Source of the DNA: Oscillospiraceae bacterium
GTDB lineage: Bacteria; Bacillota; Clostridia; Oscillospirales; Oscillospiraceae
Length of the DNA stretch: 64,000 nt
NCBI GenBank assembly: GCA_902798545.1
Contig: CADBWQ010000025.1
Location: 1 to 64,000, forward strand
Reading direction: 5' to 3'
Part shown: one piece after another, positions 1-64,000 of the stretch
Layout of the letters: every line of letters starts with the position of its first letter
How positions within the stretch are numbered: position 1 is the first letter of the stretch
Position numbers and translations under genes: made by a program
Notes under the pieces: generated by a model
Database searches by the model: none
What the model was told of the DNA's origin: nothing
What the model saw: only the letters and a program-made list of their open reading frames with translations

Positions 1-145
1 TAAAGTGTTTGAAACCCGTCTCCCACAAGGGTTTTGAACACTTTGAACAGCATCTTCTTTGCCCCCTTAGTCATCCTATCCAGAAGTGACATTTTCTCGC
101 GTTAATACTGCTGCTAAAAAGTGACATTTTAATTTGTTATTGACA
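1..145. mobile_element. Terminus of an IS21-like insertion sequence
   Basis: Two copies of AAGTGACATTTT (84-95 and 119-130, 35 bp apart) lie just inside a terminal TTATTGACA that ends at 145, so the element reads TGTCAATAAC from its outer end. Repeated GTGACATTTT blocks next to a TGT...ACA end are typical of IS21-family termini, where they bind the transposase. A 16-bp imperfect inverted repeat (2-17 with 29-44) lies further in. No transposase is visible, so the element continues beyond position 1 and its orientation is undetermined. The family call rests on remembered end structure. Confidence 0.5.
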
Positions 146-226
146 GATGCCCCGTCGCATGTTGCGAGAAGATATAGCCCGGTTTATCGCACATCATGCG
201 ATATTTTCTCATTAAGCAATGTATCA

Positions 227-406
227 ATGCTGGAGCAGCGGATTAAAAAACTTGAAAACATACTGAGCTACTCCAGAAACTACAATGCAAGGTTAACAAG
301 TGAAAATGAACGGCTCAGACGAGAAAGAGATGAATATGAAGACAAGTATCGTCGTCTCCTCGGCCGTTATCAGGTCGACGTTGGAAAAATGAAAATCGGC
401 TTTTAA
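227..406 (+). CDS. Small coiled-coil protein, possibly truncated by the neighbouring IS
   Basis: A 59-aa ORF from the ATG at 227. It is almost entirely charged helix with heptad-like spacing (MLEQRIKKLENILSYS, later ENERLRRERDEYEDKYRRL), which suggests a short coiled coil. No Shine-Dalgarno precedes the ATG. The frame stays open leftwards through 146 into the IS end, so this may be the 3' part of a longer gene interrupted by the insertion. A good terminator follows immediately, which supports real transcription. No family is recognised, and it could be a pseudogene fragment. Confidence 0.4.
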   Translation: MLEQRIKKLENILSYSRNYNARLTSENERLRRERDEYEDKYRRLLGRYQVDVGKMKIGF

Positions 407-411
407 AGCAG

Positions 412-461
412 AAAAGGCAGTTACCACAACAATCGTCAGGTAACTGCCTTTTCCGTTTTTT
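412..461 (+). terminator. Rho-independent terminator
   Basis: Perfect stem AAAAGGCAGTTACC / GGTAACTGCCTTTT (412-425 with 439-452) followed by a T-rich tract, six bases after the stop of the small coiled-coil ORF. Confidence 0.8.
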
Positions 462-620
462 GTTGGCCAGATAAACGGCCAAGTTCAGTGATGTTAGAGA
501 AAAACACAAGTTTAAAATCACAATTATAAAACGCTCTCTTAAAAAAGCGAAAAGCGGCTTAAACCAAAGGTTTGTTTTTAAAATGTGATCACACAATACT
601 TTTGTTTCTCTACATCTAAA

Positions 621-696
621 TGGTCCGAGTGACAGGGATCGAACCTGCGGCCTCATGGTCCCAAACCACGCGCGCTACCAGCTGCGCTACACCCGG
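621..696 (-). tRNA. tRNA-Pro (anticodon TGG)
   Basis: Read on the minus strand, a 7-bp acceptor stem CCGGGTG / CACTCGG closes the cloverleaf. The anticodon loop is TTTGGGA, giving TGG for proline. The T-arm holds GGTTCGATCC and the 3' CCA is encoded (complement of 621-623). Length is 76 nt with CCA. It stands alone, just beyond the stop of the CNNM/CorC gene pair. Confidence 0.95.
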
Positions 697-789
697 AAAC
701 GCCTGAGTATTATAACGCAGAAAACCGTATTCTGCAAGGAAAACTTTTCCCGGAACCGAAATGATTCCGGGAAATTTCCCTGTATACAG

Positions 790-2058
790 TTATTCTGTCG
801 TCTCCCCGGCCTGTGGAACACGTTTCACCAGGACACGCTCCACACGCCGTCCGTCCATGGCAAGGACAGTAACCTCCACATCCTGATACCGGAAGGACTC
901 CCCGGGTTCCGGAAAACGGCCGCCGAAGGATTCGATCGTCCAGCCGCCCAGGGTGTCGCTGTCCGCCTCGAAGTCCTTTTCCGGCAGCTCCATCAGTTCG
1001 AGGAACTCTGTGATCGGCATGTCGCCGTCCAGCTCCAGCTCATCTTCGGAGCGGCGTATTATCTCATTCTCCACGGTGTCGGTCTCATCCCAGATGTCTC
1101 CGACAATCTGTTCGATCACGTCCTCCATGGTGAGGACACCCAGCGTTCCGCCGTACTCGTCACACACAATGGCGAGGTGCTGCTTTGCCCGACGAAACTG
1201 TGCCATGACATCCGGCAGCTTCATGGTTTTATATACATAGCATGGTTCCATCAGGAGCGGACGGATCTCCTTCTTCCCATCTGCCACAGCCTTCAGAAAG
1301 TGGTTGAGGTAAAGGACGCCGATGATATGATCGATGCTGTCTTCATAGACCGGCAGCCGCGAGAATGCGGACTGCTCAATCTGGGTGAGGATCTCATCCC
1401 AGTCATCGTCGATGTCAATGGCCTCCACATCAACGCGGGCTGTCATGGCTTCGTAAGCGGAAATCTCAGAGAAATCAATCGCAGCCTGTACCAGCTCCGA
1501 GCGGTCCTCGTCCAGGACCTCCTCGTCCTCGGCCGTCTCGATCAGGCTCTGCAGTTCCTCGACCGCCTCATCCTCGCCCGGCTCCTCCGGCTTCATCCAG
1601 AAGGTCAGCAGATGGACCAGGCCGACAACCAGCAGGATCAGCGGCTTGAGAACGATCATGAGAATGCGGATCACCAGGGAATGACGTTCGGCGACACGAT
1701 TGGCATTCTGCTTTGCCGTGATTTTGGGGATTGTCTCGCCAAAGATGATGATCACAATCGTCAGGAGCAGGGTGGCAAGCCAGGTTTTCCCGTCCGTCCC
1801 CGTGATGAGGATCACCAGTACCGAGGCCAGCGAAGAAGCGGCGATGTTCACAAGGTTGTTGCCGATCAGGATCGCGCTCAGCGCATCATCAAAGTGGTGT
1901 ACGATACGCAGTGCTCTTGCGGCCTTCCCGGATCCCTCTTCGGCGGCATTTTCAAGTCGGAGCTCGTTGCAGGATGAATAAGCCATCTCAGATGCCGAGA
2001 AGAAGTTTGAAAGCAGGATGCAGAGCAGGATTCCGGCGATGATGAGTGCAACTGTCAT
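790..2058 (-). CDS. CNNM/CorC family transporter (hemolysin-like), second of a pair
   Basis: A 422-aa integral membrane protein with the CNNM (DUF21) - CBS pair - CorC/HlyC order. Residues 1 to about 150 hold several hydrophobic segments with the family GNNLVNIAAS and FGETIPK motifs. An acidic linker follows, then a CBS pair (SRLPVYEDSIDHIIGVLYL; LAIVCDEYGGTLGVLTMEDV), then a C-terminal CorC domain (DTLGGWTIESFGGRFPEPGE). The family is associated with Mg2+/Co2+ transport or its regulation at the membrane; the older name hemolysin is historical. The start overlaps the stop of the upstream paralogue by an ATGA, so the two are translationally coupled and may form a heteromer. Substrate is not determinable here. 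Confidence 0.9.
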   Translation of the reverse strand: MTVALIIAGILLCILLSNFFSASEMAYSSCNELRLENAAEEGSGKAARALRIVHHFDDALSAILIGNNLVNIAASSLASVLVILITGTDGKTWLATLLLTIVIIIFGETIPKITAKQNANRVAERHSLVIRILMIVLKPLILLVVGLVHLLTFWMKPEEPGEDEAVEELQSLIETAEDEEVLDEDRSELVQAAIDFSEISAYEAMTARVDVEAIDIDDDWDEILTQIEQSAFSRLPVYEDSIDHIIGVLYLNHFLKAVADGKKEIRPLLMEPCYVYKTMKLPDVMAQFRRAKQHLAIVCDEYGGTLGVLTMEDVIEQIVGDIWDETDTVENEIIRRSEDELELDGDMPITEFLELMELPEKDFEADSDTLGGWTIESFGGRFPEPGESFRYQDVEVTVLAMDGRRVERVLVKRVPQAGETTE

Positions 2059-3338
2059 GCTTCATCGCCCCCTTTCGTGTTCTCAGGGGCGCGAACGATT
2101 TTCAGCTTCAGAATGCGGTTGTGCTCCATCTCCGTGATGGTCACGGTGAGGTCGTGGTAGCGGAAGCTGTCGCCGGGTGACGGGATGGAATCAAAGAACT
2201 GATACGCCCACTCGCCCAGGCGGGTATCGACGAGTTCGCCGTTGTTCTCCGGGTCCTCGTAATCCAGGTGTTCAAAGATATCTGTCACACTCTCGTCCGC
2301 ATCGGCGATGCATGCATTCTCAGAGAGGTCCGTCACAGCCTCCTCAACGATGTCATCCTCGTCCCAGATCTCTCCGAAGATCTCCTCGACAATGTCCTCC
2401 ACCGTCACAATTCCGAGTGTGCCGCCAAAATTATCCGTCACAACCGCCATGTTGATGCGCTCCCGGGACATCATCGGCAGGAGCTCATCCAGTTCGGTGC
2501 TCTGGTGGATGAAAAACGCATCATCCAGCAGGTTCCGCAGATCAGGTACCGCACCGGTGCGGAGATATTCCTTGATGTATTTCCGGATCTGGAGGATACC
2601 GATGATATGATCGATACTCCCCTCATATACGGGAAGGCGGCTGTGGTTCTGCGCCTTGATCTCCGCAAGGATTTCTTCCCCGCTCGCTTCGACATTGAGC
2701 GCGGCGACATCCATGCGCGGGGTCAGCACGCTTTCCACCGTCAGGTCGCTGAACTGAAGGGCGGAAGAAATCAGCTCGCCCTGCTCTTCATCGAGGCTTC
2801 CCTCTTCCGTCATATCCTCGATGATGTCATAGAGTTCATCCTCCGTGACAGAGAGTTCCGGTTCTTCCCTGCTCATCCTGGCAGCTCTCTCCCCAATCCA
2901 TGACAATGCCCTGGACATGGGGTAAAACAGAGTCATAAAGAAGCGCAGGCTCCCGGAGCACGCCTTTGCCAGCCGTTCCGGATACTTTTTTGCTATGCTC
3001 TTCGGCAGCATTTCCGCAGCGAAGAACACCGCCAGCGTCGTGAGGACCGTGCTGAGCGTAACGACAGAGAGGCCCCAGCGGCGGGTCACCACCATGGTGA
3101 CGAGGGCAGACAGGAACAGATGACAGAGATTGGTCCCGATCAGCAGGGTGCTGATCGCCTGCTCAAAGTGCTCCAGAATATATAACGCCTGTTTTGCCCC
3201 GGATTCTTCCCGCTCGGCTGAAGCTTTGATCCGCGGGCGGGAACAGGCGGCAAACGCCGTTTCGGCAACGGCGAAGTAAAACGCGCCAAATAATAACAGG
3301 ATTGAAATTATGATTGGCAATCGACTGCCATCATCCAT
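2055..3338 (-). CDS. CNNM/CorC family transporter (hemolysin-like), first of a pair
   Basis: A 427-aa paralogue of the downstream gene with the same order: N-terminal membrane domain (ISILLLFGAFYFAVAETAF, then GTNLCHLFLSALVTMVV and AEMLPKSIAKKYP), a CBS pair (SRLPVYEGSIDHIIGILQI; MAVVTDNFGGTLGIVTVEDI) and a C-terminal CorC domain (DTRLGEWAYQFFDSIPSPGDSF). The start is the ATG at 3338, with AAAGGAG about 13 nt upstream. A tandem pair of such genes is common in Firmicutes. The shared SRLPVYE.SIDHIIG block shows ancient duplication. Function by family: divalent-cation efflux or its control at the cytoplasmic membrane. Confidence 0.9.
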   Translation of the reverse strand: MDDGSRLPIIISILLLFGAFYFAVAETAFAACSRPRIKASAEREESGAKQALYILEHFEQAISTLLIGTNLCHLFLSALVTMVVTRRWGLSVVTLSTVLTTLAVFFAAEMLPKSIAKKYPERLAKACSGSLRFFMTLFYPMSRALSWIGERAARMSREEPELSVTEDELYDIIEDMTEEGSLDEEQGELISSALQFSDLTVESVLTPRMDVAALNVEASGEEILAEIKAQNHSRLPVYEGSIDHIIGILQIRKYIKEYLRTGAVPDLRNLLDDAFFIHQSTELDELLPMMSRERINMAVVTDNFGGTLGIVTVEDIVEEIFGEIWDEDDIVEEAVTDLSENACIADADESVTDIFEHLDYEDPENNGELVDTRLGEWAYQFFDSIPSPGDSFRYHDLTVTITEMEHNRILKLKIVRAPENTKGGDEA

Positions 3339-3466
3339 TTCGGATTAACATCTCCTTTACGGAATAAATTAACGCATATAATAACATATCCTTCCGGCCA
3401 CGTCAATTCATCTTTCCTGAAAAAGAGCCTTTTCCGGAACATTTTTCGGTCCTTACGGCTTGGATT

Positions 3467-5542
3467 TCAGGTAAAAATGCGTTCCAGAAGTTCCGGCAGT
3501 TCCGAGAGCGCGCTGATCCGGTAATCCGGTACGATGTCTTTCCGTTCCGGATTTCCCCGCAGGTTGAACCAGCAGGTCCTGACGCCGGCGTTCATTCCGC
3601 CGCGGATATCCGAGGTCAGACTGTCACCGATCAGGAGGCAGCGTTCTCTGTCAAAGCCGGGGATCTGTTCAAAACAGCGTTCGAAGAAAGCCTGATCCGG
3701 CTTATTGGCGCCGATTCTTTCAGAGATAAAGATGTTCTCAAAGTATCCTGCAATGCCGGCACTGGACAGTCTCCCCTGCTGAACAGAGTAGGTTCCGTTG
3801 GATACCAGAAACAGGCGATACCTTCCGTACAGCGCATCCAGGAGCTCCACTGCGCCGTCAACGAAGAAATGCCCCTCTGACAGGTTGCGTTCATAGATAT
3901 CCCGCAGCAGTGCCGCGTCCTTCTCTTCTCCCAGTTCCCGGAGAAGCTGTTCAAAGCGGCCGACCAGAACCCGGTCCCGCGTGATCTCTCCGTTTTCCAG
4001 ACGTTCCCAATGCTGGAGATTGATGACACTGTAGCGATTGAGCACTGTTTCGTCACAGGGAACGCCGAGGGTCTCGAGAGATCTGGCCAGCGCGCGGTGC
4101 TCCGCTTTGCGGAAGTCAAGGATCGTATCGTCCAGATCCATCAGGATACTGGGCGCCGCTTTCGAAGCGGGCACCCCTTTCGGTCCGTTCCCGTCGAGAC
4201 GGATTGTACGCAATGCGGCAGAAACCGTTTCAAAATGCGAGCCCTTGGAGGCCTTGACCAGAATGCAGTCCCCTTTTTTCAAAAGCCCGGGCAGGGCCTC
4301 GATGAGCTGTTCCCTCGTCTCGAAGTGCAGCCCATGTTCTCCCGCCGCTCGGCTCATCTCTTCGGCGAATACCCCGCTCGTCAGAACCAGGTCGATCCCC
4401 TTCTGCCGTGCATAGGCGCCCACGTCATAGTGCATTTTACGGCTGTCATCTCCCAGTTCGAGCATATCGCCGAGAATGCAGATATGCCGCGTCGCTTTCA
4501 TCTGCACCAGGGTATCGATGCCGTTGGATACCGAGTCCGGATTGGCGTTATAGGTATCGTCCACAACCAGCATGCCTGCCGTTTCGAAGCGGTCCCCTCT
4601 GCGCCCCACATTGCGGAAAGCGGAAATCCCGTTCTGAATCTCCCGGTCATCCAGCCCCAGCAGCATACCGACTGCCGCCGCAGCCAGGGCGGCATAGACG
4701 TGATGCCGGCCAAAGGCCGGGATCCGCACGGGGATACGGCGCAGGCCGCAGACGATATCGCAGCAGATGTCCTTACCGACCTCGACGTTTTCGGCACGGA
4801 TATCACAGTGTGCTCCGTATCCAAAAGTAATCTTTCTCTGCCGGCAGGGGAAGGAAAAGAGCTTTTCATCGTCGCCGTTGACAACAACCGGCGCCGTCTC
4901 CGGCATGGTCTCCAGCATCTCCGTCTTTGCGCGCAGTACACCGTCCAGGTCATGCAGGAATTCGAGATGGGCATGCCCGATGTTCGTATAGACCGCGATC
5001 GTCGGTTGGACCATACGGGCCAGCGCCCGCATCTCCCCGAAACCGGAGATCCCCATTTCGATCACGGCCGCCCGGTGCTCGCTGTTCAGTCTGGAAAGCA
5101 TCATCGGCACGCCGATCTGGTTGTTCAGATTTCCTTCGGTCTTGAGCAGGCGGAAGCGCTGTTCCATGACCGCGGAGATCATCTCTTTCGCCGTTGTTTT
5201 ACCGACACTTCCGGTAATTCCCACCACCGGCAGATCAAAGCGGCTCCGATATTCGGCAGCAAGGGCTTCCAGCGCAGACTGAACATTCGGTACAACAATC
5301 ACCGGCCTGCGCTCTCCTTCGGGTACGCGCTCGGCGATGCAGCAGGAAGCACCGCGCTCGAAGGCAGCCCCGATGAAATCGTGGCCGTCCACCCGCTCGC
5401 CGCGAAATGCCGCGAAAATATCACCCGGCTCAACGGTGCGGGTATCAACAGTGATTCTGCCGGTCTGCGCGTGACTGTCTGCAGTTCCGTGAAGGACGCC
5501 TCCGCAGGCGGCGGCAACATCTCTGACTGTCATGTTTTCCAT
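3467..5542 (-). CDS. murF: MurF (UDP-MurNAc-tripeptide--D-Ala-D-Ala ligase) fused to a HAD hydrolase
   Basis: A 691-aa bifunctional polypeptide. Residues 1 to about 450 are a complete MurF, which adds D-Ala-D-Ala to the UDP-MurNAc tripeptide in the cytoplasm: P-loop GITGSVGKTTAKE (108-120), EGNLNNQIG (136-144), central GHAHLEF and C-terminal DDTYNANPDS (328-337). A basic, proline-containing linker (about 448-464) leads into a HAD domain: motif I DLDDT (469-473), motif II LVSNGT (579-584), KPDQAFF (614-620) and IGDSLTSDI (638-646). This layout matches the YjjG-type nucleotidase branch. MurF alone is about 450 aa, so the fusion is genuine length. The frame is continuous with no sign of a sequencing join. 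Start ATG at 5542 with AGAGGA upstream. The HAD substrate is unknown. Confidence 0.92.
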   Translation of the reverse strand: MENMTVRDVAAACGGVLHGTADSHAQTGRITVDTRTVEPGDIFAAFRGERVDGHDFIGAAFERGASCCIAERVPEGERRPVIVVPNVQSALEALAAEYRSRFDLPVVGITGSVGKTTAKEMISAVMEQRFRLLKTEGNLNNQIGVPMMLSRLNSEHRAAVIEMGISGFGEMRALARMVQPTIAVYTNIGHAHLEFLHDLDGVLRAKTEMLETMPETAPVVVNGDDEKLFSFPCRQRKITFGYGAHCDIRAENVEVGKDICCDIVCGLRRIPVRIPAFGRHHVYAALAAAAVGMLLGLDDREIQNGISAFRNVGRRGDRFETAGMLVVDDTYNANPDSVSNGIDTLVQMKATRHICILGDMLELGDDSRKMHYDVGAYARQKGIDLVLTSGVFAEEMSRAAGEHGLHFETREQLIEALPGLLKKGDCILVKASKGSHFETVSAALRTIRLDGNGPKGVPASKAAPSILMDLDDTILDFRKAEHRALARSLETLGVPCDETVLNRYSVINLQHWERLENGEITRDRVLVGRFEQLLRELGEEKDAALLRDIYERNLSEGHFFVDGAVELLDALYGRYRLFLVSNGTYSVQQGRLSSAGIAGYFENIFISERIGANKPDQAFFERCFEQIPGFDRERCLLIGDSLTSDIRGGMNAGVRTCWFNLRGNPERKDIVPDYRISALSELPELLERIFT

Positions 5543-5631
5543 CAGATGATCCTCTTGCTTCTTATCAGAATAACAGGTTTAAAATAACACAATCGTATCT
5601 GAAATACAATTCTTTCTTTCCGCTCCTGTCA

Positions 5632-5666
5632 ATTGTTAACGTTCCGGTTCTAAATTGTGAACGTTC
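5632..5666 (+). promoter_or_regulatory. Direct repeat, candidate operator upstream of the RodA/FtsW gene
   Basis: ATTGTTAACGTTC (5632-5644) and ATTGTGAACGTTC (5654-5666) differ at one base and start 22 bp apart, about two helical turns. They end 11 bp before the -35 of the candidate promoter at 5678, where an activator would bind. Confidence 0.4.
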
Positions 5667-5677
5667 GGGGGAAAGGC

Positions 5678-5706
5678 TTGTAAAAAACGCTCTTCCATGT
5701 TAGAAT
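5678..5706 (+). promoter_or_regulatory. Sigma-A-type promoter for the RodA/FtsW gene
   Basis: TTGTAA (5678-5683), 17-bp spacer, TAGAAT (5701-5706). Transcription would start near 5713 and leave a leader of about 90 nt. Confidence 0.5.
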
Positions 5707-5801
5707 AAATTGTTTTATGGTCATCAGGTTTGCCGAAAACGGCATGAGAATTCACCAAAGGACGGTGTGAAACAATCAAGAAGTTCAAAGACTACGCTCA
5801 C

Positions 5802-6923
5802 ATGTTCTTTGAGCGTGCAGATATCTTTCTCCTGATCATGTGCCTGATCTGCTCGATGTTCGGCATCTACATGGTGCGCATCGCGACCATCGCCATGGAA
5901 GCGTCAGGCTGGGTCGACAGTTCGGTCAAGTGCGTGATCGTTCAGGTTTTTTCCCTTTTTCTGGGAGTTTTTGCTTTCGTTGTTCTCACCTTTATTGATG
6001 CGGATCTGCTGGCAGAACAGTGGAAGCTTCTCTGCGGCATCAATCTTCTGCTGCTGGTTGCGCTGGTTCTGTTCGGCTCGGACAGCGGCACCGGCAACAA
6101 CAGCTGGATCCGCTTTGCCGGTATCGGTATTCAGCCTTCTGAGATCATCAAGGTCATCTATATTATCGTCTCGGCCAAGCAGATGACCTGGCTGAAGGAA
6201 TACCGGGATATCAATGCGTTTATGTCTGTTGTCGAGATGGCCGGTCATTTTGTCATTCTGTTCGGTCTGATCGTTGTGGTCTCTTCCGACCTGGGAAGCG
6301 CATCCATTCTTCTGCTGATTTTTCTCTCGATGTTCTTTGTGCTCGGGGTCCGACTCTACTGGTTTGCCCTTGGCGGAGCAGCCGTTGCGGCTGCCATTCC
6401 TCTGCTCTGGACCTATTTTCTCAAGGACTATCAGAAAAAGCGTCTGATTGCCCCCTATGATCCCTCCATTGACCCCGACGGCTGGGGAATCACATGGCAG
6501 ACAACCCAGAGCAAGCTTACTCTCGCCTCCGGAAGGCTCACCGGCGTGGATGCGGAACACCGCGCCACTGTCTTCACCGGGAAGCACACCGACTTCATCT
6601 TCTCCTGTGTGGGAGAGGAACTCGGAATGATCGGCTGTATCGCTGTCATTGTCCTGCTGTTGATCGTCACGGTCCATATCATCCGGGTCGGCCTGAAGGC
6701 CACACGAACCTTTGACATGCTGCTTTGCATCGGTGTCGGCTCCGCTGTTGCGTTCCAGACCTTTATCAACATCGGCATGTGCATCGGCATCACCCCGGTA
6801 ATCGGCATCACGCTCCCCTTCTTCAGCTACGGGGGTTCCTCCATGGTAAGTATGTTTGCGGCCATGGGTCTGGTATCCGGCGTGAAATTCAAGCTGAAAC
6901 CACAGCTGTTCTCCATCTATTGA
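5802..6923 (+). CDS. SEDS-family peptidoglycan glycosyltransferase (RodA/FtsW/SpoVE type)
   Basis: A 373-aa polytopic membrane protein with about nine or ten hydrophobic segments. Signatures include NNSWIRFAGIGIQPSEIIK, SSDLGSASILL, the extracellular-loop HTDFIFSCVGEELG carrying the conserved Asp essential in RodA-type enzymes, and the C-terminal GITLPFFSYGGSSM. SEDS proteins polymerise lipid II with a class B PBP partner; PBP2 and MreCD are encoded elsewhere in this window. The start is uncertain. The ATG at 5802 has no Shine-Dalgarno and starts at the first membrane segment. In-frame upstream codons back to 5748 encode plausible residues (ETIKKFKDYAH) after AAAGGA, but contain no ATG, GTG or TTG. 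Confidence 0.88.
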   Translation: MFFERADIFLLIMCLICSMFGIYMVRIATIAMEASGWVDSSVKCVIVQVFSLFLGVFAFVVLTFIDADLLAEQWKLLCGINLLLLVALVLFGSDSGTGNNSWIRFAGIGIQPSEIIKVIYIIVSAKQMTWLKEYRDINAFMSVVEMAGHFVILFGLIVVVSSDLGSASILLLIFLSMFFVLGVRLYWFALGGAAVAAAIPLLWTYFLKDYQKKRLIAPYDPSIDPDGWGITWQTTQSKLTLASGRLTGVDAEHRATVFTGKHTDFIFSCVGEELGMIGCIAVIVLLLIVTVHIIRVGLKATRTFDMLLCIGVGSAVAFQTFINIGMCIGITPVIGITLPFFSYGGSSMVSMFAAMGLVSGVKFKLKPQLFSIY

Positions 6924-6986
6924 TCCGGCTTCAGGACCCGCCCCGGCAGTCGCCGGGCTCCCAAAGCACAGACAGACAAAGAAAAC

Positions 6987-7010
6987 ACCCGCTTCTTTTC
7001 AGAAGCGGGT
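6987..7010. terminator. Hairpin terminator, probably bidirectional
   Basis: Perfect 10-bp stem ACCCGCTTCT / AGAAGCGGGT with loop TTTC. On the plus strand it follows the SEDS gene. On the minus strand it is followed by GTTTTCTTTG and would end the ncRNA transcribed leftwards from about 7214. Confidence 0.75.
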
Positions 7011-7214
7011 AATTTGTTCAGAGCAGCGACGTCGCGATCATCGCTATCTGTGAAGATGTCGGTTATTTAGTCAAATCGCAAAAGTGGGGATTGCATTCAG
7101 ACTGTGGCTGCCCGTACAGCTTGCCGGAATTTGGCCCCGGCGGCCTGCAAGTCAATCTACCTTGCACAACGGGTTAAGATGCCGACACATCAAGGGGTGG
7201 CGCCCCTCATCGCA
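6987..7214 (-). ncRNA. Structured non-coding RNA, possibly 6S RNA
   Basis: A minus-strand transcript is framed by a strong promoter (7221-7249) and the terminator at 6987-7010, about 225 nt with no ORF of note. An outer stem (GATG.TCGG at 7055-7062 with CCGA..CATC at 7182-7191) encloses a long irregular rod including GCCGCCGGGGCC...CCGGC, and a small GGGG/CCCC hairpin sits at the 5' end. A long, mostly closed rod of this size on a stand-alone promoter resembles bacterial 6S RNA, which binds sigma-A RNA polymerase. The 6S identity is from memory and unverified; the transcription unit itself is better supported. Confidence 0.5.
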
Positions 7215-7220
7215 AGTATT

Positions 7221-7249
7221 AAAATAACACATTATGTTTACTCTGTCAA
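7221..7249 (-). promoter_or_regulatory. Sigma-A promoter for the minus-strand ncRNA
   Basis: On the minus strand: TTGACA (complement of 7244-7249), exact 17-bp spacer, TATTTT (complement of 7221-7226). A consensus -35 pointing away from any ORF is the main evidence for an RNA gene here. Confidence 0.65.
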
Positions 7250-7363
7250 GCATTTTCTCCAATATTCATATTTTCTTAATAGTCTTTTTATAGCGTTTTG
7301 ACGATACTGCTTCTTTCATGATGAAATCCGCCTGAAACGGGCTCCCGAATTGCTTCAAAAAAC

Positions 7364-7392
7364 TTGACAATTTTCTGTATAAGCTTCATAAT
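7364..7392 (+). promoter_or_regulatory. Sigma-A promoter for the GtrA-family gene
   Basis: TTGACA (7364-7369), 17-bp spacer, CATAAT (7387-7392), about 20 bp ahead of the GGGGGATA ribosome-binding site. Confidence 0.65.
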
Positions 7393-7420
7393 AATCAGCA
7401 GAATTCTATGGGGGGATACC

Positions 7421-7852
7421 ATGAACAAAAAAGCGGAGCTCCTGCGCTCCATCAAATTTCTGCTCTTCTCCGTATCAGCAGGTATCATTGAGATTGTCTC
7501 CTTTGCACTGTTGAATGAGACACTCGGATGGCCCTACTGGCCATGCTATCTGATCGCTCTGGTTCTGTCGGTTCTGTGGAATTTCACTTTAAACCGGCGC
7601 TATACATTCCGGTCTGCGAACAATGTCCCAAAGGCGATGGCCCTGGTTTTCCTCTTTTACCTCGTTTTCACTCCCGCAAGCACGCTCTTCGGAAACTGGC
7701 TGGCAGAGGATCTCCATTGGAACGAATATCTTGTCACAGGGATCAACATGGCGCTGAATTTTGTCCTGGAATTCCTGTATGATCGCTTTGTGGTCTTCAG
7801 AGACAGCATCGATACCAACAGTATTGCACAAAAGGAAAAAGCCCGGAACTGA
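7421..7852 (+). CDS. GtrA-family membrane protein
   Basis: A 143-aa protein with four predicted membrane helices and the GtrA hallmarks: a first helix after a short basic N-terminus (LLRSIKFLLFSVSAGIIEIV), NFTLNRRYTFRS after helix two, and a closing NFVLEFLYDRFVVFRDS. GtrA proteins are thought to help flip or supply undecaprenyl-phosphate-linked sugars for surface polysaccharide or teichoic acid glycosylation. The start at 7421 is chosen because GGGGGATACC lies immediately upstream; the frame is open to 7364, but that stretch contains the promoter. Transcribed alone, with the stop codon in the loop of its terminator. Confidence 0.85.
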   Translation: MNKKAELLRSIKFLLFSVSAGIIEIVSFALLNETLGWPYWPCYLIALVLSVLWNFTLNRRYTFRSANNVPKAMALVFLFYLVFTPASTLFGNWLAEDLHWNEYLVTGINMALNFVLEFLYDRFVVFRDSIDTNSIAQKEKARN

Positions 7853-7867
7853 GTTCCGGGTCTTTTC
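7842..7867 (+). terminator. Rho-independent terminator of the GtrA gene
   Basis: Perfect stem CCCGGAAC / GTTCCGGG (7842-7849, 7853-7860) followed by TCTTTTC. The GtrA stop codon TGA (7850-7852) forms the loop. Confidence 0.75.
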
Positions 7868-7878
7868 TTTCTCTGGTA

Positions 7879-9150
7879 TCAGTGAAGATTGAGCAGCGCT
7901 GCGGCGGCGGCGCCGGGAAGCGTCGTATTCTCCTCCACAACAAGGTATTCGTCTCTCTGCAGAGTTTTTCTCAGATTCCGGTTGAGCAGCGCAAGCAGCT
8001 CCGGGCGATAAATGTGATTACGCTGTACAAGAGAGCCCTCCGCGTAAACTGCAGCTTTCCCGCTCTTCCCTGCGCCTGTAAGCTCCGCCATGGCGATGAG
8101 ATTGGCACACATCAGCGCCGCGGACCGCTTGAAATAGAACCCGGCAATCTCCGAAATGATCACGCCGTCCTCTTCCGTGGCATTCAGCTCATCCAGACGC
8201 TCTCCGCAGGCCCAGGCATCCGGAGCCACCGAATCAATGTGCGGAAGAGCCCGGACCTTCTCCGCACATGGTGCGCTGAGCAGCCCGTCTTCTGCCGCCT
8301 GGCACAGACTGCGGCGGCACAGTTCTCCCAGATAAACCCCTGCCGTCATTTTTTCAAACAGTTTCTGGCCGGGGTTGTGGCTGGAGAGATCCAGTTCCCT
8401 GTCAAAGCGGCCCTGGGGCAGACCATCGTACATGCCGCATTCGAGGTTCACGATCATGTCATAGGCGGAATCACCCAGCTTCGTGATCTGCTCCCCGGGA
8501 ACCGTGCAGCAGGTATTGGTGCCGGTGCCGCTCACCTGCCCGAAGCAGGTATCATATCCATCCATCAGATGCTTGGCCATACCGCCGAGCTGCACTGCCG
8601 CTGTGTCATTCAGTATGACACAGCGTTTTCCTGTATATCCTCTGCGCGCCAGCTCATCACAGAGACTCTTTCCGACAAGCTGACCCTCACAGCCGGTGAT
8701 GGTGACTTCCTTGTCGATGCAGTTGACTCTCCCGTCGATCTCCGGCGTAATATCCGCCGAGTAAGAAAAACAGAAGCCGATCCGATCCGTCAACGGCATC
8801 AGGTCTTCGATGGAGTCCGCCACAAAGAAGATAAACTCCTCCCATGTTGCGGGCTTCCCGATCCCGGGCATGCCTGCTTTTTTTACACGCTCTTCCACGC
8901 AGCGGCCGTTTTCAAAGTGCGCCAGAGCGCTCCGAAAATTGGTACCGCCGGCGTCGATCACCGCGACATACTCGTTTTCTGGTATGTTTCCCGTGGTCTT
9001 CAGATAAGTCGGGATCATCGGGTAGGAGCTTTTCTCTCCTCTCAGACCCTTCTGCATCTCAAGACACATTGCTTCCGCACATTTCAGGATATCGAAATCC
9101 GGATCCAGCATTCCGTATTGGATCAGGAATTCCCTGACACGTTCTGTCAT
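7879..9150 (-). CDS. Hexokinase, eukaryotic-type (hexokinase family I/II fold)
   Basis: A 423-aa cytosolic sugar kinase of the eukaryote-like hexokinase family rather than the bacterial Glk or ROK families. Visible are the phosphate-1 loop IDAGGTNFRSAL (about 65-76), the sugar-binding region with GFCFSYSADI (hexokinase I has FSFP at this point) and CVILNDTAAVQL, phosphate-2 GQVSGTGTNTC, a MIVNLECGMYDGLP block like the hexokinase NIEWGAF segment, and C-terminal AVYAEGSL. By family it phosphorylates a hexose with ATP; which hexose is not evident. Its start overlaps the band-7 gene stop by ATGA, so it is coupled to a membrane-protease-type operon, an odd partner. Confidence 0.82.
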   Translation of the reverse strand: MTERVREFLIQYGMLDPDFDILKCAEAMCLEMQKGLRGEKSSYPMIPTYLKTTGNIPENEYVAVIDAGGTNFRSALAHFENGRCVEERVKKAGMPGIGKPATWEEFIFFVADSIEDLMPLTDRIGFCFSYSADITPEIDGRVNCIDKEVTITGCEGQLVGKSLCDELARRGYTGKRCVILNDTAAVQLGGMAKHLMDGYDTCFGQVSGTGTNTCCTVPGEQITKLGDSAYDMIVNLECGMYDGLPQGRFDRELDLSSHNPGQKLFEKMTAGVYLGELCRRSLCQAAEDGLLSAPCAEKVRALPHIDSVAPDAWACGERLDELNATEEDGVIISEIAGFYFKRSAALMCANLIAMAELTGAGKSGKAAVYAEGSLVQRNHIYRPELLALLNRNLRKTLQRDEYLVVEENTTLPGAAAAALLNLH

Positions 9151-10046
9151 TTCTCTTCTTTTTCCTCTTTCACACTTTCGATGACGCCGGTCGCAAGTCC
9201 GGCAAGCCCCTGGATTTCACTCGGGATGATGATTTTGGTCGCTTTCCCGTTGGCCGCATTGGAGAAGGCCTCCAGGGCCTTGATCCGCAGCACTGCGTCA
9301 GAGGGTGCGGCTTCGTTGATGAGGCGGATTCCTTCGGCGGTGGCAGTCTGAACCTTGAGGATTGCCTCCGCCTGGCCTTCGGCTTCCAGAATCTGCTGCT
9401 GCTTCTTTGCATCGGCACGGAGAATGGCGGATTCCTTTTCACCTTCGGCTTCCAGGATTGCGGCACGCTTCTCACCTTCTGCCTTGAGGATTGCTTCACG
9501 GCGTTCGCGTTCGGCCTTCATCTGCTTCTCCATGGCGTTCTGGATTTCCTTCGGAGGAAGAATATTCTTCAGTTCCACACGATTGACCTTGATTCCCCAG
9601 GGGTCTGTCGCTTCATCCAGGATGGAGCGCATCTGGGTATTGATGATATCACGGCTTGTAAGGCACTGGTCGAGTTCGAGGTCACCGATGATGTTACGCA
9701 GCGTCGTCGCCGCCAGATTCTCGATCGCAACCATCGGCTGCTCAATGCCGTAGGTATAGAGCTTCGGATCCGTAATCTGGAAATAGACGACCGTGTCGAT
9801 CTGCATGGTGACGTTATCTTTCGTAATAACCGGCTGGGGCGGGAAATCCGCCACCTGCTCCTTCAGGGTTACAATCTTGGCAACACGTTCGATGAACGGC
9901 ACCTTGAAATGGATGCCCACATTCCACGTCGTCTTGTATGCTCCCAGGCGCTCAACGACATACGCTTTTGCCTGCTGAACAATCCGGATATTCCGGACCA
10001 GAATCACAACCAGCAGAAGAATCAGTACCAGAAGAACAATTCCCAT
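9147..10046 (-). CDS. SPFH/band-7 domain protein (stomatin/QmcA type)
   Basis: A 299-aa protein with one N-terminal membrane helix (MGIVLLVLILLLVVILVRN), a band-7 domain (QAKAYVVERLGAYKTTWNVGIHFKVPFIERVA through VNRVELKNILPP) and a long Ala/Glu-rich helix (about 180-235: repeats of ILKAEGEKRAAILEAEGEK) that assembles SPFH oligomers. It ends in a short hydrophobic region and a charged tail. Family members scaffold membrane microdomains or control proteases. The upstream NfeD-like gene is the classical partner of such proteins. Ribosome-binding site GGAGGT lies just before the start. Confidence 0.92.
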   Translation of the reverse strand: MGIVLLVLILLLVVILVRNIRIVQQAKAYVVERLGAYKTTWNVGIHFKVPFIERVAKIVTLKEQVADFPPQPVITKDNVTMQIDTVVYFQITDPKLYTYGIEQPMVAIENLAATTLRNIIGDLELDQCLTSRDIINTQMRSILDEATDPWGIKVNRVELKNILPPKEIQNAMEKQMKAERERREAILKAEGEKRAAILEAEGEKESAILRADAKKQQQILEAEGQAEAILKVQTATAEGIRLINEAAPSDAVLRIKALEAFSNAANGKATKIIIPSEIQGLAGLATGVIESVKEEKEEK

Positions 10047-10138
10047 TCTAAATACCTCCTAATATAATCTTGTAAAAATCGTTCCATTCATTATCTGCAA
10101 AGTACTCAATGTCAGAGCAAAGCCCCGATACTGTCGGC

Positions 10139-10600
10139 CTACACTGCCGTTTCGCCCTGTCGGGAAACGATCAGCTTCACCCCCTCGATACGAAGGACGC
10201 GTACCGTCTCTCCAACCTCGGCCCTGTCATTCTCATCTGCCATGCGTGCTGTCCAGGTCTTTCCGTCCAGCAGCACAGCGCCTCTGGCGTGGAGATTGTC
10301 GATCTGCTCGGTAACAACAGCATCCCTTCCGATTCCCATATCGGCATTTGTCGGCGTGATACGGCTGTTCACATATTTTTTCACCAGCGGCCGGGTCAAA
10401 ATCAGCGCCAGGACGGAGACCACAACAAACCAGACCAGCTGCAGCCAGATTGGCGCATGGAACAGTGCCGAAATCAGAGCGGCCAGTGCCCCGAGCGCAA
10501 ACCAGATAGAAATCAGCCCCGGAACAACGGCTTCTATCACCAGCAGCACAACCATGGCGACCAGCCAGAAGATTGTCTGCGCCATTCCGCTTATGACCAT
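10139..10600 (-). CDS. NfeD-like membrane protein
   Basis: A 153-aa short NfeD. Three to four membrane helices (IFWLVAMVVLLVIEAVVPGL; WFALGALAALISALF; LVWFVVVSVLALILTRPLV) are followed by a C-terminal OB-fold-like domain (IGRDAVVTEQIDNLHARGAVLLDGKTWTARMADENDRAEVGETVRVLRIEGVKL, cited as a region only). It lacks the serine-protease domain of long NfeD. NfeD OB domains bind stomatin-like partners, and a band-7 gene follows 92 bp downstream. The start at 10600 is chosen because GGAGG sits 7 nt before it; the frame is open further upstream. Confidence 0.88.
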   Translation of the reverse strand: MVISGMAQTIFWLVAMVVLLVIEAVVPGLISIWFALGALAALISALFHAPIWLQLVWFVVVSVLALILTRPLVKKYVNSRITPTNADMGIGRDAVVTEQIDNLHARGAVLLDGKTWTARMADENDRAEVGETVRVLRIEGVKLIVSRQGETAV

Positions 10601-10687
10601 AAACATCCCTCCTTCGGGCTTGAAATACACAACAGGCTTTCCCTGTATTCTGCCTATAAAATACCATACCGGCATATGAAAAGCAAG

Positions 10688-10727
10688 CGATAAAAACTCC
10701 CACCGCATCTTTGACACGGTGGGAGTT
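10688..10727 (-). terminator. Rho-independent terminator of the LysM gene
   Basis: Perfect 11-bp stem AACTCCCACCG / CGGTGGGAGTT (10695-10705, 10717-10727). Read leftwards it is followed by TTTTTAT, so it ends the minus-strand LysM transcript. Confidence 0.85.
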
Positions 10728-10778
10728 CACTCCGTCCGCTGCTGCAGACAGAAATCATATCAAAAGCAGTCTGTATGA

Positions 10779-11903
10779 TTAATAGGACTTGAAGGTCACG
10801 CTGACCGTGACATCGTAAGCGGGCATCTTGAAGCTCATGCTGTTTACTGCGACAGCCTGCTCACCGCCGGTCTTCATCACTGTAACTGTATAGACTTTGT
10901 ATCCCGCTTCGGGAGAGGCAACGATTTTCACATTCGTACCGGCAGAAGCCCCTGCGATTTCATTTCCGTCAACCTGCAGTGTAAAGGTACCGTGTGCGGA
11001 CCCCTGCTTGCTGACCTTATAGGTCTGCACCGTCGCCGGAGCCGGCGTCGTTGTCGTTGTGGTGCCAGCGGTCGTGGTTGTGGTGGTCGTTGTCGTTGTT
11101 CCGGTGGGTGTCGAAGAGGTCACAACCGCGGTTGCGCCGGGAACCGGCAGATAGAAGTTCTGGCCGACCGAAATCCGGTTCAGATTCTCGGTGTTGTTCA
11201 GCGCCTTGAGCTGCGCCTGAACCTTTGCGAAATCAAGCCCGTAGTTGCTGCAGATTGCGCCAACCGTCTCACCGCCCTTGACCTTATGGGCAACAATGGC
11301 GGTAAAGCTGCTGCCGGCAGGAGCAGTCAGACTCGGAATCACAACCGTATGTCCGGCAGGGATATGATAGTAATTCGTAATACCGGAGAGCTTCTTGATT
11401 CTGTCCGCATTGGAATCAAAATCCACACCGAGCGCCGCGCAGACGGAACCGACTGTCTCACCGGGCTGGAGCTTATGATTGATCAGATAGCTTACAATCA
11501 CGTCACCGCCTGCAGTCGTCGCAACGGCAGCCGGGAATGTTGTGAGCGTCGTCGTCGCAGTCGCAGCCGCGCCGGTGGTCGCCGTCGGAACCCCAGCGGA
11601 TCCGGCCAGACTGTTCTTCAGATTGAGTGCACGCGTCGGGTCGGTAAGCGTATTAAACGTGGGCAGATACAGAACCTTCCCGACTTTAATATTATTATAG
11701 TTTCCAATGTTGTTGACAGACGTAATCCACGCCTGATTGGTATAAAAATCAACACCCAGATTCTGGCACACCTTCAGGACAGTGTCCCCGCCCTTGATGG
11801 TGTATGATACATAGCCGTCATCTGCATAGGCAAATCCGCCCAGGCAGCCGACCAGCATTGCCAGAATGCAAACGCTGAGCAAAGTACGCTTCAAGTTCTT
11901 CAT
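10779..11903 (-). CDS. Secreted protein with three LysM domains and a C-terminal beta-repeat domain
   Basis: A 374-aa exported protein. The signal sequence (MKNLKRTLLSVCILAMLVGC) could be cleaved by signal peptidase I after AYA, or lipidated at the Cys of LVGC. Three LysM modules follow (YTIKGGDTVLKVCQNLGV; HKLQPGETVGSVCAALGV; HKVKGGETVGAICSNYGL), each with an N-G/P-I-VG..-YLP core, which bind N-acetylglucosamine in peptidoglycan. A threonine-rich linker of about 30 residues leads to a C-terminal domain resembling divergent InlB B-repeats (VKIVASPEAGYKVYTVTV ... FKMPAYDVTVSVTF). Start at 11903 because GGAGGAAAAAAAC precedes the ATG. Likely a wall-bound surface protein; no catalytic domain is seen. 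Confidence 0.88.
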   Translation of the reverse strand: MKNLKRTLLSVCILAMLVGCLGGFAYADDGYVSYTIKGGDTVLKVCQNLGVDFYTNQAWITSVNNIGNYNNIKVGKVLYLPTFNTLTDPTRALNLKNSLAGSAGVPTATTGAAATATTTLTTFPAAVATTAGGDVIVSYLINHKLQPGETVGSVCAALGVDFDSNADRIKKLSGITNYYHIPAGHTVVIPSLTAPAGSSFTAIVAHKVKGGETVGAICSNYGLDFAKVQAQLKALNNTENLNRISVGQNFYLPVPGATAVVTSSTPTGTTTTTTTTTTAGTTTTTTPAPATVQTYKVSKQGSAHGTFTLQVDGNEIAGASAGTNVKIVASPEAGYKVYTVTVMKTGGEQAVAVNSMSFKMPAYDVTVSVTFKSY

Positions 11904-12288
11904 GTTTTTTTCCTCCAGGAATCGATAATGCACAATAAGCCCTCTTGAGTGGTTACAATTCTATTACAATTAGGAACAAAATGCAATAGCCAATTTCAAA
12001 ATTAAGAAAAAATTTTATTATGGTTTTTAGAAAACCCCTTCACCGCACAGATTGAATCCCGCAGTTTGGCAATTACGTGCCTCTTCTTGCTCTTATTATA
12101 ACACGATTCCATGCAGGAAAAAAACTAAGAATTCTGAAGAATCATATTCCGCTTTCCCTCCGGGATCACGCAGAAGCCGATTCCCTTCGATGCTTTTACC
12201 TGTCATCTGCCCATCGTTACAGTTCCGTAAGCACTCCTCCGACTAATACGTAACAGTCTATCTGCAATTCTCCTCAGTCAGTGAAAAA
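11904..12288. other. Intergenic region between LysM and cupin genes
   Basis: No convincing gene. The part next to the LysM start is AT-rich and holds TTACAATT twice (about 11953-11973), likely promoter material. The rest (about 12050-12288) contains only ORFs without start signals. Confidence 0.4.
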
Positions 12289-12633
12289 TCAGTAAAGAAT
12301 CAATGCAATGAATTCCAGCGGCTCGTCTCCGTCATTGACAAGCCCGTGCAGCTCTCCGTCATTGCATACTGCGGTATCACCGGGGAAGACTCTGACAGAA
12401 GTACCATTGTCATTATAGATTCCGCTGCCGCGAAGAAAATAGAAAATTTCGTTATCCCCGACGTGGGTATGCTCACCGATGGAGCGGCCGGGTGCGAGAA
12501 TCATGTGGTTGAAAAGCCGGCCTTTTCCGTACAGCTCCTCAACACTATTGAGAATTTTATGCATCTCCACCTCACCGTTGCCGTTTCGAATGCATTTAAA
12601 TTCTATGGACTGCTGATCTTTCGGTCTTAACAT
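12289..12633 (-). CDS. Cupin-domain protein
   Basis: A 114-aa single-domain cupin. Motif 1 is PGRSIGEHTHVGDNEIFYFL with the metal ligands H, H and E; motif 2 is PGDTAVCNDGELHGLVN with the remaining His. Such small cupins bind a metal and can be isomerases, epimerases or sensors; the substrate cannot be read from sequence. The start at 12633 is favoured because GAAAGGGGCGCAGG precedes it; an alternative ATG lies at 12681. It diverges from the secreted protein gene at 12822, with a 34-bp palindrome between them. Confidence 0.85.
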   Translation of the reverse strand: MLRPKDQQSIEFKCIRNGNGEVEMHKILNSVEELYGKGRLFNHMILAPGRSIGEHTHVGDNEIFYFLRGSGIYNDNGTSVRVFPGDTAVCNDGELHGLVNDGDEPLEFIALILY

Positions 12634-12755
12634 CCTGCGCCCCTTTCTCCGTAACAGAATACGGTATGAGATTTTCTTCACACAAAGCCAATATATCAGA
12701 CCCGGTTTGCAATGTCAACAACAGCAGTTGTTACACATAAGCAATTGCATTGGAA

Positions 12756-12789
12756 GGTTCGATATGATATCATAATATCATATTGAACC
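12756..12789. promoter_or_regulatory. 34-bp inverted repeat in a divergent intergenic region
   Basis: GGTTCGATATGATATCA followed by TAATATCATATTGAACC; the halves are complementary at 15 of 17 positions. No T-tract follows, and it lies 33 bp before the plus-strand ATG at 12822, so an operator or dyad promoter element is more likely than a terminator. Confidence 0.5.
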
Positions 12790-12821
12790 TGAGAAATCGG
12801 AAACCAAAAGGAGAGGAAAAC

Positions 12822-13874
12822 ATGAGAAATAATCTGCGGCGGCTCGTCTCGCTCTTCCTGATACTGGCCCTGGGTCTCTTCCCTGTGCAGTCAGGCGCCG
12901 AAGCAGAAGCTTCGGACTGGATGACGGCTTATGACAGGATTCTGGCCGGCTGGAAGGTTCAAACAGCCGAGGCCCCCGAAAACACCGACGTAAGTCCTGA
13001 GCTCAGTTATCTGATCTACGACATTGATAAGGATGCGATCCCCGAGCTGATTGTCAAAACCGGCACCTGTGAAGCTGACTACCACGGCGCGATCTATACC
13101 TTCCGGGACGGGCAGGTATTTCAGGTCGGTGAGGAGCTCAGTCTCGGGCATCGTTCGTTCTACAGCAATCCCGGAGACGACGGAATCATCATGATGTGGG
13201 CACAGATGGGCTACGCCTCCGTGGTACGCATCTCTCTTACCGGCGGGTACACGGAGGAGCTTCTGTATGAAGACAACCTGAACGACCGGCTGGAAGAGGA
13301 TCCGGATGCAGACTATATCTACCCGGGCGATGTGATTCCCGGCTCGGTCTATCTGACGATGTGTCCCGGAGACCTGACGCTGGCCATGACGCACTATGAG
13401 GAAATCATGAGATGCCTTGGCGGTGTGCTCCCTGCGGCCCCGGAGGAACGGTATCCGAACCAGGATGCGGCCTTTTTTGAAACCCTGATCAACGGCAACG
13501 GCGGAGTCTTTGCCGCAACTGCAGACGGCTTCACAAACAGCCCCGGCCGGATCGGGTTTCAGGAACTGCTCCGCCAGGACGTTGTTGTCAACTGGATGCA
13601 GGGCGATCTCAGCATTCTCTCCGTCACACCGGCTGATCTCAACGGGGACGGCAAACTGGAATGCTGCGTTGCTGCAAGCGACGGCAGCAGCGAGGTTCGC
13701 ATCATTCTCAGTGAGCAGGACGGCACCGTCTTCGCGTATCTGATCAGTTACGCGGAAGGCTATGCACCGGACGCGGAGGGGAACCTGATCTGCTCAAAGC
13801 CATACGGACAGTTCCGTTACCGTCTGATCTTTGACGGAGAGCAGGCCTTTTTGCTCAGTCTGCCGAAAACCTGA
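12822..13874 (+). CDS. Secreted protein of unknown function with calcium-loop-like motifs
   Basis: A 350-aa exported protein: signal peptide MRNNLRRLVSLFLILALGLF with probable cleavage after GAEA. The mature part contains two short Asp-rich loops, YDIDKDAIPELIV near residue 70 and DLNGDGKLECCVA near 275, resembling EF-hand or VCBS-type calcium loops. The rest is acidic beta-rich sequence without a family I recognise. The start at 12822 follows AAGGAGAGGAAAAC. It ends in a strong terminator, so it is monocistronic. Function unknown. Confidence 0.8.
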   Translation: MRNNLRRLVSLFLILALGLFPVQSGAEAEASDWMTAYDRILAGWKVQTAEAPENTDVSPELSYLIYDIDKDAIPELIVKTGTCEADYHGAIYTFRDGQVFQVGEELSLGHRSFYSNPGDDGIIMMWAQMGYASVVRISLTGGYTEELLYEDNLNDRLEEDPDADYIYPGDVIPGSVYLTMCPGDLTLAMTHYEEIMRCLGGVLPAAPEERYPNQDAAFFETLINGNGGVFAATADGFTNSPGRIGFQELLRQDVVVNWMQGDLSILSVTPADLNGDGKLECCVAASDGSSEVRIILSEQDGTVFAYLISYAEGYAPDAEGNLICSKPYGQFRYRLIFDGEQAFLLSLPKT

Positions 13875-13911
13875 GAAAGGAAACGAATCCTTACCGCAGG
13901 TCTTCCCTTTT

Positions 13912-13952
13912 CGAACCAAAGCCACCGATATTGGGCTTTGGTTCGGTTTTTT
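13912..13952 (+). terminator. Rho-independent terminator
   Basis: Perfect 12-bp stem CGAACCAAAGCC / GGCTTTGGTTCG (13912-13923, 13934-13945), then GTTTTTTAT. Confidence 0.9.
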
Positions 13953-14110
13953 ATACCCATTGCTTCCGTAACTTCTTTTCCGGCACCCGGTCACGGTGTC
14001 GCTGAGGTCCGGGTCATCCGGCATGACGAAAGCCCGGGGATGGTGCGGAAGTCTGTACGGACTGAGACCCCGCGCCTGCGTCCGGCTTCGTGGGCGGTGT
14101 TTCCAGGCTG

Positions 14111-14140
14111 AAAAAATCACCCTGCGGTCAGGCAGGGTGA
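14111..14140 (-). terminator. Rho-independent terminator of the metG operon
   Basis: Stem TCACCCTGC / GCAGGGTGA (14117-14125, 14132-14140), followed leftwards by TTTTTT, just past the stop of the small membrane protein downstream of metG. Confidence 0.85.
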
Positions 14141-14147
14141 AATAAGA

Positions 14148-14618
14148 TCAATGATAGTCGTCCGGGATATCGATTTTCATGTACCTCTCCTTCAGGACGC
14201 GGTACTCGCTGCGGTCGATCAGGCCGGTGCGCAGGTATCCGTCGATCTGCTCGAGGTACTTCTGGCGGCCGGTGAGGTGGGCACAGTGGATGGCCTCCTC
14301 TGCCTCGTCCGGATGCTTCAGGGCCGCGCCGCGGACCTTCACCTCCGGTGCCGGGATGCTCGACTTATTCCGCTTCGCTGCGGGCTTTGAGAAGTCGCGG
14401 ATCATCTGGAAGAAGGAGATCACGGTGGCGACGGCGAGGATCGCCATCACCGCGGTCATGATCAAGGCCGGGCGATTGTAGTTCCACAGCATCTCCAGCC
14501 GGCGCGGCGTGAGGGGCATGCGCAGGATGTACTCCAGACGGTCTTCCCAGGCCCCATGCAGCCCACCGAGAAGGATCAGCAGGACAAAGAAACGAACCGC
14601 ACTTTTCGTCTGTTTCAT
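14148..14618 (-). CDS. Small membrane protein of unknown function
   Basis: A 156-aa protein with an N-terminal hydrophobic stretch (AVRFFVLLILLGGLHGAW), a second clear membrane helix (ALIMTAVMAILAVATVISFF) and a basic cytoplasmic tail. The tail ends in a short helical hairpin (YLEQIDGYLRTGLIDRSEYRVLKERYMKI, cited as region) that resembles the SHOCT-type oligomerisation motif. It begins 1 bp after the metG stop and is last in that operon before the terminator. No defined family; function unknown. Confidence 0.75.
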   Translation of the reverse strand: MKQTKSAVRFFVLLILLGGLHGAWEDRLEYILRMPLTPRRLEMLWNYNRPALIMTAVMAILAVATVISFFQMIRDFSKPAAKRNKSSIPAPEVKVRGAALKHPDEAEEAIHCAHLTGRQKYLEQIDGYLRTGLIDRSEYRVLKERYMKIDIPDDYH

Positions 14619-14619
14619 A

Positions 14620-16557
14620 TCAGCAGAGCTGGGCGCCGACGGGGACGTCGTCGCCGACGATCATGAGGTGCAGGACCTCGTTGCCTTTCTCGTCTTCCTT
14701 GACTGCGGAGAGGAGCATGCCGTTACTCTCCAGGCCCATCATCTTCCGCGGCGGGAGGTTCAGGATCGCAACAACCTTCTTCCCCACCAGCTGCTCCGGC
14801 TCGTAGAACTTATGGATGCCGGAGAGGATCTGGCGCTCGGTACCGCTGCCGTCGTCCAGGGTGAACTTCAGAAGCTTCTCGGACTTCTTCACGGCCTCGC
14901 AGGTGAGGATCTTTACAACGCGCATGTCGCACTTTGCAAACTCGTCGATCGTCACGTCCGGGAGCACGGGTTTGGCAGGAGGCGTTGCGGGCTTGTGCAT
15001 GGCCTCCAGCTCAGCCAGCATCTTTTCAGTGTCGATGCGCGGGAAGAGCGTTTCCCCTTTGCGCACGGTTATCTCGTGTCCGCGCACAGCGGATAGGCTC
15101 TCCCAGGTACGCTCCGCTTCCGTCGCCCCGATCTGATCAAAAGCTCTGGCGCAGGTGTCGGGGATGAACGGAGTCAGGAGGATCAGGGAGACCCGGATGG
15201 CTTCGAGGAGGTTTGCCATGACGGCGGCGAGACGGGGCCTCTTCTCCTCGTCCTTTGCGAGGATCCATGGCGTGGTCTCATCAATATACTTATTGGCGCG
15301 GCCAATGAGACGGAAGACCTCCTCAAGGCCGAGGTGGAGCTGGAAGGCGTCCATCTGTTTCGCGTAACGGGCAGGGGTCTCCTTCACGAGGTTCAGGAGC
15401 TCGTCGTCTTGGGCATCAGCTTCCCGCTCCGCCGGGAGGGTACCGCCAAAGTACTTCTCGACCATGGCGGTGGTGCGAGAGACCAGGTTGCCGAAAGCAT
15501 TGGCGAGGTCGGAGTTGATGGTGCTGATGAGCAGCTCATTGGAGAAGTTTCCGTCCGAGCCGAAGGGGAAGGTACGCAGCAGGAAGAAACGCAGGGCGTC
15601 CACACCGAACTTCTCCGCCAGGAGGTACGGATCAACGACGTTGCCCTTGGACTTGGACATCTTGCCTCCGTCGATGACGAGCCAGCCATGGCCGTAGACC
15701 TTTTTCGGGACGGGTTCGCCCACGCTCATAAGCATGGCGGGCCAGATGATTGAGTGGAAGCGGACGATCTCCTTGCCGACGATGTTCACCGGAGGCCAGA
15801 ACCGGTCGAAGTCGTGGTATTTGTCGTTCATGTAGCCCAGTGCGGTGGCGTAATTGAAGAGAGCGTCAACCCACACGTAAACTACGTGACCCGGGTCGAA
15901 GTCCACCGGGACGCCCCATGTGAAGCTGGTACGGGAGACGCAGAGGTCCTCGAGGCCCGGCTTGATGAAGTTGTTGATCATCTCGTTGACGCGGGAGGCG
16001 GGCTCCAGGAAGGTGCCGGACTCCAGGAGGTCCTGGACAGGCTTGGCGTACTTGGAGAGGCGGAAGAAGTATGCCTCCTCCTCGGCGTCATGGACGGGGC
16101 GGCCGCAGTCGGGGCAGCAGCCGTTGACCAGCTGGCTCTCGGTCCAGAAGCTTTCGCAGGGGGTGCAGTACTTGCCTTTATAGGCGCCCTTGTAGATATC
16201 CCCGTTGTCGTACATTTTGCGGAAAATCCGCTGGATGGCGGCGACGTGGTAATCATAGGTGGTGCGGATAAACCGGTCGTTGGAGATGTTCATGAGCTTC
16301 CAGAGATCCAGGATGCCGCCGGGGCCCTCGACGATCCGGTCAACGAAGGCCTGTGGCGTGACGCCCGCTTCCTTCGCCTTTTCTTCGATTTTCTGGCCGT
16401 GCTCGTCCGTGCCGGTGAGGAACATGACGTCATAGCCGCGCAGGCGCTTGTAGCGCGCGATGGCGTCGGTGGCGACGGTGCAGTAGGTGTGGCCGATGTG
16501 GAGCTTGTCCGAGGGGTAGTAGATCGGCGTGGTGATGAAGAAGGTTTCTTTGGACAT
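14620..16557 (-). CDS. metG: Methionyl-tRNA synthetase
   Basis: A 645-aa class I synthetase that charges tRNA-Met. The HIGH motif is in YPSDKLHIGHTY (14-25), a zinc knuckle in CTPCESFW...CCPDC, and KMSKS in GGKMSKSKGNVVDPYLL. The anticodon-binding helical domain follows. A C-terminal EMAP/Trbp111-type tRNA-binding domain (about 540-645: FAKCDMRVVKILTCEAVKKS, then MMGLESNGMLLSA) is the appended form usual in Firmicutes. Length is as expected. Followed at 1-bp spacing by a small membrane protein. Confidence 0.97.
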   Translation of the reverse strand: MSKETFFITTPIYYPSDKLHIGHTYCTVATDAIARYKRLRGYDVMFLTGTDEHGQKIEEKAKEAGVTPQAFVDRIVEGPGGILDLWKLMNISNDRFIRTTYDYHVAAIQRIFRKMYDNGDIYKGAYKGKYCTPCESFWTESQLVNGCCPDCGRPVHDAEEEAYFFRLSKYAKPVQDLLESGTFLEPASRVNEMINNFIKPGLEDLCVSRTSFTWGVPVDFDPGHVVYVWVDALFNYATALGYMNDKYHDFDRFWPPVNIVGKEIVRFHSIIWPAMLMSVGEPVPKKVYGHGWLVIDGGKMSKSKGNVVDPYLLAEKFGVDALRFFLLRTFPFGSDGNFSNELLISTINSDLANAFGNLVSRTTAMVEKYFGGTLPAEREADAQDDELLNLVKETPARYAKQMDAFQLHLGLEEVFRLIGRANKYIDETTPWILAKDEEKRPRLAAVMANLLEAIRVSLILLTPFIPDTCARAFDQIGATEAERTWESLSAVRGHEITVRKGETLFPRIDTEKMLAELEAMHKPATPPAKPVLPDVTIDEFAKCDMRVVKILTCEAVKKSEKLLKFTLDDGSGTERQILSGIHKFYEPEQLVGKKVVAILNLPPRKMMGLESNGMLLSAVKEDEKGNEVLHLMIVGDDVPVGAQLC

Positions 16558-16598
16558 TTATGTTTTCTCCTTTCGGGGGAAGATACGCGTGGGTCTGC

Positions 16599-18167
16599 TC
16601 AGCCCGCCAGCGCGGCATCCCGCGCCAGCTTGGCCTCGGGCCAGTCGATTTCGTGATCGTGCAGGTGGTAGATTCCGGTGGGTTCCTGGACCTGGCGGAT
16701 CAGGTTGTCATTGGCGTCCAGGATATTCCGGTTGACAGTGACACTGTAGCCGATGAGGCAGCCCCACTCCTCGTCATAGACCTCGCTGGTGGCGGTCCAG
16801 GGCTGGACATGAGAGCCGTCGACGTTGGTGCCCCAGAATTCGATCGTGACCGAGTGGTCGTCGTAATAGACGTTCAGCTTCACAGGATAGTCCCGGGTGT
16901 TCTTGAAGCGGTAGTCCGGCCCGCCCCAGCTCACGGTGGCATCATAGCCCATGGAGAGGTAGCTCACCGCGAACCAGTGGTTCTGGCGCATGGTGGTGGT
17001 CATCTGGGCATACATGGCCGCACAGTAGAGCGTGGAGCTCACCTGGCAGATACCGCCGCCGATCTCGGTGGTCACTTCCCCGTCGGCGTAGGCCCCGGCC
17101 CAGCGGTAGCCGCGCTCCTCAGTGCGTTCGCCCACTGCGTCGTTATACGAAAAGATCTGGCCCGGGAGGATCACGATGCCGTCCAGGGCATCGGCGGCCA
17201 GGTGGATATTGCCGATGCGGTCGGAGTCTGAATCCCAGTAGTTCGTCGTCATGAAGCAGAGCCGGTCGCGGTAAAGCAGGCTGGAGAGCTCCTCGGCCTT
17301 TACCTCCGGCTCAAAGAGCTCAAGAGGTATTTCGATACGCGTACCGGGACGGGCCTCGCGCCAGAGCTGCTGAGCAGCGGCCACATCGAAGCTGCATCCG
17401 ACCACCTCGGGTACCACATTCCACTCCTCGTCGAAGCGGGCATCCTGGGGTTCGACGTTCACATCGGTGTAGATTTTTTCAAAGTCGGGCATTCGGACCT
17501 CGCCGGAGATTTCGGTCCAGCTCAGCTCCGTCCGGGTGGACAGGAGCGCGGCGCAGACCTCGGCTTCAATGGCGTCTGCGTCCAGGTAGACCGAGCCGCC
17601 GCCCTTGACCAGGCTGAGGCGGGCGTTCTCGCGGTCGAGGAAAGTATCCCTGTCGGCCGTCAGGGAGGCGAAGCGGTCCGTCACGGAGCGGACATTCGCG
17701 CGGATATAGGTTTCGTTCAGGTCCGGGGCCGGGAGCGCCACGTCGTATGCGCCGGGGGTCAGCCAGACCCGGAGATAGGTGCCGAGGTTCTCAAACCAGT
17801 CGCCCTGGTGGCCATAGGCGCGGAGCGTGCGGGCCGCTTCCGCGGCGGTTCGCACGGCGCCAGCCTGACTCCGGTCAAGGGTGCAGCTCAGGTCAAGGGG
17901 GAAGTCCACCCGGAGCGGTGCGGCGTTCAACCCCGGCCACTGATGCTCGGTAAGCGCACGGGCAATCTCATACTCGGTCATGGAGCCCACGTCGATACCG
18001 TCCAGGCGCATGTTTGGCAGGCTCTTCTCCGAGACTGTTACCCGATAGCCAAGCCAGCCGCAGCCGGCAAGGCCAAGGAGCAGGACAATGGCCACCGTGA
18101 TCAGGACCAGAAGCAGGCGCTGTCCGAAATGCGAGCGCCCGCGGTGGGGGTGTCGGTTGTATGTCAT
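16599..18167 (-). CDS. VanW-family protein
   Basis: A 522-aa membrane-anchored protein. A basic N-terminus leads to one hydrophobic helix (LLLVLITVAIVLLLGLAGCG), so the bulk is outside the cell. An N-terminal region of the putative peptidoglycan-binding type precedes the VanW domain (about 340-480: FSYNDAVGERTEERGYRWA, GGGICQVSSTLYCAA, HWFAVSYLSMGYDATVSWG). VanW occurs as an accessory in vanB-type glycopeptide resistance operons and is widespread in Clostridia; its biochemical role is not established. It sits between metG and hemW without other van genes. Start from the most upstream ATG; the ribosome-binding site is weak. Confidence 0.88.
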   Translation of the reverse strand: MTYNRHPHRGRSHFGQRLLLVLITVAIVLLLGLAGCGWLGYRVTVSEKSLPNMRLDGIDVGSMTEYEIARALTEHQWPGLNAAPLRVDFPLDLSCTLDRSQAGAVRTAAEAARTLRAYGHQGDWFENLGTYLRVWLTPGAYDVALPAPDLNETYIRANVRSVTDRFASLTADRDTFLDRENARLSLVKGGGSVYLDADAIEAEVCAALLSTRTELSWTEISGEVRMPDFEKIYTDVNVEPQDARFDEEWNVVPEVVGCSFDVAAAQQLWREARPGTRIEIPLELFEPEVKAEELSSLLYRDRLCFMTTNYWDSDSDRIGNIHLAADALDGIVILPGQIFSYNDAVGERTEERGYRWAGAYADGEVTTEIGGGICQVSSTLYCAAMYAQMTTTMRQNHWFAVSYLSMGYDATVSWGGPDYRFKNTRDYPVKLNVYYDDHSVTIEFWGTNVDGSHVQPWTATSEVYDEEWGCLIGYSVTVNRNILDANDNLIRQVQEPTGIYHLHDHEIDWPEAKLARDAALAG

Positions 18168-18226
18168 AGGTGTATAGGTTTTTCTATCTCAGATTGTGTG
18201 TTTTCAGGGCATCGGTGTCCATTGGC

Positions 18227-19495
18227 TTACTTCCGGACCTTCTCTTCATAGAGTTCGGTAAAGAACTCGCTCTCCCCTTTTGGAAGGTTCAGACGGCGCT
18301 CCTCACGGTCAGGCCTGTACATCCACGGGGTTGTATCCAGACGCGCGCCCGCCTGAGCATCGATGAGGATCGCGATGAGCCGATTGGAGAGGAGGAAGCC
18401 ACTGACGGTGAAGTGCCAGCGTCCGTCCGGCTCCTGCACCGCCCAGCCCTTCTCCTCGAAAGCCCGGAGGGCGCGGAGGATCGGCTTCCAGTCGCTCTGG
18501 GTGCGGACACGGTACTCCTGTTCCTCAATGCCGCGGTTGGTGCGCATCGCCAGCATCAGGTACTCGACGCTGCGCTCCAGGCGGGAAATCTCCTCGTACT
18601 CGTCGATGATTGAGACCTTACGCGAGACACCGTACATGTACTGCTTGAGATCGCGGACAAAGGAGTAGCGAAGGTTGCCCACACAGGAGTGGGCCCCCGG
18701 GCCGAAGCCCATATAGTCATCCAGCTGCCAGTACTTCAGGTTGTGCCGGCTCTCAAAGCCGGGAGCGGCGAAGTTTGATACCTCGTACTGCTTATACCCA
18801 TAGCGCTCCAGCATCTGGGCGGCGTAGGAGTACATGTCTGCCTGCTCGTCATCATCCGGAAGCAACGGGGAGTTTCGATAATCGTCGTACATGGGGGTGC
18901 CTTCTTCCAGCTTCAGGGCGTAGCAGGAGACATGCTCGGGGTGCAGTTCCACGATTCGTGCCAGGCTCTCGGCCCAGTCCTTTTTTGTCTGACTGGGGAG
19001 CCCGTACATCAGATCCAGAGAGATGTTATCGAATCCGGCGCGGCGTGCAACCGCGTAGGCCTCCCGGGCCTGGGCCCAGTTGTGGCGACGGCCAATCATC
19101 TTCAGCAGGTCATCCTGTACCGCCTGGATCCCGATGGAAAGGCGGTTGAATCCCTCTTCCCGCAGTTCGCGCAGTTCCTTAAAGTTCATGGAATCGGGGT
19201 TGCATTCTACGGTTACTTCGGTGTCAACCCGGACATTGCCGTTGAGCTTCAGGACATCAAAGAGTTCCAGAAGGCGCTCGGCCCCATAGTAGCTGGGCGT
19301 GCCGCCGCCGAAATAAATGCTGTCCACTTCGTAGTTGCGTATCGACGGTGCAGACTCAACCAGATGGTCAATCAGGGCCTTATGGAAGATTGGCATCTGC
19401 TTTTCACAGCCCGCAAGAGAGTAGAAATCGCAGTAGCCGCACTTCGACGCGCAGAACGGTATGTGGATGTAAATACCGAGTCTTGGCTTGTCCAT
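18227..19495 (-). CDS. hemW: Radical SAM heme chaperone HemW (coproporphyrinogen oxidase-like)
   Basis: A 422-aa radical-SAM protein. The cluster motif CASKCGYC (C15, C19, C22) lies in HIPFCASKCGYCDF, followed by YFGGGTPS, ECNPDS and RLSIGIQA, which are typical of the HemN/HemW family. The CxxxCxxC without the extra downstream Cys of true HemN, and the length, fit HemW, which binds heme and delivers it to apoproteins. Its start overlaps the htpG stop by one base (TGATG), so it is coupled to the chaperone gene, unlike the common lepA-hemW-hrcA arrangement. Confidence 0.88.
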   Translation of the reverse strand: MDKPRLGIYIHIPFCASKCGYCDFYSLAGCEKQMPIFHKALIDHLVESAPSIRNYEVDSIYFGGGTPSYYGAERLLELFDVLKLNGNVRVDTEVTVECNPDSMNFKELRELREEGFNRLSIGIQAVQDDLLKMIGRRHNWAQAREAYAVARRAGFDNISLDLMYGLPSQTKKDWAESLARIVELHPEHVSCYALKLEEGTPMYDDYRNSPLLPDDDEQADMYSYAAQMLERYGYKQYEVSNFAAPGFESRHNLKYWQLDDYMGFGPGAHSCVGNLRYSFVRDLKQYMYGVSRKVSIIDEYEEISRLERSVEYLMLAMRTNRGIEEQEYRVRTQSDWKPILRALRAFEEKGWAVQEPDGRWHFTVSGFLLSNRLIAILIDAQAGARLDTTPWMYRPDREERRLNLPKGESEFFTELYEEKVRK

Positions 19496-21414
19496 CAGAA
19501 GAGGGCAGAGACCAGATCAGTAAACTCTCCTGCGTCCTCGATGTCGTCACCGGCAGCGAGGGCAGCGAGGGTGGAGAGGATTTTTGCAAGGGAGGCAGCA
19601 CGATCGCGGTCGTTGCTGTCATAAGCGTCCTTCAGGACCTGAAAAGCGTGGTGGTCCGGATTCAGCTCCAGAACGCGGGTGGCGCGAACCTTCCGCATTT
19701 CCTCGGAGGGGCCTGCGCGGAAGTAGCGTTCCATCTCCAGCGTCACGCCGCCTTCGGTGGTCAGGGCGCAGGGGCGGGTTGAGAGCTTGGAGGAGAGCTT
19801 GACCTTCGAAATCGTGTCACCCACGGATTCCTTCACGAAGTCCAGAAGCTCCCTGTTCTCAATGTCGCGCTCCTCGGCGGCCTTCTTCTCCTCCTCGGTC
19901 TCGAAGCCGAGGTCGTCAGTCACGACGTTGCAGAAGCTCTTTCCGTCCTGCTCGCGAAGGTTCTCCAGAACCATCTCGTCCAGCGGACTTGTGAGGTAAA
20001 GGAGCTCATAGCCGCGCTTGCGGACCTCTTCGCACTGGGGCAGGTTCACGGCGCGTTTGAGCGTATCGGCGGAGGCGTAATAGATTTTCTGCTGGCTCTC
20101 AGGCATGTTCTCTACATACTCCTTGAGCGTCACCTGTCTGTCTTCGGCAGTCCAGAAGATCAGAAGGTCGCGCAGGAAGTCCTTGTAGCGGCCGTATTCG
20201 TCGCAGACCCCGCACTTCAGATCCACGCCGAAGTTTTTGAAAAACTCCTCGTATTTTGGCCGGTCTTCACGCATGAGCTTCTCAAGCTCGGATTTGATGC
20301 GCTTTTCAAGGTTCTGGCCGATGATGCGCAGCTGGCGGTCATGCTGAAGGATTTCACGCGAGATGTTCAGCGAGAGGTCCGGAGAGTCCACAACGCCTTT
20401 CACGAACCCGAAATACTCATGGACCAGCTTATCGCACTTCTCCATAATCATCACGCCGTTGGAATAAAGCGTGATGGCGCCCTTGTTGTCGCCGGAGAAG
20501 ATATTCTCGTTCTGCTCACCGGGAACGAAGAGCATGGCCTTGTAGCTCACTGCGCCTTCGGCGTTGATGCGCACCAGGGCGCACGGGTCCTTGCGGCCCC
20601 GGTTTTTCTCCTTGTACCAGGCGATGCAGTCTTCATCCGTAACCTCGGATTTCGCCCGCTGCCAGATCGGGATACGAGAGTTTACAACCTCGTTCTCGGT
20701 CACCATGCGATAGTCGTACTTGGGAGAACCGTCATCATTCTTCTCTCCGGTCTCAAAGCGTTCCTGATGCTCGATGTCCATGCAGATGGGCCAGCGGACA
20801 TAGTCGGAGTACTTCTTCACCAGCGCCTTGAGCTTCCACACCTCCAGATAGGAGCCGTAGATCTCGTCCTCGGAGTCTTCCTTGATGTGCATAATGACAT
20901 CGGTACCGACGCTGTCGCGCTCGCAGGCGGTCACGGTGTAGCCGTCTGCGCCCCTGCTGTTCCACTTCACGCCCTCGGTCTCGCCGAATTTACGGGAAAT
21001 CACAGTCACTTCATCCGAGACCATAAAAGCGGAATAGAAGCCGACACCGAACTGACCGATGATGGAGAGATCTTCATTTCCGGCCTTCTCCCCGTCCATC
21101 TCACCCTTGAACTGATAGGAACCGCTCCTGGCGATCACGCCGAGGTTATTCTCCGCCTCAGCCATCGTCATGCCGATGCCGTTGTCACGGACGGTGATGG
21201 TCCGGGCTGTCTTGTCTACGATGATGTCAATGCGGAAATCATCACGGTTCAGCCCGACCGTATCATCGGTCAGAGAGAGATAGCAGAGCTTGTCAATCGC
21301 ATCGGACGCATTGGAGATAATCTCACGCAGGAAAATCTCTTTGTTTGTATAGATCGAATTGATCATGAGATCAAGAAGCCGTTTGGATTCTGCTTTAAAC
21401 TGTTTTTTTGCCAT
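19495..21414 (-). CDS. htpG: Chaperone HtpG (bacterial Hsp90)
   Basis: A 639-aa Hsp90. The N-terminal GHKL ATPase shows EIISNASDAIDKL, DNGIGM and GQFGVGFYSAFM (about 125-137). The middle domain carries LYSNGVMIMEK, GVVDSPDLSLNISRE and the catalytic-loop Arg in this region, and a C-terminal dimerisation domain follows. Length matches the family. It acts as a cytosolic ATP-dependent folding chaperone. A good promoter lies at 21458-21486. No CIRCE element (TTAGCACTC-type inverted repeat) is visible upstream. Confidence 0.97.
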   Translation of the reverse strand: MAKKQFKAESKRLLDLMINSIYTNKEIFLREIISNASDAIDKLCYLSLTDDTVGLNRDDFRIDIIVDKTARTITVRDNGIGMTMAEAENNLGVIARSGSYQFKGEMDGEKAGNEDLSIIGQFGVGFYSAFMVSDEVTVISRKFGETEGVKWNSRGADGYTVTACERDSVGTDVIMHIKEDSEDEIYGSYLEVWKLKALVKKYSDYVRWPICMDIEHQERFETGEKNDDGSPKYDYRMVTENEVVNSRIPIWQRAKSEVTDEDCIAWYKEKNRGRKDPCALVRINAEGAVSYKAMLFVPGEQNENIFSGDNKGAITLYSNGVMIMEKCDKLVHEYFGFVKGVVDSPDLSLNISREILQHDRQLRIIGQNLEKRIKSELEKLMREDRPKYEEFFKNFGVDLKCGVCDEYGRYKDFLRDLLIFWTAEDRQVTLKEYVENMPESQQKIYYASADTLKRAVNLPQCEEVRKRGYELLYLTSPLDEMVLENLREQDGKSFCNVVTDDLGFETEEEKKAAEERDIENRELLDFVKESVGDTISKVKLSSKLSTRPCALTTEGGVTLEMERYFRAGPSEEMRKVRATRVLELNPDHHAFQVLKDAYDSNDRDRAASLAKILSTLAALAAGDDIEDAGEFTDLVSALF

Positions 21415-21457
21415 TTCTGTTTATGCCTCGCTTTGTGATTAGTTTCAAACTTTATAT

Positions 21458-21486
21458 ATTATAGTCTTTTCTTCTATGACTTGCAA
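21458..21486 (-). promoter_or_regulatory. Sigma-A promoter for htpG
   Basis: On the minus strand: TTGCAA (complement of 21481-21486), 17-bp spacer, TATAAT (complement of 21458-21463). Confidence 0.6.
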
Positions 21487-21632
21487 GACAAAATCTGAAA
21501 ACCACCGCTTTCACGACATGACAGGTTTTTCTTCTTCCATCTTGCCCTTTCGGAGATAACATGATATGATCCCAGTGGCATATGTGTTCCATATTATGCG
21601 TCATTATTTTCATGCCAGAGGGAGGTGTGTTC

Positions 21633-23027
21633 TTGCTTACCTATACGCTTTCGCCCGATGATCCGCGCCCGCTGTACGAGCAGCTGGTCTCCTGTCTGCG
21701 GAACGATATTCTCTCCGGACGTCTCGCGCCGGGGAGCCGCCTCCCCTCCAAGCGCAGCTTTGCCGAGAACCTCGGCGTCAGCAGCATCACGGTTGAGTCG
21801 GCATACGGGCGGCTGATGGATGAGGGCTTTGTGCTCTCGGAACCGAAGCGTGGATATTTCGTGACACAGCTTGTCCCCATGACCAGGACCTGTGCTCCCG
21901 CGCCGGAAGCGGAGATTCTTTTCCCGCCGGAGCAGGAACGCTTTTCACTCGATCTGTCCGGGAACCAAACGCCGGCAGAGCGCTTTCCCTTTTCTGTCTG
22001 GACCCATCTTCTGCGTGAAACTGTCAGCGATAAAGGGCCGGAGCTTCTCGTTCCCTCCCCCTGCGGCGGGGTTCCGGAGCTGCGGAAAGCCATTGCCTGG
22101 CACCTCAGTTCTTTCCGCGGGATGCAGGTGGATCCGAAACAGATCATTGTCGGCGCCGGGACGGAATATCTCTACGGACTACTGATCCAGCTTCTCGGCC
22201 GGGAACGGGTATTTGGTCTTGAAGACCCCGGTTACCGCAAAATCTCTCAGATCTATGCCTCCAACGGCGTCGCGTGCCGGTGGGTTTCCATGGACGAGTC
22301 CGGCCTCACAGTCTCCGGGCTGCAGGAGGTCGGCGCCGATATCGCGCACATCAGTCCGACCCATCATTTTCCAACCGGCATTACCATGCCGATCTCCCGG
22401 CGGTATGAGCTGCTCTCCTGGGCAGACGAAATACCTGGCAGATTTATCATTGAAGACGACTATGACAGTGAGTTCCGTCTGACCGGGCGGCCGATTCCCT
22501 CGCTGCAGAGCATCGACGAACGCGGCCGTGTCATTTACATCAACACTTTCTCCAAGAGCCTTGCCTCCACCATCCGAATCAGTTATATGGTGCTGCCGCC
22601 CGATCTGGCAAATGACTATTACCGGAACATGTCTTTCTACTCCTGTACGGTTTCCACCTTTGACCAGTACACCCTGGCCCGGTTTATTTCCGACGGGTAC
22701 TTCGAAAAACACGTCAACCGGATGCGGCTCTTCTACGCCCGGCTCCGCAGGCAGCTGCTGCGGGTCATCGCCCTGTCCCCGGTTGCCGGGCAGGTCGAAG
22801 TACTGGAGCGTGACTCGGGCCTGCACTTTCTGCTGCAGATCCGTACGCAACGCTCCGATCCGGAGCTCCGTTCTCTTATGGCGGAGCAAGGAATCAATCT
22901 GCTCCCCCTCGCCGTCTACTATCAGCATCCCGAGAACGCGCCGGAACACACCTTTATTCTGAACTATTCCTCTCTGGAGCCCTCCGGTCTGGAACAGGCA
23001 CTGCAGATTCTGGCAACGCTGATCTGA
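21633..23027 (+). CDS. MocR-type (GntR/aminotransferase) transcriptional regulator
   Basis: A 464-aa regulator. The N-terminal GntR winged helix (PLYEQLVSCLRNDILSGRLAPGSRLPSKR, region 10-38; then SITVESAYGRLMDEGFV) is fused to a fold-type I aminotransferase domain. The PLP-binding stretch is INTFSKSLASTIRISYMVLP with the Schiff-base Lys; the aromatic/Asp pocket is in IIEDDYDSEF. MocR proteins sense PLP or amines; PdxR is the best-known member. Start is the TTG at 21633, chosen because GGAGGTG lies 5-6 nt upstream; ATG codons further upstream precede that site. Two flavoprotein genes follow on the same strand and are candidate targets. Confidence 0.85.
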   Translation: MLTYTLSPDDPRPLYEQLVSCLRNDILSGRLAPGSRLPSKRSFAENLGVSSITVESAYGRLMDEGFVLSEPKRGYFVTQLVPMTRTCAPAPEAEILFPPEQERFSLDLSGNQTPAERFPFSVWTHLLRETVSDKGPELLVPSPCGGVPELRKAIAWHLSSFRGMQVDPKQIIVGAGTEYLYGLLIQLLGRERVFGLEDPGYRKISQIYASNGVACRWVSMDESGLTVSGLQEVGADIAHISPTHHFPTGITMPISRRYELLSWADEIPGRFIIEDDYDSEFRLTGRPIPSLQSIDERGRVIYINTFSKSLASTIRISYMVLPPDLANDYYRNMSFYSCTVSTFDQYTLARFISDGYFEKHVNRMRLFYARLRRQLLRVIALSPVAGQVEVLERDSGLHFLLQIRTQRSDPELRSLMAEQGINLLPLAVYYQHPENAPEHTFILNYSSLEPSGLEQALQILATLI

Positions 23028-23075
23028 CGGCCATATCTATCGGCTATTCGGTTATTCATTATGGAGGAACTGCCC

Positions 23076-24296
23076 ATGCGTCAACAATTTACCACCGTCG
23101 CAGTCGTCGGCGGCGGTGCTTCCGGCATCATCGCCGCACTCACCGCGGCAGAAGTTTCCGGCCGACACGTTCTTCTGCTGGAGCGCCAGCAGCGCATCGG
23201 CCGCAAGCTTCTCGCCACGGGGAACGGTCGCTGCAATCTCACAAATCAGAATGCCTCTCCCACGGATTATTTTGGCAGAGATCCGGCCTTTGCAGAATAT
23301 GCTCTTTCACACTTCGGGCCGGTGGATGCCCAGCGATTCTTCTCCCGTATCGGCCTTCTGACGGTGACGGAACCCGGCGGACGGGTCTATCCCTTCTCCG
23401 ATTCTTCCAACAGCGTGCTGGATGTGCTGCGCTTCGCCCTTGACCGTGCCGCCGTCGAACAACGCTGTTCCTTTCCCGTGGACGAGATCATCCCAAAGGG
23501 AAAGGCATATCTTCTGAAAAGCGGAAATGAAACCCTCCTCGCAGACGCGGTCATTCTGGCCTGCGGCGGTGCCGCCGGTGCGAAACTCGGCGGTGTTATG
23601 GACGGCTACCGTCTGGGAAAAGCACTTGGCCACAGGCGGACATCGCTGTATCCCTCTCTGACCAGGATTCTCACTGCGTCCGACTATCCCCGGTCTCTCA
23701 AAGGAGTCCGTGTCCAGGCTTCTCTGCGGCTGATGCGTGGAGATCATCTGCTGGCGGAGAGTGCGGGCGAAGTGCAGTTTACGGAGAACGGGGTTTCCGG
23801 ACCTGCCGGCTTCGATCTCTCCCGCGCGGTCTCCTTTGGCGGAGAGGGACAGGTTCTGCACCTGAAACTGCTGCCCTTTGAATCAGAGGGGATTCTGTCC
23901 CTGGTTCATGCCAGGCAGAAGCAGTTTCCGGAGCTGGAAGCCTCCGAACTCTTCACCGGCATGCTGCACAACCGGCTGGGCCGCGTGCTTGTAAAAGCCG
24001 CCGGGATCCCTGCGACGGTGCCTCTCAAAACACTCACACCCGAAGACCTCAGAACTGCCGCCCGGAAATGCGAGGATTTCTGCCTTCCGGTGCGGGGGAC
24101 AGACGGCTTTGATGCCGCTCAGGTGACAGCCGGCGGCCTCATAACAGACGATTTTGATCCGAAAACCATGCAGAGCAGGCTGCATCCGGGGCTGTACGCC
24201 TGCGGCGAGCTGCTTGATATTGACGGGCCCTGCGGCGGGTACAATCTCCAGTGGGCCTGGGCAAGCGGGCGGCTTGCGGGGAGGCTCGGCACATGA
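23076..24296 (+). CDS. FAD-dependent oxidoreductase, HI0933/YhiN family
   Basis: A 406-aa flavoprotein of the BaiN/HI0933 family. The dinucleotide-binding motif VAVVGGGASGIIAAL is at the N-terminus, with RIGRKLLATGNGRCNLTN (a family signature), DAVILACGG in the middle, and the C-terminal AGGLITDDFDPKTM and GLYACGELLDIDGPCGGYNL. Members are poorly characterised reductases; one has been linked to bile-acid chemistry, which cannot be assumed here. The start at 23076 places GGAGG 8 nt upstream. The gene overlaps the next flavoprotein gene by ATGA, so the two are coupled. Confidence 0.9.
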   Translation: MRQQFTTVAVVGGGASGIIAALTAAEVSGRHVLLLERQQRIGRKLLATGNGRCNLTNQNASPTDYFGRDPAFAEYALSHFGPVDAQRFFSRIGLLTVTEPGGRVYPFSDSSNSVLDVLRFALDRAAVEQRCSFPVDEIIPKGKAYLLKSGNETLLADAVILACGGAAGAKLGGVMDGYRLGKALGHRRTSLYPSLTRILTASDYPRSLKGVRVQASLRLMRGDHLLAESAGEVQFTENGVSGPAGFDLSRAVSFGGEGQVLHLKLLPFESEGILSLVHARQKQFPELEASELFTGMLHNRLGRVLVKAAGIPATVPLKTLTPEDLRTAARKCEDFCLPVRGTDGFDAAQVTAGGLITDDFDPKTMQSRLHPGLYACGELLDIDGPCGGYNLQWAWASGRLAGRLGT

Positions 24297-25882
24297 TTCT
24301 GGTTCGAAACCTCCGACTGTCCCCAGACGAGGACATCTCGCTGCTTCCGGCGCGTGCCGCGGAAAAGCTCCGTATTCCCGCTTCGCAGATTGAACGCTGC
24401 ATTCTGAAGAAGCGTTCTCTGGACGCCAGAAAAAAAGATCGAATTCACTACATCTGCACGGTAAGCGTGAGCATATCCGGCAGCGAAGACAGGCTTCTGC
24501 ACCGCTGCAAAACCCCGGATGTGGCTCCGGATCCGTCGCGCCCATACTCCATCCCGCTCTGCCACGCTGAAGAACGCCCTGTGGTGATTGGCTTCGGCCC
24601 TGCCGGAATGTTTGCTTCACTGGTTCTGGCAAAAGCCGGTCTCCGTCCTGTTGTACTGGAGCGCGGAAGGGACGCTCTCTCCCGCCGTGAGGCCATCGAT
24701 CTTTTTCAGGCGGGTGGCCCGCTCGATCCGGAAAACAACGTGCAGTTCGGCGAAGGGGGCGCCGGGACCTTCTCTGACGGGAAGCTCAACACCGGAACCC
24801 ATGATCCCCGGATTTCATGGGTTCTTGAACAGTTTCACCTGCACGGTGCCGCAGAGTCCGTTCTCTACGACGCAAAGCCCCATATCGGGACAGATGTTCT
24901 CATCCATGTAGTCCGGAAGATTCGTGAAGAAGTCATTGCGCTCGGCGGAGAGGTCCGTTTCGGGCACAGGATGCGGTCCCTGTATACGGAGAACGGTGAA
25001 CTGACCGGGCTCCTGGTGGAAGCACCGTCCGGCGCATATGCGCTCCCCTGCCGTCATGCCATTCTGGCCATCGGTCACTCTGCCCGGGATACGTTTGAGG
25101 AGCTCTGCCGCCAGGGCGTGCCCATGGAGCGGAAGCCCTTTGCAATGGGAGTGCGGATTGAGCACCGTCAGAGCATGATCGACCGTGCGCAGTACGGGCG
25201 GGAACGCGGCATACTGCCGCCTGCGGACTACAGTCTTCACGTCCATCTCCCGAGCGGCAGGAGCGCTTTCACATTCTGTATGTGTCCGGGCGGACAGGTG
25301 TTCGCCGCCGCATCCGAAGCCGGCGGTGTGGTCACGAACGGCATGAGCTGTTCCGCCCGGGACGGGGAGAACGCCAACTCCGCGCTTCTGGTCGGTGTCA
25401 GACCGGAGGATTTTCCCGGCGATGGGGTTCTCGCCGGAATGTACTGGCAGCGGCAGATTGAGCAGGCGGCCTTCCGGCTGGCCGGAGAGACCTACCGCGC
25501 TCCCGCCCAGCTTGTCGGTGACTTTCTGGCAAGGAAGCCAAGCGCCGGCCCCGATTCGGTTCTGCCGAGCTACCGCCCGGATGTCTGCTGGTCGGATCTG
25601 CATCAGCTTCTGCCGGCATTCCTCTGCGATGCGCTGGAAGCCGCAATCCCGGAGTTTGGGAAAAAGCTGGCCGGCTTTGACGATCCCGGCGCTGTCCTCA
25701 CAGGACCGGAGACCCGCTCATCCTCGCCCGTGCGGATTCTCAGAGGCACCGATTTCTCATCCTCTGTTTCCGGCCTGTACCCATGCGGCGAAGGCGCCGG
25801 ATTTGCCGGCGGGATCACATCCGCTGCCGTAGACGGCATGCGATGTGCCGAAGCTCTGATTCGTGTTGTGAATGAGCTGTGA
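24293..25882 (+). CDS. FAD-dependent dehydrogenase (COG2509-type)
   Basis: A 529-aa flavoprotein. An N-terminal extension of about 85 residues (DISLLPARAAEKLRIP; IERCILKKRSLDARKK) precedes the FAD-binding GFGPAGMFASLVLAKAGL. Further signatures are NNVQFGEGGAGTFSDGKLNT and, near the C-terminus, LYPCGEGAGFAGGITSAAVDG. This family of large uncharacterised dehydrogenases typically lies beside HI0933-type genes, as here, and the ATG at 24293 overlaps the previous stop. Cysteine-rich stretches around CMCPGG may bind a cofactor; that is inference. Substrate unknown. Confidence 0.88.
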   Translation: MILVRNLRLSPDEDISLLPARAAEKLRIPASQIERCILKKRSLDARKKDRIHYICTVSVSISGSEDRLLHRCKTPDVAPDPSRPYSIPLCHAEERPVVIGFGPAGMFASLVLAKAGLRPVVLERGRDALSRREAIDLFQAGGPLDPENNVQFGEGGAGTFSDGKLNTGTHDPRISWVLEQFHLHGAAESVLYDAKPHIGTDVLIHVVRKIREEVIALGGEVRFGHRMRSLYTENGELTGLLVEAPSGAYALPCRHAILAIGHSARDTFEELCRQGVPMERKPFAMGVRIEHRQSMIDRAQYGRERGILPPADYSLHVHLPSGRSAFTFCMCPGGQVFAAASEAGGVVTNGMSCSARDGENANSALLVGVRPEDFPGDGVLAGMYWQRQIEQAAFRLAGETYRAPAQLVGDFLARKPSAGPDSVLPSYRPDVCWSDLHQLLPAFLCDALEAAIPEFGKKLAGFDDPGAVLTGPETRSSSPVRILRGTDFSSSVSGLYPCGEGAGFAGGITSAAVDGMRCAEALIRVVNEL

Positions 25883-25940
25883 CCGCCCTCCGGTCAGACC
25901 GATGCGTGTTTTCTGTGAAAAAACATCTGTTCGCAGGTGG

Positions 25941-25969
25941 TTGACTCTTTTCCTTTTCTATGATAGAAT
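25941..25969 (+). promoter_or_regulatory. Sigma-A promoter for the 69-aa protein gene
   Basis: TTGACT (25941-25946), 17-bp spacer, TAGAAT (25964-25969). Confidence 0.65.
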
Positions 25970-26032
25970 ATGAATTAATTCAGAATGTTGAAGCATTCTG
26001 ATCATCGCAGAATACACGAAAGGAGTACAACC

Positions 26033-26242
26033 ATGAACTTCAGAAGTATGACCGTAAAAGAGTGCTTTGATAACGCAAAATGCGCTGAGATCATCAGGGC
26101 GAAGGCCCCGAATCTGATGAAGTATCCCATCAAGCTTTTCAATAAGAAGACCTGCGGAGAAATCTTCGATCTGGTCGTCTCAAAGAAGATCGTTCCGGAG
26201 AACGTTGCAAAAGAGATCGAAGACGCAATCAACGCCCTCTGA
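26033..26242 (+). CDS. Small helical protein of unknown function
   Basis: A 69-aa predominantly helical protein (MNFRSMTVKECFDNAKCAEI ... KTCGEIFDLVVSKKIVPENV) with three cysteines and a mixed charge. It has its own promoter, a strong AAAGGAG ribosome-binding site and a good terminator, so it is an independently expressed gene. The YPIKLFNKKTCGEIFDLV stretch hints at a small helical bundle. I recognise no family. Function unknown. Confidence 0.8.
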   Translation: MNFRSMTVKECFDNAKCAEIIRAKAPNLMKYPIKLFNKKTCGEIFDLVVSKKIVPENVAKEIEDAINAL

Positions 26243-26257
26243 TTTCAAATGTTTCAG

Positions 26258-26286
26258 GCGCTGCCGCTTCCGGCAGCGCTTTTTTA
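26258..26286 (+). terminator. Rho-independent terminator
   Basis: Perfect stem GCGCTGCCG / CGGCAGCGC (26258-26266, 26271-26279), then TTTTTTT. Confidence 0.92.
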
Positions 26287-26315
26287 TTCCAAAATCAGGC
26301 ATATTTTCTGTGATC

Positions 26316-26344
26316 TTGACTTTCATGGTCATGAACGATATGAT
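26316..26344 (+). promoter_or_regulatory. Sigma-A promoter for nrdG-dus
   Basis: TTGACT (26316-26321), 17-bp spacer, TATGAT (26339-26344), about 70 bp before the nrdG start. Confidence 0.6.
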
Positions 26345-26380
26345 GAGAAAGCGGAAGACTGAAAACATGCAGATGATCGG

Positions 26381-26405
26381 TGCCGGCATGAAAATCCCGC
26401 CGGCA
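26381..26405 (+). promoter_or_regulatory. Hairpin abutting the nrdG ribosome-binding site
   Basis: TGCCGGC (26381-26387) and GCCGGCA (26399-26405) form a perfect 7-bp stem that ends one base before the GGAGGAG Shine-Dalgarno (26407-26413). It could modulate translation or end-stabilise the short leader. Confidence 0.4.
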
Positions 26406-26415
26406 TGGAGGAGCT

Positions 26416-26949
26416 ATGTATTACGGAAATATCAAGAACTTCGATGTTGCCGACGGGCCCGGCTGCCGGGTGTCGCTGTTTGTCTCCGGATGCAGAAACC
26501 ACTGTCCCGGATGCTTCAATGAAGAAACCTGGGACTTCTCCTTCGGGGAACGGTATACAGAGGAAACCACAGACAGGATTCTGGAATCCCTTGCCCCGGA
26601 TTACATTCAGGGACTCAGCCTTCTCGGCGGAGATCCTTTCGAACCTGAAAACCAGCGGGAGCTGGTTCTTCTCCTGCGCAGGGTCCGGACAGAGCTTCCG
26701 AAGAAGGACATATGGGCTTACACGGGATACACTCTGGAACGGCTCCAGGGAGAGGATTCCCATCCCAGATGCGAAGTGACAGATGAAATGCTCTCCATGA
26801 TCGACATTCTGGTGGATGGGCCGTTCATACAGTTGAAAAAGAATATAAGCCTCCGGTTCAGAGGCTCAGAGAATCAGAGAATCATTGATCTCCCCGCCAC
26901 GTTGAAAACCGGGACGATCGTTATTTCCCACTATATGGAGAGGGACTGA
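26416..26949 (+). CDS. nrdG: Anaerobic ribonucleotide reductase activating protein
   Basis: A 177-aa radical-SAM activase that generates the glycyl radical on NrdD. The cluster motif is SGCRNHCPGC (C26, C30, C33), preceded by DVADGPGCRVSLF and followed by GLSLLGGDPFEPEN, the glycine-rich SAM-binding strand. Length is normal. Its substrate enzyme NrdD is encoded about 17 kb away on the other strand, whereas nrdD and nrdG are usually adjacent. A dus gene follows 9 bp downstream, so this operon pairs nrdG with tRNA modification. Confidence 0.93.
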   Translation: MYYGNIKNFDVADGPGCRVSLFVSGCRNHCPGCFNEETWDFSFGERYTEETTDRILESLAPDYIQGLSLLGGDPFEPENQRELVLLLRRVRTELPKKDIWAYTGYTLERLQGEDSHPRCEVTDEMLSMIDILVDGPFIQLKKNISLRFRGSENQRIIDLPATLKTGTIVISHYMERD

Positions 26950-26958
26950 GGAAAAACA

Positions 26959-27933
26959 GTGATCACAGAGTTTCTTTATGCCCCGATGGAGGGGATCACC
27001 CTCTCGAGATTCCGACAGATCCATCACGAGATGTTCCCCGGTGTGAAGGAATACTACACTCCTTTTATCGCACCGGACAGCAACGGCGGCTTCAAGTCCA
27101 AATATCTCAGGGAACTGACCGAAGACGTTGAGCAGGTCCGTGTGATTCCGCAGCTGCTGGTCAACAACGCAGATGCTTTCTGTCTGACCGCAGAGCGGCT
27201 GTGCGCGCTCGGCTTTCGGGAAATCAACCTGAATGTCGGCTGCCCGTCCGGTACAGTGTTTTCCAAGCATAAAGGGGCAGGGATGCTCACGGATCTGACA
27301 GCGCTGAACGCGCTGCTGGAGCGTATCTGCAGCCATGCGGAAAGGGCAGGCTACCAGATCAGTGTGAAGACGCGCATGGGAGTCCGCAGCACCGAAGAAT
27401 TTCCGGCGATTCTGAAGATCTATGAGAAGTATCCCATAAAAAAACTGATCGTCCATGCAAGATGCAGGGACGACTTCTATCAGGGCAGGGCGGATCTGAA
27501 AGGCTTTGCCGAAGCAGCTTCAGGCTGTGGTCTTCCGCTGGTATATAACGGGGATATCGCAGCGGCGGGAGACCTGGAGGCATTGAACGCAGCTGCCCCG
27601 CAGATCGCCAGTGTCATGATCGGGCGTGCCGCGGTGGCCAATCCCGCCCTGTTCCGTGTTCTGAAAGGCGGGGAACAGCTGAAGCGCGGCGAGCTGAGAG
27701 AATTTCATGACAGGCTGACAGAAGCATGGATGGAGGGCGGGCTGAGCCCGAACTTCACCGTTGAGCGCATGAAGACGCTCTGGTCCTATATGCAGGCGAT
27801 GTTCCCGGATAACCCCAGGGAGGTCAAGACAATTCTGAAATCCCGCAGCATGGAAAGCTATCGCAGCGCGGTGAGCGTCCTGCTCAGCACAGGGCTGTTT
27901 CAGCCGGAGGCGGTCAATGCACCAACGCACTGA
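26959..27933 (+). CDS. tRNA-dihydrouridine synthase family protein
   Basis: A 324-aa flavin-dependent TIM-barrel enzyme that reduces uridine to dihydrouridine in the tRNA D-loop. Signatures are YAPMEGITLSRFRQ at the N-terminus, EINLNVGCPSGTV with the catalytic Cys (C95), HKGAGML, VKTRMGV, IVHARCRDDFYQG and VYNGDIAAAGDL, with SVMIGRAAVANPALF binding FMN phosphate. GTG start at 26959 preceded by GAGGAAAAA. It is in an operon with nrdG. Which uridine it modifies cannot be read from sequence. Confidence 0.9.
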   Translation: MITEFLYAPMEGITLSRFRQIHHEMFPGVKEYYTPFIAPDSNGGFKSKYLRELTEDVEQVRVIPQLLVNNADAFCLTAERLCALGFREINLNVGCPSGTVFSKHKGAGMLTDLTALNALLERICSHAERAGYQISVKTRMGVRSTEEFPAILKIYEKYPIKKLIVHARCRDDFYQGRADLKGFAEAASGCGLPLVYNGDIAAAGDLEALNAAAPQIASVMIGRAAVANPALFRVLKGGEQLKRGELREFHDRLTEAWMEGGLSPNFTVERMKTLWSYMQAMFPDNPREVKTILKSRSMESYRSAVSVLLSTGLFQPEAVNAPTH

Positions 27934-27941
27934 CCGCCTCC
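27906..27941. terminator. Hairpin at the convergent dus/WYL junction
   Basis: Perfect 11-bp stem GGAGGCGGTCA / TGACCGCCTCC (27906-27916, 27931-27941) spans the dus stop codon and lies just before the stop of the opposing regulator gene. T-tracts are poor. Confidence 0.55.
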
Positions 27942-27948
27942 GATTCTC

Positions 27949-28938
27949 TTATCCGTAAACTTCCGCCAGTCTCTTCACTTCGGCTTTCATCCGCTCAACG
28001 ACTTCTTCCGGGCCGGTTATGCGGATGCCATCTCCCAGGGAAACGATCCAGCCCAGGAAATGCGGGCTTGCAACCACTTCAACATGCGCAGCGAAGTGCG
28101 ATTCATCCACGGGAATGATGGTGATATCTTTTCCAAAGCGATCGATCAGCGCTCCGACCAGCTGGTTCCGGCCTTCCAGGCTGACCGTGATCGGTTCCCC
28201 TCCGTACATTCCGAAGAGGCTCCTGGTATATCTGGCCGCGTCAAATTCCCGGAACTCCTGCTTTCCCTCGCGCGGAACATCGGTGATGGAGAGCCGGATG
28301 ATCTTGTCAACCCGGTAGTGTTTAATCTTGTGGTCTCTGCTGTCATACGCCACCAGATAGTAGTTTTCATCGTCCCACATCAGGCACCAGGGGCTGATAT
28401 GGTACCACTCGCCGTTTCGGCGCAGTTCCTGTTTCCTGCTGACATTCCACTGGAAGTACTGAAACCGGATCTGACGGTCCGCGTTGATCGCCTCATGGAG
28501 CATATCGACGTTATAGTAGATACTCTCGTTCATGGCTTTGATCCGGCCGGAAATCAGGACCTGGCGGTGGAGATGTTTGGCCTCATGGATGCTGGCCATG
28601 GATTCCAGCTTCTTGATCAGCTGGCGGGACTTTTTCTCCGTGATGAACTTGGAGGACTGGACAGCATCCACCAGCAGCTTCAGCTCCGGAAGTTCAAATT
28701 TCCGCGCGCCCAGATGATACGTCACGGTTCTGCCGATCTGTTCCCGCAGGATCTCATAGCCGTAGTTTTCCAGCTCAACGAAGTCTTTGTACAGGGTCTT
28801 TCGATCGGCATTCACGCCATATGCCTCGAGCCGGGATACTATCTCCTGAAGAGTCAGCGCATGCGAGTCATCGGTCTCTTCCGACAGGATCTTGACAAGA
28901 TACAGCATTTTCAGTTTTTGATTATCACCTGCTGCCAT
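27949..28938 (-). CDS. WYL-domain transcriptional regulator
   Basis: A 329-aa regulator. An N-terminal winged helix-turn-helix (LYLVKILSEETDDSHALTLQEIV region, then GVNADRKTLYKDFVELENYGYEI) is followed by a WYL domain (about 130-240: HISPWCLMWDDENYYLVAYDSRDHKIKHYRVDKI, region) and a WCX-type C-terminal part (VTGPEEVVERMKAEV-like). WYL domains bind nucleic acid or nucleotide ligands and regulate stress or defence genes. The start at 28938 is taken because GGAGG lies 8 nt before it; the longer frame begins inside that site. No obvious target next to it except the divergent or downstream lysO-like gene. Confidence 0.88.
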   Translation of the reverse strand: MAAGDNQKLKMLYLVKILSEETDDSHALTLQEIVSRLEAYGVNADRKTLYKDFVELENYGYEILREQIGRTVTYHLGARKFELPELKLLVDAVQSSKFITEKKSRQLIKKLESMASIHEAKHLHRQVLISGRIKAMNESIYYNVDMLHEAINADRQIRFQYFQWNVSRKQELRRNGEWYHISPWCLMWDDENYYLVAYDSRDHKIKHYRVDKIIRLSITDVPREGKQEFREFDAARYTRSLFGMYGGEPITVSLEGRNQLVGALIDRFGKDITIIPVDESHFAAHVEVVASPHFLGWIVSLGDGIRITGPEEVVERMKAEVKRLAEVYG

Positions 28939-29021
28939 TGTGAACGCCTCCAAAGTCAGGGATCGGTGTTTTCATTTATCAAAACATAATACGGCGGCAC
29001 GGAAGACCTGCCGTCGATGAA

Positions 29022-29990
29022 TCAAAGCGTAATCAGGATCGGGATCAGAACGGGAACCAGGAGAGACAGGATCAGGCCAGAGGCAAAGGCATAGATCGTG
29101 ATCCTCTCGTGCGTTGCCCCCACAACAACGGGAAGGACGGTATCCATGGCCGCGGCCCCCGGCAGGGCTACACATTCCAGATATCCGACGGTCTTTGCGA
29201 CGAAAGGGATCGCAGCAATCGAAAAGATCTCCCTGAGCACATTGGCAAGGAAGGCAATCGCCGATACAGAGAGCGAGTACGGCGCCAGCAGCGTAGGTGC
29301 CAGTGAGTACCACCCGAAGCCTGCGGACGCGGCAACAGTGTCTTTGATGCCAAGCGGCAGCAGCAAACCGGCGCCAGCCGAGAACAGGAACGTTCCGATC
29401 ACAACCGCACAGGGGATCAAAAGGGCCTTAAATCCCGCTGCCCTGATTTCCTGCAGTACATTTCCATGCCTGCCCATATCGACCCCCACCAGGAAGAGGA
29501 GAATGTAGAGTCCGACATCTATGACCGTACCGCACCAGGCCGTGCTGCGGCCGGAAAAAGCGAAGTAGCCGAGCCCCATTCCTGCGGCAACGGTCAGAAC
29601 GATCCATCCGGTCAGTCCGGTACCGGCTTTTCCTTCCGCTCCAGACTCGGAAGCGCATTCTGCATCTGATTTTCCATAACGCCCATACCGGTCCAGGTGC
29701 AGAACATACCTGCGAAGCAGGGTAACGGCAGCCAGCGATCCCAGCATGGAGAATACCGCGATCATCAGTGCCGAGAGGCCGATCTCTCCAAGAGAGGCAA
29801 CGACCTGTTCGTCCGCGCCCAGCCTGATCCCCAGGGCGAGAATCAGGGCGAGAAGAGAAACAAGCTGCAGCCTTCCCAGCCAGCAGGCAACGCGCTCACC
29901 CCAGAGATGTCGTCCGCCCAGAAGGATTCCCAGCGTGACAAGCGCAATGTAGATGAAGAGATTGATGATGGTGCCCTGTGTTGCATTCAT
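29022..29990 (-). CDS. lysO: LysO-family lysine exporter
   Basis: A 322-aa polytopic membrane protein of the LysO (YbjE/DUF340) family that exports L-lysine. About eight to ten hydrophobic segments are visible. Family signatures are LYILLFLVGVDMGR, AGFGWYSLAPTLL, FLANVLREIFSI and ALPGAAAMDTVLPVVV. The N- and C-terminal halves are joined in one gene, as in the full-length family. The start is uncertain: the ATG at 29990 opens the first helix, but no clear Shine-Dalgarno is seen, and a TTG at 30032 is the alternative. Regulation unknown; no lysine riboswitch is visible. Confidence 0.85.
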   Translation of the reverse strand: MNATQGTIINLFIYIALVTLGILLGGRHLWGERVACWLGRLQLVSLLALILALGIRLGADEQVVASLGEIGLSALMIAVFSMLGSLAAVTLLRRYVLHLDRYGRYGKSDAECASESGAEGKAGTGLTGWIVLTVAAGMGLGYFAFSGRSTAWCGTVIDVGLYILLFLVGVDMGRHGNVLQEIRAAGFKALLIPCAVVIGTFLFSAGAGLLLPLGIKDTVAASAGFGWYSLAPTLLAPYSLSVSAIAFLANVLREIFSIAAIPFVAKTVGYLECVALPGAAAMDTVLPVVVGATHERITIYAFASGLILSLLVPVLIPILITL

Positions 29991-30095
29991 ATGGTCATTA
30001 TTCCAGTAAAATCGTAAGGATGAATTCTGCAATCAGAAAGGTGAGGAAGCCGGAGCCTCTGCACTAAAACAGAATAATACTGCACGGATAATACG

Positions 30096-30126
30096 AAAAA
30101 CACCTGGCTTCTTGCGAAGTCAGGCG
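30096..30126 (-). terminator. Rho-independent terminator of the tRNA-Asp/tRNA-Thr unit
   Basis: Near-perfect stem between 30101-30111 and 30116-30126 with loop TTGC, followed leftwards by TTTTTCG. It ends the minus-strand tRNA pair. Confidence 0.8.
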
Positions 30127-30132
30127 TCTTCC

Positions 30133-30208
<76 letters not shown>

Positions 30209-30215
30209 AAATTTT

Positions 30216-30237
30216 ATGCCCCTTGAAGAAGGGGCAT
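30216..30237 (-). other. Hairpin between the two tRNA genes
   Basis: Perfect 9-bp stem ATGCCCCTT / AAGGGGCAT (30216-30224, 30229-30237) in the 31-bp tRNA spacer. No T-tract follows, so a processing signal is more likely than a terminator. Confidence 0.5.
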
Positions 30238-30239
30238 AG

Positions 30240-30316
30240 TGGCGACCGAGAAGGGACTTGAACCCTCGACCTCCGGCGTGACAGGCCGGCGTTCTAACCA
30301 GCTGAACCACTCGGCC
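30240..30316 (-). tRNA. tRNA-Asp (anticodon GTC)
   Basis: Minus-strand cloverleaf with acceptor GGCCGAG / CTCGGTC (one G-T pair), anticodon loop CTGTCAC (anticodon GTC), T-arm GGTTCAAGTCC, discriminator G and encoded CCA (complement of 30240-30242). Length 77 nt. Its 5' end lies inside the first unit of a 34-bp tandem duplication. Confidence 0.95.
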
Positions 30317-30367
30317 ACAGCTCCGCTAATATAAGCTGAACCACTCGGCCACAGCTCCGCTAATATA
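30300..30367. repeat. Perfect 34-bp tandem duplication covering the tRNA-Asp 5' end
   Basis: Units 30300-30333 and 30334-30367 are identical and begin AGCTGAACCACTCGGCC. Each holds the first 17 nt of tRNA-Asp (minus strand) plus 17 nt of its upstream flank, so a 5' partial tRNA copy sits directly upstream of the intact gene. Confidence 0.9.
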
Positions 30368-30437
30368 CCAGATAAAATCCGATTTGTCAACTACTTTTTT
30401 CGGAATCTTTTACGAGGCGGTCAGGTGCAAATCCGTA

Positions 30438-30466
30438 TTGTCTGTGCCGTTGATCTCTGATATAAT
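30438..30466 (+). promoter_or_regulatory. Sigma-A promoter for the beta-lactamase-fold gene
   Basis: TTGTCT (30438-30443), 17-bp spacer, TATAAT (30461-30466); a CCGGAGG ribosome-binding site follows before the ATG at 30497. Confidence 0.65.
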
Positions 30467-30496
30467 GAACCATATTTCTCCGGAGGTTCTGGTTGA

Positions 30497-31774
30497 ATGA
30501 ATAAAAAAGCGCTTATTTCCCTGCTGTTTTTCTTTGTTCTGCTGCTCTCTCTGCCTGCCGTGCAACTCACGGCTGCAGCGGATGATTATATTCCGGAGAT
30601 TCTGCCCGCCCCTGCTGCCGACGGCAGTCTGGTCGACGGAGAGGCCCTGAGGCAGTTCTTCGACAATTACCTGAAGGAAAACAACTGTGACGGGGAGGAT
30701 CAGCTTCTCTCCATCGCCGTGTGGTATCCGGGGACCGGTGAATACTGGTACTATAACGCGGAGGAATGGATGTACGGGGTGAACTGGTACCGCCTCCCGG
30801 TCAGTATGTACCTCGCGGAGAAAGTCTCAAAAGGTGAGCTTACGATGGACACGGTCGTCAACGGCATTCAGTTGGAATACGCCATCACAACAGCGCTGGA
30901 AGCCTCCAGCAATCCAAGCGCCTCCTCCATGGTTCTCTATCTCGGTGGGAACATGACGACGAACTGCGCAGATCTGACAAAGGGATTATCCAATCTCCCG
31001 GACAGCTATTTCATCGATGACTATTATCAGAAGAACGCCTACAACGCCCGTCTCATGCTGGAGATTACGAAGACGCTCTACCTCGGCGGCGCAGAGCGTT
31101 TTCCCCTGGTTGAGGAATCGATGAAGAAATCCACGCCCGAGGACTTCTTCAAGCGGGACTGGGATGTCCGGCATACCTGGGAAATTGCGCAGACACACGC
31201 CGCTTACTGGGGCGACGGAGCCGGTGACCGCGTCCACTGCACCGGCATTATCTATACACCAACACCGCTTCTCCTCACGGTTATGACAAAAAACATTGCG
31301 GATCTGGATATCATCGGCGGAATCGGCTGGCGTATGTCACACCTGGCTGCGGCGCTGGACGCACGTCTGAAGGCGGATCCCTCCCTGTCCGCCAATGCAG
31401 CGGGCAACGGAAGCGCAGTACCTGCTGTCCAGTCCGATCCGGAGGCAGGTACCGCCCTCTCACAGGATACGCAGGCTGCAGACGTCGCTCCGGCGGAGAT
31501 CACCATCAGCGACACACAGGAATCGGCCATCGAAAGCACAGAGGACGAGATTGCCCCGAATGCAGCGGCCCCGGATACCGTCGAAGAAGCACCGCTCCCC
31601 TCACCCGTCGCGCAGGAAGAGAATACTTCGACATCATCCTCACGCAACCCATTCACGCTGTTTCTGATTCTCTTCGTTGTTTTCTTCATTGCTGTCGTCT
31701 CTGTCGCAGTCTGGCTGATGGTCCGTGAGAACCGCCAGCGCAAACGCCGCCGCAGACGCTCAAAACGATCATAG
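30497..31774 (+). CDS. Membrane-anchored beta-lactamase-fold protein, catalytic residues degenerate
   Basis: A 425-aa protein: signal peptide (about 1-27), extracellular domain (about 45-290), an Ala/Glu/Pro/Ser-rich linker (295-385), one membrane helix (386-408) and a very basic cytoplasmic tail (RENRQRKRRRRRSKRS). The domain follows the class A serine hydrolase layout: NWYRLPVSMYLAEKV (96-110) sits where family members have SxxKLPV..YL, SSN (137-139) matches the SDN motif, and RVHCTG (245-250) sits where HKTG is expected. Thus the nucleophile Ser and Lys are replaced by Asn and Arg. Probably a non-catalytic, peptidoglycan-sensing or scaffolding relative; alignment is by eye. Confidence 0.72.
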   Translation: MNKKALISLLFFFVLLLSLPAVQLTAAADDYIPEILPAPAADGSLVDGEALRQFFDNYLKENNCDGEDQLLSIAVWYPGTGEYWYYNAEEWMYGVNWYRLPVSMYLAEKVSKGELTMDTVVNGIQLEYAITTALEASSNPSASSMVLYLGGNMTTNCADLTKGLSNLPDSYFIDDYYQKNAYNARLMLEITKTLYLGGAERFPLVEESMKKSTPEDFFKRDWDVRHTWEIAQTHAAYWGDGAGDRVHCTGIIYTPTPLLLTVMTKNIADLDIIGGIGWRMSHLAAALDARLKADPSLSANAAGNGSAVPAVQSDPEAGTALSQDTQAADVAPAEITISDTQESAIESTEDEIAPNAAAPDTVEEAPLPSPVAQEENTSTSSSRNPFTLFLILFVVFFIAVVSVAVWLMVRENRQRKRRRRRSKRS

Positions 31775-31861
31775 ATTTTCCTTCCCCAGAGTGCTGCGGT
31801 CTCCCGTTCCCGAACATATGTTTAAATTTTTAACTTTTTGACATTTTTCTGCAAATATTGC

Positions 31862-31890
31862 TTGACATTTTTCCTCAATGTGTATATATT
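31862..31890 (+). promoter_or_regulatory. Sigma-A promoter of the peptide cassette
   Basis: TTGACA (31862-31867), 17-bp spacer, TATATT (31885-31890), about 45 bp before the precursor ribosome-binding site. Confidence 0.75.
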
Positions 31891-31942
31891 GAATTCAGAT
31901 TTATTCTGATAATTATTGCAGAAAATATCTGGAGGTATAAAC

Positions 31943-32116
31943 ATGAAGAAAGAACTCTATGAAGAACTGGATCTTGAGGTCATCCGCTTCCGTGCAGAAG
32001 ATATCATCACCACATCCGATGCAACGACTGAACAGGAACAGGATCCTGTTCCTGAAAAAGAAAAAGAGCCGGATCCCACAACAGGTAGAACCCCATTTGT
32101 CCAAGAAGTATCATAA
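31943..32116 (+). CDS. Candidate ribosomal peptide precursor (leader EVIRF..EDIITTS)
   Basis: A 57-aa peptide with strong ribosome-binding site TGGAGG. Residues 6-25 form a leader-like helix ending LEVIRFRAEDIITTSDA; residues 26-57 are a low-complexity acidic tail (Glu, Asp, Pro, Lys, Thr) ending in FVQEVS with a C-terminal serine. The leader block recurs in a second peptide at 41832 (16 of 22 residues identical over the aligned stretch) while the tails differ, the pattern expected of leader and core. The next genes encode a PqqD-like recognition protein, an S26-type peptidase, a nucleotidyltransferase and, convergently, an HPrK-like kinase. Precursor status is inference. Confidence 0.7.
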   Translation: MKKELYEELDLEVIRFRAEDIITTSDATTEQEQDPVPEKEKEPDPTTGRTPFVQEVS

Positions 32117-32180
32117 GGAACTAAATAACCTGATTGAATTTTATTCTTTCATTTGACCGACTAATTTCATTCTCACGACC

Positions 32181-32216
32181 GCAAAGGGCAGACAGCCTCA
32201 GCTGCCTGCCCTTTGC
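32181..32216 (+). promoter_or_regulatory. Attenuator-like hairpin between precursor and PqqD gene
   Basis: Perfect 11-bp stem GCAAAGGGCAG / CTGCCCTTTGC (32181-32191, 32206-32216) without a T-tract. Partial read-through or mRNA processing here would give more precursor than enzyme message. Confidence 0.6.
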
Positions 32217-32241
32217 ATTCAATGTCCAAGGAGAACAATCG

Positions 32242-32502
32242 ATGAAGCTAAAGAGAGAGTTTATCGTCCATCACGCCGGAGATGAGACTGTCCTGGTTCC
32301 GGCAGGCGGAGCCGGGTTTTCCGGCATTGTCAGAGGGAACCGCACGCTGGGTGCCATTCTGGACCTTCTGAAGGAAAACACAACGGAAGAAGCGCTGGTT
32401 GCGTCTCTCTCCGAGCGTTTTGATGCGCCGCAGGAAACCATCCGCCAGGATGTCAGACGCGTCCTCACGGAACTCCGTCAGATCGGAGCCCTGGATGGCT
32501 GA
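32242..32502 (+). CDS. PqqD-like peptide-recognition protein (RRE)
   Basis: An 86-aa protein of the PqqD family: three N-terminal beta strands (LKREFIVHHAGDETVLVPAG region, then FSGIVRGNRTLGAILDLL) followed by a helical part (TTEEALVASLSERFDAPQET; VRRVLTELRQIGAL). Stand-alone PqqD domains bind leader peptides and present the core to modifying enzymes. The start ATG at 32242 follows AAGGAGAACAATCG. It overlaps the next gene by 8 nt. The HN-like sequence VRGNRTLGAIL matches the usual LN.T...IW position. It is the best indication that the upstream peptide is a RiPP-type precursor. Confidence 0.85.
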   Translation: MKLKREFIVHHAGDETVLVPAGGAGFSGIVRGNRTLGAILDLLKENTTEEALVASLSERFDAPQETIRQDVRRVLTELRQIGALDG

Positions 32503-32917
32503 GGGCAGCTTCGAATCCGTCCTCGAGAGAGACGGGACGCTCATTTACACAAATGTCGGGGACAGCATGCTCCCCCTGATTCGTGAAGGGCGCGACCTGC
32601 TGGTCATCGAAAAAGCAGCCGGTCCTCTGAAGCGGCTTGACATTCCTCTCTACCGACGGAGCAGCGGCCAGTATGTCCTGCACCGGGTTCTTCAGGTGCG
32701 CTCCGACGGGTACGTGCTATGCGGCGACAACCGCCGAGATAGAGAATACGGCGTGACGGATCAGCAGATTCTCGGCGTGCTGACCGCCGTCATACGGGGC
32801 GGAAAGGAGATCTCCATGCAGTCACCCTTCTGTCGTCTCTATGCTCACCTGTGGTGCGACTTTTTCCCGCTTCGTGTGCTCCTTCTCCGGGCACGCAGCT
32901 TTCTGCGCAGACTCTGA
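32495..32917 (+). CDS. S26/S24-family peptidase-like protein (Ser/His dyad type)
   Basis: A 140-aa signal-peptidase-like protein. The nucleophile box is VGDSMLPLIREGRDLLVI (Ser24), and YVLHRVLQV (His63) replaces the Lys of bacterial type I signal peptidases, as in SipW/ER-type enzymes; CGDNR (76-80) is the GDN box. There is no N-terminal membrane helix; a hydrophobic, basic C-terminus (LWCDFFPLRVLLLRARSFLR) could touch the membrane. Start ATG 32495 overlaps the PqqD gene. In context it is the candidate leader protease, or a signal-peptidase relative adapted to this peptide. Function is inference. Confidence 0.75.
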   Translation: MAEGSFESVLERDGTLIYTNVGDSMLPLIREGRDLLVIEKAAGPLKRLDIPLYRRSSGQYVLHRVLQVRSDGYVLCGDNRRDREYGVTDQQILGVLTAVIRGGKEISMQSPFCRLYAHLWCDFFPLRVLLLRARSFLRRL

Positions 32918-32940
32918 CGTCAACGGAGGAATTCTGTTTC

Positions 32941-34086
32941 ATGTCTTCTGTCAACCTGCATCTCATTTATGACCTGATGTACCTGGTCAAATGCGCCATT
33001 GAGGGCATCGTCCCAGACAGCGTGCGGATCGCTTCCCTGGATCTGGACGCGCTGTATCAGCTTGCAGAAAACCATAACATGACCGCTGTCACCGCCATGG
33101 CGCTGGAATCAGCGGGGATCAGAGACGAAACATTCCTCGAGGCCAGAGGAAAAGCCATCCGGAAGGCTGTCTGCATGGAGACGGACATGCACCTGCTTAC
33201 TGCACAGCTGGAGGCAGACGGGATCTGGTACATGCCTCTCAAGGGTGCTGTTCTGAAAGACTATTATCCGAAGCTCGGCATGCGCCAGATGTCGGATTAT
33301 GACATTCTTTATGATTCATCCTTCCCTGACCGCGTGCGGGAGATTCTGACAGGCCTCGGATTTCACGTGGATGAGTATAACATGCACAATGTTGACAGCT
33401 ATGAGAAGCCGCCGGTCAGCCGCTTTGAGATGCACCGCCGTCTCTTCAGTCCCTATCTGGATGACAGACTCTATCACTACTACGAAAACGTCCGGGATCG
33501 CCTGCTGCCGGATGAGGGTACAGAATATGCGCTCCATTTCAGCCCGGAAGATTTCTATGTGTACATGCTCGCCCACGAGTATAAGCACTACATCACCGGC
33601 GGGAACGGCCTGCGCTTTCTGATGGACACGTTTGTGTTTCTCCGGCGCTTCGGCGAAACGCTGGACACACGGTATATTGATGCCGAACTGGAAAAGCTCG
33701 GGATCACGGAATTTGCAGAGCACAACCTGCATCTTGTCCGGCATCTGTTTGACGGTGCTCCCCTTTTGCCGGAAGAGGAAGACATGCTGGAATACATGGC
33801 GGAGGCCGGCACCTTCGGCACGGTGAACAACGCCGTCAGCAACCGCGTCGAAGCCCTGGGCGGCGGCATGAGAGGGAAACTCCGTTTCGCCAAGGAGAGG
33901 ATTCTGATTCCCATGAAGACTCTGGAATCCGCTTATCCGTTCTTCTACAGGCATAAGGCGCTCATCCCCTTCCTCTATCCATACCGCACATGGAAGCTCT
34001 TTTTCCGGAGTCGGGAGAAAGCGGCGGCGGAGCTGAAAGCCCTGCTGAGGACAGAGGGAAAAAAGAAGAAGCAGAACAAGGTTTAG
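32941..34086 (+). CDS. Nucleotidyltransferase family protein (NTP_transf_5 type)
   Basis: A 381-aa protein of the NTP_transf_5 group. The core is WYMPLKGAVLKDYYPK (97-111) followed by MRQMSDYDILYD (114-125) with the paired acidic residues of nucleotidyltransferases, then HEYKHYITGG (His-rich helix) and a helical C-terminal half ending in a basic tail. The start at 32941 follows GGAGGAATTCTGTTTC. Members are uncharacterised but recur in lasso-peptide and related RiPP loci next to HPrK-like kinases. They may transfer a nucleotide or phosphosugar to the peptide or kinase product. That role is inference. Confidence 0.82.
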   Translation: MSSVNLHLIYDLMYLVKCAIEGIVPDSVRIASLDLDALYQLAENHNMTAVTAMALESAGIRDETFLEARGKAIRKAVCMETDMHLLTAQLEADGIWYMPLKGAVLKDYYPKLGMRQMSDYDILYDSSFPDRVREILTGLGFHVDEYNMHNVDSYEKPPVSRFEMHRRLFSPYLDDRLYHYYENVRDRLLPDEGTEYALHFSPEDFYVYMLAHEYKHYITGGNGLRFLMDTFVFLRRFGETLDTRYIDAELEKLGITEFAEHNLHLVRHLFDGAPLLPEEEDMLEYMAEAGTFGTVNNAVSNRVEALGGGMRGKLRFAKERILIPMKTLESAYPFFYRHKALIPFLYPYRTWKLFFRSREKAAAELKALLRTEGKKKKQNKV

Positions 34087-34090
34087 AAGA

Positions 34091-34125
34091 AACGCACGCG
34101 GCCCGAATTGCGGATTGCGTGCGTT
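34091..34125. terminator. Hairpin at the convergent cassette junction
   Basis: Perfect 9-bp stem AACGCACGC / GCGTGCGTT (34091-34099, 34117-34125) between the nucleotidyltransferase stop and the opposing kinase gene; probably terminates in both directions. Confidence 0.55.
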
Positions 34126-34166
34126 CTCTGTCTCTGTTCAAAGCGGGTTCCGTGCCCGCCTGCTTT

Positions 34167-34910
34167 TCACTGTTCCTGTTCAGGCTCAGCCATGGTGCGG
34201 TAAGACAGTTCTGCCGCGCTGCGGTCCATATTGCAGCCCAGCCGGAAAAAGCGGACCTTCATCCGATCGATCAGTGTCAGCGTTTTTGCCAGAGCAGTCG
34301 GATCGGACGGACGATAGATCTGCTGCAGGAGTTCCGGCAGTGCCTCTGTCCCTGATATTTCCCGGATATGATTCTCCTGCGCCCGTTCGAGAATGCAGAT
34401 GCTTTTCAGCGGAACTGAGATATTCGCGCTCAGGCGGTGTTTTCCGTCCCAGGGCGTCCCGCAGGCCACTACCGATCCATCCGGGAGAATCCGGATCAGC
34501 GGCTTGTCATCGTTGACCATCACTGCCCGCTCTCCCAGCAGTTTCCGCCACAGGCGGGTGTGCGTACTCTTCCCGGTCCCGCTCCTTGCGGTGAACAGAT
34601 ATGCAGCCCCATCCACCGCAATCACCGAGCCATGGAACAGAAATGCATCATAGTCCGGCATCTTCTCCGCGATCCTGCGGTAAACGGCGAGCGTCTCCAG
34701 ATAATCCGCGGCGAAGTGACGGACCGGAATGCCCTCCACCTCATCCTCCCTTGCGGACTTCAGCCTCTCGAACTCCAGATCAGACTGCCGGATCTCCACG
34801 GTGAAGTCCTCCGCGGCATCCGTCTCATATCCGGCGCAGTAGGTATGGATCATCGGATAAATCGAAGATATTTTCACTGTTCTGCCAGCAAAGCAGTAGT
34901 TCTGAACCAT
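34167..34910 (-). CDS. HPr-kinase-like protein (peptide/serine kinase family)
   Basis: A 247-aa P-loop kinase. An N-terminal beta-rich half is followed by Walker A ARSGTGKSTHTRLW (108-121), NDDKPLIR (133-140) and GTPWDGKHRL (151-160), the set seen in HPrK-related kinases of RiPP clusters. Well-studied relatives phosphorylate the C-terminal serine of lasso peptides. It lacks the catabolite-repression HPr kinase N-terminal domain. It is convergent with the precursor cassette, unlike the usual co-directional order, and presumably has its own promoter upstream of 34910. The C-terminal serine of the 57-aa peptide is a plausible acceptor; that is inference. Confidence 0.8.
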   Translation of the reverse strand: MVQNYCFAGRTVKISSIYPMIHTYCAGYETDAAEDFTVEIRQSDLEFERLKSAREDEVEGIPVRHFAADYLETLAVYRRIAEKMPDYDAFLFHGSVIAVDGAAYLFTARSGTGKSTHTRLWRKLLGERAVMVNDDKPLIRILPDGSVVACGTPWDGKHRLSANISVPLKSICILERAQENHIREISGTEALPELLQQIYRPSDPTALAKTLTLIDRMKVRFFRLGCNMDRSAAELSYRTMAEPEQEQ

Positions 34911-35148
34911 AGCTGTCCTTCCGTTCTCCCTGTACCGGGCAATCCCGGTCCTCCTTCGTTTTCTGCATTCGTCTCTGTTCCGTCATTATAGTCGCAGTGC
35001 GATCACTTTGCAAGCTTCCTGCACTCCCTTACCGATTTGTCCGGTCAAGAATGACAGTCCCCCGGGCGGCCCCTATATCAGATGCACATTTCATAGATTC
35101 TGTCATAATGTACAAATTGGTTTTGTCATTTTTGTACAAGATCACATC

Positions 35149-35177
35149 TTGTATTTCACTTTCTTTTCGTGTATTAT
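35149..35177 (+). promoter_or_regulatory. Sigma-A promoter for the structured RNA
   Basis: TTGTAT (35149-35154), 17-bp spacer, TATTAT (35172-35177); start of transcription expected near 35184. Confidence 0.65.
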
Positions 35178-35365
35178 GTAGACACTGAAAGAAACCAATC
35201 AATGAGTGGGGTTGAAAGGTTCACCGCTGAGGATCAAAAAAGAAAGTACTCCACAATCAGGTCTGTCCCACCTAACGGGAATTGCGCGAGTCGCAGATAT
35301 TGTGTTATGGGTGTTTCGAGTGTTTGATTCAGCGGTTTTAATATAAAGAAAGCGGAGGTTAAAAG

Positions 35366-35395
35366 ATGTTAGATACCAAGAATTTAAAGAAGTAA
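35366..35395 (+). CDS. Nine-residue micro-ORF MLDTKNLKK
   Basis: ATG at 35366 with an excellent AGCGGAGG ribosome-binding site 7-8 nt upstream and TAA at 35393-35395. The last two codons and the stop lie in the 5' arm of the terminator stem, so ribosomes on this ORF would melt the terminator base, as in leader-peptide attenuation. Nothing co-directional follows to be attenuated. Translation is unproven. Confidence 0.4.
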   Translation: MLDTKNLKK

Positions 35396-35437
35396 GTCCT
35401 GATTGTGTCTCAACTGTCAGGACTTACTTCTTTTTTT
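35389..35437 (+). terminator. Rho-independent terminator of the structured RNA
   Basis: Perfect 14-bp stem between 35389-35402 and 35417-35430 (GAAGTAAGTCCTGA / TCAGGACTTACTTC), then TTTTTTT. Confidence 0.95.
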
Positions 35438-35505
35438 CGTGTTTTTTATTCTGAACCGGGGCCTGCTGTGAAGCAGGTTTTTTCTTTTTCCCCGGTTCTT
35501 CTGTG

Positions 35506-35688
35506 TTACAGATGCTGGTCGCGTTTTACCCTGTTGTCATAGAACCAGGTCAATACCGGTTCCATTGCCGCCGTGAGCTTCATGTCAAGGTTAAAGAAGT
35601 AAACAACAAACAGAAGCGCAAGACCCGCTACAGCAAACAGACAGAGCTTCAGCAGAATGAGCAACAGTTTTTTCCCTATTGTCTTCAT
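35506..35688 (-). CDS. Small single-helix membrane protein
   Basis: A 60-aa protein with a basic start (MKTIGKKLLLILLKLCLF) and one long hydrophobic helix (about 8-33), then a short outer or inner tail with a Trp (EPVLTWFYDNRVKRDQHL). A GGAGGAACC ribosome-binding site lies right upstream, and the gene follows the dehydratase-type subunit by 14 bp, so it is last in that operon. Possibly a membrane tether for the complex. No family known to me. Confidence 0.7.
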   Translation of the reverse strand: MKTIGKKLLLILLKLCLFAVAGLALLFVVYFFNLDMKLTAAMEPVLTWFYDNRVKRDQHL

Positions 35689-35702
35689 ATTCAGGTTCCT
35701 CC

Positions 35703-37277
35703 TTACCAGGATTCCGCATCGTTGAGGATTTCAAGCGAAGGATCGACAGGCTCCTCGTTCATGACCGTGCGCATGTAGCTGTTGATCTGGTCACGGACGC
35801 CCTGGCGGGAAATCACACGGGGATCAAACAGGTCATGGGAAACCCAGACAAGGTGGATTCCCTTTTCACGCGCCTTCTCTTCGAACATGCCGTGCATGCC
35901 GTCCAGCGCCTTGCAGCTCATATGCTCCCAGAGGATGACCATATCGGCGTTAAATTCCTCCACGAACTCCCAAAGCTCGTCCAGCAGAACCTTATAGCCG
36001 CCGTGGGTACGGTTGCGCATGATCATGTTTTCCGTCAGCCATGCGATATCATAGATCGCCTGTTCGCGATTTTCCGGCGTATCGGTGTCGGCGATCATCC
36101 TGGTATTGACCATGGAGAGCATATCGGTCAGCGGCACAATGCCCCAGCAGTTGAGCAGCCAGACCAGGAAATCCATGTAATAGTGGGACTGCACACCCCA
36201 GATGATGGCACGATGGCGGTACTCATTGGCCGCCATTCTCTTCTTTTTGAACGCTTTTTCAGCCAGCGCGCTGATTTTGCGATCAGCATCCTCAAAAACT
36301 TTCAGACGTCCGCTGATGGCCATATAGTTTGTCTCGGTATAGAGAGCAAGGTTCGAGCCGAAGACCTGCGGATAGTCCGTACGGTTCATCTCCAGCCAGT
36401 TCAGGCGGCATTCTGTCGCATAGTTCACGCGTTTGGCACACTCAAAATAGTGCGTCCAGTCCCACTTCTCGCCGGTCTTCTCTTCGATAAAGGCGATGGC
36501 GTTGCGGATCTCCTGAGCCGCATACTCCTGCACGTCGTCCTCTCTGTGGCGCAGCGGCGTGGCAAGCTGGAACACCGGGATACCATCCTCCAGTTCCAGG
36601 CGCTTTGAGATGACGCTGTTGCCCATGAGGGAGCCATCACAGGTGGTGTTGCACTGCACGGCGCAGCAGCCAAGCACCGGCGCATCATCGTCAATGGAGA
36701 CACCGGCTTCAGCCTCGGGCATCGGGCAGACATCACCAGCCAGACCATACTCCTGAGCCACATCAATGTAGTGCAGGGCAGCACGCTGGTTGAGCAGCAC
36801 GGGAATATATGTGGAGGCGATCTCGCGGCTGAGTGGGACGACTGTCGGGAACCCCATCATGATCGACTGCATTTCGTTCTCATCCACGAGGACAACCTTG
36901 CTGGAAAACTCTTTGTCGTTGCCGATCCGCCGGTCTCCGCGGAACAGCTTATCCAGAAGCTTTGCCACATCCTCCACGATCAGATCCTGCTCCTCGTGGC
37001 AGATACGAAGATGCTCATTTCGCAGGCCCTGCGTGTGCCTGTCGATCATCATCGGCACAGCCAGATAGCTTGCCATCCAACGATAGCGGAACATGGCTTT
37101 GATATTCCGGGGCTTCACAAGCACAACCCGGAACATGGTGATCCAGTTGTGCAGCCAGCGGGAAAAGTCATAGGCCGTATCCACGACACCGCGCCACTCG
37201 CGGCGGCTCCTCACCCGGCCGTCGGTATAGAGGCTGCCGAGATTCTGTGTTCCGATTCTGTTTTCGTCTTTCATCAT
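35703..37277 (-). CDS. 2-hydroxyacyl-CoA dehydratase / benzoyl-CoA reductase-type subunit (larger)
   Basis: A 524-aa protein of the HgdB/BcrC-like family. Recognisable are the VLGCCAVQCNTTCDGSLMG cysteine cluster region, a WLTENMIMRNRTHGGYKVLLDEL segment, and the C-terminal MVILWEHMSCKALDGMHGMFEEKAREKGIHLVWVSHDLFDPRVIS region resembling the family's C-terminal Rossmann half. Such subunits hold a 4Fe-4S cluster and use a ketyl-radical mechanism after activation by an ATPase. It overlaps the partner gene by ATGA. No activator ATPase is encoded nearby, so enzymatic identity stays open. Confidence 0.75.
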   Translation of the reverse strand: MMKDENRIGTQNLGSLYTDGRVRSRREWRGVVDTAYDFSRWLHNWITMFRVVLVKPRNIKAMFRYRWMASYLAVPMMIDRHTQGLRNEHLRICHEEQDLIVEDVAKLLDKLFRGDRRIGNDKEFSSKVVLVDENEMQSIMMGFPTVVPLSREIASTYIPVLLNQRAALHYIDVAQEYGLAGDVCPMPEAEAGVSIDDDAPVLGCCAVQCNTTCDGSLMGNSVISKRLELEDGIPVFQLATPLRHREDDVQEYAAQEIRNAIAFIEEKTGEKWDWTHYFECAKRVNYATECRLNWLEMNRTDYPQVFGSNLALYTETNYMAISGRLKVFEDADRKISALAEKAFKKKRMAANEYRHRAIIWGVQSHYYMDFLVWLLNCWGIVPLTDMLSMVNTRMIADTDTPENREQAIYDIAWLTENMIMRNRTHGGYKVLLDELWEFVEEFNADMVILWEHMSCKALDGMHGMFEEKAREKGIHLVWVSHDLFDPRVISRQGVRDQINSYMRTVMNEEPVDPSLEILNDAESW

Positions 37278-38467
37278 GAACCTCCGTGAAGCTTCTTGAT
37301 TTCCACACTCTCAATGAAGGCCTGAATACGGGTGCGGAGCTGGCCGACACCGGAGACGGTATAGGGACGGTCGATGGAGAGCACGGGATAGCCGTACTCA
37401 TTACGCATAATATGGCTGCCAAGCATTCTGTCATAGGCCCACGGGTCGCAGAACTTGACCTGCTCATACAGGATGCCGTCAGCCCCGTACTCTCTGGCGA
37501 GCCGGTCCACATAGCTGCGGCGCTCCAGAAGCTTCGCCGTGTTCATATAACGCGGGCACTGGGCGCGGTACATATACTGGCGGCAGATCTGGGTAAGCGC
37601 ATCCTCGTCGTCCGTCAGCGTGATGGGATCTCTGCCCGGGAAAGAGCCGTAGCAGTAGCGGTCAACACAGACAAACGCGCCCGTCTCCTCCACGAGTTTG
37701 ATGAACTCGGGGTCATCAATCTCCGAGCCGACCAGCGCCACGCGCACACGGAAGGGACTTTTCACATCCGGTTCGCGTTTTCTGAGTTCTTCCAGGGTTT
37801 CCTCCAGCCGGTCGATCAGCATTGCCTTGGGCGCAGCGTAGGTGGCCATGGTGATCACGCTGTACTCATAGCCGGTGATGACAGGCTTCTCGCCCTTTCT
37901 GAATTCACCGATCGCCCGAATCAGCTCGCAGACGCGGTTGTGCTCTGTCACCGCCTTTCGGATAGCGGCATCGGAAACATCAATGCCGAAGTTTTCCTTC
38001 AGCGGAGTGAGAATATGGTTTTTGCACTGGAGCACATAGAGGTTCAGGCCGTTATCGTCGGCTTTCATCGGAATCTCCATATGCTCATAGAAGAAGTGTT
38101 CCTTCCCCTTATCCATGGTATGCAGCAGTTCCATGTTTTCCGCGCAGCGGTTGATCATGCTGCAGCCGTCCGGTGCAATCAGGCAGTCGGAAAAATTGTA
38201 ACCGCCCTCAATGGCGCGCTCGAGCAGGGCGCGGCTGTATTCACAGAGGAAGCTGGTCATGTAATAGGTCGCCATCTCCATGGAGCCGGTACGCGGTGCG
38301 CGCAGACGCACCGAGAAGCACCCGTCAAGGTTCAGAAGCGGCTCCGGTGAGTTTTCACAGATGTAGGAGACACATCTTTTTCCCTCTTCCCTGGCCCTGA
38401 CAACAAGCTCGTTGTTGGCTTCCTGAAGGAGATCCTCAAACCAGGTCAAATATTTGAGATCTTTCAT
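37274..38467 (-). CDS. 2-hydroxyacyl-CoA dehydratase / benzoyl-CoA reductase-type subunit (smaller)
   Basis: A 397-aa HgdC-independent dehydratase-type subunit: GKRCVSYICENSPEPLLNLDG, IAPDGCSMINRCAENMELL, ALVGSEIDDPEFIKLVEE, and the C-terminal DGILYEQVKFCDPWAYDRML, SIDRPYTVSGVGQLRTRIQAF are family landmarks. Cysteines in APDGCSMI and VKFCDPW sit where cluster ligands lie in relatives. Coupled by ATGA to the larger subunit downstream and 29 bp after HypA. Substrate unknown; related enzymes act on 2-hydroxyacyl-CoA or aromatic-CoA esters. Confidence 0.8.
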   Translation of the reverse strand: MKDLKYLTWFEDLLQEANNELVVRAREEGKRCVSYICENSPEPLLNLDGCFSVRLRAPRTGSMEMATYYMTSFLCEYSRALLERAIEGGYNFSDCLIAPDGCSMINRCAENMELLHTMDKGKEHFFYEHMEIPMKADDNGLNLYVLQCKNHILTPLKENFGIDVSDAAIRKAVTEHNRVCELIRAIGEFRKGEKPVITGYEYSVITMATYAAPKAMLIDRLEETLEELRKREPDVKSPFRVRVALVGSEIDDPEFIKLVEETGAFVCVDRYCYGSFPGRDPITLTDDEDALTQICRQYMYRAQCPRYMNTAKLLERRSYVDRLAREYGADGILYEQVKFCDPWAYDRMLGSHIMRNEYGYPVLSIDRPYTVSGVGQLRTRIQAFIESVEIKKLHGGS

Positions 38468-38496
38468 TGTATGTCTAACCTTCCTGAAGATCGCAG

Positions 38497-38841
38497 CTAA
38501 CCTGCCACGATCTCTTTAATGTTCATTTCATTGCCCTGCTGCAGCCATGTTTCCCCGCTGCCGCAGTATGGACAGGTCTTGCCGTATTGCAGAGTCGGAT
38601 AAGTTTTCTTACAGGCATTGCACCAGGTTATGGCCGGAACGGTCTGATAGAGGAAACGGGCATGCTCAATCAATGGTGTTTTTTTCGCATACCATTTCCA
38701 ACAGTCGGCAAGGTACTCCGGCTCAATGCCGGAGACCTCGCCAAACTCAAGGGTGACCGATTCCAGCTCCGTGAGATCATTCTGCTTCATGATCTCCTCC
38801 AGCTGGTCAATGACGTAGGAAACGATACCAAGTTCGTGCAT
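38497..38841 (-). CDS. hypA: HypA-type nickel/zinc metallochaperone
   Basis: A 114-aa HypA-like protein: MHELGIVSYVIDQLEEIM with the nickel-binding His2, and a zinc ribbon CNAC...CPYC (about 73-92). HypA normally inserts nickel into NiFe hydrogenase, but no hydrogenase or hypB-F gene lies in the window. It begins 6 bp after the 922-aa flavoprotein gene and precedes the dehydratase-type pair, so it may serve metal delivery or simply ride in the operon. It could instead be a hydrogenase-independent paralogue. Confidence 0.85.
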   Translation of the reverse strand: MHELGIVSYVIDQLEEIMKQNDLTELESVTLEFGEVSGIEPEYLADCWKWYAKKTPLIEHARFLYQTVPAITWCNACKKTYPTLQYGKTCPYCGSGETWLQQGNEMNIKEIVAG

Positions 38842-38847
38842 GCTGTA

Positions 38848-41616
38848 TTATTTTCCGCTCATCTTTTTCCGGATGATCTTGACCTCGCGCTGGGCGGCGT
38901 AGGGTACGATCATCTTGAACTTGTCTTCTGCCGGAACCATTTTGCTGTTCTGCGGCCGATCACGCTTGAGGTGAATGGCGTCGAACTCGCACTTTGTGGT
39001 GCAGATGCCGCAGCCGATACACTTGTTGGGATCAACGACACTGCGGCCGCAGCTCAGGCAGCGGGACGCTTCGGATTTGATCTGCTCCTCCGTGAACGTC
39101 ACACGGTCATCTTTCATGGTACGGACTTTTGTCTTGTCGATGACAACAGCGCTCCGCGCAGGCTTGCGGATCTTCTCGGCGGGAAGCACGACGCTCTCCT
39201 TGTCGAGTTCCTTGAACTCGCGAAGATTGCGGTGGATGGTCAGAGTCTGGCCTACGTTGACAAAACGGTGGATAGATACCGCACCCTCGCGGCCGGTGGC
39301 AATGGCGTCAATGGTATACATAGGACCTGTGGCGCAGTCGCCGCCGACAAAGATATCCGGCTCATTGGTCTGGAAGGTCACCTTGTCATGGTTAATCAGT
39401 CTGCCGTCAGGTGTCTCAGCCCTGGTGCCAGCCAGCACAGCGCCGTAGTCGGAACGCTGGCCAATGGCGACAAGGACATTCCGGCACTTGACGGTTTTGG
39501 TCTCGTTCTCGTCATAGACCGGTGCAAAGCGGCCGTTGGCGTCACGGACAGAAACACAGCGCATCAGCTCGATGCCGGTTACCCTGCCATCCTCACCGAG
39601 AATGGCTTTGGGCGCCCAGGAGTTGTTGATTGCGACACCATCGGAGATGCCCGCTTCTTTCTCGTCAGGAACCGTGGGCATTTCCTCGTCCTTCTCCAGG
39701 CAGTAGATCTCCACCTTGCCGGAAGTGAGACGGAGTGCAGCACGGGCTACGTCGATGGCTGCGTTGCCGCCGCCGATCACAACCACATCGCCATCGAGTT
39801 CAGTGAGGCTGCCGCTGTTCACCTTCCGCAGGAAGTCAAGACCGCCGGAGACACCGATGAGCTCTTCACCGGGGATGTTCAGCTTGGAAGCCTTCTGCAG
39901 GCCAACAGCCACATAAAAGGCCTTGAAGCCCTCTTCGCGCAGCTGCTGAATGGTGATGTCCTTACCGACCTCAACGCCGCAGCGGAACTCAACGCCCATT
40001 TCGCGCAGCACGTCGATCTCGGAATTGACAATTGCCTTGTCCACACGGAAGCTGGGGATGCCGTTGATGAGCATGCCGCCCGGCGCAGCTTCCTTCTCGA
40101 ACACCACAGGACTGTAGCCCTCGATGGCGAGGAAGTAGGCACAGGACATGCCGGCCGGGCCGGATCCGATGATGGCGACCTTCTGGTCAAACTTGGCGCG
40201 GGTGCAGGAATTCATGGGCGGGATATAGCGGTGCTCGGCTTTCATATCCTGCTCAGCGATGAACTTCTTGATCTCATCAATGGCCAGTGGCTCATCAACG
40301 GTGCCGCGGGTGCAGGCGTCCTCGCAGTACTTGCGGCAGATGCTGCCGCAGACAGCCGGGAACGGGTTATCCTTTTTGATGAGCTTGAGCGCGTCGGTAT
40401 AGCGCCCTTCGGAAGCCATATGAATGTAGCCCTGAATCGCAATGTGAGCGGGACATGCGACCTTGCAGGGTGCGGTGCCTGTCGGCCAGGTCTGGATTGA
40501 GCCGTTCTCGTTGCGGTAGTTTTTGTTCCAGTGGTCCTCGCCCCAGGCGGTGTCATCAGGCAGCTCGTGGCGCGGGTACTGGATGGGGCCGTCCTTGGTG
40601 CAGAGCTTCTGGCCCAGGCGTACAGCACCGGCAGGACATGTCTCTACGCACTTGCCGCAGGCCACACACTTTTCCGGGTCGCTCTCGGCGGTATAGGCGG
40701 AGGCGGAGAGGTTGGGGGTATTGAAGAGCTGGGAAGTACGCAGTGCGTTACAGACACCGACCGCGCAGTTACAGATACCAAAGATCTTGTTTTCGCCGTC
40801 GATATTGGTGATCTGGTGGACATAGCCGCGATCCTCAGCTTTCTGGAGGATCTCCATCGCCTCTTCATAGGTGATGTCACGACCGTGGTTCGTTTCTCTG
40901 CAGTAGTCGGAGAAGTCGCCGACACCGATGCACCAGTCAGCCTCGATATCACCGGAACCTTCCTCCAGGATACGCATCTGCTTGCGGCAGGAACAGACGG
41001 AAACTCCGATATGGCCTTCATACTTCTTCAGCCAGTGGGAGAGATGCTCAATCGGCAGAGACTGGGAATGCGCCGGGATCGCCTTCTCGACGGGGATGAC
41101 ATGCATGCCAATGCCGGCACCGCCCGGCGGCACCAGTTCCGTGACGCCTGCGAGCGGCAGATAAGCCATACGCTCGAAAAAGCGGGCCGTCTCCGGGAAC
41201 ATGTCCGCCTGCTCAGGCTGGATCACCATAATCTCAGCACTGCCGGGTACGAACATATCGAGAACCCAGCGTTTTTCGTGGTTGGGGTTTTTGCCGTCCA
41301 GGTTTTCCCAGTGATACTCCACAAGACCGCTCTCACTGATGGCCTGCAGAGCTTTTTCCAGGTACTCTCTGTCAAACTGCGGGTTCTTTTTCGCAATCTG
41401 CTCAAAGGTCAGGGGGACGCGGCGTTTCATGGTCAGGGCGATATCCAGGATATCATCCGCCATTTTCTGGTCATACTTGGCTGCGGTAAACTTCAGCGCG
41501 GAATTGATGCCGAGATACTCAGGGGACTGTGGCGTGATCGCCTTTGCCCCGAGTTTGGTGGCCATGTAGTCTGTAATCTCACGGCCGAGCTTTGCAATTT
41601 TTTGGTCTTTGGTCAT
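38848..41616 (-). CDS. Multidomain iron-sulfur flavoprotein (GltD-like, 922 aa)
   Basis: A 922-aa electron-transfer protein. Residues 1 to about 300 are a helical region with Cys motifs (SVCSCRKQM 206-214; CNCAVGVC 282-289). A ferredoxin cluster follows (CVACGKCVETC 317-327). Then comes a glutamate-synthase-small-subunit core: CKVACPAHIAIQG (384-396) with C423, C427, C431 and C435, FAD-binding IIGSGPAGMSCA (482-493), an NAD(P)-binding GGGNAAID, and a closing FAD motif GGDCATGP. A second ferredoxin (CLSCGR...CIGCGICTTKC) ends it. It likely passes electrons from NAD(P)H through FAD to clusters for the dehydratase-type subunits downstream, possibly as a bifurcating enzyme (inference). Confidence 0.82.
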   Translation of the reverse strand: MTKDQKIAKLGREITDYMATKLGAKAITPQSPEYLGINSALKFTAAKYDQKMADDILDIALTMKRRVPLTFEQIAKKNPQFDREYLEKALQAISESGLVEYHWENLDGKNPNHEKRWVLDMFVPGSAEIMVIQPEQADMFPETARFFERMAYLPLAGVTELVPPGGAGIGMHVIPVEKAIPAHSQSLPIEHLSHWLKKYEGHIGVSVCSCRKQMRILEEGSGDIEADWCIGVGDFSDYCRETNHGRDITYEEAMEILQKAEDRGYVHQITNIDGENKIFGICNCAVGVCNALRTSQLFNTPNLSASAYTAESDPEKCVACGKCVETCPAGAVRLGQKLCTKDGPIQYPRHELPDDTAWGEDHWNKNYRNENGSIQTWPTGTAPCKVACPAHIAIQGYIHMASEGRYTDALKLIKKDNPFPAVCGSICRKYCEDACTRGTVDEPLAIDEIKKFIAEQDMKAEHRYIPPMNSCTRAKFDQKVAIIGSGPAGMSCAYFLAIEGYSPVVFEKEAAPGGMLINGIPSFRVDKAIVNSEIDVLREMGVEFRCGVEVGKDITIQQLREEGFKAFYVAVGLQKASKLNIPGEELIGVSGGLDFLRKVNSGSLTELDGDVVVIGGGNAAIDVARAALRLTSGKVEIYCLEKDEEMPTVPDEKEAGISDGVAINNSWAPKAILGEDGRVTGIELMRCVSVRDANGRFAPVYDENETKTVKCRNVLVAIGQRSDYGAVLAGTRAETPDGRLINHDKVTFQTNEPDIFVGGDCATGPMYTIDAIATGREGAVSIHRFVNVGQTLTIHRNLREFKELDKESVVLPAEKIRKPARSAVVIDKTKVRTMKDDRVTFTEEQIKSEASRCLSCGRSVVDPNKCIGCGICTTKCEFDAIHLKRDRPQNSKMVPAEDKFKMIVPYAAQREVKIIRKKMSGK

Positions 41617-41651
41617 CAGATGCTCCTCCAGTAAAATACTCCATCTCTTTA

Positions 41652-41678
41652 TTGTTCATTCTGTTTTTGAATGAACAA
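41652..41678. promoter_or_regulatory. Perfect inverted repeat upstream of the redox operon
   Basis: TTGTTCATTC (41652-41661) and GAATGAACAA (41669-41678) are exact reverse complements separated by seven bases, 36 bp upstream of the flavoprotein start. A candidate operator for the minus-strand operon. It does not match the Rex consensus spacing. Confidence 0.5.
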
Positions 41679-41760
41679 TATTTTTATTTAAACAAAACTC
41701 TTATGTTGTTCGCGACTTTGAAAAAAACATATTTGTACACAATCTGTCATCTGTCTGATA

Positions 41761-41789
41761 TTGACACCTGATATATCTATATATATAAT
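41761..41789 (+). promoter_or_regulatory. Perfect consensus sigma-A promoter of the second precursor gene
   Basis: TTGACA (41761-41766), exactly 17 bp, TATAAT (41784-41789). Both hexamers and spacing match consensus, implying very strong expression. Confidence 0.85.
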
Positions 41790-41831
41790 GGCCTCTAGGT
41801 ACAAAAACCTGCATGAAAGGGGCCAAATCCC

Positions 41832-42191
41832 ATGAAAACAACAACAGAAGAAAAGAAGCCCTACGAAGGACTGGAATTTGAGGTAATCCGCTTCGTCACT
41901 GAAGATATCATCACAACGTCGAACGCAAGCGAAGACGACGACAAGGACGACAAGGACCAGCCGGACGACGACGGCGGCAACGTCGATCCGCAGGCTTCCC
42001 CGGAGCCCTCACCTGAAACGCCAACCACGATCACCGTCACTGGCACTTTTAATAATGATGATACTGATACTGTCGAAGTCACCACTAAAACTCTTACGTT
42101 CCTTTATGATAACGGAGCAGCATATTTTTATCGGGACGAAGACGGAAAACAATGGTGGACATTCGATGGGGAGGCCTTCTTTATTGACTAG
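41832..42191 (+). CDS. Second candidate peptide precursor with shared leader
   Basis: A 119-aa acidic protein. Residues 11-32 (YEGLEFEVIRF.TEDIITTSNA) match the leader of the 57-aa peptide at 31943. Residues 34-63 are Asp/Pro-rich spacer, and 64-119 form a different, Thr/Asp/aromatic-rich C-terminal part (TVEVTTKTLTFLYDNGAAYF; KQWWTFDGEAFFID). It is monocistronic, with a perfect promoter, a GAAAGGGG ribosome-binding site and a terminator, and no modifying genes adjacent. Most likely processed in trans by the cassette at 32.2-34.9 kb. The strong promoter points to an abundant product. Confidence 0.7.
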   Translation: MKTTTEEKKPYEGLEFEVIRFVTEDIITTSNASEDDDKDDKDQPDDDGGNVDPQASPEPSPETPTTITVTGTFNNDDTDTVEVTTKTLTFLYDNGAAYFYRDEDGKQWWTFDGEAFFID

Positions 42192-42217
42192 TACTGTCTG
42201 ACATCCGCTTCACCGGC

Positions 42218-42283
42218 AAAACAGAACGCGACAGCATCAGTGGGCAACAAAGCCCTACACTCTACTATCGCGTTCTGTTTTTA
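42218..42283 (+). terminator. Rho-independent terminator of the second precursor gene
   Basis: Long stem AAACAGAACGCGA / TCGCGTTCTGTTT (42218-42231 with 42268-42280) enclosing a small GGGC/GCCC hairpin, then TTTTT. Confidence 0.85.
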
Positions 42284-42373
42284 TGCTTCCAAACGCTGTC
42301 ACTCTACCAGAAGGCCTTCCAGATGGAGAACTGTAACCAAGTGGCGCAAACCATCGCCCCCTGGTTTGCACGA

Positions 42374-43264
42374 TTATTCTATCGCCTTAATCTCAGACCC
42401 ATCAATATTTGCGACTATCGTTGTTTCCATCATAAAATCTTTGTTCGCGTTCAGACTGTAAATTGAGGTATCATCAAGCCAGTAGAACTGCCACAAATAT
42501 TCTTCTAAATATAAAGCTTCATTTTTTCCTGTTTCAACGTGATAGGAATACATTCTTTTACTATCATAATAATTGGTATAAACCACCTGGGTACCATTGA
42601 AAGCAAATGTTGTCGGATTTACCTCAGAGATCACCTCTGTACCAGATTCAGGAACATAGATTTTCAAAACTCGCCTCAAGTCGGCAGCATTGACCGGTAA
42701 ACCCTTTTCATCCCATTCTACATCGCCATCATAGGACACATAATAGAACTTTTCCCCGTCCTTTATATACTGATAACATACGTCATCAATGAAGATATGA
42801 TCATTTGTTCCATCCGCATCACAGACATGCAATTTCTTGCCGTCCAGGTAATCCTGGTAATAAAGTCGGTCACCTATGAAATATGGATAGAACGCAGGCT
42901 TTTCCAGAATCTGTGTGATCTCACTCCCATCAAGATCAGCCCTGAAAAACGCTCCTGTAATTGTATTCACATTCTTATCCGTCAAAGCATAGTTTTCAGT
43001 AAAAGTACTTCCATCATTGTTGATGGAGAAATAGAGATAACCATCATGAATCTGCACATATCGAATTGTACCGGGAATGGGCTGGCTTTTCGGGCCTATT
43101 AACTCAGTTTCTTCACCTCCTGTTACCCTGGATTTCATAATCGAAGTTTGATTACTATCCTTACGGTTCAAAAAATAAACCCACATGTCGTCGGAATAGA
43201 TATACGAAGGCCTACATCCAGCTTTGGCTTCTGTTTCGCCAGATTTCCTATTCGTAAACAACAT
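42374..43264 (-). CDS. Beta-propeller-like protein (DUF5050 type), probably N-terminally truncated
   Basis: A 296-aa protein of repeated blades: IYSDDMWVYFLNRKDS, YVQIHDGYLYFSINN, FFRADLDGSEITQIL, YPYFIGDRLYYQDYLD, CDADGTNDHIFIDDV, YIKDGEKFYYVSYDGD. The pattern matches the extracellular DUF5050 propellers of Clostridia. Those normally start with a signal peptide or lipobox, which is absent here, and no frame upstream supplies one, so the 5' part may be lost. It is AT-richer than its neighbours. The ATG at 43264 has only a weak Shine-Dalgarno. Possibly a pseudogene fragment. Confidence 0.6.
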   Translation of the reverse strand: MLFTNRKSGETEAKAGCRPSYIYSDDMWVYFLNRKDSNQTSIMKSRVTGGEETELIGPKSQPIPGTIRYVQIHDGYLYFSINNDGSTFTENYALTDKNVNTITGAFFRADLDGSEITQILEKPAFYPYFIGDRLYYQDYLDGKKLHVCDADGTNDHIFIDDVCYQYIKDGEKFYYVSYDGDVEWDEKGLPVNAADLRRVLKIYVPESGTEVISEVNPTTFAFNGTQVVYTNYYDSKRMYSYHVETGKNEALYLEEYLWQFYWLDDTSIYSLNANKDFMMETTIVANIDGSEIKAIE

Positions 43265-43436
43265 TGAGTGTTCCCTGTTCTAACTCCTTTATGTGGGGTT
43301 TTCCAAAAATCACAGAATTCTTCATTGAGGCAACCGGGCTTTTGATTCTTCCCCCCAAATACCAAGTGGTATTCCTGCAATCCGTCCCACTCACTATGTC
43401 AAATGATTATAATACATTATAACGTATATTTATTCT
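43265..43436. other. AT-rich intergenic region
   Basis: No gene, signal peptide or clear promoter is seen between the beta-propeller start and the nrdD terminator. Confidence 0.4.
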
Positions 43437-43479
43437 AAAAGAAACACACCTACCTACGATACGAAGGCGGGTGTGTTTC
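43437..43479 (-). terminator. Rho-independent terminator of nrdD
   Basis: Perfect 10-bp stem GAAACACACC / GGTGTGTTTC (43441-43450, 43470-43479), followed leftwards by TTTT. Confidence 0.75.
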
Positions 43480-43612
43480 TTTATTTGTTTTGCAATTTGT
43501 CTGTTTTTCAGAAAACAACATTTTAGTTTTTTTCAGAGTTAACGTGGATAATGTTCATTTTTCCCTATTTTTTCAAAAAAATTTTTTCCGGAGATGTTTT
43601 AGTCCGGATTCC

Positions 43613-45814
43613 TTACAGGTGCAGGACGCGGTCTTTGATTTCCTGGGTGCGGCCCTGGTTCCAGAACTGGGTGCCGATGTAGCCGCAGGTGCGGCGGGCG
43701 ACATTCATCTTGTTCTGGTCGCGGTTGCCGCAGTTTGGGCACACCCAGACGAGCTTGCCGTTGTCTTCCTCGATGCTGATCTCGCCGTCGTAGCCGCAGA
43801 CCTGGCAGTAGTCGCTCTTGGTGTTGAGCTCGGCGTACATGATGTTGTCATAGATGAAGCGCATAACGGAGAGGACCGCTTCGAGGTTGTCCTGCATGTT
43901 GGGCACCTCGACATAGCTGATGGCTCCACCGGGCGAAAGGGCCTGGAACTTGGCCTCGATGCGAAGCTTTTCGAAGGCGTCGATTGGCTCGGTGACATGG
44001 ATGTGGTAGCTGTTGGTGATATAGCCTTTGTCCGTGATGTTCTTGATGACACCGAAGCGCTTCTGCAGGCACTTTGCAAATTTGTACGTGGTGCTCTCCA
44101 GCGGCGTGCCATAGATGGAGTAGTCGATGTTCTCGGCAGCTTTCCATTTTGCGGTATACTCGTTGAGCTTGTTCATGATCTCAAGGCCCAGCGCTTCACC
44201 CTCCGGCTCAGTGAGCTTTTTGCCGTTAAGGGCAAGGACGCATTCCCACAGTCCGGCATAGCCGAGACTGATGGTACTGTAGCCGTTGTAAAGGAGCCTG
44301 TCAATAGTCTCCCCTTTCTGCAGTCTGGCCAGAGCGCCATACTGCCAGAGGATCGGGGCCACATCCGAAACCGTTCCAAGGAGACGCTCGTGCCGGCAGC
44401 GCAGCGCCCGGTGACAGAGCTCCATACGCTCGTCAAAAATCTCCCAGAAGCGGTCGAGATCGCCACCGGCGGAGAGGCCGATATCCACGAGGTTCACGGT
44501 GACAACCCCCTGATTGAAACGGCCATAGTATTTGTGCTTGCCCTCTTCATAATTTCCGGCGTTTGCCACATTGCCCAGATGGGCATCCGTAAAGCGGTCC
44601 GGGGTCAGGAAGCTGCGGCAGCCCATGCAGGTGTACACATCACCTTTTTTGAGCTGCTTCATGATCTTTTCGGAGATATAGTCCGGAACCATTCGCTTTG
44701 CAGTGCACTTGGCGGCAAGCTTCGTCAGATCATAGTACCTGCTGCCCTCATGGATATTGTCTTCTTCCAGAACATAAATAAGCTTCGGGAAAGCCGGGGT
44801 GACCCAGACGCCCTTCTCGTTCTTCACACCTTCATAGCGTTGAAGCAGGACCTCTTCGATAATCATGGCGAGGTCCGCTTTTTCGCTCTCGTTCTTTGCC
44901 TCGTTCAGGTACATATAGACCGTGACAAAGGGGGCCTGCCCGTTGGTGGTCAGGAGGGTCACGACCTGGTACTGGATGGTCTGGACGCCGCGCTTGATCT
45001 CGGCGCGGAGCATGCGCTCGGTGATCTTCTGCTTGATCTCTTCCGACATCTCCACCCCCGAAAGCTCGCACTCTTCGTCCAGTTCCTTGCGGAGCTTCCT
45101 GCGGCTTACTTCCACAAAGGGGGCGAGGTGCGTCAGGGAGATCGACTGTCCGCCGTACTGATTTGAGGCAACCTGTGCAATGATCTGGGTGGCGATGTTG
45201 CAGGCGGTCGAGAAGCTGTGCGGCTTCTCAATCAGGGTACCTGTAATGACGGTACCGTTCTGGAGCATATCCTCGAGGTTCACGAGGTCACAGTTGTGCA
45301 TATGCTGGGCATAGTAGTCCATGTCATGGAAGTGGATAATGCCTTCGTTGTGGGCTTCGACAATGTCCGCCGGGAGCAGGATGCGTTCGCTGATGTCCTT
45401 GGAGACCTCACCCGCCATGTAGTCACGCTGGGTGGAGTTGATAACCGGATTCTTGTTGGCATTCTCCTGCTTTGCCTCTTCATTGGTGCACTCGATGAGG
45501 CTGAGGATCTTCTTGTCGGTGGTGTTGGACTGGCGGACAAGCGCCCGTGTATAGCGATAGGTTATATAGCGCTTCGCGACTTCATAGGCGCCGTGAGACA
45601 TGAGCTGTCGTTCCACCATATCCTGGACTTCTTCCACGCCGGGTGCGCGACCGAGGGCGGCACAGGACGCCGTGACTGAATCTGTCATGGCCTGGATGGC
45701 CTCCTCCGGAACACGTTCGGACGGGTCGGAGGCAAAATTGGCCTTGCGGATGGCGTTTGCGATCTTCTCTCTGTCAAACTCTGCTTCGGAGCTGTTGCGC
45801 TTGATAATTCTCAT
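43613..45814 (-). CDS. nrdD: Anaerobic ribonucleoside-triphosphate reductase (class III)
   Basis: A 733-aa glycyl-radical enzyme that makes dNTPs without oxygen. The N-terminal ATP-cone (IIKRNSSEAEFDREKIANAI region) provides allosteric control. The catalytic barrel includes GVVTVNLVDIGLSAGG, and the radical site near the C-terminus is RRTCGYIG. A zinc ribbon YCQVCGYDG...WVCPNCGNR lies just before it. Length is normal. NrdG, its activase, is far away at 26.4 kb. The message has its own promoter and a 5' hairpin; no NrdR box (ACAC-AT-rich-GTGT) is visible. Confidence 0.97.
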   Translation of the reverse strand: MRIIKRNSSEAEFDREKIANAIRKANFASDPSERVPEEAIQAMTDSVTASCAALGRAPGVEEVQDMVERQLMSHGAYEVAKRYITYRYTRALVRQSNTTDKKILSLIECTNEEAKQENANKNPVINSTQRDYMAGEVSKDISERILLPADIVEAHNEGIIHFHDMDYYAQHMHNCDLVNLEDMLQNGTVITGTLIEKPHSFSTACNIATQIIAQVASNQYGGQSISLTHLAPFVEVSRRKLRKELDEECELSGVEMSEEIKQKITERMLRAEIKRGVQTIQYQVVTLLTTNGQAPFVTVYMYLNEAKNESEKADLAMIIEEVLLQRYEGVKNEKGVWVTPAFPKLIYVLEEDNIHEGSRYYDLTKLAAKCTAKRMVPDYISEKIMKQLKKGDVYTCMGCRSFLTPDRFTDAHLGNVANAGNYEEGKHKYYGRFNQGVVTVNLVDIGLSAGGDLDRFWEIFDERMELCHRALRCRHERLLGTVSDVAPILWQYGALARLQKGETIDRLLYNGYSTISLGYAGLWECVLALNGKKLTEPEGEALGLEIMNKLNEYTAKWKAAENIDYSIYGTPLESTTYKFAKCLQKRFGVIKNITDKGYITNSYHIHVTEPIDAFEKLRIEAKFQALSPGGAISYVEVPNMQDNLEAVLSVMRFIYDNIMYAELNTKSDYCQVCGYDGEISIEEDNGKLVWVCPNCGNRDQNKMNVARRTCGYIGTQFWNQGRTQEIKDRVLHL

Positions 45815-45852
45815 ATAAAACGGTCTCCATATTCTCTCTGAAAACGAAATTA

Positions 45853-45878
45853 CTGCACAGCATTTTGGTGCTGTGCAG
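45853..45878 (-). promoter_or_regulatory. Hairpin at the 5' end of the nrdD message
   Basis: Perfect 10-bp inverted repeat CTGCACAGCA / TGCTGTGCAG with a six-base loop, within a few bases of the expected transcription start and 39 bp before the nrdD ATG. Confidence 0.6.
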
Positions 45879-45883
45879 CGAGA

Positions 45884-45912
45884 AGAATACCATATCTTGT
45901 ATCTAAAGTAAA
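45884..45912 (-). promoter_or_regulatory. Sigma-A promoter for nrdD
   Basis: On the minus strand: TTTACT (complement of 45907-45912), 17-bp spacer, TATTCT (complement of 45884-45889). Confidence 0.55.
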
Positions 45913-45980
45913 GGATTTTGTTTTTTTGTTTTTCTGTAACTCTTTGTCTTTTCTACCGGTATTCCACCGGAGGAAGCGGA

Positions 45981-47147
45981 TCACAGCCTGATCCGCTCTA
46001 ACCCGGCAAGGGCTTCTTCCACCAGTGCGGCGACATCCAGTGCGCTCTCCGCAGTCTCCACTTCGACGATCTTCGGATGGGTCCGCGGATGCCGCGGAGT
46101 GAAGACCGTACAGCAGTCCTCATAGGGGAGGATTGAGGTGTCGAAGGTGCCGATCTTCCGGGCGTAGCGGACAATGTCCTCCTTGTCCATTCCAACCAGC
46201 GGCTGCAGGACCGGCAGCGTCGTCACGGCCTGGGTAGAAGCCATGGCCTCCATGGTCTGACTTGCAACCTGGCCAAGATTCTCCCCAGTGACTATAGCCT
46301 TCGCGCCGGTGCGTTCGGCAATTTTCTGGGCGATACGCATCATGAACCGGCGCATGATAAGGGTGAAATACTCCTCCGGGCACTTGTCGCGGATTTCCTC
46401 CTGAATATGGGTGAAGGGCACAACCTCCAGCGTCATATCCCCGCAATACCTTGTAAGGAGATGCCCGAGCTCAATCACCTTTTCCTTCGCCTGCTGGGAA
46501 GTATAGGGGAAGGAGAAAAAATGGACCGGGATCAGGCGCACACCGCGCTTTGCAATCATATAGGTGGAAACCGGGCTGTCGATTCCTCCGGAAAGGAGAG
46601 ACACTGCAATTCCGTTGGATCCCACGGGCATACCGCCCGCGCCGTCCACTGGCTGCGTGTGGACATAGGCCGCAAGGTCCCGAACCTCAATATTCACAAC
46701 GAGTTCGGGACTGTGGACATCCACCGCGCAGTTGGGATAAGCCTCTGCCAGTTCTCCGCCAACATACTGGCTGAGCTGGATGCTGGTCATGGGAAAGCGT
46801 TTGTCGCTGCGCTTGGACTCAACCTTAAAGCTCTTTGCCCGAAGCATATCCTCCCGCAGGCATTCAATGGCGAGGCGGACAATGGCATCCTTGTCTTTTT
46901 CACAGGCCGAAGCCCGGCTGATTTTGACCACACCGAACACATCCCTGACCGCTTCGAAGGCAGCGTCCAGATCTGCACTTTCATCGGCGGGCTCCACGTA
47001 GACCGTTGACTGCAGGCAGCTGACATTGAATCTGCCAAGGTCGGCGAGGCGGCGTCGGACATTGCCTACCAGTCGTGCCTCAAAGCTGCGGCGGTTCAGT
47101 CCTTTCAGGACGATCTCTCCGAGTTTCAACAATAAGATGTCATTCAT
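45981..47147 (-). CDS. thiI: tRNA 4-thiouridine synthase ThiI
   Basis: A 388-aa ThiI that thiolates U8 of tRNA and, in some species, supplies sulfur for thiamine. The N-terminal ferredoxin-like/THUMP region (KLGEIVLKGLNRRSFEARL) is followed by the PP-loop SLLSGGIDSPVSTYM and the catalytic AANTSA-like ending region PYEDCCTVFTPRHPRT. The C-terminal rhodanese domain of enterobacterial ThiI is absent, as usual in Firmicutes. The neighbouring nifS/iscS gene common beside thiI is not present upstream. Confidence 0.95.
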   Translation of the reverse strand: MNDILLLKLGEIVLKGLNRRSFEARLVGNVRRRLADLGRFNVSCLQSTVYVEPADESADLDAAFEAVRDVFGVVKISRASACEKDKDAIVRLAIECLREDMLRAKSFKVESKRSDKRFPMTSIQLSQYVGGELAEAYPNCAVDVHSPELVVNIEVRDLAAYVHTQPVDGAGGMPVGSNGIAVSLLSGGIDSPVSTYMIAKRGVRLIPVHFFSFPYTSQQAKEKVIELGHLLTRYCGDMTLEVVPFTHIQEEIRDKCPEEYFTLIMRRFMMRIAQKIAERTGAKAIVTGENLGQVASQTMEAMASTQAVTTLPVLQPLVGMDKEDIVRYARKIGTFDTSILPYEDCCTVFTPRHPRTHPKIVEVETAESALDVAALVEEALAGLERIRL

Positions 47148-47180
47148 TTGGATTCTCCTTGTGAAATGCGGCTTATCCTC

Positions 47181-49085
47181 TCAGTAGTTCCGGACATAGA
47201 GATAGTAGGGATAAACCGTTCCGTTATCTTCATAATAAACTGTCTGCAGGAGGCTGTAGCAGGGACTGTCCACCTCGAGTCCCCGGGAGACAATGTACTC
47301 CGTCACACCATCCGCCATATAGTGTTCCATTTCCGAAACCATCTCCTCCGAAGGGAGATTCAGCATGCAGAAATAACGAGTGGATGGGACAATATCCGCT
47401 GTTGTGAAAAGACCGATATCCAGCGCCCCGTAATTAAACAGCGTTGCATCCGGCTTATCTCTGAGTGTCTCCGCGAAAATGAACTGGGGCATCTCGGCAC
47501 GTCTGTGCAGCAGCATTCCGCTGTTTTCAGATCCGAACAGCGCCAGCGTGAACAGGATTGGGATCAGAATGCGTCCAAGGCGATTTCTGCGATTGGAACG
47601 GGATTCCGATATTCCGGTCTGTTCCTCTTTCGTATTGCCGGATGGATCTGCCAATGCACTACAGCAACTCAGGAGCATGGACACCCCGAGCGGAATGAAT
47701 ACACAGAGAATCTCAGAATAATACTTTAGATTGATTCCCCCGGCATAAATCATTCCGAATGCGAAAGCAAAGGACAGGAACACATGAACAGCCAGTTCCC
47801 GTTCCCTGCTCTTCCAGAGGGAGAGCACACTGAAGAGGACCAGCAGGATCGTCGCATCGTTATAAGTGAGCATGGAAGCAAGGCCGGAACCCAGTCCACG
47901 GATCGTACGGAGCAGGGACGATGCCTTGCCGTAGACAAAGATATTGTTGTAGAAGTACGCCTCCCAGAGAGATGAAAGCGCATGGTGATAAGCAAAGTAA
48001 GCCAGGATCGGCAGCGAAACTGTAACGACGCCGAGTGCAATCATTCCAAGCAGTTTCAACAGCCGGACCGCATGTCCTTCCCGAAGCATCCGGTACGCCG
48101 GTACAAGGATAAATCCAATGTAAAAACCCAGCATGCTGTACTTGATCCAAAGCACCGCGCTGGAACTCAAGCCGATCAGGAAGGCCTCCTTCAGGCTGAG
48201 CTCGCGCTTCAGACAGATACACTGTAGTCCGTAATAGAACGAGAGCATCACGAGCGGCAGAGAAAGCTCTTCCGCACTGCCGCCCTTGAGGAAAGCCGGC
48301 GCCGTATAAACCAGCGCTGCTGTCAGGAATAGGAAAATCGGGCTTCTCCTGCCCGTAAGAAGCAGATGGCATTTCCATGCCAGGCTCAGGAAAGCCCAGG
48401 CTGCCGCAATTTCCAGCAGCCATCCGCCAAGGAAACTACGGTGGGAAACCGGATAACAGAGGGCATACAGCGCATACAGCAGAGGGCCCTTCTGTTCATA
48501 AAGGTCACGGTAGGGTACGATTCCGTACAGCATGGATTTGCCTACGGTAAAAAAACAATTGGCGTCCACCCAGTCGTTAAAGGGGTAGAGCGGGGATGAA
48601 AGTGAGCAGACGGAGACGGAGACCACCGCCACGCAGAACAGCAGTCGTCGGTCTTCCCTGCTGACCATACCGCGGTCATCGGCATGTACCATCGGTCGGT
48701 CCGCCGTGAGGCTCTCCCCAAGTGCCAGAAGAAGTGCCGACAGAAACGGGACTGCACCGGCACAGCTTATTCCGGCAGCCAGAAGGATCGGTATGGCCTT
48801 CCGCCACTCAAAGAACTGCAGCGAGACAAGCCGCTTCGTGCGCAGCCACACGATGAGAAACAGTATCGAGAAAAGCAGAGACAAAAAGGCTGCCCGCAGG
48901 AGATATTGCCTGTTCTCCCGGTTATCTTTGGCTTCCCCCTGTTTCTCTCCAGCAGAGATCAGCGCCGTGGCAAGCAGCGCTGTCACTGCCGGGGAGATCA
49001 CAAAGCTCGCATATAGCGGTCTGACCAGCAGGACGCAGAACGCGGCTGCCGAGAGACAGAGCCGGATTCTTTTTTGTTTTTCCAT
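47181..49085 (-). CDS. Polytopic membrane protein, GT-C glycosyltransferase-like
   Basis: A 634-aa protein with at least ten membrane helices over residues 1 to about 490 and a short polar end. The first large outer loop carries YPFNDWVDANCFFTVGKSM and IVPYRDLYEQKGPLLYAL. The Asp in NDW and the YEQKGP motif fit dolichyl-phosphate-mannose-type (GT-C) transferases. A C-terminal soluble part (LPSEEMVSEMEHYMADGV; EYIVSRGLEVDSPCY) is also typical. Likely adds a lipid-linked sugar to a surface polymer; donor unknown. Start at 49085 since AAGGGGCGG is correctly spaced from it. Confidence 0.72.
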   Translation of the reverse strand: MEKQKRIRLCLSAAAFCVLLVRPLYASFVISPAVTALLATALISAGEKQGEAKDNRENRQYLLRAAFLSLLFSILFLIVWLRTKRLVSLQFFEWRKAIPILLAAGISCAGAVPFLSALLLALGESLTADRPMVHADDRGMVSREDRRLLFCVAVVSVSVCSLSSPLYPFNDWVDANCFFTVGKSMLYGIVPYRDLYEQKGPLLYALYALCYPVSHRSFLGGWLLEIAAAWAFLSLAWKCHLLLTGRRSPIFLFLTAALVYTAPAFLKGGSAEELSLPLVMLSFYYGLQCICLKRELSLKEAFLIGLSSSAVLWIKYSMLGFYIGFILVPAYRMLREGHAVRLLKLLGMIALGVVTVSLPILAYFAYHHALSSLWEAYFYNNIFVYGKASSLLRTIRGLGSGLASMLTYNDATILLVLFSVLSLWKSRERELAVHVFLSFAFAFGMIYAGGINLKYYSEILCVFIPLGVSMLLSCCSALADPSGNTKEEQTGISESRSNRRNRLGRILIPILFTLALFGSENSGMLLHRRAEMPQFIFAETLRDKPDATLFNYGALDIGLFTTADIVPSTRYFCMLNLPSEEMVSEMEHYMADGVTEYIVSRGLEVDSPCYSLLQTVYYEDNGTVYPYYLYVRNY

Positions 49086-49146
49086 GTTCATCCGCCCCTT
49101 CTGTGCTGCCGCATCTGTTTCTGTGAATCGAACGTACCCCAATGGT

Positions 49147-49704
49147 TCAGAGCTGATCGATCAGTCTTTCCAGTTCCTTCTCCGCGGCGTTCAGGTCCGT
49201 GCTGTCCACTCTCGCATCACAGTAAACAGCCTCCTCACGCTGTTCTCTGGCCAGTTCCAGGCGCGCAGTGAGTTCGAAGGAATTTCTTGCTGATCGGGCA
49301 TATCGTGCTTTAAGCTGCTCCGGATCTTTCGGTTCTACATACACACAGAAAGCCTCCGGCATGTTCTGTTTCACCTGGGCAGCGCGCTCGGGCTCTATGG
49401 TGAGAAGAACGTGCTTTCCACTTCGAAGCCCTTCCTCGACTAGTCTGCGGGAGGTACCGTAGTCATTTCCGGCAAGTTCCGTCGTCTCCAGGAGGTCGCC
49501 CGTCTCTTTCAGCTCATTCCAGCCTTCCAGATCATAATAATAAAAGCGGTCGCCGTCAACCTCGCCATCCTTTTTCTTTCTGGCGGTCACCGGAATCACG
49601 GTTATAAGATCTGCTCTGCGCTCCAGAACATCTGCAACGATGTCCTTCAGACCGGCGCCGAACGGGCCTGTTACAACGATCAGTCTTCCGCTGTTGTTAC
49701 CCAT
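49147..49704 (-). CDS. Guanylate-kinase-like protein with degenerate P-loop
   Basis: A 185-aa protein of guanylate-kinase shape: IVVTGPFGAGLKDIV (9-23) at the P-loop position, a GMP-site-like stretch VTARKKKDGEVDGDRFYYYD, YGTSRRLVEEGLRSGKHVLLTIEPERA, and EPKDPEQLKARYARSARN. The Walker A is damaged: the canonical GxGK(S/T) reads G-A-G-L-K-D, so the Lys is shifted and no Ser/Thr follows. It may bind ligands without normal kinase activity. The start at 49704 has GGAGGAAAACC. It lies between a GT-C-like gene and a phosphoglycerol transferase gene. Confidence 0.72.
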   Translation of the reverse strand: MGNNSGRLIVVTGPFGAGLKDIVADVLERRADLITVIPVTARKKKDGEVDGDRFYYYDLEGWNELKETGDLLETTELAGNDYGTSRRLVEEGLRSGKHVLLTIEPERAAQVKQNMPEAFCVYVEPKDPEQLKARYARSARNSFELTARLELAREQREEAVYCDARVDSTDLNAAEKELERLIDQL

Positions 49705-49836
49705 GGTTTTCCTCCTGTGGATGCTGAGTCTTCGTATTTTAACACCTTTATTGTGTATTGACAAGCAGTTTATCCAATCCATTCCTTTCGGTGAACGCTG
49801 CGGCGCAATGTGCTCCGGGAGCTCCGGCACCGCGTC

Positions 49837-51360
49837 CTATTCCTCTATCCGCAAAAGCTCGGCATTATAGAATGCGGACTGTTTCTGCAGTTCTTCTGTG
49901 AGATACTCATAGCCGAACTGCTCCGTCAGGGTCTTCCTGTCTGAGAACAGATTTGTACCAAGACCCAGCCGATCTCCGTCGATCTCTGCTCCCAAAGCCG
50001 CCAGCGTCGTGGGAAACAGATCAAAGGTACCAAACAGGCGATTCTTTTCTTTCGACGGCGTAGCAGCAGAATGAATAAAACAATTATAAACCGATCTTGT
50101 ATAGTCCGGGTCTATCTCTTCCATGAATCCGGCATCCATCGTAAGATGATCTCCGCTTATCACGACCGTCGTATTTTCATAAAAGGGCTGCTCCTGAATC
50201 CAGGAAACGAAATCCGCCACCTGACGAGAGGAGCACGCCAGCACATTGGCATACGGAGCCTCAAACTCATCCCTGCACAATCTGCACTGGCAGCCATCCG
50301 GAAAATGGGTATCTGCTGTGAGCATCGTAAAGTTAAACGGTGCATCTTCTTCTGCCAGGCGGGTCAATTCCTCCTTCGCAAAGTCAAACAGTTTCTCATC
50401 TTCAAACCCCCACCACGCCTCATAGTCCTGTGGAAGCCTGTCCGCTTCTTTCAGCGCATCGGTGTCAAGTATCTTATAATTCCCGTGCTCCGTAAAATAG
50501 ACCTCTCTTCCATGGAATTCAGCATTCGAACCAAGGAGCAGCTCCTGATTATATCCCTGTTCTCTGAGAATCTGGCCTATGGATACAGCCCCGGGAAGGA
50601 AAGAGTCCTCTGCGCCATAGGTATCTGCTTCCAAAGACATCTTCACCGGTACGCCGGCAGTCTGTGCCACCATGGCAGCAGCTGTCCAGGTCGTCCCGGG
50701 ATAGGACAGGGCACCCCCCAATCCTGCATTATGAGAGAAATTCAGGTTATGACTGGCCAGTTGCTCCAGCTCCGGTATATAGCAGGCTGTAATCATCTCT
50801 CCAGCTTCAGGCTCTGCAAAGGTGCTCTCCATTGATTCCAGGAAGATATAAATCAGGTTTCTCTTTTGTTCCGGAAAATGCAGGAGTGAACTGTCTGGTT
50901 TCACATAGTAATTCTCAATGAAATCAGAGTGCATAGAATCCGCTTTCACAAAAGAAAAGAGCCGAATCTGCAATCCACATACGAGAAGAGAAATCGTCAG
51001 CAGCGCACAGGCGAAAGCTAAGACGTATTTCCTGGTCCGGGAAACAAATGCCAGATGCGCACCAGCGGATGAATCTACCAAAAGGAGAGATCTGCCTGTT
51101 TGTTCATTGGTGAACAGACAATAAATCCATACTTCGAGTGCGGTCAAGCCCAGAGACAAGAGGCCGACATGTACAATGGCGCTCTGCAGCAGATCCGAAT
51201 TTACCCCTGTGGAAGTTGATTTCAGCTGGAAAAGGAATTGGTCAAAGCTGATTTGATCATAATTCTGTTCCAGCCAGAGCGCCAGCATAAATAGAATATT
51301 CGCGAGAAGCAGGAGCAACCCTGCCGATTTTTCTTTTCTTGAATAAAGGCTTCTGTTCAT
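49837..51360 (-). CDS. LTA-synthase/MdoB-type phosphoglycerol transferase
   Basis: A 507-aa membrane enzyme. Four or five N-terminal helices (about 10-150) anchor an extracellular sulfatase-fold domain: RNLIYIFLESMEST (metal-binding Glu), SYPGTTWTAAAMVAQTAGVP with the catalytic Thr, FTMLTADTHFPDGCQC, and TVVISGDHLTMD with metal-binding Asp/His. This signature follows the OpgB/MdoB branch more than classical LtaS (no GKTSD). It would move glycerol phosphate from lipid onto a glycan or lipoteichoic acid acceptor. With the two genes downstream it suggests a surface-polymer locus. Confidence 0.85.
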   Translation of the reverse strand: MNRSLYSRKEKSAGLLLLLANILFMLALWLEQNYDQISFDQFLFQLKSTSTGVNSDLLQSAIVHVGLLSLGLTALEVWIYCLFTNEQTGRSLLLVDSSAGAHLAFVSRTRKYVLAFACALLTISLLVCGLQIRLFSFVKADSMHSDFIENYYVKPDSSLLHFPEQKRNLIYIFLESMESTFAEPEAGEMITACYIPELEQLASHNLNFSHNAGLGGALSYPGTTWTAAAMVAQTAGVPVKMSLEADTYGAEDSFLPGAVSIGQILREQGYNQELLLGSNAEFHGREVYFTEHGNYKILDTDALKEADRLPQDYEAWWGFEDEKLFDFAKEELTRLAEEDAPFNFTMLTADTHFPDGCQCRLCRDEFEAPYANVLACSSRQVADFVSWIQEQPFYENTTVVISGDHLTMDAGFMEEIDPDYTRSVYNCFIHSAATPSKEKNRLFGTFDLFPTTLAALGAEIDGDRLGLGTNLFSDRKTLTEQFGYEYLTEELQKQSAFYNAELLRIEE

Positions 51361-51573
51361 TTGTCCATCTCACTGTCTTGCTGTCATGTCTGAAGCTGAT
51401 GTTTGAAGAAGAATATCATAAACAAAAACAAATAGCAAGATGATAGCAGGTACTATATTTTTAATATAATGATATCTTCCGTGTATCATTAACCGCATAT
51501 CACAGGTATTTTCAATTTCGATTGCTCTGTGTTATCATACAATCGTCCTGAGGGAACAGGACAAATAACTCAG

Positions 51574-51699
51574 AGAAAGAAGGCGCTGAAAATGCTGAAA
51601 GAGTTCTATGAAAGCTTCTCTCAGTCTCGAAACTTCCTCAACAACAGATTTCAGAAAGAAGGCGCCGAAGATGCTGAAAGAGTTCTATGAAAGCTTCTC
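51574..51699 (+). repeat. Tandem 47-bp direct repeat carrying micro-ORF starts
   Basis: 51574-51620 and 51653-51699 match at 45 of 47 bases. Each unit contains AGAAAGAAGG followed by ATGCTGAAAGAGTTCTATG. Confidence 0.85.
51592..51690 (+). CDS. Micro-ORF 1 of a tandem pair (32 aa, MLKEFYESFS...)
   Basis: ATG at 51592 preceded by AGAAAGAAGG; 32 codons (MLKEFYESFSQSRNFLNNRF..., ending ERVL) then TGA. The 3' part runs through the second repeat unit in another frame, so ORFs 1 and 2 overlap by 20 bp. Helical and amphipathic in appearance. Function unknown; translation unproven. Confidence 0.4.
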   Translation: MLKEFYESFSQSRNFLNNRFQKEGAEDAERVL

Positions 51700-51718
51700 C
51701 CATCGGGAAGGTAAATAA
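51671..51718 (+). CDS. Micro-ORF 2 of a tandem pair (15 aa, MLKEFYESFSHREGK)
   Basis: ATG at 51671 with the same upstream AGAAAGAAGG context; shares its first ten residues with micro-ORF 1 and ends at TAA 51716-51718, three bases before a hairpin. Two copies of one start context suggest selection for the peptide or its RNA. Confidence 0.4.
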   Translation: MLKEFYESFSHREGK

Positions 51719-51720
51719 AA

Positions 51721-51755
51721 ATACAGAAGGATCGGCTTGACCGGTCCTTTTGTAT
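51721..51755. terminator. Hairpin after the tandem micro-ORFs
   Basis: 15-bp stem 51721-51735 with 51741-51755 (two mismatches), with an internal CCTTTTG; probable terminator of the micro-ORF transcript. Confidence 0.5.
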
Positions 51756-51843
51756 TATCCAGGAGTTAGTTTGTTCTAATCTATGCAGATAGAAATGCAG
51801 GGGATTGCTCCCCTGCTCAGGTTTAAACCAGATCTGCAACGCT

Positions 51844-52086
51844 TTAGCTTTCCGAGGTAACCCGGTCCTGGAGTCTTCCGATCAGCCGGTAGATCAGGAA
51901 AAACAGATGCAGCACCACAAACAGGATACAGCCGAGGGCGATCGTAAAACCAATCCGTCCATAAGCAGGCGTCAGCATATCCCAGAGCTTCGCGAGGATG
52001 CCTACATCGGACCGTGTGCCGGTAAACATGTAGTTTACGTCAAAAGCACCATTGATGTGATAGATTGGAACGGAAAAAGCAATCAT
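51844..52086 (-). pseudogene. Remnant of a YwaF/TIGR02206-type membrane protein
   Basis: The 80-aa ORF (IYHINGAFDVNYMFTGTR; a long helix GRIGFTIALGCILFVVLHLF) resembles only the C-terminal end of the YwaF-like six-helix family, where NxxxNYMF.. precedes the last helix. Nothing upstream restores the missing about 150 residues, and the start has no good ribosome-binding site. Taken as a decayed 3' fragment. Confidence 0.5.
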
Positions 52087-52435
52087 GAAAACACTGCTCA
52101 GCAGAAGTCCCCTGTAATCCGGTCAGACTTCCCGCGACATAAAAAGCCATACAATTATATTCATCATAGCACATAAGGGTTCTGTTCTCAAGCTGCATGA
52201 AGCGAAAAACGGCTGTGTTTACAGGAGATTCTTATTCCGCCAGAGACTCTGTACGACATCAGGTGACGATTTCTGCTGCCGTCGGAGCAGATCCAATGCG
52301 CCGGAATGATCATGCAGGAGTGTTCCGGGTCGGGACGTGATGATTTCTACGTACAGCATTTCGACTGTGCCGATTCTGTGACTGTCCGTATGTTATACTC
52401 CAGCCATAACATAAACAGAAGGGAGATTCAAGGGA
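52087..52435. other. Intergenic region
   Basis: No gene found. A possible ribosome-binding site (AAGGGAG) and leader for the next gene lie at the right end; the rest may be decayed sequence from the YwaF-like remnant. Confidence 0.35.
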
Positions 52436-52750
52436 ATGCGCAACTTCAATTTCGAGATGCTGATTATCGCCTTTGTTGCGGCCAGTTTTCTCTGGACCTT
52501 ATTCAATATTATCAAAATCAAAGTCACTGGTATAGAAGCCGAAGCCGTTGTTACCCGTTTGGAAGAACACGATACCACGGATGTAGACGGTCTTCCCTGT
52601 GAATACTACGAGGCCTTTGTCCGCTTCCAGGCACAGGACGGAAGAATGGTTAACGCCTCCCTTCTCAACGCCAATCTGTTCCTGAATGTTGGAGACTGGG
52701 TGCGAATCAAGTACATTCCCGGTCGTGAAGACAAGCCCGTGCTGGTCTGA
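52436..52750 (+). CDS. Small membrane protein, DUF3592-like
   Basis: A 104-aa protein with one N-terminal helix (MLIIAFVAASFLWTLFNIIK) and a small beta domain (GIEAEAVVTRLEEHDTTDVD; YYEAFVRFQAQDGRMVNASL; LNVGDWVRIKYIPGREDKPV) typical of DUF3592-type proteins. Starts after AGGGAGATTCAAGGGA and ends at a terminator, so it is a single gene. Function unknown. Confidence 0.75.
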   Translation: MRNFNFEMLIIAFVAASFLWTLFNIIKIKVTGIEAEAVVTRLEEHDTTDVDGLPCEYYEAFVRFQAQDGRMVNASLLNANLFLNVGDWVRIKYIPGREDKPVLV

Positions 52751-52785
52751 GTCTGAGAAGATTCAAGAGGAAGCAACGATAGAAG

Positions 52786-52840
52786 ATGCCCGCAAGGCAA
52801 GAATCACAGCGTGTGATAATTGCTTTACGGGCATTTTTTT
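52786..52840 (+). terminator. Rho-independent terminator
   Basis: Outer stem ATGCCCG / CGGGCAT (52786-52792, 52828-52834) with inner pairing, then TTTTTTT; it meets the convergent gene's stop. Confidence 0.8.
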
Positions 52841-54317
52841 ATGCTGCCTGATCCAGTTCTGCAGTCTCAAGTGAATTGCTGTTAATCGGGAACGTAAAGT
52901 ACGTATCCGGGTATGGCTCATCTGCAAGGGTAAAGTGCCACCACTCCTCGGCAAGCGGCTTAAAGCCATGCGCGAGCATTGCTTCCCGGAGAATCATCCG
53001 GTTCTGATACTGTTCTTCTGTTATCCCTGTATAATCAGGATGGCTCAACTCGCCAAAGTAATCAAATGTACCACCCATATCCACTTCTTTTTCTGTGGTC
53101 ATATCGAATAGCGTCAGGTCAACCGTACTGCCTCGGCTGTGGCCGGAGTGCTCTGCAATATAGCCCTGCGGGAAGAGGACATCCTTATCCAGTTCAGGAT
53201 AAAAGTATTCTTTCATACGTGTGTCTTCCGTGTCCAAAGCCCAGTTCATAAAATGCGTTACCGCCATCTGCGGGCGATAGGCGTCGAAGATCTTCAGCCG
53301 ATATCCCCTGGTACGCAGGTCATCACTGACATTTTTCAATGCCGCAGCAGCTTCCTTTGTCAAAAATGCAAGGGGTTCCTCATAGCCATTGATCCGGTCA
53401 CCAACGAAATTATATGTGGAATAGTAACGGATCTCCAATATTGCATCCGGAACTGCCTCACTAAGCATCACGAAATCCGAGGAATCGTCCGAAAGTTCAA
53501 CATCGTCCGCGCAACTGTCTGTCTGGGCAAATCCCCACGCATTCCAGACATCCGGACATATGTTTTCCATCAGATCAATGATCACAGCACAGTCCGGTTC
53601 TACCCGCTGAATCACCTGCTTCATGATATTTTCCGGAATGGCAACACAGCCGCCGGTATACGGCTTCTCAGGTCCCAGGCAGTGCAGGAAGATAGCAGAG
53701 CCTCTGCCCGGGGTCCCCTCCTCATTAAAGCTGATATTCAGGCAGTACTGATACTGGTATTCATAATCAATGATATGCTCACTGTCATCTCTGCTGAGAT
53801 CAGGTACTTCCCGGATATCGACCATCTCGTTGTAATGCATGCCTTCGTTGACATCTCCGGACCACCAGATATCATCCGAGACCTGTGTGTACGGTATCGC
53901 ACATCCCGGGTCCGCTGCAATACCGAAGGCCTTATTGAAGTGATACGTACCAATCGGCGTCTGCCCGCAGCCCTCTGCATGGTCCTCGTCCAGGCATAGT
54001 CCGTTTTTTCCGACATAGCCTGGTGTTGACAGGATTTGTTTCCATTGCCCGTTTTCATCCCGCTCATGCATGGAGACAGTCGCCGTCGTCTTATCCATAC
54101 CCAATCCAGCGACGATAAAGAGTTGGGTCACTGCTTCATCCTTCGCCTCATCCAGTTCACTCACCCATGCGGGAGAGCTTATCACATGCTGGATGGACGC
54201 ATGAAGGCTGTCTTCGATCTGCTCCGAAAGGAGATTCGTTTCTTCAGCTGCGGAAAAGACCGCTGTCCCGGTAATCAGCAGTGCCGCCACAAGAAGGATC
54301 GCCATTCCTTTTTTCAT
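52839..54317 (-). CDS. Secreted L,D-transpeptidase-like (YkuD) and VanX-type D-Ala-D-Ala dipeptidase fusion
   Basis: A 492-aa secreted protein: signal peptide MKKGMAILLVAALLITGTAV. A YkuD-like domain follows (about 60-250), with TPIGTYHF (120-127) and the catalytic box H212..TGGC224. A VanX/DdpX-type zinc dipeptidase domain (about 280-470) carries DAYRP (345-349), SGHSRGSTVD (391-400; zinc ligands H393, D400) and EEWWHF (457-462; Glu458, His461). All key residues of both enzymes appear intact. It would act outside the membrane. Start at 54317 given GGGGGAATACAAA; the frame extends to 54341. The domain pairing is unusual. Confidence 0.85.
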   Translation of the reverse strand: MKKGMAILLVAALLITGTAVFSAAEETNLLSEQIEDSLHASIQHVISSPAWVSELDEAKDEAVTQLFIVAGLGMDKTTATVSMHERDENGQWKQILSTPGYVGKNGLCLDEDHAEGCGQTPIGTYHFNKAFGIAADPGCAIPYTQVSDDIWWSGDVNEGMHYNEMVDIREVPDLSRDDSEHIIDYEYQYQYCLNISFNEEGTPGRGSAIFLHCLGPEKPYTGGCVAIPENIMKQVIQRVEPDCAVIIDLMENICPDVWNAWGFAQTDSCADDVELSDDSSDFVMLSEAVPDAILEIRYYSTYNFVGDRINGYEEPLAFLTKEAAAALKNVSDDLRTRGYRLKIFDAYRPQMAVTHFMNWALDTEDTRMKEYFYPELDKDVLFPQGYIAEHSGHSRGSTVDLTLFDMTTEKEVDMGGTFDYFGELSHPDYTGITEEQYQNRMILREAMLAHGFKPLAEEWWHFTLADEPYPDTYFTFPINSNSLETAELDQAA

Positions 54318-54414
54318 TTTGTATTCCCCCTCTAATGCCAAGACTGAGCGTATTCAGGAGTCTGATTAAGAAGTCTGATTAAAATGCAAGTCATATGATG
54401 CATGGAAAAATGCT

Positions 54415-54768
54415 TCAGGAGCTCAGAAGCGTATATATTTTCTTCCATAAGATTGCCAGGGGCAGAGTCACGAGTGCGGATATGACAAAAAACAGAAGAT
54501 TCGAGTTTATTCTTCCCGCAAGCAGGATCATTGGAATTCTCTGCACAAGATAGATCTCAAGCGCATACCTGTTCAGATACTCAAACACAGGACTTTTCAT
54601 CCGGACTCTCATACTGAAGGCAATAAGGAGGCCGCATAATGACGTGACGCAGAATTCAAACAAGATAAAACGCCCCTTGTGAAACGGCACAACCGCAAAC
54701 GCTGCCAGGCCACAGATGACCGCGGTGCAGAATACTCTTCTGTCTTCGAAACGGTTTAGTATCTGTGT
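54415..54768 (-). pseudogene. C-terminal remnant of an acyltransferase-3 (OafA-like) membrane protein
   Basis: The frame is open from an in-frame TGA at 54769-54771 to the stop at 54415 and encodes about 118 residues with three helices, including NRYALEIYLVQRIPMILLAG, the usual end of acyltransferase-3 proteins. The N-terminal seven or so helices with the catalytic Arg/His are missing. Its 5' edge overlaps the end of the zinc-ribbon gene. A broken O-acetyltransferase gene. Confidence 0.6.
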
Positions 54769-54896
54769 TCAGGCACTGTACGCTGCTGATCAGGCTTACT
54801 CTTCATCGTTCTCTTTTTTCTCATTCGGTTAACCGGGAATCCACACTCGGGGCATATCCCTCCCTCCATAGGGGTACCGCATCTTGGACAATTCAT
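54756..54896 (-). CDS. Zinc-ribbon micro-protein (46 aa)
   Basis: The ATG at 54896 follows GAGGAGGTTTTACAG, an excellent ribosome-binding site. The product starts MNCPRCGTPMEGGICPECGF, a double CPxCG zinc ribbon, followed by a basic tail (MRKKRTMKSKPDQQRTVPEH). Such ribbons often open larger membrane proteins, so this may be the head of a truncated gene or a complete micro-protein. It is shorter than typical gene-calling cut-offs. Confidence 0.55.
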   Translation of the reverse strand: MNCPRCGTPMEGGICPECGFPVNRMRKKRTMKSKPDQQRTVPEHRY

Positions 54897-55207
54897 CTGT
54901 AAAACCTCCTCTTCAAATTCTTATGATGGAATTACCGTAGCAGCATTCTTCCAGTGCAGAGGGCTGTCATGTGCTTTTCTCTGACTGGCTGCAGCATAAA
55001 TATCCTAATTTACAGTGTTTTACTATAACAGTATACAAAAAATAAATGTTCTTTTCAACGGCAGTTTTACAATAAAACATCTGTCTGGTCATTTGAGTTC
55101 TCAAAAAAGATGTTCGATAATCTATATATTACAGGAACCCACAGCCGCAGATCAAACATGATCTGGTCCTGTGGGCTCCGCGTTTTTCTTTATGAATGAA
55201 CTCTCTA
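54897..55207. other. AT-rich intergenic region with hairpin
   Basis: No ORF. A long imperfect stem (about 55136-55178, GAACCCACAG with CTGTGGGCTC at its base) lies between this gap and the comM stop and is followed on the plus strand by CGCGTTTTTC; on the minus strand it could end comM, although it lacks a T-tract there. Confidence 0.4.
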
Positions 55208-56725
55208 TTATTGTTCTGTAAAGTCAAAACTCCGGTACTGAATTGCTTCTGCGATGTGGCTAACGCCAATCTCCTCCGCACCGTCGAGATCCGCGATGGT
55301 TCTGGCCACGCGCAGGATTCGGTCATGGCTTCTTGCAGAGAGTCCCATGGCGTCAAAGGCATCCCGCATCAGCTCTTCCCCGTCTTCGGACAGGCTGCAG
55401 AACCGCCGCAGCTCCCTTGTCCTCATATGTGCGTTGCACATTGTGCTGTCATCAGGGAATCTGGCATGCTGTATTGTGCGGGCGGCATTGACGCGCTTCC
55501 GGATGACTGCGGAGCTCTCCGCCGGGTTTTTCCGCCGGATTTCATCATATTCCAGTGCGGGAACCTCAACAACGATGTCGATCCGGTCCAACAGTGGTCC
55601 GGAAACCCGATTCTGATAGCGTCGCACTTCGTTCGGCGTGCAGCGGCAGCGTCCGGATGGATGACCGTACCAACCGCATCTGCACGGGTTCATCGCGCAG
55701 ACCAGCATAAACCGGCTTGGGAACGTCACTGCACCTGAAACACGGGAAACCGTCACTGTTCCATCCTCCAGCGGTTGGCGCAGAACCTCCAGGACATCGC
55801 TTCGGAATTCAGGAAGCTCATCCAGGAAGAGGACACCGTTGTGTGCCAGACTGATCTCGCCGGGTCTTGGTGTTGTCCCTCCGCCAGCAAGCCCTGCCGG
55901 AGAGATGCTGTGGTGCGGAGACCGGAACGGTCTCTCAGAGATAACAGGATGCTGGCGGTCCGTGAGTCCCGCTACGGAATGGATTTCCGTTGACTGGATC
56001 ATCTCTTCTCGGGTCATATCCGGCAGAATCGACGGAAGTCGTTTTGCCAGCATGCTTTTCCCCGCTCCCGGAGGTCCGACCATCAGAACGTTATGCCCGC
56101 CCGCAGCGGCGATTTCCAGCGCACGTCGGACGTTTTCCTGCCCTTTTACATCCGAGAAATCCGGTTGCCCCATTGCCGTCTCACCAAGCTTCGGTGCTGC
56201 AGCAGGCTGGATTTCCTCCACATGATTAAGATGCTGCAGCAGCTGTTTCACATCGCGGACCGGAATCACAGAAACATGCTCAGCGAAAGCTGCCTCAGGT
56301 GCATTCGCTTCAGGGACATAGAGTGTGCGGATCCCTGCTCTTTCGGCGGCAATCGCCATGGGAAGTGCGCCGGGAACCGGGCGGAGCTCTCCCGTCAGAG
56401 AGAGTTCGCCGAAAAAGGCACTGTCTTTGGGTGGGTTTTTGATCTCCCCTGCTGCAGAAAGGATTCCGATCAGCAGAGGCAGGTCATATACCGTTCCCGC
56501 TTTTTTCTTATCCGCCGGGGCAAGGTTCACTGTCAAGTGACTCACCGGATACCGAAATCCATTGTTTTTGATGACCGCACGGACGCGTTCCCGGGCCTCC
56601 TTGACTGCAGCATCCGGAAGCCCGACGATTTCAAATACAGGGAGGCCGGTGGTGATATTTACCTCCACGCTGACCTCATAGCCTCCTACTCCGCTGACGC
56701 CGAGGCTGCGAATAACTGCGTACAT
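55208..56725 (-). CDS. comM: YifB/ComM family Mg-chelatase-like AAA+ ATPase
   Basis: A 505-aa ATPase. The N-terminal Lon-S5-like domain (VGLPDAAVKEARERVRAVIKN; PADKKKAGTVYDLPLLIGIL) is followed by the AAA+ module: Walker A GPPGAGKSMLAKRLPSILPD, Walker B ANGVLFLDELPEF region, and FRSPHHSISPAGLAGGG, NPCRCGWYG. ComM is a hexameric helicase that drives branch migration during natural transformation; in Firmicutes outside competent species its role is less clear. Length is standard. Confidence 0.93.
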   Translation of the reverse strand: MYAVIRSLGVSGVGGYEVSVEVNITTGLPVFEIVGLPDAAVKEARERVRAVIKNNGFRYPVSHLTVNLAPADKKKAGTVYDLPLLIGILSAAGEIKNPPKDSAFFGELSLTGELRPVPGALPMAIAAERAGIRTLYVPEANAPEAAFAEHVSVIPVRDVKQLLQHLNHVEEIQPAAAPKLGETAMGQPDFSDVKGQENVRRALEIAAAGGHNVLMVGPPGAGKSMLAKRLPSILPDMTREEMIQSTEIHSVAGLTDRQHPVISERPFRSPHHSISPAGLAGGGTTPRPGEISLAHNGVLFLDELPEFRSDVLEVLRQPLEDGTVTVSRVSGAVTFPSRFMLVCAMNPCRCGWYGHPSGRCRCTPNEVRRYQNRVSGPLLDRIDIVVEVPALEYDEIRRKNPAESSAVIRKRVNAARTIQHARFPDDSTMCNAHMRTRELRRFCSLSEDGEELMRDAFDAMGLSARSHDRILRVARTIADLDGAEEIGVSHIAEAIQYRSFDFTEQ

Positions 56726-56747
56726 ACCGTCTGTTTACCTGAACGGC

Positions 56748-58526
56748 TCAGTCTTCCGGTTCGCAGGTGATGGCAATGTGCAGCTCATCCAGCTGCTTCT
56801 GCTCCACTGCAGAAGGTGCGCCCATCATGATATCCTGCGCGCTCTTATTCATCGGGAACGGAATGATCTCTCGGATACTGTCCTCGCCCGCCAGAAGCAT
56901 GACCATGCGGTCGATGCCCGGAGCAATACCGGCATGAGGAGGTGCGCCATAGCAGAAGGCGTTGTACATAGCAGGGAATTTTTTCTTCACGTCCTCTTCA
57001 CCGAGGCGAACCATCTCAAAGGCCTTGATCATGATCTCGGGGTCATGGTTCCGAACCGCACCGGAAGAGAGCTCCACACCATTGCAGACCAGGTCATACT
57101 GGTCCGCCGTAATGGTAAGTGGATCAATCTCTCCCCGCTCCGCCTGCAGGAGGACATCCAGCCCGCCGGCGGGCATGGAGAAGGGGTTGTGACAGAATTC
57201 GAGTTCGCCGGATTCCTCGCCGATCTCATACATCGGGAAGTCCACAATCCAGCAGAATTCATAACGTTCCTTATCCATATGGCCGGGGACTAGTGCGCCG
57301 AGCATCTTGATCATGACGCCGGCAGTCTTCTGGGCCTGCCCGCGAACACCGGTGGTGACGCCGACAAGACAGCCCGGCTTCAGGCCGAGGCGCTCGGTGA
57401 GGGCCTCTTTCAGCGGGTCTACAAACTTTGCAACACCGCCCACGATGGCGCCAGTGTCATCCATGCGGAACCAGTAGGGCTTTGCGCCCGCCTGGACTTC
57501 GACATCCGCGCAGAGTTTGTCGATCTGCTTTCTGGTAAGGTCGCAGCCGGACACCACGATCGCCTTGACCGTGTTTCCGTTCTGGAAGGCCTGAAACTCG
57601 CTGTCCTTCACGAGATCAGTAATGTCCTGTGCGAAAAGATCAATCCGCAGGTCGGGTTTGTCGCTGCCATAGGTTTCCAGAGCGTCCAGATACTTAATTC
57701 TGCGGAAGGGTGCCTGGGAAGCGATGTCATACTTTCCGTATCTGGCAAAAATCGGAGGCAGGACATCTTCCAGAATGGCAAAGACGTCTTCCTGGGAGGC
57801 AAATGCCATCTCCATATCCAGCTGATAGAACTCCCCGGGGCTTCTGTCACCGCGGGCGTCCTCATCGCGGAAGCAGGGGGCGATCTGGAAGTAGCGATCA
57901 AAGCCGGAGGTCATGAGCAGCTGCTTGAACTGCTGCGGGGCCTGGGGAAGCGCATAGAATTTGCCCGGATGCTTGCGGGCAGGAACCAGATAATCGCGTG
58001 CACCCTCGGGTGAGGACGCGGTCAGGATTGGCGTTGTGATTTCCAGGAAATCGTGCTCCAGCATGGCTTTGCGGATTGCGGCGATCACCTGGCAGCGCAA
58101 TATGATATTCTGCTTGACGGCGGGGTTTCGCAGGTCGAGATAGCGGTATTTCAGCCGCTGGGTCTCGTCCGCCTCACGGCTGCGATTGATTTCAAAGGGG
58201 AGTTCATTATAGCGGCAGCGTCCCAAAACCGTGATGGATTCGGGGACAACCTCGATTTCGCCGGTGGGGAGATTGGGGTTCTTGCTTGCGCGCTCGCGGA
58301 CCGTGCCGACAACTCCAATGGTGGATTCCTTGTTGATTCCCTTCAGCTGACGGAGAAGATCCTCGTTCTCCACAACAAGTTGTGTCTTTCCGTAGAAGTC
58401 ACGGACCACAACGAAAGCCAGGTTTCCACCGACTTCACGGACATTTTCCAGCCAGCCAGCGAGCTGCACCTTCTGGCCGACATGCTCCATGCGGAGCTCC
58501 CCACAGGTATGTGTACGGGATTGCAT
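56748..58526 (-). CDS. aspS: Aspartyl-tRNA synthetase
   Basis: A 592-aa class II synthetase of the bacterial type. An N-terminal OB anticodon domain (VQLAGWLENVREVGGNLAFV), motif 2 FRDEDARGDRSPGEFYQLD, an inserted GAD domain (about 280-410), and motif 3 GIAPGIDRMVMLLAG are visible. It charges tRNA-Asp, or tRNA-Asn too if the strain uses the indirect route. It follows hisS by 21 bp, the hisS-aspS order typical of Firmicutes. Confidence 0.97.
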   Translation of the reverse strand: MQSRTHTCGELRMEHVGQKVQLAGWLENVREVGGNLAFVVVRDFYGKTQLVVENEDLLRQLKGINKESTIGVVGTVRERASKNPNLPTGEIEVVPESITVLGRCRYNELPFEINRSREADETQRLKYRYLDLRNPAVKQNIILRCQVIAAIRKAMLEHDFLEITTPILTASSPEGARDYLVPARKHPGKFYALPQAPQQFKQLLMTSGFDRYFQIAPCFRDEDARGDRSPGEFYQLDMEMAFASQEDVFAILEDVLPPIFARYGKYDIASQAPFRRIKYLDALETYGSDKPDLRIDLFAQDITDLVKDSEFQAFQNGNTVKAIVVSGCDLTRKQIDKLCADVEVQAGAKPYWFRMDDTGAIVGGVAKFVDPLKEALTERLGLKPGCLVGVTTGVRGQAQKTAGVMIKMLGALVPGHMDKERYEFCWIVDFPMYEIGEESGELEFCHNPFSMPAGGLDVLLQAERGEIDPLTITADQYDLVCNGVELSSGAVRNHDPEIMIKAFEMVRLGEEDVKKKFPAMYNAFCYGAPPHAGIAPGIDRMVMLLAGEDSIREIIPFPMNKSAQDIMMGAPSAVEQKQLDELHIAITCEPED

Positions 58527-58547
58527 TATTCTTTCCTCCTTATGAAC

Positions 58548-59903
58548 TCAACCGCGAATGGGCGCGGCGCTGTTTCTTTTTTTTACGGTCTCACGGATCA
58601 GTGCAGCTGCCTCTTCCGTCGGAAGCATTTGCTGCTCGCCCGTTCCCATGTTTTTCACCGAGAGCAGGCCTTTTTCGATCTCGTCCTCTCCGAGCAGGAC
58701 AGCAAAAGGTACACCAATCTTATCGGCATAACTCATCTTCGCTTTAAACTTGCGCTTCTCGGTATAGAGTTGGGTACGCAGCCCCGCATTCCGGAGAGCT
58801 GTCGCAGTCGAAACCGCAGATCCAAGATCCTCCGTCATGGGAATGACCAGTACGTCGCAGGGTGCTGTCAACACCTCGTCCGAGAGAAGCTTCTGCTCCT
58901 GGAGCACATAGAACAGTCTTGTCAATCCAATCGAAATGCCGACACCGGGGAGCTGCTTATCCGTATAGTACTCGGCGAGGTTGTCGTAACGGCCGCCGGA
59001 GCAGACCGAGCCGATCTCCGGGTAGTCTGTGAGCTCCGTCTCGTACACCGTGCCGGTATAATAATCCAGGCCGCGGGCGATGGTGAGGTCGACCGCAAAG
59101 TTCTCCTCCGGAACGCCGAAGGCCGCCAGATGCGATGTCACCGCTCGCAGTTCCTCCAGGCCGAGATCGAAAGTCTCGTCCATGCCGCGATAGTTTTCCA
59201 GACGTTCCAGGATCTCCGTGTTGCTGCCCTGGATTGCCATGAAGTCAAGCACATTTTCCGCCTTATACGGGCGCATGTCCAGTTCGTCGATCAGCATCTG
59301 TTTCACTTTCACTTCGCCGATCTTATCCAGCTTGTCGACAATGCGCATGATGTCCTGCGCTTTCTCGGACATGCCGTTCATGGCATAAAACCCGTTCAGG
59401 ATTTTCCGGTTATTGACCCGGATCTTAAAGTGCTTCAGGCCAAGCCGCGTAAAAGCTGTGTAGATGATTGCGGGAATCTCCGCTTCATTCACAATGTCCA
59501 GCTTCCCGTCGCCGATCACATCGATATCCGCCTGATAGAATTCGCGGAAGCGGCCGCGTTGGGCGCGTTCACCGCGGTAGACTTTGCCAATCTGATACCG
59601 GCGGAACGGGAACGCCAGATCTGCATAGTGCGCAGCGACATACTTGGCCAGCGGAACCGTCAAATCGAAGCGCAGAGCCAGGTCACTGTCTCCTTTCTGA
59701 AAGCGGTAGATCTGTTTCTCTGTCTCTCCTCCGCCTTTTGCCAGGAGGACCTCTGCGGCTTCGATCACCGGGGTGTCCAAAGGGGTAAAGGCAAAGAGAG
59801 AATAGGTCTCCCTCAGGATCCGCATCATGCGCTCCATCTTCATCTGGTCCTGTGGCAGAAGCTCCATGAAACCGGAGAGCGTTCTTGGATTCACTTTACT
59901 CAT
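58548..59903 (-). CDS. hisS: Histidyl-tRNA synthetase
   Basis: A 451-aa class II synthetase. The motif 2 segment ALRFDLTVPLAKYVA and RYQIGKVYRGERAQRGRFREFYQ, the histidine-specific LTIARGLDYYTGTVYE, and the motif 3 GGRYDNLAEYYTDKQLPGVGISIG identify HisS; a C-terminal anticodon domain follows. It is upstream of aspS. No T-box leader (specifier stem, TGGN bulge) is seen in the 44 bp between the terminator at 59961 and the start. Confidence 0.95.
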   Translation of the reverse strand: MSKVNPRTLSGFMELLPQDQMKMERMMRILRETYSLFAFTPLDTPVIEAAEVLLAKGGGETEKQIYRFQKGDSDLALRFDLTVPLAKYVAAHYADLAFPFRRYQIGKVYRGERAQRGRFREFYQADIDVIGDGKLDIVNEAEIPAIIYTAFTRLGLKHFKIRVNNRKILNGFYAMNGMSEKAQDIMRIVDKLDKIGEVKVKQMLIDELDMRPYKAENVLDFMAIQGSNTEILERLENYRGMDETFDLGLEELRAVTSHLAAFGVPEENFAVDLTIARGLDYYTGTVYETELTDYPEIGSVCSGGRYDNLAEYYTDKQLPGVGISIGLTRLFYVLQEQKLLSDEVLTAPCDVLVIPMTEDLGSAVSTATALRNAGLRTQLYTEKRKFKAKMSYADKIGVPFAVLLGEDEIEKGLLSVKNMGTGEQQMLPTEEAAALIRETVKKRNSAAPIRG

Positions 59904-59960
59904 AATTCTTGTTACTCACTTTCTATTCGAATAGAAGCAGGCAGCCATTAAACACACATA

Positions 59961-59994
59961 AAGAGTGAAGCTCCCGGAACCGAACTTCACTCTT
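59961..59994 (-). terminator. Terminator hairpin after the MGS-like gene
   Basis: Perfect 10-bp stem AAGAGTGAAG / CTTCACTCTT (59961-59970, 59985-59994), then TATGTGTGTTT leftwards. It separates the cell-wall gene group from hisS-aspS. Confidence 0.65.
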
Positions 59995-60016
59995 CGAGGA
60001 AAGACGCCTGATGCGC

Positions 60017-60421
60017 TTATCTCTTCTGTGGATTGACAATATTGCGCCAGTCGAGATCGCCTCGACGCAGCCCCTGAACCAGGACCTCTGCCGTTGCGGC
60101 ATTGGTGGCAAAGGGGATCTGATACTGGTCACAGAGCCGCTCTACTTTATTGATATCGTCAAAGCCCTTTGGGTTAGCCGGATCACAGAAGAACAGGACC
60201 AGATCGATCTCGTTATAGGAGATCCTTGAGCCGATCTGCTGGGCGCCGCCCTGATCGGCATGGAGATACAAAGTGATTGGAAGTCCTGTCGCCTCAGAGA
60301 CCAGTTTTCCTGTCACGTGGGTTGCGCAGAGACTGTGTTCAGCCAGAATTCCGCAGTAAGCAATGCAGAACTGGACCATCAATTCTTTCTTCCTGTCATG
60401 TGCCATCAGGGCAATATTCAT
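60017..60421 (-). CDS. Methylglyoxal-synthase-fold protein lacking canonical catalytic residues
   Basis: A 134-aa protein matching MgsA end to end: MNIALMAHDRKKELMVQFC, ATHVTGKLVSEATGLPI, IDLVLFFCDPANP, YQIPFATNAATAEVLVQGL and RRGDLDWRN. MgsA converts dihydroxyacetone phosphate to methylglyoxal, using in E. coli Asp71, His98 and Asp101. Here GGDQQ reads GGAQQ (Asp71 to Ala), and the PHDPD stretch reads GFDDI, so His98 becomes Phe and Asp101 becomes Ile. The conserved AHD near the N-terminus remains. It follows PBP2 in a cell-shape operon. Probably a non-catalytic or repurposed sensor; true MGS activity is doubtful. Confidence 0.82.
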   Translation of the reverse strand: MNIALMAHDRKKELMVQFCIAYCGILAEHSLCATHVTGKLVSEATGLPITLYLHADQGGAQQIGSRISYNEIDLVLFFCDPANPKGFDDINKVERLCDQYQIPFATNAATAEVLVQGLRRGDLDWRNIVNPQKR

Positions 60422-60549
60422 ATCCTGTAATCTCCTTCTCTCTCATCCGTACACACCGAAACACCACAGTAGCCATCCAAAATTCAGATAAAGTATTATA
60501 CCCGTTTTTTATCGGATGCGCAATAGGAATCTGTTACTTTTTCGTAATT

Positions 60550-62670
60550 TTACCGCAGCAGCGTCATTTCATCTTCCGAAGAGTCGGAATAGCTGCAGAT
60601 GTTGATGTATGCGTCCATGATACGCCGTGCGATACGCTGAACATTCGCACCGGATCCACCGCGCTCCACCACAACGGCGATCGCGATATCAGGGTCGCTA
60701 TAGGGGCCGTAGCAGATAAAGATACCATCGTTGGTGATCTTCTCACCCTTCTGTGCCGTTCCGGTCTTGCCGGCACAGACCCACGGGCAGGCTGTCCAGA
60801 CAATGGCATTTGGTTCATTGATCCAGTCGTTTAAAACCATGTACATACCCTCGTGGATCGCCAACCAGTTGTATTCGGCGGAACGGATGGTGTTCAGAAC
60901 TTCGGGCTCGCGTTCATAGATTTTCTTGCTGTAGTCATAATTACGTACTGTTTTCAGGATTGACGCGGAATAGCGGTGGCCGGAGTTGGCAACTGTTGCG
61001 CAGTACTCTGCCAGCTGCAGCGGAGAGAAAATGCTGTCGGACTGGCCGATGGCTGCCTGCATCGTATCACCGATGCGCCACACGGTACCGGTGTAGTCCG
61101 CGTGGTTGGCTTCATTGGACATATTGCCCTTTGTCTCGACGAGCTCGATGCCGGTGCTGACCCCGAGGCCGTAAGCATGGGCATACTCGCCCATTTTGTC
61201 AATGCCGAGGTCGTGGCCAACGGAGTAGAAGAAATAGTTGCAGGAGTCACGCAGCGCCGTCGTCACGTTCTCCTCCGGGTGTGTGTAGTGCTCGCCCTTG
61301 ACACTGTTCCAAATCCAGCACTCAGGTGCATAGCCTTCGGCTGCATACTTGGTGAAGACACCTTCACACTTGATTTTGTACTCGGTATTGATCTGTCCTT
61401 CGGTCAGCACCGCCGTTGCGACACAGGGCTTGAACGCTGACCCCGGTGCATAGGCGCCCATCAGCGCGCGGTTAAAGAGCGGTGCGTTCGGAGTCTCCAT
61501 CAGCTCCTGATACTTTTCGATGATCGTTGCACCGTCATAGGTCGGCCAGCTGGCAATCGCAAGCGGTTCTCCTGTGTTGACCTTCACAACCACAGCCGCG
61601 GCGCCGGTAATCTCATCCTTCATCTCCGGGTCATAGTCGCCGCGTTCGATACCTTCGGCACGCTCCTGGTTTCGGTTCAGGATCATGGTGTTGACCGTGT
61701 TGTTCAGGATACGTTCTGTCTGTTCCTGAAGCACCTTGTCAATGGTCAGGTAGATATGCGCGCCAGGCTCCGGTTCTTCCTTGTACACGGTACTGAGAAC
61801 CGTTCCGGCGTTGTTCTGCGTCTCGATCACCGTACCGTCGTGTCCGTGCAGGTACTCCTCAAAGGCATATTCCACACCGTCTTTCCCGACCATGGCGTCG
61901 TTGGCGTAGTTCAGGAGCGAATAGCGCTCAAACTCCTCCTGGGTCATGAGCCCGGTATATCCGAGGATATGCGCCGCATATTCCGTCTCATAATTGCGGA
62001 TATATGCCCGTTGTACCTCGATACCGACCAGCTTGTTCTCCATGATGGAGGAAATCAGTTCCATACTCGCATCTTCAACGAAGAGGTACTCTGCCGTATT
62101 GACCGCATAGCGAACATTGATAGAGTAACGCACGCCGGCGATGATTCGCATTTCCTCGCTGGAATAGCTGTTGTCAATCCCATAACGGGTGCGCATGAAG
62201 CTGAGCAGTTCAACCGCACTGGGGTTTTCCGCCAGGCCGTCCGGCTTCTGGCGAACAAAATAAGCGTTCAGCATGGTGCGCTGAATGTCCGTCATGTTTT
62301 CATCATACTCGAAGGGTGGTGTCCGGGTAATGGGAAGGTCGTCGGTATACTGGTCACCGAAGCCCTCCACCATATGTACCAGCTCCAGGATGACAGCATT
62401 CGGGTCCGCATTGGCAAAGAGCTTGACATTATCGACCTTGAGGTTATAGCATTCCTTGTTGCTTACCAGAACGCGCCCGTAACGGTCGAGAATATTCCCG
62501 CGCGCTGCGGTAACCGTTCTCTCCGTATTTGTAATCTCGTTGCTCTGGTTGTAGTATTTCTCGCCTTCAATGATCTGGAGTCGGTACAGAAATGTCATGT
62601 AAATGGCGAGTATCATAATAACCAGAATCACCATGGCGGCAACTCTGCCGGGGTTGACTAAGCGTTTCAC
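60550..62670 (-). CDS. mrdA: Penicillin-binding protein 2 (class B transpeptidase)
   Basis: A 706-aa class B PBP: an N-terminal membrane helix (AAMVILVIMILAIYMTFLYRL), a dimerisation/pedestal domain, and a transpeptidase domain with SxxK in APGSAFKPC, SCN in LRDSCNYFFYSVG, and KTG in VCAGKTGTAQ. It cross-links peptidoglycan together with a SEDS partner; a RodA/FtsW-type gene lies at 5802. It sits between mreD and the MGS-like gene, the standard elongasome order. Confidence 0.95.
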   Translation of the reverse strand: MKRLVNPGRVAAMVILVIMILAIYMTFLYRLQIIEGEKYYNQSNEITNTERTVTAARGNILDRYGRVLVSNKECYNLKVDNVKLFANADPNAVILELVHMVEGFGDQYTDDLPITRTPPFEYDENMTDIQRTMLNAYFVRQKPDGLAENPSAVELLSFMRTRYGIDNSYSSEEMRIIAGVRYSINVRYAVNTAEYLFVEDASMELISSIMENKLVGIEVQRAYIRNYETEYAAHILGYTGLMTQEEFERYSLLNYANDAMVGKDGVEYAFEEYLHGHDGTVIETQNNAGTVLSTVYKEEPEPGAHIYLTIDKVLQEQTERILNNTVNTMILNRNQERAEGIERGDYDPEMKDEITGAAAVVVKVNTGEPLAIASWPTYDGATIIEKYQELMETPNAPLFNRALMGAYAPGSAFKPCVATAVLTEGQINTEYKIKCEGVFTKYAAEGYAPECWIWNSVKGEHYTHPEENVTTALRDSCNYFFYSVGHDLGIDKMGEYAHAYGLGVSTGIELVETKGNMSNEANHADYTGTVWRIGDTMQAAIGQSDSIFSPLQLAEYCATVANSGHRYSASILKTVRNYDYSKKIYEREPEVLNTIRSAEYNWLAIHEGMYMVLNDWINEPNAIVWTACPWVCAGKTGTAQKGEKITNDGIFICYGPYSDPDIAIAVVVERGGSGANVQRIARRIMDAYINICSYSDSSEDEMTLLR

Positions 62671-62682
62671 TGATTGCTCCTT

Positions 62683-63198
62683 CTATTCAAGTCTGCTCAG
62701 ACGGGCAGGCGGAAAATAAACCAGTACTGCAAAGGGAATCGACCAGATGGTCTGCAGGAGAGCCGTGGTCAGCATCACCACGGAGAAGCTATCCAGGGCC
62801 GCTGTTTTCAGCATCTGCCCCGCCGCCGTTAACAGCAGCCCGAAAACTGCCGCGCCCATGTAGGCAAAAAACCTCCTGTTGATAAAGAAGTTTGAGATGA
62901 AGGCCGCCGCGAAGCTGATGGCAGGAAAAACAAGTGTAAAAAACACCGTGTTTTCAATAAACGCCATGTCCGCAAAAATCCCCAGCAGCAGGCTGAAGAC
63001 CGGCCCCCAGGTTGCGCCCTCAAACATGCCCATGGCCACCGCCGCCGCGGGCAGCACCATCGGGCATACTCCCAGGATGCGAAGCTGCGTAAACAGGATA
63101 TTCTGTGCGATCAGCAGAACCAGCATGAAGATCCCATAGCGCAGGACCTTGCCCATATTGATCTTTTCCAGAAAATCTTTCGGGATGACTGTTTTCAA
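62683..63198 (-). CDS. mreD: Rod shape-determining protein MreD
   Basis: A 171-aa membrane protein with five or six helices (VLRYGIFMLVLLIAQNILFTQ; FSLLLGIFADMAFIENTVF; MGAAVFGLLLTAAGQML) matching MreD in length and hydropathy. It bridges MreC and RodA/PBP2 in the elongasome. It starts 3 bp after mreC ends and is followed by PBP2 at 12 bp. Confidence 0.88.
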   Translation of the reverse strand: MKTVIPKDFLEKINMGKVLRYGIFMLVLLIAQNILFTQLRILGVCPMVLPAAAVAMGMFEGATWGPVFSLLLGIFADMAFIENTVFFTLVFPAISFAAAFISNFFINRRFFAYMGAAVFGLLLTAAGQMLKTAALDSFSVVMLTTALLQTIWSIPFAVLVYFPPARLSRLE

Positions 63199-63201
63199 GA
63201 T

Positions 63202-64000
63202 CTATTCCACCACATCGAAGTCTTTGATAATAAACACCTGCACCAGTGAGTCCAGATTCGCCTGCGGTTCCACAATTCCGTACTCGATCTGGCCTCCGGC
63301 TTCTGTCTGGACGTTTGTCACCGTACCGATGACCAGGCCTGCTGGAAATGCACCGCCGGAGCCTGAGGTTGTCACTTCGTCGCCGACAAAGATCTGTGCT
63401 CCGTCTGCCAGGAACGTCAGCTTTGCCCTTTTCTGCTTCATAAGGGAATACTCGCCGACCACCATACCGGAGCTTCCTGTGGAGACAACGGTTCCGCCGA
63501 CACTCATATCTACGTCAATCAGCGTGCTCACCGTTGCCCAGGTCTCCCCAAGTTCTGTAATCTGCCCGACCAGTGCGCCATACTCCGTGATTACCGGATC
63601 ACCGTATTCTATCCCGCTCCTCGCACCTTTGCTGATTGTAAATGAGGAGGACCAGTTGGACGCAGACCAGAGAACGACCTTGCTGGATTCCATGACGAAA
63701 TCCGTATGCTTGTCCCGCAGATTCAGCAGTTCCCTGAGCCGCACGTTTTCTTCAGAGGCTTCGATGCCGTCTCGCGCAGACTGCTGTGCATCAGCCAGCT
63801 GTGAGCGCAGAGACTCATTCTCTGCCATCAGTGAGTCATATTGATACAGGTATCCATAGATCGTATCAAACCAGTTTGCAGCGGAACTCAGAACCTTCTG
63901 CAGCGGTGCGGACGCAGTGCCTCTCGCGTTCTGCACAAATCCGATGCGTCCGGTTCGTGCCGCAGAACCCAGACCGACGATCAGAACAACCGCCAAAACG
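63202..64000 (-). CDS. mreC: Rod shape-determining protein MreC (5' end outside the window)
   Basis: At least 264 aa are visible: the end of the N-terminal membrane helix (LAVVLIVGLG), a coiled coil (YDSLMAENESLRSQLADAQQ) and the periplasmic beta domain (LNLRDKHTDFVMESSKVVL, DPVITEYGALVGQITEL, DGAQIFVGDEVTTSGSGGAF). The frame is open to the edge, so the true start lies beyond 64000. MreC organises PBP2/RodA around the cell. Overlaps nothing; mreD follows at 3 bp. Confidence 0.92.
   Translation of the reverse strand, partial: VLAVVLIVGLGSAARTGRIGFVQNARGTASAPLQKVLSSAANWFDTIYGYLYQYDSLMAENESLRSQLADAQQSARDGIEASEENVRLRELLNLRDKHTDFVMESSKVVLWSASNWSSSFTISKGARSGIEYGDPVITEYGALVGQITELGETWATVSTLIDVDMSVGGTVVSTGSSGMVVGEYSLMKQKRAKLTFLADGAQIFVGDEVTTSGSGGAFPAGLVIGTVTNVQTEAGGQIEYGIVEPQANLDSLVQVFIIKDFDVVE

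Follow-up and report, generated by a model that had tools for sequence, protein, structure and literature searches.

A conserved, probable peptide-maturation cassette in Clostridia with leader peptides that are encoded, in relatives, beside secreted proteins

Computational analysis of a 64,000-nt stretch of Oscillospiraceae DNA (the window), probably from a gut or rumen bacterium, together with a sample of 392 genomes of the class Clostridia, revealed a cassette in which a precursor peptide is encoded with a stand-alone PqqD protein, an S26-like Ser/His peptidase, an NTP_transf_5 nucleotidyltransferase-like protein and an HPrK/ScmC-like kinase. The machinery for leader-guided maturation is well supported, and we consider it fairly probable that the tails of the precursors, once tailored and exported, work outside the cell with Sec-secreted partners, a role suggested by relatives only. 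These results suggest a peptide-based system that builds or controls the cell surface; it would join RiPP-type peptide maturation to the way in which large secreted proteins are displayed or controlled, fields that have been kept apart. A full-text literature search, covering titles and opening lines, returned no description of the leader or of the pairing, with most subscription papers and bioRxiv preprints outside its range.

The five genes that a preliminary description, made from the sequence alone, had recognized here were all confirmed as open reading frames (ORFs). Leader peptide 1 (57 aa; 31943-32116, forward strand) consists of a leader ending ...YEELDLEVIRFRAEDIITTS and a 32-aa acidic, Pro-containing tail with a C-terminal Ser; the leader model, which includes this sequence, matched it at E 1.0e-12 in its own genome. 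It is followed on the same strand by the PqqD protein, an RRE-type leader-binding protein of 86 aa (32242-32502; PF05402, E 3.6e-13), the peptidase of 140 aa (32495-32917), recognized by weak sequence matches, predicted fold and conserved residues, and the NTP_transf_5 protein of 381 aa (32941-34086; E 3.2e-41); the kinase of 247 aa (34167-34910, reverse strand) is convergent, its best curated match being ScmC (1.3e-7, under that model's cut-off). The promoter-like site noticed earlier, TTGACA-17-TATATT, is present 5' of the peptide gene (31862-31890, forward strand) with 11 of 12 consensus bases; alone it is weak evidence, because three sites of this type occur in the 64,000-nt stretch and 1.9 in shuffles. 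A long GC-rich hairpin without a T-run (32181-32216, forward strand), between the peptide and PqqD genes, is a possible mRNA processing or attenuation point; the 146 bases around it fold with a z-score of -2.84, equal stability being reached in 3 of 200 shuffles.

The cassette is no chance arrangement, because its genes recur together elsewhere with their catalytic residues kept. We collected 80 related loci around the kinase, and among the 34 with at least 4 kb on each side PqqD was found in 28, an ABC exporter in 25, the peptidase in 23, NTP_transf_5 in 20 and a leader peptide in 17. Across the 392 genomes the leader was matched in 40 and the kinase in 105, with both in 39 (Fisher 3e-24), which bears out the proposed co-conservation with EDIITTS-type leader peptides; 66 of the 105 kinase genomes had no leader match, and one genome (G292) had leaders and C-terminal-domain proteins with no kinase or peptidase match. 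In the alignments, the His and Lys of the kinase are conserved in 92/92 sequences and its Asp in 91/91, and two Asp residues of NTP_transf_5 in 67/67.

The leader family is large, with a conserved leader end, ED[VI]ITxS, and variable tails of 6 to 44 residues; a PqqD-type protein thus goes with a leader that is conserved and precedes a variable region, as in RRE-dependent RiPP systems, and PqqD would bind the common leader. Leader matches number 22 in one genome (G253) and 11 in another (G074), scattered and next to different secreted proteins, and a single machinery would serve several scattered precursors. Three matches were found in the window's own genome; two of them, at 31943 and 41832, lie inside the window. 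The latter of these, overlooked in the preliminary description, is leader protein 2 (119 aa; 41832-42191, forward strand; E 1.3e-11 with a model that includes its sequence), about 7 kb from the machinery genes, in which the leader YEGLEFEVIRFVTEDIITTS, as in peptide 1, is followed by an acidic linker and a longer tail; it scored E 7.9e-10 with model A1, built without its sequence.

The S26-like protein is the probable leader peptidase. Its sequence matches are weak (sigpep_I_arch, 8.2e-5; Peptidase_S24, 0.014), and the predicted structure (pLDDT 89.7) has the LexA/UmuD/signal-peptidase fold, matching UmuD, LexA and the human signal peptidase complex with probability 1.00 and a best E of 1.5e-3, with no match at E ≤0.001. 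The Ser/His assignment made earlier held, as the catalytic Ser, the His, and the Gly and Asp of the Gly-Asp box are each conserved in 63/63 aligned peptidases; a catalytic Ser, a general base, the Gly-Asp box and the fold, as in the S26/S24 clan, are therefore all present. SipW- and ER-type signal peptidases likewise use a Ser/His pair. Unlike signal peptidase I and S24 proteins, however, the cassette peptidase is short, shows no hydrophobic N-terminal anchor in its 140 aa and is encoded with a leader-binding protein, and it would be expected to act in the cytosol.

The cut would most likely fall after TxS. The leader-end motif fits 90 of 117 leader peptides, on which the tail statistics rest; position -1 is Ser in 89/90, -3 is Thr in 78/90 and +1 is Gly in 37/90, the motif itself restricting -1 and -3 to few residues. 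Signal peptidases follow a rule of small residues at -3 and -1, which this leader end resembles. The kinase and NTP_transf_5 would tailor the precursor, and a linear product that is phosphorylated or nucleotidylated is possible, though unproven.

A different product is conceivable, in which TxS is retained: the cut falls before it, the two enzymes modify its Thr or Ser, and the peptide carries a phospho or sugar tag at its N-terminus. We give this reading a minority chance: no hydroxyl residues other than the Thr and Ser of TxS are common to most precursors, 15 of 90 tails containing no Ser, Thr or Tyr at all, and PsmK/PsmN provide a precedent on a lasso peptide (available part of PMC9266682), but the residues at -1 and -3, with Gly in many cases the next residue, agree with cleavage after TxS, and genus relatives of the window cassette retain the kinase and NTP_transf_5 although the ITTS block is absent from their leaders. 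The tailoring enzymes also invite comparison with lasso peptide systems (paeninodin PadeK, ThcoK, and pseudomycoidin PsmK/PsmN), which share with the cassette a stand-alone PqqD-type leader binder, an HPrK-like kinase with conserved His and Lys, a nucleotidyltransferase-like protein and, in many relatives here, an ABC exporter. The lasso leader motif is YxxPxL, and the start of the cassette leader is similar. This likeness and the shared accessory genes (PMC7533575 and PMC9266682, available parts) would suit a degenerate lasso cluster that has lost its cyclase, but we regard that origin as highly improbable: the gene set recurs in many genomes, the leader peptidase is of another type (S26-like Ser/His instead of transglutaminase-like), and the cyclase motif SGGxDS, scored as a motif only, appears in just 1 of 80 related loci. 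A quarter of the 90 tails, moreover, have at most 11 residues, too short for a lasso. The reported absence of a lasso cyclase stood, PF00733 being unmatched on the contig of the window at an E threshold of 0.001; its six matches in the genome all lie on other contigs, and a lasso cluster with a distant cyclase was considered and rejected, the Asn_synthase match on contig C10 having no adjoining PqqD, kinase, peptidase or NTP_transf_5 matches. Kinase-bearing lasso clusters further differ in targeting a C-terminal Ser, whereas only 2 of 90 tails here end in Ser or Thr; together with the 15 lacking any Ser, Thr or Tyr, this means that lasso-style C-terminal phosphorylation cannot be general. The many scattered precursors per genome, beside secreted proteins, are a further difference from lasso systems.

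The cassette, for which we prefer a cut after TxS, also resembles the HPr-rel-A (TIGR04352/TIGR04353) and SynChlorMet (ScmC, TIGR04249) systems in combining an HprK-related kinase with a PqqD-type protein. The model matches are weak and miss the cut-offs (kinase, 14.1 versus 200 bits for TIGR04352; PqqD, 23.9 versus 35 bits for TIGR04353; ScmC, 31.3 versus 125 bits). In contrast to those systems, no radical SAM gene is present among the seven window neighbours scanned with Pfam, which are ordinary metabolic, regulatory or uncharacterized genes, and the same seven thus include no radical SAM/SPASM maturase of the sactipeptide or ranthipeptide kind. Among 135 other ORFs of 150 to 900 aa from the 34 related loci, no family occurs more than twice (25 commonest of 115 families, with single ring-forming enzymes possible among the 90 rarer ones); Radical_SAM is one with two, and no Asn-synthase-like family is among the 25; a transglutaminase-like B2 protease may lie in smaller ORFs or among the rarer families. 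Five of the 80 loci have an ORF with CxxxCxxC close to the kinase, and the three of these that were scanned were all SPASM maturases. The claim that ring-forming chemistry is lacking thus needs qualification: there is no regular companion with such chemistry, but a radical SAM/SPASM maturase adjoins the kinase in 3/80 loci, where the tails contain Cys.

The preliminary description also saw no transporter, which is true of the window cassette but not in general: 50 of the 80 related loci have an ABC-exporter-like ORF no more than 4 kb from the kinase. All four scanned have ABC_membrane and ABC_tran domains and no peptidase domain, and in many relatives such a peptidase-free exporter would release the tail. 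No close relative of it was found in the window's genome, where ABC matches are generic only (at best 39 per cent over a span of 114 residues), and none in the fetched stretches of genus relatives of the window cassette. Since neither an exporter nor a secreted partner adjoins the window cassette, its substrates may leave through a different ABC exporter and work by themselves.

The link to secreted proteins comes from relatives, outside the view of the preliminary description, whose interpretation stands only in part. For 91 of 112 leader genes, an ORF of 150 aa or more on the same strand ends no more than 60 bases upstream, and a signal peptide, called by our own rule, is present in 72/80 complete partner ORFs versus 177/652 other ORFs (p 2e-28); the leader ED[VI]ITxS with an upstream secreted protein can therefore serve as a search rule for partner pairs. 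Similarity between tails tracks that between the partners' last 110 residues (r 0.64; 60 of 91 pairs), a correlation reached in 0/2000 permutations overall and 0/2000 when permuted only within genomes; partial r was 0.59 with the C-terminal domain versus 0.10 with the N-terminal part. Within single genomes it was clear in G074 (1/2000 permutations, 8 pairs) and only moderate in G253 (67/2000, 7 pairs). The tail would dock, most likely, on the C-terminal domain of the neighbouring Sec-secreted protein. The model of this domain (pLDDT 86.6) is a beta-sandwich followed by two helices, with nothing convincing in a comparison with the PDB (best E 0.017). Its type I form was found in 16/392 genomes, of which 14 have the kinase, and not in the window's genome; 10 of 26 domain ORFs with enough downstream sequence have no peptide downstream. 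A Sec-secreted protein with a special C-terminal region recalls sortase/LPXTG display on Gram-positive surfaces, but the partners mostly lack an LPXTG-like motif (1/91 with one) or a C-terminal membrane segment (1/91; simple rules for both), and a separate leader peptide gene lies downstream instead. In the window, P0006 (30497-31774), with a signal peptide, a Pro-containing mature start and a C-terminal membrane segment, stops 168 bases before the first peptide gene begins; it was rejected as part of the system, its homologues occurring in 60/61 genus genomes and its mature start resembling the window tail no more than controls do (fraction 0.089). It is probably unrelated, because it is much more widespread than close relatives of the cassette NTP_transf_5.

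The correlation could partly reflect linkage, because the domain and the peptide have adjacent coding sequences, and at the extreme it would be hitchhiking, in which recombination moves the 3' end of the secreted gene along with the neighbouring peptide gene, without physical interaction. The short gap between the segments and the paralogous peptide/partner pairs that occur within genomes suit this explanation, which we nevertheless find rather doubtful: it leaves unexplained both the persistence of the adjacency across many families and the tail-like ends of separate anchored proteins. It is unlikely, too, that these are ordinary RiPP clusters, antimicrobial or signalling and kin to lasso tailoring, with the neighbouring secreted genes a matter of operon convenience. 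A conserved leader with a variable tail is RiPP-like, as are the SPASM maturases of the 3/80 loci, and lasso systems are known to have PqqD, an HPrK-like kinase and a nucleotidyltransferase as accessories (PMC9266682 and PMC7533575, available parts); yet the scattered copies beside different secreted proteins, the tracking of the partner's C-terminal domain, and the lack of a regular regulator or immunity gene, given that no family recurs more than twice in the neighbour scan, all speak against it. The available part of PMC7533575 gives, for the rumen genomes studied there, HPr kinase in about 58, PqqD in about 46 and nucleotidyltransferase in about 30 per cent; because the kinase family is also common here (105/392), a system of the kind we favor, with exported tails and secreted partners, may explain some of these "lasso accessories".

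Several loci in relatives also encode membrane-anchored linker proteins with tail-like ends. We speculate, tentatively and from relatives alone, not the window, that this is a peptide-exchange system of the Gram-positive surface, in which leader-guided, kinase/nucleotidyltransferase-tailored and ABC-exported ligands fit the C-terminal domain of the neighbouring Sec-secreted proteins; the same ligand motif would sit on the free end of the anchored linkers, and competition between anchored and free copies might decide whether the secreted protein is tethered or released. A C-terminal LP-type motif, defined after viewing the anchored ends, is present in 16/28 anchored linker ORFs versus 40/1235 other ORFs; in the peptide tails alone the count is weak (10/31 versus 3.5 expected by shuffling). 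In 17 comparisons of a tail with the anchored end of the same locus, taken at the N-terminus in three loci after inspection, the fraction of control C-termini was ≤0.012 in 9, below 0.05 in 11 and above 0.1 in 5, with a combined p of 4e-16 over loci that are not fully independent.

The cassette set out in the preliminary description, with its promoter-like site, leader peptide gene, PqqD, S26-like Ser/His peptidase, NTP_transf_5 protein, and convergent HPrK-like kinase, is present in the window, and all five genes were found as open reading frames (ORFs) where it had placed them. PqqD (PF05402, 3.6e-13) and NTP_transf_5 (3.2e-41) matched their Pfam families clearly; the peptidase and kinase matched sequence models only weakly but were clearly conserved against aligned relatives, with the catalytic Ser and His kept in 63/63 peptidases and the His and Lys in 92/92 kinases. 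The predicted structure of the peptidase (140 aa; pLDDT, 89.7) is similar to those of UmuD, LexA, and signal peptidases, the human complex among them (match probability, 1.00; best E value, 1.5e-3). A long, strong hairpin lacking a T-run lies between the peptide and PqqD genes (32181-32216). Seven other window genes were assigned by the domain scan: a WYL-domain regulator, a lysine exporter, two HGD-D proteins, HypA, an oxidoreductase, and a DUF5050 protein.

A kinase scan of bacterial and archaeal genomes yielded 363 relatives. Among the best 80 of these 363 loci, the majority from rumen or gut Clostridia as judged from record titles, PqqD lay within 4 kb of the kinase in 64, the peptidase in 59, NTP_transf_5 in 40, and an ABC exporter-like ORF in 50. 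Many of the 80 end early at contig ends; for the 34 loci flanked by 4 kb or more on each side of the kinase, these numbers were 28, 23, 20, and 25, respectively, and PqqD, peptidase, and NTP_transf_5 occurred together in 19, which supports the co-conservation that the preliminary description proposed to check. All four scanned ABC proteins combined membrane and ATPase domains, and none had a peptidase domain. A Pfam scan of 135 further neighbor ORFs (150 to 900 aa) from the 34 loci revealed no recurring companion, none of the 25 commonest of 115 matching families being found in more than two ORFs; YcaO, LanC, Asn-synthetase, transglutaminase, and sensor-kinase families are therefore not regular companions, although they may occur singly. 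The earlier claim that ring-forming enzymes are absent thus holds for regular companions, but a radical SAM/SPASM maturase adjoins the kinase in 3/80 loci (L076, L079, and L098), where the tails after ITNS contain Cys.

The leader spans about 24 residues and ends in ED[VI]ITxS; E18, D19, I21, and S24 are invariant in 26 aligned sequences, and conservation stops at the leader end. In a sample of 392 genomes from the class that includes the window, which we infer to be Clostridia, it was found in 40 and the kinase in 105; the two occurred together in 39 (Fisher, 3e-24). The sole leader genome without a kinase match, G292, matched neither kinase nor peptidase, perhaps owing to an assembly gap. 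In the remaining 66 genomes with a kinase, the leader was not matched, a count to be read with the shortness of the leader and the distance of some of those kinases in mind. Many scattered leader genes can occur per genome, with 22 matches (some partial) in G253 and 11 in G074. The window's genome has three, at 31943-32116 and 41832-42191 of the window and at 169-444 of contig 1, at the contig start; the second (119 aa), overlooked in the preliminary description, has an acidic linker followed by a longer tail and no adjoining secreted partner. At another locus (L047:4083-4625), a lipoprotein frame continues into a complete leader and tail (ELPIIPIR) at its C terminus.

In relatives, large secreted proteins are encoded directly upstream of scattered leader genes. 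Across 160 loci (the 80 kinase loci and 80 regions from part of the leader matches), 112 of 117 leader genes had at least 600 bases upstream; a same-strand ORF of at least 150 aa ended within 400 bases of 106 of these and within 60 bases of 91. A simple, permissive rule assigned signal peptides to 72 of 80 complete partners at the shorter distance, whereas among the remaining ORFs of these loci it did so for 177 of 652 (P = 2e-28, with loci of related genomes not independent). The N-terminal parts are diverse: Pfam identified CAP with PKD, BspA-type leucine-rich repeats, laminin-G-like domains, and InlB-type repeats among 10 scanned proteins, of which five had no match at all and none had a match covering the C terminus. 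Single linkage of the last 110 residues gave groups of 38, 19, 9, 4, 3, and 2 with 16 singletons, and none of six tested C-terminal pieces reached an NCBIfam cutoff. A C-terminal membrane segment was present in 1/91 partners, as was an LPXTG-like motif. One kind of C-terminal domain, type I, is predicted to be a beta-sandwich with two C-terminal helices, and its model had no clear match in the PDB. It occurred in 16/392 genomes, 14 of which have the kinase; the others, G292 and G338, are of one genus. With loose thresholds and one peptide accepted by eye, a leader-like peptide followed 16 of 26 type I ORFs having at least 300 bases downstream (30 loci), and one of the remaining 10 directly precedes a PqqD gene. 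In one locus (L166:4058-7039), a 993-aa frame joins a peptidase domain to a large secreted-looking protein with a membrane segment at its end, either a real fusion or a frame merely running on.

Tail and partner C-terminal domain vary together. For the 60 of 91 pairs with a partner of at least 330 aa and a fitted leader-end motif, the correlation of tail similarity with similarity of the C-terminal domain was r = 0.64, a value reached in 0/2,000 permutations, also when these were confined within genomes; the values were 0.39 with leader similarity and 0.33 with the partner N-terminal part. Partial correlation gave 0.59 for the C-terminal domain and 0.10 for the N-terminal part. Within single genomes, r was 0.94 in G074 (8 pairs; 1/2,000 permutations) and 0.64 in G253 (7 pairs; 67/2,000). 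Because the 3' end of the partner gene adjoins the peptide gene, joint recombination could produce part of this correlation.

Signal peptidases favor small residues at -3 and -1. In the 90 of 117 distinct leader peptides fitting the motif that fixes the leader end, which itself allows few residues at these positions, -1 was Ser in 89 and -3 was Thr in 78, a pattern that fits a signal peptidase-like cut after TxS; +1 was Gly in 37. Tails ranged from 6 to 44 residues (median, 16). Ser, Thr, and Tyr are all missing from 15 of the 90, and Ser or Thr is the last residue of only two. This makes lasso-type phosphorylation of a C-terminal Ser unlikely as the general case, even though Ser is the last residue of the first peptide in the window. 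Precedents for lasso-type tailoring are PadeK and PsmK/PsmN (PMC9266682). Most likely, PqqD would bind the leader; the kinase and NTP_transf_5 would tailor the precursor before or during removal of the leader after TxS by the S26-like peptidase; an ABC exporter would release the tail; and the tail would act outside the cell, presumably docking with the Sec-secreted partner. Leader binding, tailoring, export, and docking are suggested by family knowledge and by correlation.

Several related loci also encode an anchored protein, either a lipoprotein or one held in the membrane, that carries a long linker rich in Ser, Thr, Pro, and Glu and has a C terminus like the tail: the tail GDIELPEQPING and the lipoprotein end GDILLPEVP in L035, DIELPELP and GDIELPELP in L107, and AIQLPLAP and AIQLPVAP in L049. 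An LP-type motif, defined after the ends were viewed, fell within the last 14 residues of 16/28 anchored linker ORFs near the kinase, chosen by anchor and linker composition alone, versus 40/1,235 other ORFs; counting also motifs at the mature N terminus of proteins with a C-terminal membrane segment, it was present in 19/28. On peptide tails alone the motif was weak (10/31 versus 3.5 in shuffles). With a motif-free score, the 17 comparisons of tail with anchored end included 9 that ranked at or below 0.012 of control C termini, 11 that ranked below 0.05, and 5 that exceeded 0.1; the combined P value was 4e-16, with some loci near duplicates and ends hand-picked. The boldest reading, in which anchored and free ligands take part in a peptide-exchange system, is possible but on balance doubtful.

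No partner features were found beside the window's cassette; the upstream ORF, P0006, is probably unrelated, being a genus-wide protein (60/61 genomes). The window's genome yielded no type I domain and only generic ABC matches. Its genus relatives G022, G031, and G018 carry kinase, PqqD, peptidase, NTP_transf_5, and one or two leader-like peptides; in the stretches examined, these peptides have no ITTS block and no system-type ABC exporter was seen. The window thus shows a reduced or divergent version of the system, and the statements on partners rest on relatives. The individual parts are of known kinds; a full-text literature search, with most subscription papers and bioRxiv preprints outside its scope, turned up neither this set of parts in combination nor its association with secreted proteins. 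We place the system within RRE-dependent peptide maturation, as a variant of it, though it could realistically prove to be something categorically new.

Six loci of the same genus (L365, L366, L367, L369, L370, and L373) hold sister cassettes of kinase, PqqD, and NTP_transf_5 without the S26 peptidase, four of them with an ABC exporter. In all but L367, a secreted-looking protein of about 1,400 to 1,800 aa precedes the kinase, and between the two lies a peptide ORF with Asp-rich stretches, dockerin-like by eye; small membrane-anchored proteins with acidic tails are close by in several.
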